DNA of 64,000 nucleotides from Antedon bifida (Eukaryota > Echinodermata > Crinoidea > Comatulida > Antedonidae). The DNA lies in the NCBI GenBank assembly GCA_963402885.1, contig OY727095.1, positions 5,151,001-5,215,000 on the forward strand, in the 5' to 3' direction. How positions within the stretch are numbered: the stretch's first letter is position 1; each line of letters starts with the position of its first letter. A program made the translations under genes and the position numbers. The notes beneath the pieces were generated by a model. It worked only from the letters and a program-made list of their open reading frames with translations. It was not told the DNA's origin and did not search any database. Shown in pieces: positions 1 to 64,000 of the stretch.

Positions 1-146
1 ACTATCAAACTTTATGTGACAAAAAAATGTGATGTGCCGATATATGGACATGATGATGTCATATCACTGCCATATTTGGGAATATCACTACCATATTTGG
101 GCATATCACTTTTTTGTCCAAAAAGTTTGATAGTGTAGACAGAGCT
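1..146. mobile_element. AGCTCTG foldback element, copy 1 (cut by window edge)
   Basis: Non-autonomous DNA element with inverted ends of the form AGCTCTGTCTACACTATCAA and an inner part built of inverted TGTGCCCATATATGG / CCATATTTGGGCACA blocks. The left tip is outside the window; the right end runs to CAGAGCT then TAA. Confidence 0.85.
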
Positions 147-795
147 TAATATAAAATAATTAACTAAAATAACAATTGAATCCTTTTAAGGAAATAAGAC
201 ACATGACAATGAAGATAATGAATATTGTATTGCTGTTAATGTACCTTCACTTTTGATTTTAAATCAGTTGTTTAATTGACAGTTTAAGCATTTATTTCCC
301 AACATTACAATTACAAACAAGAAAAAAAATACATATGTGTTGCAGAAAAATTCCTATCAAGTACCAAATGCCCTTGAGAGCTAGTCTAAGGTCAAGGATT
401 CTCTCGACAAAAAGCTTCATTAGTATTTTTTTTAACCAAATGAGATACAAAAACAGTTTATATAATGCGTTGATGCTTAAATCGCTATTATTATGCTACT
501 TTGAAGTGAATGAACAAGAAATGACATTCTTCATGATTTTTCAATTTAATGGATTATACCTCTTAACCTTGATACTTAAGTGAACATTATTTCATGTTGT
601 ATTATTATGACTAAATATTTATTTGGGTTAAGGTTGCCATTAATAAAATGTGAAATATGTTTTAATATGTGAAATTGAACATTAATGTTTATTTCATATT
701 AAACCATTAGTGACTGCTTGCCGAATATGCGATAGATAGAGGGAGCCATCATTTATGAAAGAGCCGTTCTGACATTGCATGTGATGCACATCTAA

Positions 796-924
796 AGTTC
801 TGTCTACACTATCAAAGTTTATGTGACAACAAAATGTGATGTGCCCATACATACAGTATATGGACATGATCACTACCATATTTGGGCACATCACTTTTTT
901 TGTCAAACAAGTGTAGACAGAGCT
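796..924. mobile_element. AGCTCTG foldback element, copy 2
   Basis: Same family. Flanked on both sides by TAA (793-795 and 925-927), which reads as a 3-bp target duplication. In the tankyrase intron left of the first exon in the window. Confidence 0.88.
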
Positions 925-1279
925 TAAAGATTAGCATTTTCTTAAAAACAACTTTAATTTATTTGAATTTCTTAAAAATCCATTATATTTGCACTTTCCT
1001 AATAATTTGTTATACAGTATTTAAAGTTTCTGATCTCATACAAAAGTCTGTATGTTTACAATGTATCTGGAGGTCAATAACATTACTGTACATTAACTTG
1101 AAAGCACAATTTTATTTATCATTCATTTATCTGAATTATTCAAAGCACATATTGAATTAACTACCCAGCCGTTAATAAAGAACACACATTGGAATTGACT
1201 GGGAAAAAAACAAAAACAATTAAATACCCAATATAAAATCAGGCATGCTAATTATTATTTACCCCTTCTTTTTGTTTAG

Positions 1280-14138
<12,859 letters not shown>

Positions 14139-16402
14139 TACTTACCTGTCAATTCCACAACCTTTCACAGCTTCCAGTGGCATCACAAAGGCACCTAGTT
14201 TGGTTGTGTAATGACAGCCTAGTGCAGGTGGTAACGCAAACTTTTTGTTCTCGGATCCATTTACTACAGGGTTAGTGCCAGGCAGGCAGTCCTTATTCTT
14301 AAGATTATGCCATTGTCAACTTAATAGGGCCTCTTTTATTTATTGATTTATGATGAATTAAGTCATTAAGTGGCCCCCAGACTCATGTAGTATGGTTCCA
14401 TAATTAAGCTATTAAATGCCTTCTCCCCAGACCCCTACTGCCACCTCTGTGTATTGCAAACATTTAAAAAAAGCATCCCTCCAATTGAATTTTTGTATTA
14501 TACACTGTTTGTTTAAATGGGTAAGGTATTAAATGCAGTGAATATTGTGTATTTTAATAACATATTCTAAAAATCTCGTCTGTGTTTAAACTATTTAAAA
14601 CACTCTAATGTCAATTAAAATCAATTGTTTTATTCTAGGAGTTTGCTTTAATTTAAATTTTAAAATCCATTATTAACAAAAACACTTCCATAATTTATCT
14701 GTAATTTTTGTATTTTAATCAATTTACTTACTGAAACGGATTTTTTAAATTCTTTTTTTAAATGTGTTTATACATGCCAACATTGTGCAATAGTAAAAAA
14801 GAAAGTTTAGCTAGGGTTGTGCTTTAGGGTTTAATTACTGTATTTGTTTTATGTTTGTTAATGTTTTTATTCAATGTTTATTTCAACCTATATTTTTAAC
14901 TCATACATACTATTAAAATATCAAATTATAAATTTTGGAAAGGCACATCACTTCAAATTAATTGTTTATATTGTCAATATGGAGTGTTGATAAAAACATA
15001 GTGTACATCATTTTATTTATTGTGATTGGTACAGAACCTAAGATTAATTTGATATTGACTGGCAATTTCTTTATTTTCTTTGTACATATCAAATTTCAAT
15101 ATATAGATATATATATATTGATATTTATTCAAATGTTTTTGATTTTCTTTTTAATAAATCATACTTCATAATTATACTTACACAATATTATTCTTTTTTA
15201 GTCAAAAGAACAAACAGAAAACTAAATGTATAGCCAAAGACTCTGATTTTATTGTTTAATTTTGAAAGATTTATTTATATTTTTGGTAAGATTATTTTCA
15301 ATCTAATGTTGAAATCGCTAAACAATATATTACTAAATAAAATGTCTTATTTATTTATAAATGTTAAAATTTAATATTTCAGAACAAAATATAAGTTGTA
15401 TGGGGGTGTCATAAGCAAAATAACAGTTTATCAAATGTATGGTAAATTGATGTAATATAATTTTGACACTTCTGGCACCCCATACACAGTGTTATAAAAG
15501 TCAAACATATCCAGATCATGATACAGAAACTGTTAAATTGTTATAAAGTTATAATACAACTCTTATAGTAAATTATATAAATATACAAGCTTTAATTTAG
15601 AATAATGTGTTTAAAATCAAAAGTTACTGTAGCTGTTAAAATATAATGTAAAAAAAAAAATGATGTTAACTTGTTTTGATTGTTAAAAATCACGACATTA
15701 TCCATCGTACAGATTTACAATATCATTATTCTGTAGTGAGCATACTGTATTATTATTATTATTTTCTTCATATCAAACATATTTTTTTTTAAATTTTATT
15801 TTTTTATTATTTATTTTCTAAAACTAAATAATGATTTTATTTACAATGATGTTTTAGATCTTTTATTTACAGTGAATGTTACAGTAAGTTGTCACTTAAG
15901 CAAGTATTAATACATGTTTTTAAAAATGTTTATTTTCAATAATAATTGAAACTAAATGGAAGTAATGTTGTTTTATTTATGATTTAGTTACTACAGAATT
16001 ATATTCATTACCAACTATACATTTTTTCTTTTCCCTAGTTTTCATCTTAAATTGTACAGTATTACTATTACTACATCTAGTCATACACTACCACATTAAA
16101 GATTAATACATCTCAAAACGACCCTGTGAGTGAAATATTGAATTGAAAAAAAATATACATTTAAAGCTAATAATAATAATAATAGTTATCTTATATATTG
16201 CCTAACACAAAAATTTCTAAGCATTTTACACTTAAATTTAACTATAGCACAGGAAAATATAATATATATATAATATATCACTGTATTCTATTACTAGTCT
16301 TCTACCTAACAGAATATGTACAAACATTTCTAATCATAAAAATGATATTGTTTAATTGTTATGAACAGAAATTTTAAAATGCTCTGAAGCTTAAAAATGA
16401 AT
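14139..16402. other. Tankyrase 3' UTR and convergent intergenic space
   Basis: AT-rich, no coding frame worth calling. Possible plus-strand poly(A) signals at about 15151 (TTAATAAATC) and 15336 (ACTAAATAAAATG). Ends at the minus-strand TRIM A stop. Confidence 0.6.
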
Positions 16403-18297
16403 TCACACGAAGCTAATCATTTTTAACAACCAAACATCTTTACCATTCACTCTCACTGTTACCATTGATGGTATATCATTCCTCATTCTTTCAATGTGCT
16501 GTTTACTTAAGCCAATGCTAGCATTATTGTGAATGATGCACTGCCAGGGTGTTTTCATCATAGCACTCACTTCCTGAGCGATATTGAAGGCTGTATCACC
16601 CGTAGATTGATATTTATTGACATTTTTCTTGACGCACTCTAACATTTTTTCATCTGTTTCTGTGTTATAACTACTGTGAAGTATTGTTGCTTCCTTTTTC
16701 GGTGACACTTTATGCTCTTCCATGATTTGTTCACTCTTGTAAATACTAACTCTGTCCACATCATTTACAGAAAATACTTGAGTTTTGTTACCTTGCCAAC
16801 GAACTTGAATAAAATCACCCAAACAGCAATTCCATTTTTCCCCAAGAACCTCTTTCAAACGATTTACAATATATTTACTTTTTGTTGTTCTTTCTTCAAC
16901 ATGAGATAGTTTTGATACATCTAGTGAGTATGCTTCATGTACAGCATCCTGCATGCATTTCAACACAGTTGGCAGTAGTCCATAATTTAAAGGTTTTATC
17001 GTAATCGATGGTTCTAAAAAAAAAAATGCAAATAATTGAATGAATTTGTTTATTTCTTGAATTTCTCTTAAATATTGTAATTTACGAAGCTCCTGGTGTA
17101 GCATGCATCCATGTTCTATTATTTCAATGTTATATTTTGTTTTCATAGGCTTGAATATTTGGTACACATATAGTCTCGTTCTACCACCAGAACCCCATGG
17201 AGCGGGTGAGGCTTGAACCCTCGCCATTGGATTATGGTTCCACTATCTTAATCACTCCTCAATACACCATATTATGTTTACATTATAGGCTTACCTGCTT
17301 CAGATTTCTTGTGTACTTTTCCAAACTGAGCAATATCATTTTTCAATCGTTTGAGAGAGATGAAATTTGGAGAAAAAATCAATGATTCTTGTTTTGTTTG
17401 TTTGGTCATCTTTGTGGTGTCAGGAAGTTGATATGTCAGGAATTCTTCACGTAATTTAGTGATAGCAACGTGTTCATTAAACACTTCAAATTTGTCTGCT
17501 TTTTCTATTAATTCTTCATGTACCAACATCTTATTCTCCATTTTCAGAATTTTCATCATTATTGCAAAATTGCGTCTTTCTAGTAGTTCAATCTTTCTCT
17601 TCTGTGTGTCCATTATTGTTTTTGTCAAACGATCTTGAGCAGAAGTCAAACTCCTTTTTATTTCTTCCGTATATTTCTTTAATGATTCCAACGCTTTTGA
17701 TGTATCATCGGTAATACTCGATATCATTCCCCTGACTTCTTCATGAGCTTTCTTCCAGTGGTCCAGCTGACATTGAATTTCTTTCATCATCTCTTGCGCT
17801 GCCATGCGTATTGGTTCTGCTTCGGTTTTCACATACAATGTTGCGTGTTTCTCGTGACTTTGTGATAATCTCAAACCATCCCCACAAACGAGTTTAGAAC
17901 AATCGACACAGAAAAAATTGTATGGTACTCCATGCTCACGACAAACTCGATCTTCCTCTTTCTCCGTTTCCTGTTTCTTATTTATCCATTCTATTACACT
18001 AGTAAACTGAAATGCTGACGGAAGTGTGTCTACATTGTCCCCCTTTATACGAGTAATGGCCCTGCAATTAGGGCAAGTAATACGATGAGTATACCCATGA
18101 GCATAGCTGATAGGCCTACCTCCTGCTACAACTTGTTCTTGTATCAATTTTTGAATACATAATTTACAAAATATGTGAGAACACTTCAGCTGTTTGAAAA
18201 CATTTGTTTCACTTTTTTCTCCTCCTCCAGGAATCTCAAAACATATTTGGCAAGTTAGTGCTTGATCTTTTAATTCTTCTAGCACAGAATAAGCCAT
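16403..18297 (-). CDS. TRIM-like gene A: RING, B-box, coiled coil, two LC8-like domains
   Basis: Two exons, 18297-17295 and 17013-16403, joined GT-AG, encode 537 residues. A C3HC4 RING (C16, C19, C39, H41, C44, C47, C75, C78) suggests ubiquitin E3 ligase activity. A B-box 2 follows (CREH...FCVDC...C...H...H, about 117-150), then a charged coiled coil to about 300. Exon 2 has no SPRY, NHL or filamin fold. Residues about 350-428 follow the dynein light chain LC8 pattern: helices, then EKWNCCLGDF for the LC8 WHCIVG strand, and VSIYKS for ILLFKS. Residues about 450-533 repeat it (TPWQCIIHNN, VTVRVNGKDVWLLKM). LC8 proteins are dimers that bind short linear motifs, so this gene may join an E3 front end to a cargo or dimerisation module. 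The LC8 call is by eye. It is tandem with B and C; the start is the MAY Met conserved in all three. kappaB-like sites lie just upstream. Confidence 0.85.
17165..17275 (-). mobile_element. tRNA-like SINE fragment in the TRIM A intron
   Basis: Minus strand reads GGAGTGATTAAGATAGTGG then a B-box-like GGGTTCAAGCCTC and GGTTCTGGTGGTAGAAC. A related piece (TTCTACCACCAGAAC) occurs near 3115. Too short to classify. Confidence 0.45.
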
Positions 18298-18334
18298 TTT
18301 TTGAAAGGCAGATAAATGGCGTCCGTCCGTAGAT

Positions 18335-18391
18335 GGAATTTCCCATTAAAAGGGGAATCCCCTTGTAATGGTCACAATTATAGAGGGCGTG
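18335..18391 (-). promoter_or_regulatory. TRIM A promoter block: two kappaB-like sites and TAGAGGGCGTG
   Basis: About 40-95 bp upstream of the TRIM A start. GGAATTTCCC (18335-18344; reverse complement fits GGGRNWYYCC), the palindrome GGGGAATCCCC (18352-18362), then TAGAGGGCGTG (18381-18391). The same order appears upstream of TRIM B. kappaB sites bind Rel/NF-kappaB factors in animals; that they do so here is inference. Confidence 0.6.
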
Positions 18392-18399
18392 TTTTAAAT

Positions 18400-20550
18400 G
18401 CACAAAACTAAAGCTACATTCACAGTTTCTTCTGAGAACGGAAGCCGTCTTCCGTTATTCTGTGAAATGGAACGTGCGAATATACTGTAGCTTAATCCTT
18501 TTTAGATAGGAAAACACAGTCACATGAATTGTTTTTAAATTTATTCCCAACTTACAAAGCAACGTTATTTACTACGGATGAGGATGAGGCTATCTATAGT
18601 CCTAATAACAGGGGATGATTTGTTTCCCAATTGTGATCTCTGTGCATATCTTTACAAATGTTATTCTATTTCGTTGACATGACAAAGGAATCTACGAAAA
18701 TATTTACATCATTACTCTCCGGAAAATTATTGAAGTTGTGGATTAGCTATAATTTCACATGTTCGTGATCAAGTTTTGCATTAACGTTTTGCTCAAGGCC
18801 GTAGTCAGGATCTGTCAAGGGGAAGGGGGTGTTCGGACACTAAGTATTTGGGTCACAGTTGAGTTAGTATAGGCTGGTGGTCTAGAAAAAAATAATCGTC
18901 GGATGCCATAACGTAAACTACAGTATGATACCATTAGATATTATTATAGTGTAATATATTAATATTTACTAGTATAATCCTATATGATGATGATACACTA
19001 TACTTTACGCAGACTGCCAGTGATGATCTAAACAATATACGCGGTTTTCAGGTGAAAATCGGCAATTCAATTGCAACTCTTAGAAATTTACAGACACGTA
19101 TTGCTCGACGTACGCTCATACAGGGAAGGTATAAGTTATTCACGCTCATACAGGGAAGGTATGAGTTATTCACGAACGATTTTTTTAATTTACGAATAAT
19201 CTTTTGTAGGCCTACTGTGACGCCCGAACCATAAAGCCTGTTGCTGTTTACTTTAAGAGGGAGCGGTTTGTCATATTTAATAGTACACACAACTTAATGA
19301 TCCGATTATTCTAAAGGATCCACCACCTGTACACATTGAATGAGATTATGGACGTGTTCCCCATTTTATGAGTTGATTTATGTATTGATGAAGTCCTGTG
19401 TGGGTCAGTATTTTTATAAATTCGGCAGTATCCCACTTTCCGGGAATGTCCAAATGTACGTTGAAATCACCATTAATCATTTAATTAATCATTATTAGGA
19501 ATGACTAACTTCGAAAAATTGTTCTACTTCAGCCAGAAATGTATTAGTCCTGAGACCATTTGCTCGAGATGGTGGAGGGCGGTAAATTTTTTTTTTATTA
19601 ATTTGTTTTTTAAATTTTTAATTGTTAAATAAGACATCACATTTTAAAGCTTTATTATAGTGATGCCCGATTCAATCAATCAATATTATAACTTTTGCTT
19701 ATAACCATATTCATTTGTAGGCCGTTGCCAATATACAGTAATCTTCCTAAACACTATCTGCTACTTTTGATACTTTATCAATATTATAAATCATACTGTA
19801 AATTATAGAAATAGTGCTCATATTCGGAACATGATCTCATAATCGCGTTATTGATTGTAATGAAACTAATGAAACTTTATATATTTATTCATTATTTTAT
19901 TATTCAACTTCTGTTTGAATATAGTCTATAAAACTATTAATTTTTATTATTATCATTACTGTAAATAATCACTGTATTTTTTATAATTAATATTTTTTTT
20001 TTGTAAAAATCACTGTAAATACACGTTATTATGGTTACCATTATAATACCAAAAAAAAATGATTGATTGAATAAAGTTCACATATATATAAAAAATACCA
20101 ACTAGTTTAACTTTATTCTGTACGCTGATAAAACAATGTTCAAAACTCGCGTAAGAAGGAAGATGAAGATAGGGATACATTATTTTAGTGATTTTTATGA
20201 AGTAACCTGTATACCTGATTCCCCTCAGTTGTTAATGGTCTGAACTCTCCTATAATGACTGATCATCAATAGTCAACCACGTCTAGAGTAACCAGTAGTA
20301 TGTTAACATCGTCAAGCAGGATGTGATCGGCGACGATGACAGTCTTTTAATTCGTTTACAGGTGAACGTTGATATTCAAAATTTGATTCACGAGAGAATA
20401 GCACGAAGATTTTCTTTATTTTTCTTACCAGGAGCAAGATTATTATCTTTTACAATGTTTCTAATGTTTTTAGGCCTAGGTACATGACATATACGTTTTT
20501 TAGTCGCGTGCAACTCTACAGCTCACTATGTCGGTCGGTTGGTTGATACA
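18400..20550. other. Intergenic space between TRIM A and TRIM B
   Basis: No gene seen. It contains the single 57-bp-repeat unit and a 31-bp direct duplication (ACGCTCATACAGGGAAGGTA at about 19111 and 19142). Confidence 0.6.
18634..18674. repeat. Single unit of the 57-bp repeat
   Basis: GTGCATATCTTTACAAATGT and TATTCTATTTCGTTGACATG match the array at 23109-23645 with one insertion. About 340 bp upstream of TRIM A, as the array is about 500 bp upstream of TRIM B. Confidence 0.75.
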
Positions 20551-22617
20551 CTAACTCAAATTTGAGCACGCGACTGCAGCCATGTACATGGCCTTGTTAT
20601 TACCTGCTTTTCGACGAGAATGACGCAAAATTCCAAAACCATTTAAAACGCGGTAAGTATCATCAGAAATAGAATGATTCGCATTCATATCTAAAAGCTG
20701 TTTTTTAGAATAACTCCGTTGTGACATGTTGCTTTGTTTACCATTTTGCCACTGGCTCGGCGCGTTGTTGTATACCTCTTTCAAAGCTGGGTTCAACACT
20801 TTGGAATATTCTTCTTTTTTTAACACTACTTCTTTTTCATATTTTTTCTGCTCTTCCACTCCCACTAATTTATAAATAATGACATTGTCTGTGTCATTTA
20901 CCAAGAAAGTCACAGTTTTGTTAACCTGCGTTGGCCATTGCGATCTTTCAAAATCACCTAAAATGCAATTCCATTCTCCTTCAAGAAAATCTTCCAAATG
21001 CTTTACAATAAATGTCAGTTTGGTTCTTCTGTCTTCAACTTTGTCCATATTTGATAAGTCTAGTTCGTAGGCTTCCTTTACCACATCTTCCATGGTTTTC
21101 AACACTTGTCGAGATAATCCTTTAGAAAATAAAGTTGTTATGAATTTGAATGATTCTGAAAAATAAAAGTCAACAGTTTTCTGTGAATCCACTTTCTATA
21201 TTTCTAGATCATCTACGATCACATAGACCAACAATCTTGTAGAACATCCAAATTCAACTGGTTAATTGATATTATTAATTGATTATTAAATAAATTATAT
21301 TTAATTATTATTCAAGATTAAATACAGTTCTCGAATATGCTGTGCTCAATCATCATACTAATTTAGGAATATTTTTTTCTTTCAATGGAGCTCAACAGGT
21401 CAAGATATAGGTAGAAGAACATATTTTAAATTAAACAAAGAATTAGATACAGATAGAATAAAGGTGACCTAAAATTGATAAGCTAAATAACCACTTAACA
21501 ATAAAAAAAAAACATGGACAACACAAAGTTAACTTTGAGTAAAAGAAATTTACTGTAATTATTTAATACTCTTCTGTATTTACTGATACTGACGTATGTA
21601 TTAGACCTACTTTAAAATATGTATAAATTAAATTATGTATAATCTATGCTTACTTTCAGATTTATTATGCACTTTACCAAAATGAGCAATATCGTTTTTC
21701 AGGCGTCTGAGAGAGATGAAATTTGGTGCAAACCTCAATGAATCATCTTCTGTCTGTTTGGTCATCTGTGTCGTGTCTGGAAGTTGATTTGTCAGAAATT
21801 CTTGACGCAATTTAGTGATTGCAACGTGTTCATTGAATACCTCAAATTCATCTGCTTTTTTCATTGATTCTTGGTGTTCTGATATCTTCTTCTCAATTTC
21901 CTGGATTTTCCTCATGATTGCATATTTTTCTTTTTCCAGTACTTTAATCTTTTTCTTCTGTGTGTTCATTATTGTTTTTCTTAAAAGATCTTGAGCTGAT
22001 ATCAGACTGTTTCTTATCTCTTCCGTATATTTCTTTAATAATTCCAACGCTTTTGATGTATCATCATCAATACTCGATATCATTCCCCTGACTTCTTCAT
22101 GAGCTTTCTTCCAGTGGCCCATTCGAAATTTAATTTCTTCCATCATATCTTGCGCCGCCTTGCGTATTGGTTCTGCTTCGGTTTTAACATACAATGTTGT
22201 GTGCTCCTCGTGACTTTGTGATAATCTCAAACCATCACCACATACAAATGCTGAGCAATCGAGACAGAAGAAATTCAATTGTACTCCATGCTCACGACAA
22301 ACTCGATTTGTCGACTTATCTTGTTGTTTCTTATTTATCCATTCGATCACATTTGTAACCTGAAATGCTGACGGAAGTGCGTCTACATTCCCCCTTATTA
22401 TAGAGGTTTGCTTCCTGCAATTAGGGCAAGTGATAATTCCACGACCATTATAGCCTCCTGCTACTGTCCATTTCTGAATACATAATTTACAAAATATGTG
22501 AGAACAACTTAGCTGTTTGAAAATATTTGTATCACCTTGTGCTCCTCCGGGAACCTCAAAACATAATTGACATGTTAGTGCTTGTTCTTTCAATTCATCT
22601 AGCAAGGGATAAGCCAT
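20551..22617 (-). CDS. TRIM-like gene B: RING, B-box, coiled coil, one LC8-like domain
   Basis: Paralogue of A, in exons 22617-21654 and 21155-20551; 522 residues. The RING (CQLCFE, CSHIFCKLC, CPNC) is complete with a shorter central loop than in A. The B-box (CREH, FCLDC, CGDG) and coiled coil are nearly identical to A's. Exon 2 has one LC8-like segment (about residues 335-420) with GEWNCILGDF and VIIYKL. After it the sequence no longer resembles A: about 100 Gln/Asn/Ser-rich residues end at a TAG at 20551. I chose the Met at 22617 over the in-frame one at 22632 because MAYPLLDELKEQ aligns with the starts of A and C. Probable role: E3 ligase of the same family with a changed C-terminal module. 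It is flanked upstream by kappaB-like sites and a 57-bp tandem array. Confidence 0.85.
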
Positions 22618-22714
22618 TTTGTTGAAAGACACAATATATAGGCCGTGAGCGACTAACGCTAAGACTAGATAGAGGCCTAGTTACTGAACTGTAAATGGCG
22701 TCGGGTGTCAACAT

Positions 22715-22781
22715 GGACTTTCCCCAATATCTAAAAGGGGAATCCCCTGTTCTTGCAATTTATACTATTTTAGAGGGCGTG
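22715..22781 (-). promoter_or_regulatory. TRIM B promoter block: two kappaB-like sites and TAGAGGGCGTG
   Basis: About 100-165 bp upstream of the TRIM B start. GGACTTTCCCC (22715-22725, one mismatch to the kappaB consensus), the palindrome GGGGAATCCCC (22737-22747), then TAGAGGGCGTG (22771-22781). The palindrome and the TAGAGGGCGTG box lie 23 bp apart here and 18 bp apart in TRIM A. Confidence 0.6.
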
Positions 22782-23108
22782 ATGTAGGCCTAAATTTTTG
22801 TTTCTGGTGAGGCCCAATTCCTTCACACCACCATCATCACCATAGTTACTATTGACTATGATTACAGTAGCCGATGACGTACAGCCAGAAAAAAACAGTT
22901 AGGCCTTAAACAATACATGATTTTTTTTAATTGAAAAATCCAAGCATATTTAGGCCTACTAATCATACACGTTTTTTCCCTAAAAAATACCGTATTTATA
23001 GAATACAATTTAAATTTGACAACTATGGCATGCAGACGGATGAGGCTCTCATATGTTAAAGTTTAGGCCTAGGCCTAGACATGATTTTTTTATTTTTTTA
23101 TTCTGGGA

Positions 23109-23645
23109 ATTTTACAAATGTTATTAAATTTCGTTGGAACGTTCTTTTTTGTAAGTACTGTGCATATCTTACACATGTTATTCTATTTCGTTGGCATGTT
23201 CTTCTTTGTAAGTACTGTGTATATTTTACAAATGTTATTCTATTTCGTTGGCATGTTCTTCTTTGTAAGTACTGTGTGCATATTTTACAAATGTTATTCT
23301 ATTTCGTTCGCATGTTCTTCTTTGTAAGTACTGTGCATATCTTACAAATGTTATTCTATTTCGTTGGCATGTTCTTCTTTGTAAGTACTGTGCATATCTT
23401 ACAAATGTTATTCTATTTCGTTGACATGTTCTTCTTTGTAAGTACTGTGCATATCTTACAAATGTTATTCTATTTCGTTCGCATGTTCTTCTTTGTAAGT
23501 ACTGTGCATATTTTACAAATGTTATTCTATTTCGTTCGCATGTTCTTCTTTGTAAGTACTGTGCATATCTTACACATGTTATTCTATTTCGTTCGCATGT
23601 TCTTCTTTGTAAGTACTGTGCATATCTTACGAAGGCTTTTCCTAT
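23109..23645. repeat. 57-bp tandem repeat, about nine copies
   Basis: Units such as ACAAATGTTATTCTATTTCG, then CATGTTCTTCTTTGTAAGTA. Because 57 is a multiple of three, several frames on both strands stay open by chance. One diverged unit lies at about 18634-18674. The right-most unit supplies the last residues and stop of TRIM C. Confidence 0.93.
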
Positions 23646-24934
23646 TATAACCTTTACAGTTGTAACCATCATATGAGTCTACTTCTCCCGAATATTTGTC
23701 TTCTTTGTACATCTTTTTAGTAAAGGATTCTGAAAAAAAGAGTATACATTCAATGAAAAGTTCTCTTTCCATTTTTTTAGGAATTTCTAATTATGTATTC
23801 AAATCTTCTCCACTGTATAACAACATAATACTAATCCAGGTTCATAGTTTTAACTACAGAACATCTTTACTACTGTTAAGACTAAGAGACAATAGCAAGG
23901 AATTAAACTTCCCAATACTCTCCGGGATTGTACTGTTAGATTTATTAAATATTATTGTGTATACTATACTGTACTTGCTTTCAGATTTCTTGTGCACTTC
24001 TCCAAAATGAGCAATATCTTTCTTCAAACGTTTGAGAGAGATGAAATTTGGAGAAAGGTCCAGCGAATCTTGCTTTGTTTGTTTGGCCACCTGCGTTGTG
24101 TCAGGAAGTTCGTCTGCACAAAATTCATGAATTTCAGTGATCGCAACATATTCAATAAATGTTTCAAAACTGTCAGCATTTTTCATTGATACTTTGTGTT
24201 CCGAAATCTTCTTCTCGATTTCCTGAATTTTCGTCATGATTGCATCTTTATCTTTTTCTAGTAGTTGAATCTTTCTCTTCTGTGTGTTCATTATTGTTTC
24301 CTTTAGACGATCTTGAGCTGAAATCAAACTCCTTTTTATTTCTTCCGTATACTTGTCTAATAGTTGAATTGATTTTAAGGTATCATCGTCAATACTCGAT
24401 ATCATTGCTTCGACTTCTTCATGAGCTTTCTTCCAGTGGCCCAGTTGACATCCAATTTCTTCCATCATATCTTGAGCTGCCTTACGTATTGGTTCTGCTT
24501 CGGTTTTCACATACAATGTTGTATGTTCCTCGTGATTTTCTGTTAATCTCAAACCATCACCACAAACGAATTGAAGGCAATTCAGACAGAAGAAATTCAA
24601 TTGTACTCCGTGCTCGCGACAAACTCGATTTGTTTTTACTTGTTTCTTATTTATCCATTCTATCACATTATTAAATTGAAATGCTGACGGAAGTGCGTCT
24701 ACATTCCCCTTCTCTTTTATATGGGAAAGAGCCCTGCAATTAGGGCAAGTAATAAGGGTTGAGTGGAATTTATATTTACCGCTATTAGTTCTCAATACAC
24801 AATTTACAGAATGTGTGAGAACAACGTAACTGTTTGAAAACATTTGATTCACCTCGACCTCCGTCGGGAATCTCAAAACACAATTGACACGTTAGCGTTT
24901 GTTCTTTTAATCCCTCTAAAACAGGATATGCCAT
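23584..24934 (-). pseudogene. TRIM-like gene C, frameshifted RING and no LC8-like domain
   Basis: Third paralogue, 24934-23979 plus a probable exon 23729-23584. It starts MAYPVLEGLKEQTLTCQLC and keeps the first RING cysteines, but meets a TAA at 24787-24785 just after KLCIEN. The last RING pair (ITCPNC), B-box and coiled coil continue in another frame from about 24876 to the exon end. One 1-base indel near 24790 would account for this. The donor after HKKSE is GC (GAAA then GCAAGT) where B has GT. Joining to the acceptor at 23730 gives a 48-residue tail that ends in the first unit of the 57-bp array; no LC8-like segment is found. Either a pseudogene, or a gene with an assembly error that has also lost its C-terminal domain. 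It shares a 220-bp head-to-head promoter with CDC23. Confidence 0.7.
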
Positions 24935-25154
24935 TTTTTCGGAAGACTTTAAAATCACTACACTACGTACATACAGTAAAAGATACGGCTGCTCCGATGG
25001 TGTTTGTCATGACTTGTGGAATTGCGGGGGAATTGCCCATCTGCATAGTCATCATGCATACATCCGCACCTGCATCATATCCCGGCCCCTGGATCGTCAC
25101 ACATCGGTAATCGCAATTATAGAGGGCGTGTTAAAAACATGTCTTTGATTAAAG
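24935..25154. promoter_or_regulatory. Bidirectional promoter of TRIM C and CDC23
   Basis: 220 bp between two divergent start codons. It holds GGGGGAATTGCCC (25026-25038, one mismatch to the kappaB consensus), TATAGAGGGCGTG (25118-25130, shared with TRIM A and B), and leads into the AAGATGGCGGC (YY1-like) start context of CDC23. Confidence 0.55.
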
Positions 25155-28100
25155 ATGGCGGCAATTCCAATCCCTCTTGCCGCTACTACTTCGGTCGGTG
25201 ATATTAACCTTCCACAAATCAAAAGAGAGCTGTTAACTTCAATTCATCAATGTTCACAACGGAGCCTTCAACAAAGTGTTAAATGGTAGTCTAGATATTA
25301 CTTATAAAACCTCTCGGCCTAGTAGTAGAGTCTAGGCCTAGAGGGGCCTAGCCTAGGCCTAGCTAGGCTAGCAAGCTATGGCATATGCCCTAACTAGTAG
25401 TAAGCCTAGTCTAGGTAGGCCTAGGCTAGCTAGCCTCTAGGCCTAGTCCTACTAGAGTACTAGCCTAGGCCTAGCATTTACCTAATAAGTAATAGGCCTA
25501 GGCTAGGCCTAGCTAGTCTCACTCAGGGTCCGGGACGCCTACCTAGCCTGGGTAGCCCTAGCTATCTATTATGCTAGCCCAGCCTAGTACTAGTAGGCCC
25601 TGCCCTAGAATATAGAATAGGGTGAATATAGAACTTAAAGGCAGCGAGGGTGGCGATACTGATGTTTCGCACCCACTGGATATTTTTTTTTACTCTAAAA
25701 ATGTCACTGTGTTAATTAAACATCATGGATAACACACCTTTAAATAATATTAATAAATATATAAAGGCCCTAGCTAGTAATGTATAGATGCATCGTGCAT
25801 ACTTTCACATATAAAAAGTAACAAATAAATCCTTTAATATTTATGATTTTTTTTTAGACACATGTTTATCTTATCGCCATCTTCATGTTAATTTTTTTTT
25901 GCTTCTATTATGGAGTTTAAAATTTATATATATCTGGATATTTTTTGGTTTATCCCATTTTTGTGGGAGATGACTCAAAATATCAGGAGACCCCCACCAT
26001 TATTGGGAGAGTTGATGGGAGGTCTGTAAATGTATGATATGATGAATTGTTTGTAGGTGTGCTGAGTTGTGCCATTCTTTAGCTGGAGTAAAACCATCAG
26101 CTGCACCAACACCAAGTGATGACACAGAGGTAGGCGCATTCTATTTACTTATTATTGTTGATGAATAACAAATATTTAAATCTAAAGCCAGATCATTTTT
26201 ATTTGTTCATAGTACAAACTAATATGTAAAATGCTCTATTAATAAGTTTGATTTTTATGTAACTGCTAAACCTTATTTTCTTTTAGGATTTTTTGTTGGA
26301 GTTTGATAAATACACTTTGGGTAAATCATACCTCGATGTTAAGGAGTATGACCGGGCAGCTTTCTTTGTTAAGGATTGCACAAGTCATAAAGCATATTTC
26401 ATTTATGCATATGCCAAATATTTAGTAAGTCAAACTATGTTTTTTTATTTGATCATTTCTCTATTTCAGACTTTATCCATAGAAAATAAATTACATAATA
26501 ATCTTCTAATATACAAACTCTATATAAATAAATTTAAACGACAACAATAGTTGTTTTTAACTAAGTTTTATAATATTAATAATTTCTGTACTGTATCTCC
26601 ATATATAGCATTACTTATGTCAAATAAGGCAAATTTTGTAATACACAGTGTTGCATTATCACAAGTGGCGCTTGTATTATGTCAATTTGCCTATAATACT
26701 GGAAAGATTCTAATCCAGCTTTCAGATAACTTTTTTTCTGTATACCAGAATGTAACAATTCAGCTTTTGCTGCCACTACATTGTTAATAAATAAAGAGCT
26801 ATTATACAATTTTAAATCAATTAAATTATTATTTTTATTTGATAATTTATTATATTTATTATGTAAGGGTGTGTGGCACAGTGTGTTGGACGTTTCCTTG
26901 TTTACTTTACTTGTTTCATGTACACTTTTGTCTACGAGATCGAGGCGAAGCACTCAGTGCTTAAAAGCCCCTCTTAGCAATAAAATCATATTCGTTGGAC
27001 TACTGATCGTGAGATTGAGGTTCGAACCCAACTCTGTCGCATTGCTTGTATCCTTAGGCAAGATACTTACGTTTGCCTCCCTCCACCCAGGTGTATAAAT
27101 GGGTACCCGGTTAGATATTATTATTATTATTTATATTTCAGGCAGGAGAAAAACAAAGATATGATGAGTTAGCTGGACAAATGGGTCCAATTGAGTATAA
27201 AGCAACTAAGAATGAAACTTTAAAATCACTCAGAATTGAGCTCTGCAAAAAATACAATGCAGGACAATTGGATAGCTTTTGTTTATACTTGTAAGTAATA
27301 ATACTAGTTGATTGCTTCTTGGTACCTAGAAAATAAAGGAACACCCCTTCAAATAAAATGGACAAATCCATTACACATACCCTTTTCACATACTCCACCA
27401 TATTTCCTCTTTTATTTTAAAATCAATAACACTCAATTGCAGACTTACATCTACCCTACCTATAAACTTTCCAAATCACGATCTGTCACTGTGTTTTTGT
27501 GCCATGATCTTCTATATCTTCTTGTTTAAAAGTCAATAAAATTACATTTACATTTTTGCTCGTTTTTACCAAAGGTATGGAGTTGTTTTAAAGAAGTTGG
27601 AACTGAAGAAAGAATCAATGAGAGTATTAGCAGAATCTATACAAAGAAATCCACTATACTGGGGCGCTTGGATTGAATTATCTTCCATGGTATCAAGTAA
27701 AGAAGTGGTAATGTTACATAAATAAACAAGGATCAAGATTGTCAACGTTTTAGGGTCTTTCACACCTGTTCCGGCATGGTTCCCGTCCAGCGAATTGAAC
27801 ATCAATGTTCCGTTTTCACGTGGCTATGCGCCAATCGATATGTGCGTAGCCGCGTGAAAACGAAACATTCAATTGGATTTGCCAGAACAGGTGTGAAAGA
27901 CCCTTTTACCCAGCCATTTGGAACTTTAATAACACTATATCATTTATGGTCACTAATTCACCATGACAATGACAAATTTGTATACATTTTCAAAAACATT
28001 TGTTTCGAAATGGTTATGATCACCTGATGATCCAAATATTAAAGGGCGTTACGCCCTTTAATATTTGGAAAGACGGCATATAAGGGATGAAGGGTTTCAG

Positions 28101-31100
28101 CCGATCCTTATTTCCAGAAGTGCCCTTTCAAACTAAAGAACAACAGTGTAAATTATGCTAAATATGTTTTAAGTAGCCTAGATGATTTTTTCCCTTTTGA
28201 AGAAAATAATCCCACTGTATCAACCCTGGGTTACAATTTTTGCCAAATTTTATGAAAACAAAGAACCACTGGCTTTGGCACATATTTGCATCTCTGATAT
28301 CAATGTTGGTTTTGTATTTTCTAGTTAAATTCATTAACATTACCTGATCACTGGATGAAGCAGCTTTTTTTGTCGCATATCTACTTAGAGCTTCAGTTAA
28401 ACGAGGAATCGTTGAAGCGTTACAGAGCACTCAGCGAAGCTGGATTCGGACAGAGCACTTATATTATGTCACAAATTGCAGTAGCTCACCATAACTTAAG
28501 AGGTAATCTTTTCGTTTTGTGTGAGTGGTAATCTTGATATAATTATTCATCATCTACGGTACTAAATTTTTAAATAAAGAAATATTTTATATATTATCTC
28601 TTATTTGTCTTTTGATTTAATTTTCTAGATTTTGAGAGTGCATTGAAATTGTTTGATAACCTTCAAAAGATAGACCCTTATCGCTTGGAGAACATGGACA
28701 CTTATTCTAACTTATTGTATGTGCGGGTAAGTTATTATAATAACCAAATAACAATGTAATGTTGGTGTAGAAGATGTATTGCCTAGTTTTACACACATCG
28801 GGGCATCAACACCTGTGTTTTTTATGGCATTGACGCCCCGATGTGTGTCAAATCTGGAGATTTTTAATAAACGTGTAATACTGTCAACTCAGCAAGGTTT
28901 ACTAATTTGATAATAAACTACATTTTGTTTTGCTAGGAAATGAAAGCAGAGCTTGCTTACTTGGCACATCATGTTTGTGAAGTGGATAAATACAGGGTTG
29001 AAACATGCTGTGTTATTGGTAAAATATTTTGCGCTTTTCTTATGAAATGTAAAATAAAGTTGCTTTTTAATGTCTCCGCTTCTTATTGATTGAGAATCAC
29101 TATTGGGAATGGGAGTGTTAAATTTCTGTGAATAATTGATATTGTGTATTATGTAACCGTTATACAATTTTAAATGTTTTATCTGACATTTTACAAGATC
29201 TAATAGTTTTGATGTTTTACCATTTGCTATTTTTAATATGCATTTTATATAATATTTCCTATTTCAACTACTCATATTTACAACATATTTTAAGGTTTTA
29301 TTGAGTTCTATTTTTGTCAGTCGTTTTAGCTGTCTTTTTATTTTACTAAATATTTATATACTGTCTGTATATTCTTATTGAATTGATATATCGTATATAA
29401 CTGAACTTATGGTGAAATTGAGTGAATTTAGCCTATATTAAGGGTAGGATTATATATTTTCAATTTATGCCTTGCTAGGTAACTACTATTCATTACGATC
29501 CCAGCATGAGAAAGCAGTGTTATACTTCCAGCGTGCGTTGAAGCTGAACCCACACTACTTGTCAGCCTGGACACTGATGGGCCATGAGTTCATGGAGATG
29601 AAGAACTCGTCTGCTGCAATACAGGCTTACAGACAAGCTATAGGTTGTTTTATATTTTGATTTTCACTTACTCATTAATAATCTAACATTAATAATTCTG
29701 TTACTGTAGGCAAATGTGGTTGCTTTCTTAAGCTCTGTCTAAACTATCAAATTAGTAACATGCCCAAATATGGTAGTGATATGACGACATCATGTCCATA
29801 TATGCACATCACATTTTTTGTTACATAAAAGTTGATAGTGTAGACAGAGCTTAAGTGGAAAGAGTAGAACACTATTTTTTAAATCGGGGAAAACATATTC
29901 ACATGAATAAATTCACCTAGTAGAAAACACGCTTTAAGTCTGAAAAAAATGTGTATGGTACTTTTGGCGAAGATGGTCTAATAAAAGTATTATACATTTT
30001 GTCATAGCAATTAAAACAATTCAGTTATTTGCAAAGTTTTTTTGTGTTTTTTCATCACCATCGCAAGTTTGTAATTACAGACACGATGAAGCAAGTATGT
30101 ATGTAAGAAATCATTGTGTTTGTTTTCTTGTAGAGGTAAATCCAAGAGATTTCCGAGCATGGTATGGTCTTGGTCAAACATATGAGATTTTACGAATGCC
30201 ATTCTACTGTATATATTACTATAAGCAAGCTCAACAGCTCAGGTGAGTTTGACAAAAAAAGAAACTTCTGATCAGGTCCTTCTAAAAAGATTTTTCTTGA
30301 AGATTAGTTGTGATGGTAGTGAATGTACCCTCACTACTGTCCACTTGATCTTGTAAACTTGTAAATACAAACACAATATATATATATTTTAATTACTTCA
30401 TTATGGGTACTGATTCAGGTAATCGTCTACATATAGACATCTGGTAGCCAGTGACATAAAGTTAGTGTTTAGATTAATGCTACTTACATTATTATTTAAT
30501 TTCAACAACAACAACATTTACTTAGAAACAGTTCAAGAAATAAAAGCAGCGTACATTAATTACAATAACTTAAATGGTAACATTAAATAAGAACTGTTTC
30601 TGGGATCAGAAAAAGAAGTTAAAGAACTTGTCAAATACCAACCCCTAAACAAAACCAACAAAAAAGCAACTGCATGACAAATAATTAGCTAATTTATCTC
30701 ATAATTCATGACAAATTGATGGTTATTTAAGTTACATAACTCTCTCTGTAGGCCCAATGATTCTCGGATGTTAGTAGCATTAGCAGAGAGTTATGAAAAC
30801 CTAGAGAAGATAGAAGAGGCCAAAAAGTGCTACTGGAAAGCCTATTCTGTTGGTGATGTTGAGGGTACTGCAGTTCTTAGACTGGCTAAGTAAGTTACTA
30901 TGTTGTCTAGTCTTTCTGCACCTGAATATGATAAGATAATAAAATTTATAAAGCGCACATATCCACAAATTATTTAATGTGCTTAAATATTTACAATTAA
31001 GTTGTTTAATCAATGATGACGTCCTGGGGAGGGGACGGCGATAGTTTATTAACTTATTTATTTATATTTATATATATATATGATAATATGCCAGTTTTTC

Positions 31101-32054
31101 AAAACAAATTTCCTTTTTAATAAAGATACTATAACTTTATCCTCCTGGCTCCACCTTCACAAATTCACCAGTGTGCTGTTGATTGAGTTTGGAACAAACA
31201 AAGTTTTAAATTATAATAATTGGCTACTATATATTTATATATGGTGATATGGCAGTTTTTCAAAACAAATTTCTGTTTTATTCTTTTTAATGGACAAATA
31301 GAGATACTATGATTGTATCCTCCTGGTTCCACCTTTACAAATTAACCGGTGTTTGGCACCAACAAGGTTTAAAATTATAATAATTGGCTAATAGTTTTAT
31401 TTTCTCTTTTGTTTAGGTTATTAAAACAGAAGATAGAAGACGAAGAAAAGGCCGCTTATTTCTATAATAAATTCTTGGAACAGGCTGAATCCTTTGGGGT
31501 ATATACTTACAATATATTGTTAAGTGATATCACTAGTGATCACCTATTAACTCAGATCCAAATTGTGGTTACTGACCAATAGTAAGAAAAGACTAACACC
31601 AGATTATAAACATTACGGTACATCTTTTTTTGTAGACTGCAGGGAGTGATGAGCAATGCCAGGCTTATATGTTTCTTGGACGGTATTATTTAAAACGACA
31701 ACTATATGACCAGGCATCAATATACGCTCAAAAATGCAGTGAATATAACGAGGTAAAAATGCTCTTGTATTTTAGAGTGCTTTTGTATTCACGTATGGGT
31801 TAAGGGGGAAGATAACTTAAGAGACAGATCTTTTTACTGAACATTAAATGAATGTTTTTTTAAATAAATTTCTATTTTAGGTTAGAGAAGAAGGCAAAGA
31901 GATCTTACGAGAGATTGAAGCTCAAAGGAAAGGTGCAACGGGTGGTGATAATCTAAATGGGTCAATAGTGCAAGGACAAAACGCTGCTTTACAGGACAAA
32001 CAAACACCTCTTGGCAACCGTCTGTCACCTATGAATCTCATGTTTACACCCTGA
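25155..32054 (+). CDS. CDC23: Anaphase-promoting complex subunit 8 (CDC23)
   Basis: TPR scaffold subunit of the APC/C ubiquitin ligase, acting in mitosis. Fourteen exons: 25155-25285, 26057-26129, 26287-26424, 27142-27290, 27575-27707, 28325-28502, 28629-28726, 28937-29018, 29479-29643, 30134-30242, 30752-30889, 31417-31498, 31636-31752, 31881-32054. They sum to 588 residues plus stop; human CDC23 is about 597. Diagnostic stretches include [59 protein letters not shown] and [18 protein letters not shown]. The C-terminus ([11 protein letters not shown]) resembles the conserved SPLNL tail of the family. The start lies in AAGATGGCGGC, a YY1-type context common in housekeeping promoters. The last 64 bp of coding sequence plus stop is repeated three more times downstream. 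Introns hold a foldback element, perfect palindromes, a SINE and a CTAGGC-rich block. Confidence 0.97.
25310..25600. repeat. CTAGGCCTAG-rich low-complexity block
   Basis: About 290 bp in CDC23 intron 1 made mostly of overlapping TAGGCCTAG, GCTAGGC and CTAGCC words that are their own reverse complements. Confidence 0.85.
26866..27118 (+). mobile_element. tRNA-derived SINE, family A, interrupted
   Basis: Starts GGGTGTGTGGCACAGTGTGTTGGACG, is broken by about 100 bp of unrelated sequence (about 26892-26995), then resumes at GTTGGACTACTGATCGTGAG through the B box to ATGGGTACCCGGTTAG. In CDC23 intron 3, ending just before exon 4. Confidence 0.72.
27754..27903. mobile_element. Foldback element with GGGTCTTTCACACC ends
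   Basis: 150 bp with inverted ends GGGTCTTTCACACCTGTTC, flanked by TTTTA on both sides. The GGG-start ends and TTA-containing target resemble PIF/Harbinger-type MITEs. In CDC23 intron 5. Confidence 0.75.
28031..28069. repeat. Perfect 19-bp-arm palindrome
   Basis: TCCAAATATTAAAGGGCGT, a single T, then its exact reverse complement. In CDC23 intron 5. Confidence 0.9.
28791..28850. repeat. Small hairpin element with ACACACATCGGGGC arms
   Basis: 14-bp perfect outer arms continued with mismatches (GCATCAACAC / GGCATTGACGC). About 60 bp, in CDC23 intron 7. Confidence 0.7.
29731..29851. mobile_element. AGCTCTG foldback element, copy 7
   Basis: Same family, in a CDC23 intron; both tips are intact and the flanks read TTA and TAA. 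Confidence 0.87.
31075..31394. repeat. About 160-bp tandem duplication in CDC23 intron 11
   Basis: Both copies contain GGCAGTTTTTCAAAACAAAT-like sequence, TATCCTCCTGG and AAATTATAATAATTGGCTA. Diverged by several indels. Confidence 0.75.
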
Positions 32055-32265
32055 ATGGTGGCAGCAAACACCACTTGGCAACCGACTGTTACCTATGAAT
32101 CTTATGTTTACACCCTGAATGGTGGCAGCAAACACCACTTGGCAACCGACTGTTACCTATGAATCTCATGTTTACACCCTGAATGGTGGCAGCAAACACC
32201 ACTTGGCAACCGTCTGTCACCTATGAATCTCATGTTTACACCCTGAATAGTGGCAGCAAACACCA
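32000..32265 (+). repeat. 64-bp tandem repeat of the CDC23 coding end, four copies
   Basis: The first copy is the genuine end of the CDS including TGA at 32052-32054; three more follow in the 3' UTR at 64-bp spacing (TGTTTACACC at 32041, 32105, 32169, 32233). Confidence 0.92.
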
Positions 32266-34010
32266 TATAAATCCAACTCGGAATCCACAGATGTTGGAAT
32301 TTTTCTCATGACAAAAAACAACTTTACAAGACTTTATTTGTGTGGTGCATCTTGTATTGTCCACCTAGGATAGTGGATTATAGTTATCCTTGTCAATTTA
32401 CCTAAAATCACCCAGAAATAAGAGAAGTCTTGCCTCATGTTCACACACTGAAAAATGGTCACCATATAGATATATGCTGACAATATAAAAAAATATATAT
32501 ATATTGATACAGTACAATTAGTATACCTATACAAAATGTATACACACTGGTGTAATGTGTTTATTGAAATATTGAATAACAAAAATGAACGATTTGCAAG
32601 AATGTATCATTTCTAGACATCATGAGGTCTTATCTTTAAAAAATGATTAATATATATAACGTCGTAGACTTGCCCCAAGTCTGTATTTATTGTCTTTTTT
32701 TTATTTATTTGTTTTTATTTCGACCGCGATTTTTGTCTGAAAATACAGACTTGTGAAACACGTATAGAAATCGATTTGCAGACCGCAAACATCCGATAAG
32801 AATGACGTAGGTTATCATACCGTATTTGGCTATATGGGGCGGGCGGTATGTAAATATGGATTTCGAATCAACCAATGATCATTTTGTTTCAAAATGAAAA
32901 AGATCGATTACGTACGTACAGTGCTGAATGTATGATCGAGACTGAACAACTGTTGAAATATAAAATCGTGTTGCCAAGTTGTTTTGTTTATTAATTGTTT
33001 AGTCCTGGCCTAGGCCTCCTTCGTAGGGCTACTCAACTCGTACGTGTGACCTGCCAAATAAAAGGCCAATAAGGTACATACCACTACCGACCGGCACACA
33101 ACAGGGCTACACCACCACACAGAACAGGACAGGGTCTGGGTGGGAATTAAATCAAATTTTCTCCGCATAATAACTGATCCATTCAAAGTTTGATTTGGCG
33201 GAGAAGCTAGCCTATCATATCAAGACGAGTTTTCATGTTCTTGGGAAAAATCTCATCAAATGTTTACCAGACTACTAGGCATATAAAATCATTTCTAGCC
33301 TTCAGAAACTTTCATCAATGTACCCAACCAACAAGTACAGTGAAGTACACATTGTCTAAACCCTAAACGTAACATAGCGCATGCGCATCGTCTTAGATGT
33401 TGAGTCTTTGAAAGTCTGAAATATGAATATTAAAACGACGTACGAGTGAGTAGCCAATATGGCATGCGGCTGAAACTAGTCAACTGGATAATTTATGCAC
33501 CAAGAATTCTTGGTGTCAAACCACGTGACTTATGCGTGTTTCCCCAGACGGAGTATCCAAACTCAAGTAATACACGTATGAAACGCCATATGTGCAAAAA
33601 TATTTATATTATTACAAAACTCCGTCTGGAGCCCAGACTAATAACGTCGTAGCATAAAAACTGGCGAGTGCTGCCTGGGTGGACAGGAATAAAAGAAATA
33701 CAACAAAAGGAGATATATACTCTATAAATAATTGATTGATAAATGAATATTTCAAAACCCTATCATTTTCAACTATTTTGAGGACATATTATTATGCACC
33801 CCAAAATGTGTTTAATCTGTTTGAATAAATACATTTATTTATTTCATACTCATCCAACAGCGAGCACAAACTCGCCAATTACAGGATGAGATAATAGTTT
33901 ATTGTGGTTATAAACATAGTCTCATTTGAGGCTTAGGGAGTGGAGTTGAAAGAGTCGTGAGTAACAGCCCTGAGTCTAGCACCATTGGAAGGCAAGCGCG
34001 GTAACCACCA
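32266..34010. other. CDC23 3' flank, no gene seen
   Basis: No supported ORF. Short inverted repeat CCAGACGGAG / CTCCGTCTGG (33545 and 33623) and the 11-mer TAACGTCGTAG at about 32659 and 33643; their origin is unclear. Confidence 0.55.
33930..34010 (-). mobile_element. tRNA-derived SINE fragment, family B
   Basis: Reverse copy (GGAGTGGAGTTG at the left, GCGGTAACCACC at the right), abutting the left end of the large palindrome. Confidence 0.5.
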
Positions 34011-34426
34011 ATAGACCGGCAGCCCAGAGACATTTGGTTAGATGAGCTAGGTACCAATATCTGACTATTTAAGTGTGTTGGGGGTCACTTGAAGTCAATG
34101 AAAATGGGAGTCTGCCGGGTACCCCCTGCTGCGTCTAGACCGGGGGGACCCCGAAATGTGCTAAAAAAATCGGCACCGGTTAGATGAGAGAGATACCACC
34201 TAATTTTACCACCACGGGATGCCCATTGGCATCCTTATACCAGTATCACAAACGACAGACTTTTTGTCTGCTGCAATAGGTCCGCCAGACCCTCCGAGGG
34301 AGGGCCTAAAATGGGGCTAGCATAGATGAGTGAGGTACCACTCAAAATTAATGCCAAATGAACAAGTTGTGTTCATACAATACGAAATGGATAACAACAG
34401 ACTAATTGTCTGCTGCACTGCAAGTG

Positions 34427-34816
34427 CCAGACTCCCTAAAGTTAGACTAGAGACCCCCCTTCCCCCAACTAGCCCAGCCTAGATATTGTAGATACCACCA
34501 GCAACCAATTTTATATGATTTAGCACAATGTAAGCAATACCAAATGACCTATTACAGACTATCTGTACACTGCCTTGGCCCTGGCAGACCCCTCTAAAGT
34601 TAGACTAGAGACCCCCCTTTCCCCAACTAGCCCAGCTTAGACATTGTAGATACCACCAGCAACCAATGTTATATGATTTAGCACATTGTAAGCAATACCA
34701 AATTACCTATTACAGACTATCTGTACACTGCCTTGGCCCTGGCAGACTCCTCTAAAGTTCGACTAGAGACCCCATTTACCCCAAGTATAGCCTACCTTAG
34801 ATATTGTAGATACCAC
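34427..34816. repeat. 158-bp tandem repeat, about 2.4 copies
   Basis: Units begin around GGCAGACTCCTCTAAAGTT and contain GATACCACCAGCAACCAAT and GTACACTGCCTTGGCCCTGG. Inside the left half of the palindrome. Confidence 0.88.
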
Positions 34817-36443
34817 CAGCAGTAAAAAAAAAACCCAAAACAACATGTTTAATTGAATAAAGTTTAACTTTAATCGAACTAACACAAAACAATTGAAAAT
34901 ATATCCCATCAATGACGATAAAATGACCATTACCATTCTAAAGGGAAAAATAGTCTAAGAGTTTCACTTAAAACTTATATAAGCCAAATAATAAAAACTT
35001 TTCAACGTATGATATGGTTGGAATCTACCTAAAACATATTTTACTGACTAAACGCTGTAGTTTTACAGAAATAGGCCTACTGCACATACAATTTTAAGTG
35101 TTGCCCAATGCTTTTTAGAAGAGTATAGTAATAATTTGTAACATAATGTGGTAATTACTATTAACATTTAAACATAATTCTGACCAAACCCAGTAGTATT
35201 AAATAAATAACCTAATCAAAGTTTTCTTTTTATTTAAATATTTCTTTATTATATTATATTATATATAATGTAACTGTAAAACTGTTGGCCTAGTTGTAGC
35301 CAAATTAGAAGAGTATATTAATATATTTTCAACAAGTACTGTAGCCCAATGCTTATTATAAAAGATTATACTAATTTTTTGTACCTTTTTTAATAGATCA
35401 GTACTACATAACTAGCCCAATGCTTATTAGAAGAGTATATTAATCATTATTTTGAACAAAGTTTGTGTATTAAATAAATAACTTTTACAATAAACTGGTT
35501 TCCAGAATCGGCATTACCCAAAACCCTTTTTGAAGATGTACCTGTGAGCGTTAGCGAAACCAACGAAGTTCTGGGCAGGAATGGAGCGATGACACTGACA
35601 GTGAACTTGAGATGTTCTGGTTTTAGAAATTAGAAATTTACATACATACATAGTCATAGAGAAAAAAAACAATCTTATAGTTCTCCCGTTATACCGTTTT
35701 TATGGTTTTTATTTAATATAAATGTTTATATGTCCATGTCAATACAATTATCCAACTCTTACTAATGCAGCAAGGGCTACAATATAATATTTACTATAAC
35801 ATATACGTTTACATAGTAATATCCAGTATTTCGAGAGAGAAAAAAAATAAATCATCGTTTTGATTTAGCTTTTCGCGCTTTTTTTTGTATCCATGTATTT
35901 TGTCACTTTTCAGTAATTTGCCTTTGGATTTTTATATATATATATATAAAACAAAAAAATATTTAAATAAAAAGAAAACTTTTATTGTAAAGGTTATTTA
36001 TTTAATACTACTGGGTTTGGTCAGAATTATATTTAAATGTAAATTATATAGTACATAATAACAACATTATGTTACAAATTATTATTATACTCTTCTAAAA
36101 AGCATTGGGCAACAGATCGTTTTTTTACTTAAAATTGTACAGTATTACAGTAGGCCTATAAATAGTTCAGTATGTTGTACTGTCCCTAGAAAAAAGGTAT
36201 TTAAAGTTATTTCTGTAAAACTACAGCGTTTATTCAGTAAAATATGTTTTAGGTAGATTCCAACAATCTATGCATTGAAAAGTATTTATTATTTGGCTTG
36301 TATAAGTTTTAAGTGAAACTCTTAAACTATTTTCCCTTTAGAATGGTAATGGTCATTTTATCGTCATTGATGGGATATATTTTCAATTGTTTTGTGTTAG
36401 TTCGATTAAAGGTAAACTTTATTCAATAAACTATTGCGTTTTT

Positions 36444-37375
36444 CCATAATTTAAGGCCAAATCATAATTTTGCGTATAGTTTTGTTTTTCCGTGTAGTAC
36501 CCTATTTATCTTCATTTCCGTATACGTCCGTAATATTAGGCAGCATTTCGGTAGTAACAAGGAATTATACCGCGCCGATAGCAGAGCAAACCCGGAATTT
36601 GATAGGCTTAGTCGTAGTTGCAGGGCATTTTATCATTGTTGAATGTTTTGTTGTTAGCTTAAAGAGTCCCTTGAAAAACAAAAAATGAAGGACGGTTGAG
36701 AAGGTGTTTTCACACAGATCGCGAGGAAGTTTTATGATTATGCATACAGAGTAGTAGGAATTAGTCAAAGGGACAATACTTCTTTAATTGTTAAAATAAA
36801 AGAAGTAATGCTGGCGCCAACTAATTCAGCGACCTTTCTACAACCAAAGTATTTCTTTGTAACAAAATTTATTTTAAATGGAACGTTACAAAAATAATCC
36901 TCCGCTTTATCAGAGCATGAATACCTAATAACCAGACAAGAACGTATCTTTGTTACGTTTTACTATCAATCCATTTTCATCACGCAATCAATTTTTCAAC
37001 AATATAGTAGTATAACAATAACATTTTGATTGAATAGTGAGGGATTAGTTACAGTTTGACTTTGAATAAACCATTGGTTTAAAAAAAACAGATTACCTCT
37101 AATGGATCAAGCATTTACACATAAACTTTGCGTTAAAAAAATTCACCGACAAACGAAAATAATATAGCCTATTCCTTTTAAATATTAGGCATATTGCAAA
37201 GGCCAATAATCGATTTGTCCATAATTATTACGTTTTGCCGGTAGATTTTTCATAATCTAAGGCCAATTTTTATGCCAAATCATAATTGTCCGTATAGTTC
37301 TGTATTTCCGATGCGTGTAGTACCCTTTATCTTCACTTCCGTACGTCCGTAAATATTAGGCCGAATTTCCGTAGT
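36444..37375. repeat. Direct repeat pair of about 120 bp
   Basis: 36444-36563 and about 37247-37375 both hold CCATAATTTAAGGCCAAATC-like sequence, TGTAGTACCC and CTTCATTTCCGTA-CGTCCGTAA-ATTAGGC. Same orientation, about 800 bp apart. Confidence 0.75.
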
Positions 37376-38415
37376 AATAATAGAGTGTGGTTTAAACAAC
37401 ACCGTTGTAAAGTTTATAGTGGATAAATAAAAATGAATTTTGGAAATTGTGGTTTTAACATCTGACTTTATTTAGCATTTAGCCTAATTCAAAATAATAC
37501 AATTCAACGTTTTGCTCAATATATTTTTAAAATTATTAATTGATAATAAATTTACATTAATTGAGTACAGTTATTCTATAGAATGTATTAAAGTACCTTA
37601 ATCGGGGACTTCCCCGTGACGTTTGCATTGAACGAAAAAAAATGTTATCCTATATTGTTAGTCGCGTATGTTTACTACCGGTGGAATAGTCTACAATCCT
37701 CTGTTTGCTATAGCGCACTATAGAGTGAGTGACATTTCCGGCGAACTAGAGGTGCAATTTATCATGAATTTTACGTGCGAGAGTATCATTTGCGGCCATC
37801 TAGGGGTGTTATTTAACAAATTGCTCGCTCAAATACTCAGTGTTGGAGTCTTTGGGCAACCCTCTTAAAATAGTCCTGCGACCGCCCCTGTAATAGGGGC
37901 GGGTCTCTAGTCTAACTTTAGGGTGTCTGGTACTTGCGGTGCAGCAGACAATTAGTCTGTTGTTATCCATTTAGTATTGTATGAACACAACTTGTTCATT
38001 TGGCATTAATTTTGAGTGGTACCTCACTCATCTATGCTAGCCCCATTTTAGGCCCTCCCTCGGGGGGTCTGGCGGGCCTATTGCAGCAGACAAAAAGTCT
38101 GTCGTTTGTGATACTGGTATAAGGATGCCAATGGGCATCTCATGGTGGTAAAATTAGGTGGTATCTCTCTCATCTAACCGGTGCCGATTTTTTAGCACCT
38201 TTCGGAGTCCCCTCGGTCTAGACGCAGCAGGGGGTACCCGGCAGACTCCCATTTTCATTGACTTCAAGTGACCCCCAACACACTTAAATAGTCAGATATT
38301 GGTACCTAGCTCATCTAACCAAATGTCTCTGGGCTGCCTGTCTACAAGTACTACAGCTCCACTACAAGAAGCCAGACTCCTTCAAACTAATCACTCTGCC
38401 ACTGGTTAGGGTATT

Positions 38416-41400
38416 TTTTTTTTTTTCTCTTTTGTGGTTAACCACCACCTTTATTCATTCAATATTTCATACATATTTCGTTCACATTTCATTTTCATAC
38501 ATTAAATTTCCGTTTTCTACTTTTTTCGTTATTTTCTGATTTTTACTCTTTTAACCTTTATACATATAGTGTTTTGATTATATGCATACATAAACCATAA
38601 AAATCTACACTTCATTTTGTACATGATATAATACTGTACATTTTAAAATACAAATATGGATACCACTTATAAGTTACAACATGCTAGTGTAATCATTTCT
38701 TTTAAAATATATTTAAACTGAATCCAGGGATTCTGGCATACAGGTTTTTTAAGTTCAGTTTTAATTTTAATTATGTATATTACGTACACAGCTATTGAAT
38801 ACAATTGATTTTTTACTTGACATTTACTTCCTAACAGGAGTTCTTTGAACGAGCTACTGCTGTTATCTAGTTTTTTAAATATGTTGTCAATTTTTTTCCA
38901 CAGTTTTTTATTACGTTTACAATAATAAAACATATGTTTTTCGTCTTCAATGACTCCACAATTGTTACATATGTTATTATTTTTCAGTTTCCAGTTATAC
39001 AGTTTTAGATTTGTAGGTACAATTCTATTTAGTAATTTGTAATTCAATTGGGCAAATTTCTTAATTTTTTCGTTTTTCACTTTTCTTTTCCAGACATCAC
39101 ACCACTTGATATCTTCATTAAATATGTTGTTCCATTTAAGTATGCTTTTCGGCGGAATAAAAACATTATTTACAAAGTTAGAATATACATCTTTTGTTGT
39201 CATCTTAATTATATTGTTGATATTGTATTCCAGATTCACATTCATATATTGATTCATATTTGGCATATTATGTTTAATTATATTTAACCACTCTTTTGGA
39301 ATAGCTCTAGTTAAGGAAACATATTCAGCTATCCAGTTTTTCTTAATACGTAGTTGTTTAATTATTTCTATAGGTTTCATTAGACGATTGAAAATAATTA
39401 TATCTCCAATTTGATTAAAACCTGCATCTATCCAGTTCTTAAAGAATAGTGGTTTGTTTCTATATTTAATATAATTATTACCCCATAAGTTTTGCTTTAT
39501 CACGTCTTCATACTTGTTAATTGTATCTTCATTATTCATATTATTAAATTCAACACAACACTTTAGAACATTATAATAAAAAGATGGTATATTATCTAAG
39601 CCCATGTTATTTTTAAAATTGATATTTGACATACTTAAAATTAGTTGTTCGGTTCCAAATTTGTTAAAATAGTATAGTGATAAGATTTTCCATCTTACGT
39701 GTTTTCTACACAGTAATTTTCTTGCCCATATCATTTTCAGCGAGTTTATGTGTAATGCGAAATCAGGCATACCTATGCCCCCTTTAATCATTTTACCGAT
39801 TAAAGTTTTTCTTTTTATTTTTTCTGTTTTTCCATTCCATAAAAAGTTATATATCAATTTATTTATTTTAAAAATAACATAATCTGGTACATCAATTATA
39901 CATGCATTGTATGTTAGTTTAGACAAAGCTAAACTTTTTAAAATGGTAACTTTGCCAAAAAAGGTTAGGTTTCTTCCTTTCCATCTATTGAGTAGCATTT
40001 CTAAGTTTGCCACCTTACTATCCCAATTCAATTCACTGCATTTGTTCTCATTATATCCCACATAAATACCCAAAATCTTAATTGGTTCATTAACCCAATT
40101 TAGACTGCATGGTTTTTCAATTTTGTTTATATTTTTGCCAATCCATATAGCGTTGGTTTTTTTTTAATTTAAATTCATACCAGACACTTTACCAAACTTA
40201 TTAACAATATTTAAACCAATTTCTATACTTTTTTCATTTCCCACAAAGAGTACAGTGTCATCCGCCAGATGCGCAATGCGAACTTCCTCACCATTATCAT
40301 TGTTAGGTAAAGATATTCCTTTATAGCATTTATCTTTTCTTATATTACACGCCATAATTTCTACTACTAAAATAAAGAGTAACGCCGACAATGGGCAACC
40401 CTGTCTTATTCCGCATTCCATTTCAAAACTTTCTGATATCCAACCATTATTAACAATAACACATTCAGTTTTACTATAAATTGTATTTACCCATTTTAAA
40501 AAGGAGTCTCCAAAATTAAATTTTGTTAGTACCTTAAACATAAAATCTCTATTTACAGAATCAAAGGCTTTCCTAAAATCAAGGGATAAAATAGCTCCTT
40601 CGATTTGTTCTTCTGTTGTATAATATAGAATATCATTAATTAGACGGACGTTTTCTCCAGCGAATCGTCCTTTAATGTACCCCTTTTGGTCATTGTCAAT
40701 TACATTTTCAATTACTTTATGAAGTCTCATACATAGAATTTGAGTTAAAATGTTGTAGTCTGTATTTAATAAAGTGATAGGACGCCAGTTTTCAAGCAAT
40801 TTTTTATCACCTTTTTTGTATAATAGGCTTATAATACCACGTTTCTGTGTAGAACTCATTTCATTGTTAAAATAACATGCATTTAGAGCGTCACAAACAA
40901 TGTGTTTAATGTCATCCCAGAAATGTAAATAAAACTCAACGGTCAAGCCATCACATCCGGGAGTTTTATTTAATTTCATTTTTTTAATTGCATTGGTACA
41001 TTCATTTAGTGTGACAATACCTTCACATATCCCTTTTTCTTCTTCTGTTAAACTCGTTACATTTGATTTATCTAGGTAAGTGTTTATTTGTTTACGGGAT
41101 ATACCCTTATTTGCATATAGATGCCTATAAAATCTAACTTCCTCACAAAGAATTTCCTTTGTCTTTGTTAGCACTCTACCCTTCTCGTTTTGTAAACATT
41201 TGATTTGGTTTTTTTTTCCCTTATTTTTTTCCAGACTAAGAAAATATTTAGTGCTACGTTCGCCCTCTTCAATCCATTTTACTCTAGAACGTATATATGC
41301 ACCTTTTGTTTCATTATCATAAATATTTTCCAGCTTTTTTGTTTTTTTTGCAATTTTTGCTTCTATGCTCTCATTGGCAGTACAATCATTGTTTAATAAA

Positions 41401-42425
41401 GAATCATTTAGTTTTTTTATTTCTTTTTCTAGTTTTACTTTTTTTATTTTTTTTTCTTTATTGATTTTTTTGCCATAGTAGATTGAAACGTCTTTAATTT
41501 TGGCTTTTAATAATTCCCATAATACATCTGGGCTAAGGTTATTTTCATTGGTTTGGGTTTTTTTAATTACATTTGTAATATAGTTTTGGTAATCAGTATT
41601 TTGCAATAGGTTGTTATTAAGTTTCCAATAACCTGGGCCTCTTTTGGACTCATCAAAGCTGATTTTAATTGAAATTGCTTGATGATCTGTCAAGATAGCT
41701 GGTCTTATATCACATGATATTACGTCATCGTGATCAAGAATTTGTTTAGAAGTCAACCAGTAATCTAGCCGTCTGTAAATTTGCTTAGATTTTCTACGCC
41801 AGGTATATTGTAATTTTTCTGGATTTTTATTTCTCCAGGCATCCTTTAAATTAAGTTTTTTAATAAAATTTTTAAGTGTAAAAACAGATGTATCTTTTCT
41901 GTCTTTACTGTTCTTTTGGTCCCATTTTCTGTCCAAAATACAATTGAAGTCACCACCGATAATAATTATATCGTTGTTTAAGTCAACAATATCCAAAATG
42001 GTCTCATTTAACTCTCTGAAATATGAGCTTCTTACTTTATAATTGTTAGGAGCATATACGTTTACAAAAACATGCATTTTACCATTAATTTCAACATTTA
42101 GAATTATATATCTTCCATTTTTATCGATACATTCGTTAGTAATCTTTAAATTGAATTCATTTAAGAATATTATTGATACCCCTGCACTATTTGAAAAACC
42201 AGTGCTATGTATGCAAGTACTGTTCCAAACTAAATTAAATTTTTCAAATAAGTCAGGTGTAAGGTGTGTTTCTTGTATAAGTACAATGTCAGCCTTTTGG
42301 TCTTGACACCAACTATGTATCTGCCTTTGTTTATCTATGTTACGTAAGCCTCTTACGTTTATAGAGACACAATTAATGCTTGCTTTATCCATCTATATGT
42401 TAGCTGATAAATTAATTAAGTTGTG
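38416..42425 (-). mobile_element. LINE retrotransposon, L1/Tx1-like, nearly full ORF2
   Basis: A 4.0-kb non-LTR element on the minus strand. It is bounded by a 13-bp target duplication (TGGTTAGGGTATT at 38403-38415 and 42426-42438) and ends in a short A-tail, read as a T-run at 38414-38426. Only an ORF2-type frame is present. There is no ORF1 and just 33 bp before the ORF2 start, so it is either 5'-truncated at ORF2 or from a lineage without ORF1. The clear target duplication and a single nonsense codon suggest a fairly recent insertion. It lies about 150 bp upstream of the first sulfotransferase coding exon. Confidence 0.93.
38667..42392 (-). pseudogene. LINE ORF2: endonuclease-reverse transcriptase with one in-frame stop
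   Basis: One frame of about 1240 codons is interrupted only by a TAA at 40166-40164; both halves are otherwise open in the same frame. N-terminal apurinic-type endonuclease: SINVRGL, IQETHL, GGDFNCIL, RRLDYWL, LTDHQAISI. Reverse transcriptase: PGCDGLT, NWRPITLLN, DFRKAFDSV, GIRQGCPLSALLF and the catalytic box as HLADDTVLF. After the stop the thumb and C-terminal region continue, ending with a zinc-knuckle-like CNNCGVIEDEKHMFYYC. The stop falls at the GMNLN motif just after the RT active site, so the copy should not make a full protein. The motif set fits the L1/Tx1 group; the clade needs a phylogeny. Confidence 0.92.
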
Positions 42426-42575
42426 TGGTTAGGGTATTGTGTGCTTTAGATTTACTACCATAATAGAATGAAGTGTGTTTTGTTGACTTTATGCTGCCAC
42501 CTGTAAAAGAAACTTCATCGCAAATATTTGCACAATAGTTGGGCTAGACAATGATTGACCAGACCGGTTTTAAAA

Positions 42576-45500
42576 ATGTCGAAGGTGTGGGTGAGTTTTT
42601 TTAATTTCTTAAATAATTAAATTTAATATTTGATGCTAATTGAACTATAGTTTCGTCTGTAGCCTACACTTAATAGGACTGGTCTAAGATTTAATTTATA
42701 TATTCGGGTATTCGTACATTTTTAATTTAATTAATTGCTATTTAGGTGGTAAAATGTACACCCGTTTTGGCTGGTATTTTAGTTATATCGTTTGCGGGCT
42801 CTCTATCAACGCTTTTTAGTCAAACCGATACAAGTGATAAACTACGGTACCCTTTACCAAGAATTGACACAGCCCTTTCTAATGGAACATTGCCAAAATT
42901 GCCGTTTCCAGGAGGAATACTGACAAACATCACTTCACACTCAACAAGAAGGAAGGGAAAGTTCCTCAGTGAATTGGACATTCCCACGAGCTTGCGTCAC
43001 ATCATTGGAAAACAAGTAAGTTGATAATTGTTATGTTTATTGACCACTGATTATTAATATAATATATTAATTTTTATCATTTTTTTTATCTTAAATATTT
43101 GCAAATCTTTTCTATTTCTATATATTTCTGTTTCTTACGGTGGCCTATAAGTGTCACGGCAACTTTCAAAAAATATCACGGCAACTTTCAAAAAAAGCCA
43201 CGGCAATTTGAAAAAAGCCACGGCAATTTGAAAAAAGCCACGGCAATTTGAAAAAAGCCACGGCAAATTAAAAATAAAACATCACGGCAAATTAAAAATA
43301 AAACATCGCGGCAATTTAACAAAAATACCACGGCAACTTAAAAACGAAACACCACGGCAAATTAGTATTGAAACACCACGGCAAATTAATAATGGAACAC
43401 CACGGCAAATTACAGAATGCCACGGCGGAAGTGAGTTACCACGGCGGAAGTGAAACCTTTGGAATCTTCGATTTTTTCTGAGGTAAGTAATTATTTTTTT
43501 CAAATTGCCGTGGCTTTTTTTGAAAAAATTGCCGTGATATTTTTTGAAAGTTGCCGTGACACTTATAGGCCACCGTAGTTTCTAAAAAAATGGAAAGCAA
43601 AATAAGCTCAATAGATGTTTAGAGGATGAATGAATCCTTCAATAATAATCTACCATATCTTGTCAGATACTTCAATCAATACCACAAGTTTTCAGTTCAA
43701 AATTTAAGAATCCATGTTGGGAAACGAAGCAATCGCTTCGTTGTCTTCCTTATTTCTACGTTGCTGGAATGCCAAAAAGCGGGACAACTGATTTGTTCAG
43801 TAAAATAATCTCGCATCCAGATGTGGTCCATTCAGTGAAGGAGCTTCACTGGTGGACAAGACGTCGTTTTAATGGTATGTTGTTTCTTTTACTGTTTCTT
43901 CAACTCTTATTATCTTAAGCTCTGTCTACACTATCAAACTAGTTTGACCAAAAAAGTGTGATGTGCCCAAATATGCTAGTGATATGACCGAAGATGGTAG
44001 TGATATGACATCATCATGTCCATATATGGGCACATCACATTTTGTTGGTCACATGAAGTTTGATAGTTTAGACAAAACTTGACGAAAATATAAGGAACGG
44101 TGGTTGTGAACCATCAGTTTTTGATCGCCATATTATTAATACAATAATATTGATACATTTCAGCAGCGGAATCCATAAATTCAGTATCATTTTGTGGTCA
44201 TGCTAACATTGTCAATCATAAAGTTACAGTGTAATACAATTAACTGCATTCCTTTTTTGTCCATAACTTACGATACTATTAATACATTTATTTCAGCCGG
44301 TTTAAGTTGGTACTTGAATAAGCAATCTCGCATAGTACGCTTGTTAGCCAAAAAAACTGCTGATGCAGCTCGTTTAGTTATAGGTAAGGTTTCATTCTTC
44401 TTGTGGGGTTTTGTAATTTTGAAAAGATGATCCATTGAAGTAAAAATCAAGTCAAGCAGATCGGAATCTTGTGGGGTTTTGTAATTTTGAATAAATTATC
44501 CATTGCAGTAAAAATCAAGTCAAGCAGATCGGAATCTTGTGGGGTTTTGTAATTTTGAATAAATTATCCATTGCAGTAAAAATCAAGTCAAGCAGATCGG
44601 AATCTTGTGGGGTTTTGTAATTTTGAAAAGATGATCCATTGAAGTAAAAATCAAGTTAAGCAGATCGGAATCTTGTGGGGTTTTGTAATTTTTAATAGAT
44701 GATCCATTGCAGTAAAAATCAAGTCAAGCAGATCGGAATCTTGTTGGGTTTTCTAATTTTTAATAGATTATCCATTGCAGTAAAAATCAAGTCAAACGAT
44801 CGGAATTATGAACAGGCCTAAACTGTTATAACATAAAACAAGAATAGACTATTGAAATAATTTGTTTGTGTGTTGCAAAATGAGTAGGCCTATGTAGCTA
44901 GTGTGTCAAAGCGCTATATAAATAGCGCTTAATAATAGAAAAATAGCTAAAATCGTTGTGCTTTGAGCAAACGTACAGCCCAACCTTACTGAATTTGGAA
45001 GGCATAATGTGACGTAAGCGGTTTTTCAATCTGATCAATAGGAGATGGGTCGGCTTCAACACTTTGGGATTGCAACTATAAGACGGCAAAGTATAGTAAC
45101 GCCGACATTTTCCAAGTGGTGCAACCAAATGCTAAAGTCATTGCTATTTTCAGAAATCCCGCTGATAGGTAGGCCTACAGTATTTGTTACTGTTTTTGTT
45201 TTTTGTGTTTCCAGAATTTGTTTCTTTTGATTGTTGTGATTTGTAAACAATGCTTGTAAACTTGTAAACTTCGAAATCAGTCTAAAATAAAACTAATCAT
45301 AATCAGGGATAGAAATAAAAACACTAAAAACATTTCAAAATTAGGTATTACCATTTGATATGCATGGATATTTCGTTAGAGATAAAAATTATTATCATTT
45401 TCCACAGACTATACTCAGGTTATAAGTATTTTAACAGACGAAAAGGCGACTCACGATCACCAGAACAATTTCACACCTATTGTTTGACGGCTGTGAATAG

Positions 45501-46686
45501 TTTTACAAAATGTCTACAGACGTATGGTGAACGGCAATGTGTAGGCCTATACGGCAGCGAGGGTGCAGTTCATCGAGGGGTAAACACTCGATATTATTCA
45601 TTAACAATTATGTTAGGGAGAGAACTAAAGCTTGGTTCCCACTGCAGACGCACGACGCAAGCGAGCGAGTCGACCAAAAGAAAAGCGACAGTTCGAATAA
45701 TCCATCGCTGTTATTGGTCAACTCGCTTACGTTGCGTTTACGTCCATACGTTGCGTCCTAGTGGGAAACAAGCTTTACGTCGCGCTTACGTTTCGTCTGT
45801 GGGGAACCAATTAAACATAAAATGTACCTTAAGTTAGGGAGAGAACTAAAGCTTGGTTCCCACTAGAGACGCACAACGCAAGCGAGTTGACCAAAAGAAA
45901 AGCGACAGTTCAAATAATCCATCGCTGTGATTGGTCAAAGTGTGCGTTTCTGGGAACCAATCAAACATTACACAAATGCATACGAATTTCATAATCTACG
46001 ATACTGTTATATATTACACTGTAGATAATTAAATGTTGTGTTAACTTTTTCAGAGAATTCATGTTGGATTATACAATATATTCGTTCGTGATTGGTTAAA
46101 CGTTTTTCCTCATAAAAACCTGTATTTTCTTCGGACTGACGAGTGGATGAACTGCACAATTGCCTTTCCGAAAATTGTGAAGTTCTTAGAACTCGGTGAG
46201 TAACATTTTTTGCAGCTGTCATTAGGTTTATCGTAACTGACTATTGAAAGTCATCTAGATACGAGTCTCAGTGTATTGAGTACTTTTAACAATTGTATTC
46301 CTGTCTCACTCAGGTTCATAAGTAAAGAAAATGTATATGTGAATATAAGACCGATACACCGATATGACTTATATATATAGATTATATTCATTTAGTTTCA
46401 AATCAAATAAACATTTCTTAGCTTTTTATTTTTTTAAAAGTAGATCCCTAATATCTATTTAACAAGCATAACCACCAAAACAAATCTATTCTTTTGTCAC
46501 ACAGGTGAAATGAGTAAAAAACAAATTGTTTCAATCTGCAATACTAGAAGGAAGAATACGATCACCGCTGCGAAACAACTCGGCCCTATGCTACCGAAAA
46601 CACGAGCTTTACTAAATGAATTTTATAGACCGTATATGGAAGATTTGGCCACAGTTCTGCAAGACCCACGATATACTTGGAGTTAA
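42576..46686 (+). CDS. Carbohydrate sulfotransferase, CHST15-like
   Basis: Golgi type II membrane enzyme that would transfer sulfate from PAPS to a glycan; human CHST15 sulfates GalNAc-4-sulfate in chondroitin. Exons 42576-42590, 42746-43015, 43667-43874, 44297-44383, 45042-45168, 45408-45579, 46054-46195, 46505-46686 give 400 residues plus stop. Residues 1-25 hold a short cytoplasmic end and one hydrophobic signal anchor (VLAGILVISFAGSL). The 5' PAPS loop is AGMPKSGTTDLF, followed by ELHWWTRRRF; the 3' PAPS region is in exon 5 (GDGSASTLWD, AIFRNPADRLYSGY). The C-terminal RALLNEFYRPY fits the family. The true start is in exon 1, not the GTG at 42746, which follows a splice acceptor. Exon 3's acceptor is the least certain. 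AATAAA at about 46965. Introns hold four kinds of repeat. Confidence 0.9.
43136..43577. mobile_element. 442-bp foldback element made of CACGGCAA repeats
   Basis: Inverted ends start TACGGTGGCCTATAAGTGTC and stay matched for about 70 bp. The interior is an array of about a dozen short CACGGCAA-plus-AT units. Flanked by a perfect 6-bp duplication GTTTCT (43130-43135 and 43578-43583). In sulfotransferase intron 2. Confidence 0.88.
43918..44079. mobile_element. AGCTCTG foldback element, copy 8
   Basis: Same family, in the sulfotransferase intron after exon 3; the right tip has drifted (ACAAAACT). Confidence 0.84.
44400..44807. repeat. 68-bp tandem repeat, six copies
   Basis: Units start CTTGTGGGGTTTTGTAATTT and end near GCAGATCGGAAT; copies differ by a few bases. 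Starts 17 bp after the donor of sulfotransferase exon 4. Confidence 0.92.
45627..45970. mobile_element. Two foldback copies with GCTTGGTTCCCACT ends, in tandem
   Basis: Copy 1 about 45627-45812, copy 2 about 45847-45962. Both are preceded by the same TTAGGGAGAGAACTAAA, so flank and element were duplicated together. Arms carry GACGCAACG-type sequence. In sulfotransferase intron 6. Confidence 0.75.
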
Positions 46687-48903
46687 TTTCATTTAAATCA
46701 AATATTCTTAATTTATCTTCTTTATCATCAAGGAAAAATTCTTTTTATTAAATCTTCTTTTATTCATTCGCTGAATACGTCAAACCTTTGAACATCAAAT
46801 TATTATTATATTATATTGCATCCGTCCCTGGGTCATTTTGAGACAAGTTCATTGAACTTCTAATGATCCAGACCGATAGGAATATTTTATTGTATCAAAA
46901 TGTACTATTATTTATGTTGTTGTTGTTATTATTGACAAATATTATTATTATGTTTATTATTGGTCAAATAAATGTTACCAAACTACAATGAAAAGACACA
47001 AAGACAAAACAAAAATCGAAATGAGCTTGATGATAGTGTACCCTTAAAATTACGAGAAAATTGAAATATAAAAGTCAACAAGTATCATACTGATTAAAAT
47101 TTAAAAATAGATAAACCTAAAACGAATAGGTGAACTGCTTATTAACATGTAAAATGATAATATTACATTTTGTAATTCTGGGTTCAGTTGATATACTTGT
47201 AAAAAGTATGCTTACGTTTTCTAAGTCTCAGTTAGTCTAGTATTAATATTTTTTCGCGCTGCTGCTTTAGCCAGATATGTCCCAAGAGGACTACTCATTC
47301 AGACTAGCTAAAGCAAGCAGCAGTTATAGTTCTAGAGGCCGACGTTTTTGATAATTTGTAAACTAGGACGGCTCATGCTAAAATTACAAACCCAAAAACA
47401 CGTCTGGGAGTCTATGAAAACATTTGCTGATAATAGTAGAATGCATGTAAAATCTTGTTCAATAAATAATGACTTTGTTTTTGCTGAACTTAGTAGACAA
47501 GTATTACAAATAATTCACTGTCAAATATCTGCTATTTACAATGAATCCCAGCTGACTGTCAATCTAGACCGATATTATAATACTGTAATTCGTTGTCAGA
47601 TAATCAATGAATAATTATCAAACAGTCCATATAATAGTAAAGGTTTTGTTTGTAATAGGATACAATTTGTTCAGCAATCGATTTGAGCATCTAGGCTTGA
47701 CCTTAGCAATAAAATAAACTAAAGTGACAGAAATTGAGTCTGTTTAGTATAATAAAGTAATATTATTTAGACATCATTTTTATTTTAATTATTTAATAAG
47801 CACATCATCTTTTACAGATTCAGTATTATTTATTTGTCAATTTTAATTGCACAATTATGACAAATCAAAGTATGAATTCTTGTTGTATTTTACTTCAAAT
47901 ACAAAAATTATTCACTTCTGTAACAAAAAAAAATATATTTATTCACGTATAAAAGATAAAAGAGAAAAGAAACCTTGTTTTTATATATTTGATTTACATT
48001 TTGAACAGGCAAAATACAAAAATAAGTAATGTACTGGAATTGAACATAAACAACTAAACAACTGAATCTTTATTTTTAGTATGATTATTATTTTGTATTA
48101 ATATACTAACAGTACAGTATTTCATGTCAGCATGGTTTTCGCTATTTGCTATTTAAACATTGTAGAACTTCTGGACATCACATTAAACCTTGTGTATTTA
48201 GTAAAGTACTGACTAATCAAACTGTAATTACAGAATACACGATTACCGATATAGGGATGTAAACTAAAATAATTATTTGATCCGACATGTGTTTCCTGAT
48301 TAATTTAAAGTGGACACCCCCGTAGCAAATGGACTCTACCATGTTGTGCAATTTGTACACAAACACACGAGGCCCAGAACATAGTGACAATTTGATTGAT
48401 TGAGCAGTAAGTCTTTAGTTGTTTTTTACGTATATTAGTTACTACCGTATATTGACATATTAAATGCTTTTATTTTTTGCAAAGTAATCAAGCAATTCAA
48501 GTAAATATATTGGATAAAATGAAAGTATAAACCTAGCTGTAATATAGATAGATACTCATACTGTGCCTTCATAATTACTAACTAGCCTAGCTAGCTAGGC
48601 CGCAAGCCCTCGCGATCTGATCAGCACGACGAGGACCACCACCCCCAGTAAAGTAGTAATGTACTTAAGGCCCACTCTTTAGTGGCAGTTTTTTGGGGCC
48701 GGTAGAAAGAGAGTGGTGCGGTGCGTCTGGTGGATGATTTTAGGGGTCGATTGGCCTACGTTATCGTGTATTTTAACATAACTTGTCTAATAAACCTAAA
48801 TAAAAATTAGAATCCAGTATTAATGTAAGGCACTCTTTTAAAAATAACCTTGTAATATGTTTTGTTTTTAATTTTTATAAACCAAGACAGGACAACTTTT
48901 ATC
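46687..48903. other. Intergenic space between sulfotransferase and MGMT
   Basis: Probable sulfotransferase poly(A) signal AATAAA near 46965. An imperfect hairpin lies at about 47259-47325. An 88-codon frame at 47348-47614 has no recognisable content. The last part must hold the MGMT promoter and a 5' UTR exon I cannot place. Confidence 0.55.
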
Positions 48904-50054
48904 ATGGCTGCAGCTTGTAAGTTGGCATTTACAGTTCTAAGTACACCTATTGGCCGTGTATCGGTAACAGCCTGTCAAGTTGGTGTACATGAAATACACC
49001 TGACAGGTACAGCCGAACTCAACAACAACATGTACGTTTTATATATGTATATCAATTTTATTCAATTCAATTAAAAACATACATCTAAATGTAACATCTC
49101 GTGGCCAGAGGCCAAATTGCTAGTTACAAATTACATTAGTACCTATTAAAATTAAATATAAAAAGAAAAATGAATAAAGAGTCTGAGAGGAGGGTATCCC
49201 ATATTATCATTTGGGTTATTTGACAGAATAGCCACCATTTTTTTAAATGAGCATGTTTTAAAATAATAAATCTCACATTTTTCTATAGCTCGTCAGTGAG
49301 TGTTGTAGAGGGCAAAGGAGATTCTAATGACGTAATGTCGGCTACTGTTAATTGGTTAAAAACATACTTCACTGATCTTCCAAAAGCTAGAAAATTGCCA
49401 TTACCAACTCTGCATCTTCCAGACAAAAATCCAGGTAACCATCCTGTCCTTAACCCCGCCCAATAATATGAATGACCAAGCAAAATAATTTTTTTCTCTA
49501 GGTTCAAGCATGGAGGTATAAAATCAAGGACCTCATTAAATTGTAAGAGGTCTAAAGTATGTGTACCAACTCGAACCCAGATCTCTAAAAACTTCCAGTA
49601 TGTGCTAATTTTTATAGTCCCTGGAATATTATTATTAATTTGTTGCATGTAACACATTTTTAGTAACAAGGTACAATTTACTTCACTCATGAGAAGTTAC
49701 TCGTTCCGACCTTTAACAATCAACAAATGATGTGTAAATCTATTGTAAGTGCCATTAACCATATTGTTTTTCTTGTTTTATATAGATTCTTTCCATTATA
49801 AAGTTTGGATGAAACTTCTAAATGATGTACCTTGTGGTGAAACAGTTTCTTATGGAGAACTAGCTGAGATGTCTGGAAACATGAAGGCTTGCAGGGCAGT
49901 GGGCGGAGCTATGAGAAGTAACCCCACCCCTTTGATAGTGCCTTGTCATCGTGTGACAAAGAGCGATGGTAAATTAGGTAGTTACATGTCTGGTAAAGGA
50001 GATGTTATTAAACGATGGCTACTGGAGCATGAAGGAGCACACCTTGTCTCATGA
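48904..50054 (+). CDS. MGMT: Methylated-DNA-protein-cysteine methyltransferase
   Basis: Suicide repair protein that moves the alkyl group from O6-alkylguanine to its own cysteine in the nucleus. Coding exons 48904-49031, 49289-49434, 49786-50054; 180 residues plus stop. The active site is IVPCHRV in exon 3, preceded by the DNA-binding helix-turn-helix with the arginine finger (KACRAVGGAMRSNP). GETVSYGELAEMSGN and WLLEHEGAHL are family-typical. The N-terminal domain (STPIGRVSVTACQVGVHEIHLTG) aligns with human MGMT. A splice acceptor at 48889-48890 just before the Met suggests a 5' UTR exon further upstream. A poly(A) signal AATAAA lies at 50211-50216, about 155 bases past the stop. It is convergent with MRPS26. 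Confidence 0.96.
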
Positions 50055-50210
50055 TCACCGGGCCTTTCTACCCATCACTCTATTGCACAATCTTTTGCAG
50101 CTGTTGTGTATTGCCCGCCTTGCTTGCTTCTACCTCTCATTGTCTCTCCTCTAGATGTTACATGGGTGTACTCTGCCTTGTAATTACTGTATCATATTTT
50201 TTATTCTCAA

Positions 50211-50216
50211 AATAAA
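50211..50216 (+). terminator. MGMT poly(A) signal
   Basis: AATAAA about 155 bases downstream of the MGMT stop and the nearest canonical signal in that stretch. It is placed well before the convergent MRPS26 gene. Confidence 0.6.
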
Positions 50217-50622
50217 GAAAACCAGATTTTAATGACTTTCCTAGTACTCTAGTAATTTAAACTATTTTTAGTCATACCCCTTTCACACCAAAAGTAAAAC
50301 TCTGGAGTTGATGCCTTGGTGTTGGTATTTTAAAAACCCTGAGGTGTTGCTAAGTTGGTGTTCTCCGGGGATCGCTGCAAAGTTTGGTGTGAATCAGACA
50401 CAGACTCAATACAACTTATATCATACTTAATATTTATTGATTCAATACAGATGATACAACATTGATGTTGACAACAGCAAATGCAGTTGCTTTGCAGATG
50501 ATCTTCACACTCTGTGGCTTCAAAAAGTCCTTAATGAATGTTTCCATTCAAAATGAATGTTATAGTAGCTAAGGTTTTATCTAAAAATGTCCCTTATTTT
50601 AAATCAAGCCAAATAAATATTT

Positions 50623-51913
50623 TCAGCTTAATTGCTCTCCCTTTTCTTTATTTTGTTCACGTAATTCCGTCCAGGCAGTGTCTTCTGGTAGCACAATTTT
50701 ACCAGTTTTGTTGATAAGGAAGTTGTAATTCTTTATGCTATCTATGGCTTCTTCAATTCTTTCAGTCATGTTTTCCAGGGTGATAAAATTCTTGCTAGCC
50801 TCCTGCAAAAAAAAAACATATTACTGTACATTAAAGGCAAAATGTTAAAAGAGCTCCCAACTGGGAAAAATTAATACCAAGGCACACTTCCACGATTATT
50901 TGACTTGGGCGGTCTACAGTAAAGCAAAACAAACTACAGCTTAGATGCCAACACATTTGAATCTGGAATTTTAGTAGTACAGTAATACACTGGTTTTCTT
51001 GAACCCAAAAATGTGAGTTTTAATTGTGTGCACCACACAATCCTTACTTTTTCCATCTTTACAATCTTTTCTAATTCTGAAATTGTTATTGAATGTTCTT
51101 CTTCTGCCTTCATCATTTCATTCAGCATAATTTCTTCCTTCACCTGGTCTTCCTCTGCAAATCTAGCATCTCTGAAAATATTAAAATATTAAATAAAACA
51201 TTACACATTTGACAAGATCTACTAAAGATGAATTCAGATAAACAGATTTTGATATTTAGGGAGTACCTCAGTGCTTTTGTCTTTTTATTTTCTTCTTCGT
51301 TCCATAACATTAATCTCTTGTGCTCATCATCGACTTCAATATCCGCCGTGTTTGCAATTCCAACTTGTTTTTTTCGTAATTTTAAATTTGGAAAATCTTC
51401 TAAGAACAATAACCTGAAATATAAAAATAAAGTGTAATTATTTATTAGTTAAACATTAAACATGTAAGCTAGTGAAAAGAAGTACAAACAAAAAACAAGT
51501 GATGATAATAATAAAATTATAAATACTTTGTTGAAGAGAAACGGAAAAACGTTTCACCCAGTAACATAAAACAGGCACCGACTGGCTACAAAAGTAAGTA
51601 CTACAAAAAGTATTTTCTGTCTCTGTTTAATGAAGGTCATTATTAGAACATTTAAGGCCTTTAAAAAAAGCAATAATTACCGCAATGATTTCATGGTTGT
51701 TCTATGATGATCGAAACTGGTCTTTAAAAACTTATATTCCCATGGATCTATCGGTGTCCGCTCTTTGACACGATCGATTTTCGATTTATTGATGGGGTTC
51801 GTTCTCATCTTTCTCCATCGCACTTGCTGAACCTGAACTGCAGAACGATTAACCGCTTCGTAGGCAGCCTTGATATCGAACAATCGTTTAAGCGAGCCTT
51901 GGATTCTCTCCAT
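50623..51913 (-). CDS. MRPS26: Mitochondrial small ribosomal subunit protein mS26
   Basis: Component of the mitochondrial small ribosomal subunit. Four exons, 51913-51681, 51413-51267, 51171-51048 and 50802-50623, encode 227 residues plus stop. Human MRPS26 is about 205. Matches recalled from the human protein: NKSKIDRVKER-x-PIDPWEY near residue 45, RLMLWNEEENKK in exon 2, a long Glu/Lys helix in exon 3, and KNFITLENMTERIEEAID followed by KNYNFLI in exon 4. The first 35 residues are basic and lack acidic clusters, as expected for a mitochondrial presequence. The start codon is 251 bp from that of CCT7 on the other strand, so the two probably share a bidirectional promoter. Confidence 0.92.
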
Positions 51914-52164
51914 CCTTTATAAAAAAAACTATGATTAATCTATGAATAAAAAAAGTAACAAAAAACAGTTAAAAGGCTCAATTTAATGTGTACATTATCC
52001 TAGGCCTAGCTAGACCAAAACTTTCGTCCATGCTGAATATGTCTCCCTCTTCGTTCTTATTGAAGAGTTTGTCTGTTCGTTGATAAATGTGTTTCTCTTC
52101 TCCACTGCACTAGCTGATTCACATTGATTTGGAAATAACTTGGATACCGCAGCCGATTACAAAC
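51914..52164. promoter_or_regulatory. Bidirectional promoter of MRPS26 and CCT7
   Basis: 251 bp between divergent start codons, including both 5' UTRs. No TATA box or clear named motif recognised. Assigned from gene arrangement alone. Confidence 0.5.
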
Positions 52165-55100
52165 ATGATGGTAAGATTTAAAATCCATGGAAATCAAGCT
52201 TATTACTTTCTCAAAAGTATTGATACTTCTCTAATAATATAATCTGTTCTTTTTGGGTATTTTAATATGTATTTTGTAGGCATATAGCAAATTAAAAAAA
52301 TATAATGATTCTAGAATCTTCTATGATTTTCTATTGGTCCAGGACAACGAAGAGGATGGGCATCCAAGTTTAGAACTCTCCATCATGCTTCGTTCGGTTA
52401 TCATGGCCTAGCTAGACCGCCTAGCCTGTAGTCCTAGATGTCTAGAGAAGTAGGCTACGTAACTACCCTTCAAAATAATAATCCAAAAATAAAAAAGACA
52501 ATGGAGAAATATGAAATTCATTGTTTATTGTTGACTGGAATGACAAAAACCAAAAGGAGGCTGCAGTGCCTTTTATTATTAATTTTTAAAATAATTATTA
52601 AAATACCTGTCTGGTGGGTTGTAGTAATATTAGGAGGAATAGCGTGCCTAGATTAGCTGATTAGGCCTAGCCTGCCATTTAAAAAACTAATAAAAATATA
52701 ACACACCAGTTCGTTTAACCATGATATAATTAATAATGCATTTGGAATAGGTAGCTGCTTTAACCGTACCTACATACTTGCATACAGGCTTCGTTAACAA
52801 TACGAATGGATCTTGGCAAGCTGTGTCTAAATTATACTTGAGTGAGTTGACTTGGGGTAATGAGAAGTGAAAAATGACAAGCTGTTACCGAAACACATTC
52901 TTCAGGCATTACACATTTTTTTCCCATTTAAATCATGAAAATGTTAAAGTTTAAAAAGATATGAAACTTCAGACAAGTGGGTATCATCTGTTGCCCAAAC
53001 ATAAATCACTTACCTAGGTGCAGAAAAAGTTGGTTTGCATAATTTTGCCCATGCTTAATAAAATAGTGGGTTTCTGATTAAGGAATCTCTCAACAGAAGG
53101 CAAAAGTACATTTTTCAGTTCTTTTCCAGTTAATTATGATTAGGCTTAGAAGAATACAAGTTTTTTTTAATAATAATAAAAACAAGTAAATTAACAAATA
53201 TTGACCGATAAAAATGAATGGTTTTGATTTACGTTATGACCATGCTATGAGATAAAAAAACAACCTACAAAATGTAGCCACCATTCTCTATTGATTCATA
53301 ATGTAAGTATTGATTTAATTGCAGTTTGCAGGGGCAGACATTCCTCTATTGAAATTATCAATTTGTGTTCTTTATTCAGCAACCACAAATAATTCTGTTG
53401 AAAGAAGGGACTGAGGCGTCTCAAGGAAAGTCTCAAGTTGTTAGTAACATCACAGCATGTCAAGTGGTAGCAGATGCGGTGCGTACTACCCTAGGCCCAA
53501 GGGGGATGGATAAGCTCATTGCACAGGGTGGAGGTAAGATATTAACCAATGTAATATAATAATATGATGCGGTGTGTACTACCCGAGGCCCAAGGGGAAT
53601 GGATAAGCTCATCGCACAGGGTGGAGGTAAGCTATTAACATGTAATATAATAATATGAGGTGCGCACTACCCTAGGCCCAAGGGGGATGGATAAGCTCAT
53701 TGTACAGGGTGGAGGTAAGATATTTATAATGAACTTTTTGACGTTGCAATGCGAAAACCATCTTGCATGTGTGCGCTTGATGATAAGTAACATTTCTTTA
53801 TTTTTTTCTTAGGAAATGTAACAATTTCAAATGATGGTGCTACAATTGTGAAGCTACTTGATATTGTACACCCTGCAGCGAAGACTCTTGTTGATATTGC
53901 CAAGTCACAAGATGCGGAGGTAAGCTCATATTTAACTTTCGGTGTGTACTATACTTACTAATTATAAAACAATATCCTCATGCATGCAGCACAAAAAGGT
54001 GTGTGCCATATTTAAAGAACTGTGATTTATACACTATTAACAAGCAAAGTATGAACCCCGCAAATGTCCCATTAATAAAAGTGTCTCCTAAATAGTGGTT
54101 GGTCGTTTGTTTAAACGTGTCCCAGTCCCCTGAAATATGTGTGTCCCTTGAATAGGAGTGTCTAATGTATTTTTATTTGAAATACAATGTTACTATGTAT
54201 ACCAGTGTTGAAAGAATAACCACAATTACTAGTTACCACTACATCTTTCAAATATATTGTTTTTAAAAAGGTAGGAGATGGTACGACGACAGTGACCATG
54301 TTGGCGGCCGAGCTGCTAAACCAGGTTAAGGTGTACGTAGAAGATAATGTCCATCCTCAGGTCATTGTGAGATCTTATAGGAAAGCAACACAACTAGCTG
54401 TAGATAGGATTAAAGAGATTGCAGTCAAGATTAACAAAGAGGATAATCGGTAAGTTACTCTCTAATTTTGCAACTCAACTAGCTGTAGATAGGATTAAAG
54501 AGATTGCAGTCAAGATTAACAAAGAGGATGATCAGTAAGTTAATCTCTAATTTTACAACTCGACTAGCTGTATGATTAAAAAGATTGAACATGGGAACTA
54601 AAGACAATCAAACCGTGCTGGTAGAACATTAAGGCCAACTAAGACAGCGTCGTACGACGAGGCCCAACGAGTCGGGAGAAAGTTAAACATGTTTAAAGTT
54701 CTCGTGACAACCTGAAAACTATGCCCGACACTATCGCAAGACGACTTGTCGCCAGGATTGAACTCGGACAGCACAGATGAGTCCAGACGTTTCGTCGGGC
54801 CTCATTGTACGATGCTGTCTGAGTTGGCCTTTAGTTGCTTTTGACAGCCTTACACATGAGCTGGGTAATGCTGGCCAAGAAAGTCCATATGTAAAGTAGC
54901 GGTAATCTCTCCTTCTGTCGTCTGTCAGATTTCAAAGACCAGTGTGATTACAGTTTAAAACGCGACCTCCAACTCTCCCACTAATGATGTTATTGTTTTC
55001 TTATTACAGGGAGCTTAGAGACCTTTTGACAAAATGTGCTTCTACAACTCTCAGTTCTAAATTAGTATCTGGCCAAAAGGAGTTCTTCTCTAAGATGGTA

Positions 55101-58100
55101 GTAGATGCTGTTTTGATGCTTGATGACCTTTTACCCCTTGACATGATCGGCATCAAGAAGGTCAAAGGAGGAGGTCTTGAGGTAATTTATAATCTAAATC
55201 TCTCTCTCTACACTGTCTACACATTAGTTTGAAAAAAAATGTGTGATGTGCCCAAATTTGGAAGTGATGACATCATCGTGTCCATATATGGGCACATCAA
55301 ATATTGAATTCAAAGCACTGAAATAAGTAGGAGCTGGGTAGCCGAGTCGTTACCACAGCGTGGAAAGGAACTGGCCACCCTACCACATAATGTACAGGCT
55401 TAGTAAAATGAGCTCCTAACCGCTCATTCCCCTACGTTCAGACAATGAATACGGGACTTACCTTTACTATTGTAATTTTTCTTGCTAGGATTCCAGATTG
55501 GTTGCAGGTGTAGCATTTAAAAAGACATTCTCGTACGCAGGATTTGAGATGCAACAAAAGAAGTACTTGAAACCAAAGATAGCATTACTCAATATAGAAT
55601 TGGAACTGAAAGCAGAAAAGGACAATGCTGAAGTTAGAGTGGATAATGTTGAAGTAAGTAGAGTACAAAAATAACATTACTTAATACAACATTTGAAAGA
55701 AAATACAATGCAGAAGTAGATAATGTTGAGGTAAGTACAGGTAATGAACTCATAGATAACATTAACATTAAGCTCTATCTACACTATCAAATTAGTTTGA
55801 CAAAAAAAGTGTGATGTGATGGTATTGGAATCGACAGACGTTTGTTTTTCTGTTGTTCCAGATGTTGTTGTGGCTATATCCATGCCTTACAATTAAAACA
55901 ATACAGTATTAATATCATCAAGTGGTGATTCATGATATAGACTTTTGTTGTGTAAAATAACTGTGACCTAGATGTTAGATGTGCCACTGTCAATAGCACT
56001 CTTAAGCTCTGTTTACATTATAACTAGTTTGACAAAAAAGTGGTATGTGCCCAAATATGGTAATGACATCTTTATGTTCATATATGGGCACATCACATTT
56101 TTGTTGTCGCATAAAGTTTGATTTAGAATGCTGAGTGGATGATGTTGCATTACAAAAATATGTTATAATTGCACAGGATAATAGGCAACTACTTGATTTA
56201 CAGAGTAAAATGTGTTTGCTGCCCTCGTGAATTTGTAATTAAAAATTCAAAAAAGAATATGCTATAGATTAAGATACACTTATACAATGACTATGTTCAA
56301 ATTATTATTGTGAACATTAATTCTATATTTTTGTGTTTAAATCAGCTGAGCAAGAATTTAACAAAACAAACATGAATTAATCTTTTAAAATAAAAGGTTG
56401 TATAACATCTGTGTATTCATCTTTCATTTCTCAAACTATAGTGAGATATTTAAGGTAATATTTAAAGCTTGGTTCTTACTGGAAACGCAACGCAAGGACG
56501 TAACGTACCGTAAGTGATTTGACCAATCACAAGTGATGGATTATTCGAACAGTGGGGCTCGTCATTGGGCAACTCGCTTGCGTAGCGCGTATGTCGTTGC
56601 ATTGCGTCCTAGTGTTAGAATGATCGGTCAATTTGACCACTGTTATGCTGAATTACTAGTTTATTGTGGCCAATTGTTTTTCTTGAATAACATTTTGAAT
56701 ATAACTTTTTAAAAGGTTATTTTAAAGTTTTTTTTTATTTTGTTTTCTTTTAAACATCTCATGTCAGAAGTAATCAACTATGACAAGAGATGACATTACT
56801 AGAGTTCAAGGGTCAAGATTTATCAATGAACACTTTAAGCATTTTAGATACTGTCCAAATTTAGTGTGTTTGTAGGTACATGATGTGAATTAAATTTGGC
56901 AGGTTGAGCGGAGTCAAAAAAGTTCATGGACACACTGAAAAAAAATGATCTTGTCGCATTACTTGTGTGTATTCTCTATAGGCCTGCTAGCTCTGTAGGA
57001 AATTGCACCTTTGCAACTAGCTCTTTGCAACCGACTTCTAAAAGACACTGTACCTTGCAACTGTGTGCAACTTGCAACTAGAAACATGGAAGTTTGTAAA
57101 ATCGTTTTGCTTTTTACAAAACAATTCTGTGATGAATCATAAATCGCAGTTTGCGATACAACATGTATATTAGTTCTAAAAAGAACTGTTGAGTTACTCT
57201 ACAATATTTTCTGAGTAACTCAACAGTTCTTTTCAGAACTAATATACGCGGTGTACCACAAACTTTATATCTCAACATTTTATTTGGCTATGCAAATCTT
57301 TAAACAATGAATCCTGTTGCCATTATTCTGAACATGGCGTGTAAACTGTGTTAACAACAATCATGTGATTTGTAAAGAAAACCTACAAAAATAAGTCAAT
57401 CATCACAGGAATTAATGTGTGCAATTTGTGTAATGTATGTTGTATAAATTTGATTATAAAGTATTTACAATAGTTTCTCAGTTGACCTCTTGTTGACCTT
57501 TATAATTTCTCCCCCTTCACGTTAACCATCTGTGATTTTTAATTCTCCTTATTAAGGTAGTTAATATATTCGTATCCCTTTGCACTCATTAGATAAGCTA
57601 TGTTTAGCTTGAGAGTGGCAAGTGAACATCTGGGCTGTTCACAGCTGTACACCTGATCAGTACATTTTTAAACAGCTGGTCAATACAAAAAAGAAAAACG
57701 GAAGGACTAATAGCAACTATAGGGTCAGGATGTAACACAGAAAATTACAGAAAAAATCATGCCATTAACAAAAATTAATTACATCATAGGTGATTATAAT
57801 AACAGGTTAGATATTAAATGCTTCCTCGATGACATGGGAGAGATTAGCCCCGATGGAGTCCGTCCCCTCGTGGTGCAGTTCCCCCGTCTCTCGGGGGACA
57901 CGTCCCCAGACACATCAGTTGTTAGATCCCCCTGCACCCTTAGTTGTATCTAGGTCAGATTGGTAATGTTGTTAGAAGTTTTAATTGTGATATTCTCAGG
58001 TGCCTTTATATCGATACACTATAACATGATGATACTAACTATTGTTGACATTGAGGTTTTTTCGCAAAGTGTAAACATGACTATTTCGGCAGCTACGTCG

Positions 58101-61100
58101 TTACGCAGAGTGTTGACAGTTTCTTTCCCGTGACATAAACACAAAGTCGATTTGTCACTTTAAAACCTTGGGACTTGTGTTGCGAATTATATTATTTCTG
58201 AAACAACTAGTCACTCTCGTCTAGCTTTTTATAAGTCACCCAGTATAATTTTTATGAAGTATTAAATTTAGAGAGTTACTTTAATAATGACTCAATCGTT
58301 TTTGTAGCAAAATATTTAATTTCTAAATTATTAGTCCGTAATTAATATTTTCTTACAAATTATTTTCAATCATAATTGGCTTGAATTTTAACTTATTTTC
58401 AATTCTCAACTGGTTTTAAATATTTAGAATGAACATTTCAAATTACAAGTTAATTTCAACGACATATTATGTTACAAAATGTAAGAATTATAATTAGCTG
58501 AAATATTATTTCCTGTGTTTGAGGACAAATTCATTAGGTCTGCAAGTTTTGTTTATAGTCATGTAATTTCAGATTTGTCTTGTTTATTAAAGCAAAGGAA
58601 AATTTCATTGGTAATTTAAAAGGTAAGAATAATTTAGAGGTACTTTCCATATCGCTTATTGTTAGAAAGTAAAATAAAAGTCTTGTACCATGGTATCATG
58701 TCAAACGGCAATAAACATCACAGAGTATCGTGTCTGCTGAGGGCAACAGGCCTATACCATTGCACATAGCTGCTAAATATCAACTTAACCTGTATAAATA
58801 ATCTCTCGCTAGTAGTATCCTATAAGGAATAAAGATTAGTCGGGTTATTGTCGCTAGTAGGCATCAGGTAAGTTTGCCCTCTACATAGGTTTTAGTTCAG
58901 CTCTATTGGAATCTATAGGAAGTTGTGAGAGTAACGGGAGATTTGGACCCATTACTTAAAAAAAACTCAATGGTTGGCAAATAACTATATGACAAATTTG
59001 ATATGAGATATAATAATACAGTATGTGCAATATAATACTGACACAGAATCTGGTCATATTTAATGTTGAATGTGTTCTTAATGGGATTTAATAATTTCAT
59101 TATTGAGTTATGTTTCATAAGTGACTATGCAAATAATTATTTCAGTTAGTAATTTAGTAATTTCAGATTACAGTCCCAGTCGATTTACTGTATTTTGTGT
59201 ATTTCGCCACAAGGGTGAAATTAGTCCAATTAGTTATAAAGTTGCCAAATTATTGACATGTAATAATTGCAGGGATCAGCGGCGATGTAAATCCAGTCCC
59301 TCGGAGTGAGATTTAAATACAGATTTTAAGAATATTTAATTGTTACCGTAATATTGCCATGGGTTGCAGACATACTTCACACGTTCTTGACATGTTAATA
59401 CACTAGTTTATGTCATGTTTCTGAACAGACTTTAACATTTAAGATTCATTTTACTTAAAGCCAATGATGATTATGATGTTTATTTAGTTATATTATTAAT
59501 TTACTAATATAAAAAACCAGCATCAAATATTCACTAATTACCATAGGGTTTAATACTGATTTAACATTTTAACTATCGTACTGTACTAATACAGCACATT
59601 TGTATGTTTATTTTATGCCAATTAAGTCCAATCCTTGTATTTGTAAACTTTTTTTTTGCACTTTCGTAGACCATTTATTTATCTTTTTTAACAATTTATT
59701 GACAAACAATATCTGGTTCTTTTTTTGTCCACAATAAAAATATGTGCTATTGACGTACACATTTTTCTGAAATGTCTTAAATTTTCTTTTTAATTATAAT
59801 TTTTTTAAATATGTCTTATAGGAATATCAATCAATTGTGGATGCAGAATGGGCCATTTTGTACGAGAAACTTGAACATTTGTACAAGAGTGGAACCAAGG
59901 TGGTTTTATCTAAGTTACCAATTGGTGATGTCGCCACTCAATATTTTGCTGATAGGTAAAGTATGCTTAACATTATAATAGTAGTGGCACTGTAGGTAAA
60001 TTGGTAGTGGTCAATGTTCTTGCCTTCCAATCCGAAAGTCTGGGGTTCAATCCTGACCTGTCAGGGTTGTAACGCTGAATAATAGTAGTGGCGCTGTAGG
60101 TAAATTGGTAGTGGTTAATGTTCTTGCCTTCCAATCCCAAGGTCCGGGGTTCAATCCTGACCTATTGCCAGGGTTGCACAATTACACCTTTCCAATAGTG
60201 TTTATACTTGTTTTAGTATTAATATTTAAAACATGGCATTATTTACTACTTGTTGCTGAGAAAATATTCACTTTGCGTTGCCGAAGTGTTGATAGACGGG
60301 ATTAAGAAAAAACAGTAGATAAACGCTGACTGATGACTGTGGGAGGAGTCGGCAATCATCGTTGCGTTGCTATTGGTTGTAGCTCATTGATAAAATGTTG
60401 GCATGTATTAAAATGACTCAGGGTTGGTTGCTGGCTGGCACATCAAAAGAGAAAGGAGATCCCAGTTAGAGAGTCGATGCATATGGTTACGATTGCCGTT
60501 TGAGGATGCTCTTCTGATCTTATCGGCGCTCGGGGCATGCCGTTGTTGTATTTGACACCTGTGTTTGCTTCGTGCGCAGGAAAGAATATAATTAAGAGCT
60601 GAACAATTGTGGTCAGAAACCAGATCAGAATTACAAAACGAAATGATTTAATTGTGAAATGTCAACATCTATTACTAGCAATAATGAGTGAAAATGGCCA
60701 AATGATACAGAATGCGATTTATTTTCTGATGTTGTGTATTTTGCGCTTGTACAAGTGAAAGTATTGTGTCGTGTCTTTGTTTTCAGTAAGGTTCAAATTA
60801 TCACTGTGTGGCCCAGAGGAAGACGCACATGTAAATAGGCAAGGGGTGTCTTCTGTGGGAAAGGGGGTGACAATAGGCAAGGGGTGTCTATTGTGATGAT
60901 GGGAAAGGGGGTAAGTTTGTCGGAGATGGAGTCTTGTATGTATGATGCAACAAGTCTAGCCATAGTGTAATGGTGGTTGTAAGCTCACATGAATTATGTA
61001 GTCGTCTTCTGATCTAGCCATTTGGGATAATGTGGTTATCGGATAATTCTAAAGGAGAGGGTATAGTCGCAATTGTTAGTACCTAGAACCATGGAGCTTT

Positions 61101-62978
61101 ACAGCTTTATTCTAGAACTAAGTACTGTATCATCTTTGTAATTAAGTCTGACCCAAGTTGCATTTTTTTGTATCAGCATCAGTGTTCTCCCAATTTCAGA
61201 CAAAGTAAAGCCCTGTCTACACTATCAAACTTTATGTGATAATAAAATGTGATGTGCCCATATAAGGACATGGTGATGTCGTATCACTAACATGTGGGCA
61301 TACCACTACCATATTTGGACACATCACACTTTTTTGTCAATCTAGTTTGAAAGTGTACACTGAGCTTAAGATACTACTGTACCATAGATGAAATGGAAAA
61401 ATTTATTTTACTTTTCAATTACAATTGACAACATACTGATACTAGACATGGTATGGAAGGTATTAGTCCCAATTGTTAGTACCTAGAACCATGGAGCTTT
61501 ATACAGTAGCTTCATTCTAGAACTAAGTACTGTATCATTTTGTAATTAAGTCTGACCCAAGTTGCATTTTCTTGTATATATTTTCTCACCAAGCAGCATC
61601 AATGTCTCCCAATATAATTTCCAGACAAAATAGGATACTGAATCCTACACTGTGCATTGTGATTATACATACAGGTGTAATATAAAAGGACAAATTAAAA
61701 TATATTCAAGTACTTTTCAATTACAATTGACAAAATACCGCTACTAGACGAAAATTTGTTCTAAGATCTTAAACCGTTTTTAATTCTGGTTTGGAGCCAA
61801 TTTATTTTGATAAACCATGAAATAATATTAGGTTGAATATCAATATCAATCAATGGATATAAGACCTTTCTTTTTTTTTTTTATAACATTCGTAATGTCT
61901 TTCTCAACTATCAAACAACTTTAAAAAAAAAAAAGTGTGATGTGCCCAAATATGGTAGTGATATGACATCATCATATGTACATATATGAGCACATCACAT
62001 TTGTTTGTCACATTTTATATTGTGTAGATAGAGCTTTAGATTTGGTCAAAACCTAAATAGACTTTTTGCGTATCTGGTTTCAGTATATATAGTTTTGTGT
62101 GTTTAAGCGTTTCTCTATTGCCTACGACTAGTTGCTCGATAGTAATGTATTTGAGATCGGTTGGGCAAACAGGTTGACCAGTGAGCCTATTATTGCTACA
62201 AATTGCTTATCAGTTCTTCTAATTCTATTATTAAATGTTCGAGACAGAATCACTTTCACTTCTCAAATATGGAAAATAATAACATTTATACATTTAAGCA
62301 TGGATCATGGAAAAAGCCGTTCCCGGTTCTGGATACTGAGATATAGCAAGCGGCAAACTGTCCCTATGGAATGAACGTCGGTTTTGTCGTGCTTTATTCC
62401 TAATAAATCGTTTATATGTATTATTGTACATCCAAGTTGCGGTTTAATGTTTTAGTGTTATTGCGGGCATAACAATTACTTGAGCCAAGCACGGTAATAG
62501 CATTTGGGATTTGCGAATAAAGGACAGCCTATGGGACTTCATAAAACGTTAACAAACATAATTTTTTTTTTTTAATATTAAACAAGAAGAAAGTAATTTC
62601 GAAAACTAACTATTAATATTATTTTTCAACTGCTATGTTATGGATATTTATTATTATAAACTTTAATAATACCTTTATGATATTGAGAGTTTTTATTGGT
62701 CCGATTTAGATGGATCGAAAACTATCACAAAATGTCTTTAAAATGAAATAATAGATAAGTACATAGTAAAATGTAATGAAATGACAATAGTTATTTCATG
62801 GCAATATATTTTTTACATTTTTCAGAGATATGTTCTGCGCTGGACGAGTGACGGAAAATGATTTGAAGCGGACATTGAAAGCTTGTGGGGGCGCTATTCA
62901 GAGCACCGTACAGAACCTGACGGACGATGTGCTGGGCAGGTGCGAATGTTTCGAGGAAGAGCAGATTGGTGGTGACAG
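52165..62978 (+). CDS. CCT7: Chaperonin CCT eta subunit (TCP-1), 3' part missing
   Basis: Subunit of the eight-member cytosolic chaperonin ring that folds actin and tubulin with ATP. Coding exons 52165-52170 (just Met-Met), 53380-53533, 53813-53919, 54271-54449, 55010-55181, 55489-55653, 59822-59955, 62826-62978; about 356 of the usual 540 or so residues. Group II chaperonin motifs: [38 protein letters not shown]. Eta-specific stretches: [62 protein letters not shown]. The tiny first exon fits because human CCT7 starts MMPTPVILLKEG and the splice gives [12 protein letters not shown]. The last exons lie right of the window; nothing coding is seen after 62978. The introns after exons 2, 4 and 6 hold duplicated exon ends with donors. 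Confidence 0.96.
53566..53722 (+). repeat. Two duplicated 3' ends of CCT7 exon 2 with donor
   Basis: Copies at 53566-53655 and 53656-53722 repeat the end of the exon ([12 protein letters not shown] part) and its GTAAG donor; neither has an acceptor directly before it. Probably not exons, since inclusion would repeat the motif. Confidence 0.88.
54472..54592 (+). repeat. Duplicated 3' end of CCT7 exon 4 with donor
   Basis: An 86-bp step repeats ACTAGCTGTAGATAGGATTA through the GTAAGTTA donor; a third, decayed piece follows at about 54557-54592. Confidence 0.88.
54633..54833. mobile_element. Foldback element with AGGCCAACT ends
   Basis: About 200 bp with imperfect arms of about 36 bp (AGGCCAACTAAGACAGCGTC and its partner), flanked by TTA on both sides, as in Harbinger-type MITEs. 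In CCT7 intron 4. Confidence 0.7.
55202..55305. mobile_element. AGCTCTG foldback element, copy 9 (decayed)
   Basis: Recognisable left end and core (GTGATGTGCCCAAATTTGG, CATATATGGGCACATCA); the right end is missing. In a CCT7 intron. Confidence 0.7.
55698..55741 (+). repeat. Duplicated 3' end of CCT7 exon 6 with donor
   Basis: GAAAATACAATGCAGAAG then GATAATGTTGAGGTAAGTA mirrors the exon end about 80 bp upstream (GACAATGCTGAAG, GATAATGTTGAAGTAAGTA). Confidence 0.75.
55773..55822. mobile_element. AGCTCTG foldback element, copy 10 (left half only)
   Basis: Only the left end through AAAAAAAGTGTGATGTGATGG is present. In a CCT7 intron. Confidence 0.7.
56004..56123. mobile_element. AGCTCTG foldback element, copy 11
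   Basis: Left end and core are clear; the right end breaks off after AAAGTTTGAT. In the long CCT7 intron. Confidence 0.78.
56464..56635. mobile_element. Foldback copy with GCTTGGTTC ends
   Basis: Third copy of the family seen at 45627: AAAGCTTGGTTCTTACTGG at the left and TTGCGTCCTAGTG at the right, with shared inner GACCAATCAC and GATGGATTATTCGAAC. In the long CCT7 intron. Confidence 0.68.
57167..57243. repeat. Hairpin with histone-3'-stem-loop-like arms
   Basis: 34-bp arms with one mismatch around a short loop. The right arm contains AACAGTTCTTTTCAGAACT, a 6-bp stem and TTTC loop like the histone mRNA 3' stem-loop. A single arm of the same sequence lies at 6340-6368. Confidence 0.7.
57260..59821. 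other. Second half of long CCT7 intron 6, nothing recognised
   Basis: AT-rich with no coding signal or repeat that I recognise. Confidence 0.55.
59985..60175 (+). mobile_element. Two tandem tRNA-derived SINE copies, family B
   Basis: Two head-to-tail copies (59985-60068 and 60085-60175), each with TGTAGGTAAATTGGTAGTGG (A-box region) and GGGGTTCAATCCTGACC (B box). They lie directly after the CCT7 exon ending at 59955. Confidence 0.65.
61060..61755. repeat. Local tandem duplication with and without an inserted element
   Basis: Copy 1 about 61060-61440 and copy 2 about 61455-61755 share TTGTTAGTACCTAGAACCAT, GAACTAAGTACTGTATCAT and TTTTCAATTACAATTGACAA. Copy 1 carries foldback copy 12. Confidence 0.85.
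61209..61366. mobile_element. AGCTCTG foldback element, copy 12
   Basis: Flanked by TAA on both sides and sitting in one copy of a local duplication whose other copy lacks it, giving an empty site for comparison. Confidence 0.88.
61906..62036. mobile_element. AGCTCTG foldback element, copy 13 (decayed tips)
   Basis: Core well kept (GTGATGTGCCCAAATATGG), outer ends partly lost. In the CCT7 intron before exon 8. Confidence 0.75.
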
Positions 62979-64000
62979 GTAAGTTGTAATGGCTAGTATG
63001 ATTCACAGGACAGGCCTAGTTGTACAGGGGAACAGACCACTCCCGCAGGATGTCTGCACAGTCTACAAACGAAGTGAAAATGCAGTCGCGCTTATCAAGC
63101 TTGGACATTTACTTGTTGGTGACGACGCTTCATGTTGAATTCATTTCACAACATTTACAAAAACTTTGTTTAAAAAAATGTGATTTTATCCAATTATCTT
63201 TTATAAATAATGAGTAATTCTATACACTTTATGTTGATAAAAGGTAATTGATGTCCAGCGAAATATAAAATACAGTAATATAAAGGAGAATCATACACTA
63301 TATATACCTATTGACCAATTTTCTCGAGATGTGATTGATAATATATTCTGACGAATAATACAAAGTGTAAAAATAATGAAATGTACACAGAACAATATTT
63401 TAAAAACCTCAAAATATTCAGAAATTAAAAAAATCAACAATCTGTTTTTTAAAGTTTGTTAATTAGCCAATTAGCACGTACAACTAAAACAGAAATGATT
63501 AATTAGCTAAGAAAACCACAAACTGTTAAACATAAATTAGGCTGGACAATTGAATGTAGTATAATTACAGTAGTAGTTACATAATTTGATTGGTCCACAG
63601 GGGTAATTAGTTTTGTTAAGAAGCACAAAAATATTATGCACTGGCAACAATTAAAATCAATGTAAATACTACAGACAACAATAGACAACCACTAAAAATG
63701 CAAAATGTGCTATTAAACTTATTTATTTCAATATACTATATTTGGCATGTACTTCTAATGTGAATTTTCAACATTTGTTGTAGGCCTAAATTGGAAATTC
63801 ACAATTGGGCATCCTATTTAACCTTTGACCTTATAAAATTGGATTCCTAACATTCTACAATTCATGACGGCTTTTGATACATTTTGTTCAGTTTCACAGA
63901 TGTAAGCTAATTTTTTGTGACATTTTAGAAAAGGTCATCTAGATAACAAGTTCTATTTTAATTGTAAGCAGGTAGTTTGTAGTTTGTGTGTGAATGTGAA
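62979..64000. other. CCT7 intron 8, open to the right edge
   Basis: The next expected exon (after the GGDR end of exon 8) is not found before the window ends. No other feature seen. Confidence 0.6.

Follow-up and report, generated by a model that had tools for sequence, protein, structure and literature searches.

A crinoid family of TRIM-type E3 ligases with predicted tandem LC8 folds at the C-terminus

The crinoid Antedon bifida almost certainly encodes, judging from its genomic sequence, a family of TRIM-type E3 ligases whose C-termini carry tandem LC8 (DYNLL) folds. Most likely, this tail would serve as a compact head of the ligase, repurposed for recognition or assembly; the whole explanation, that is, the architecture together with the recognition-head mechanism set out below, is given a probability of about 0.6. 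The family was encountered in a window of 64,000 nucleotides (C8:5151001-5215000, on contig OY727095.1) of a 315.6 Mb genome in 27 contigs, and comprises 12 copies at four loci, on C1, C8, C12 and C16. LC8 is found in 11 copies and occurs as two units in ten of them, for 21 units in total; the twelfth, copy C of the window, has no LC8 and is left out of all LC8 counts. The units sit within proteins of 488-593 aa, unlike the free-standing LC8 of ~89 residues. A first-pass annotation of the window had proposed that the gene referred to here as TRIM A joins a TRIM front end to two LC8-like domains, and this architecture is borne out by the paralogues, above all by the C1 gene, which encodes it in a single frame.

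TRIM A lies on the minus strand as a clean two-exon gene model over exactly the span first assigned to it (16403-18297), from an ATG at 18297 to the end of a stop codon at 16403, with a predicted product of 537 aa (Table 1). Its RING reaches 24.1 bits as zf-C3HC4 in Pfam (cut-off 21) and its B-box 29 bits as zf-B_box (cut-off 24.1). Exon 2 amounts almost exactly to two LC8 units.

Table 1. Features of TRIM A, TRIM B and copy C, in window coordinates.
Feature	Position	Strand	Remarks
TRIM A exon 1 (RING, B-box, presumed coiled coil)	17295..18297	-	Residues 1-334 plus one base; Pfam
TRIM A RING	18058..18252	-	Residues 16-80
TRIM A B-box	17839..17955	-	Residues 115-153
TRIM A presumed coiled coil	17398..17820	-	About residues 160-300; from position and look only
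TRIM A intron (predicted)	17014..17294	-	281 nt, phase 1; donor CAG/GTAAGC (strong), acceptor T-rich TTTTTTTTTAG/AA
TRIM A exon 2 (LC8-LC8)	16403..17013	-	Ends with stop codon; Dynein_light 1.7e-8, 35.2 bits, two stretches
TRIM A LC8 unit 1	16733..17011	-	Residues 336-428
TRIM A LC8 unit 2	16406..16699	-	Residues 440-537
TRIM B exon 1 (RING, B-box, presumed coiled coil)	21654..22617	-	73% identical to TRIM A
TRIM B exon 2	20551..21155	-	Single LC8 unit (~20866-21153) and a different tail (20551-20865)
TRIM copy C	23979..24934	-	Broken RBCC; stop and frame change in RING
57-bp tandem repeat	23112..23630	.	9.1 copies, at the expected LC8 exon site of copy C

The LC8-like character of this tail withstands closer comparison. 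The whole of exon 2 matches Dynein_light (PF01221) at E 1.7e-8 and 35.2 bits, above the cut-off of 29.1, and the Pfam scan gives no other family for it. Segment 2 alone scores E 4.6e-6 and 27.4 bits, just below that cut-off; LC8 occupies rows 1-17 of 23 in its PDB search, at a best E of only 0.017, and its pairwise comparison with DYNLL1 yields z 8.1, a score reached by 0 of 2000 shuffles. Taken by itself, segment 1 is weak (Dynein_light E 0.12 in Pfam; pairwise z 1.6, reached by 146 of 2000 shuffles), and its similarity to segment 2 is not significant (reached by 584 of 2000). A profile of the first units of TRIM A and TRIM B (A1+B1), aligned on an older helix-1 register, gave 14 PDB rows headed by three LC8 chains (E 0.0083, 0.056 and 0.059), while two column-shuffled versions of it returned no PDB row; a first-unit profile with 11 paralogous units matched LC8 at E = 5.7e-10. 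Against a small LC8 profile, hhalign gave E 2.9e-4 (probability 40) for A1+B1 and 2.9e-6 (probability 88) for A1+B1+A2, as compared with 0.077 (probability 0.7) for a shuffled control. Pairwise controls, taken from the coiled coil and the TRIM B tail, scored no higher than the shuffled mean. A chance LC8 match was rejected, given that shuffled profiles, pairwise shuffles and control segments were all low. The older register, with TVLKCM as strand 1 of the first unit, was dropped because the C16 paralogues place strand 1 at the exon start. Single-sequence genome searches with exon 2 matched their own locus only.

TRIM B bears one LC8 unit, not two, and scores below the Pfam cut-off (E 0.0098; 16.7 bits against 29.1). 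Its different tail contains YSKKQLL, which fits the eIF4E-binding pattern Y-x4-L-hydrophobic and also resembles some LINE protein starts; a GCAG/GTAATA donor at the tail suggests an additional exon, and a PDB search with the tail gave one row, at E 9.3. In copy C, the start of exon 2 runs into the 57-bp repeat, and LC8 was not found there. This repeat lies upstream of TRIM B, and a single near-identical 42-bp piece lies upstream of TRIM A (~18640-18681). Elsewhere in the window, two adjoining long frames of 742 and 498 aa with one stop codon between them (38667-42392, minus strand) appear LINE-like by eye (endonuclease, reverse transcriptase), and a frame at 49749-50054 on the plus strand resembles by eye the active-site exon of a methylguanine methyltransferase, with its PCHR motif.

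When the genome was searched with PF01221, 12 matches reached E<=0.001, of which eight lie on C1, C12 and C16. The others are the canonical LC8 genes of C7 (two) and C11 (one), plus an LC8-like exon on C9. The C9 gene is divergent and intron-split (L014:3880-4068 and 4176-4382, minus strand), its second exon scoring 69 bits. The C1 copy, around C1:25299339-25301117, is one frame of 613 codons, or 593 aa from the first Met, that runs uninterrupted from a RING through two B-boxes and a TRIM-like middle into LC8-LC8. Its Dynein_light match reaches 85.2 bits in two stretches, each separately above the cut-off in the genome search, and its B-box 31.9 bits in Pfam. The RING falls slightly below the Pfam cut-offs (24.6 vs 25.2; 20.6 vs 21) and matches the RING structures of TRIM2 (6.1e-10) and TRIM56 (5.1e-9). 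Against the PDB, the C1 front end matches TRIM3 (4.8e-17), PML (2.5e-12) and TIF1-beta (9.5e-11), and the tail matches LC8 (3.6e-10); the middle region aligns to structures of TRIM3 (154-318) and TIF1-beta (15-259), with the coiled coil presumed. Just upstream of this gene, a short-repeat tandem array (L009:5821-6432) is open in several frames.

The C12 locus consists of four two-exon genes in tandem (C12a-d). The C16 locus holds four copies, of which C16a has a stop in exon 1 and C16d a broken exon 1 lacking the B-box. Dynein_light exceeds its cut-off, over the whole protein or exon 2, in ten of the 11 LC8-bearing copies (A, C1, C12a-d and C16a-d), with B below. A RING above a Pfam cut-off is found in A, B, C12a-d, C16b and C16c, and zf-B_box surpasses 24.1 bits in these same copies and in C1. 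Dynein_light is the only family above Pfam cut-off in the tails, where known TRIM tail domains (SPRY, NHL, MATH etc.) were not encountered. RING or RING/B-box genes that lack LC8 are interspersed with the C12 genes and also flank them (L010:7859-8461, L011:3622-4594, L012:3122-3991, L019:4848-6050 and 7992-8681; minus strand); several RING genes there end, by eye, in a hydrophobic, membrane-like stretch. Searches of viral contigs, and of genome contigs other than those of animals, found no relatives of the family.

Since C1 encodes everything in one frame, the joining of the exons is not in doubt for the architecture, and two unrelated genes were rejected on this ground. An independent link comes from a genome search with TRIM A exon 1 alone (120 of 161 candidates scored), whose 14 rows comprised, in order, four from the window, three from C16, four from C12 and lastly three TRIMs without LC8: L016, of NHL type in Pfam, L017, a long-coil RBCC, and L021, NHL-like by eye. 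All seven C16 and C12 genes retrieved in this manner have an LC8 exon downstream. Such retrieval is far from chance, since scoring 150 of 478 candidates already gives at least 150 B-box matches in the genome, many of them arrayed on C7, C9, C10, C12 and C16 in what looks like a large TRIM expansion. This search, its query blind to LC8, is the sole independent link, and C1 was not retrieved by it; profile matches built on C1, C12 and C16 are partly circular because these loci were found with the LC8 model. The eight two-exon models have the phase-1 junction, the order and the orientation in common. In the spliced models, exon 2 starts 4-7 residues before the equivalent of LC8 Ala6. Its end lies 1-13 residues past Lys87 in nine of ten genes and 25 past it in C16d. 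Splice donors are weak in C12a, C16b and C16c; C16c was spliced by hand, and for C12c the second-scoring splice pair was used because the resulting junction matches that of C12b.

Considered singly, the units retain the LC8 core. Dynein_light matches all 11 first units (best 1.8e-10) and all ten second units (best 5.2e-14) at E<=1, no other Pfam family matches more than two of the 21, and dynein light chains make up the first 40 of 48 and the first 40 of 53 PDB rows found with the unit profiles. W54 is invariant across the 21 units, and G59 is present in 18. The hedged first-pass suggestion of a cargo-recognising or hub-dimerised E3 finds partial support: the core persists, but hardly any of the residues that grip linear motifs do. 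The five aromatics that line the LC8 peptide groove according to the available text of PMC3078936, from which our list was taken (F62, Y65, F73, Y75 and Y77), are kept in only 9 of 105 places, compared with 14 of 15 in the three canonical LC8, the beta3 register being uncertain at insertions. With the groove residues nearly all lost, one should not presume that the units grip motifs in the ordinary manner of LC8, and classical LC8 peptide binding by the predicted units is not supported. On a wider list of 12 groove positions, 0-2 are kept. Beta3, the most conserved part of LC8 in the available text of PMC6607443, is 0.85 identical among the three canonical LC8, middling in C12 (0.56, 0.61) and the least conserved segment among the C16 paralogues (0.48, 0.35). 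The linker between units measures 14-18 residues in all ten genes, and its sequences are unrelated.

A linker of nearly constant length and unrelated sequence suggests that the two units of one chain would pack against each other as an LC8-like pseudo-dimer. The antiparallel TRIM coiled coil would position this head, which would in turn bind a substrate or partner through a surface divergent from the TQT groove of LC8. Whatever the head holds would be ubiquitinated by the RING, with its presumed ligase activity. That the two units form such a pseudo-dimer recognition head is, in our estimate, an even chance. The main rival to a repurposed recognition or assembly head is pure dimerisation, in which the LC8 pair would only dimerise or cluster the ligase, without recognizing substrates, and targets would be chosen elsewhere. 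This is unlikely, if well short of negligible. LC8 is widely regarded as a dimerisation hub, in the available texts of PMC6607443 and PMC3078936, and the LC8 part of the trematode EF-hand/LC8 fusion FhCaBP4 is described as dimerising in that of PMC12347358. The loss of the groove residues also accords with dimerisation. Beta3, however, is also part of the LC8 dimer interface, and its standing as the least conserved segment in C16 is odd for a pure interface. Moreover, TRIM coiled coils dimerise already. The repurposed head is the reading that we prefer.

Codon comparisons bear on whether the predicted tails are maintained. As point estimates, exon 2 dN/dS is 0.22-0.46 in eight pairs, some of them involving the exon-1-damaged C16a and C16d, whereas A and B give 0.55 for the LC8 unit (LC8-1) vs 0.40 for exon 1; columns below 30% local identity were removed from the exon-2 pairs, and the first exons of C16a and C16d from the exon-1 estimates. 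Such ratios indicate purifying selection on the predicted exon 2, and on that basis we rejected the view that the LC8 exon is nothing more than a conserved pseudogene of LC8. The rate of dN is higher in exon 2 than in exon 1 for C16b/c (0.279 vs 0.084) and A/B (0.393 vs 0.156), and exon 2 is no faster than exon 1 in C12. In C16b/c, exon 2 exceeds exon 1 in dS as well (0.708 vs 0.293), so that its faster change need not mean selection. Turnover of the recognition module is known for SPRY TRIMs. The present genes resemble such a case in their tandem arrays, their broken copies and, for two of three arrays, the faster change of the C-terminal half compared with the RBCC half. Alternatively, the window copies could be relics of a family decaying at this locus, with A and B of little function: copy C is broken, B lost or never had the second LC8 unit and has a foreign tail, and the first exons of C16a and C16d are damaged. 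Yet the frames of A and B are open, at the dN/dS values above, and other loci are intact, which makes decay improbable.

Slightly less probable still is an integrated decoy, in which the LC8 tail would mimic the LC8 bound by pathogens, whose LC8-binding proteins would then be trapped and ubiquitinated. The known fusion of TRIM5 with cyclophilin A offers a precedent, and one such entry, 5va4, is among the PDB matches of C1; the arrays and broken copies, too, suggest turnover. TRIMCyp shares with the crinoid genes a TRIM front and a captured host protein as recognition tail. However, its cyclophilin retains the binding site, and a decoy should likewise retain its bait surface, whereas the LC8 groove here is lost on both the five-position and the wider list, which disfavours the idea. 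The least credible alternative, that neighbouring RBCC and LC8-like genes were wrongly joined, can draw on two-exon models predicted from sequence and some weak donors, but is very hard to reconcile with the single frame of C1, with an order, orientation and phase-1 junction repeated eight times, and with an exon 1 that alone foretells which genes own an LC8 exon.

The tandem may have arisen once, may have been captured twice, or the LC8 tail may have passed to a second TRIM, since the unit tree and the C1 front end are compatible with all three. In a tree of 25 units, with the C9 gene left out, a weak branch (56/76) keeps the first units together on one side, the second units require two changes, and the canonical LC8 group together at 97/96. 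The C1 front end groups with other double-B-box TRIMs, and its other genome matches, 73 in a search that scored 74 of 346 candidates, include no C8, C12 or C16 locus.

The view that no RBCC-LC8 protein has been described agrees with aimed searches of the open-licence PMC literature, which found none among the matches listed. A paper on TRIM diversification, whose available text names a MATH class of tails, does not contain the word dynein (PMC3503706). The genes share with TRIM/RBCC E3 ligases bearing SPRY, NHL, MATH or other tails a RING, a B-box, a long middle, a recognition-type C-terminus and expansion in arrays, and differ from them in the LC8-LC8 tail. With LC8/DYNLL they share the fold-defining pattern across the whole unit, including the invariant W54, and a C-terminal strand at the protein end; they differ in the tandem placement inside a larger protein and in the lost groove aromatics, and this genome holds its canonical LC8 genes besides. 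The nearest fusions are those of trematode FhCaBP and TAL proteins, reported in the available text of PMC12347358 as exclusive to trematodes, which also have an LC8-like C-terminal module; theirs, however, is a single unit with an EF-hand partner, without RING or B-box. For scale, the purple sea urchin has 140 genes with a TRIM annotation, according to the available text of PMC13043383.

More tentatively, and at well under even odds, the LC8 fold may have become in this crinoid the fast-changing, single-chain pseudo-dimer head of an expanding TRIM family, its ligand strand free to vary, on two TRIM front ends (single-B-box, two-exon and double-B-box, single-frame), possibly in innate immunity. 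Elsewhere, few hubs of eukaryotic cells are as conserved as the LC8 fold, and the family would offer a natural case of a hub under extreme constraint released from its groove. TRIM ligases are classed by their tail, which determines what gets destroyed, and LC8-LC8 would add a new class to that scheme. It would make testable how TRIMs gain new recognition heads, and would provide single-chain LC8 pairs ready for the study of LC8-fold binding beyond the TQT rule.
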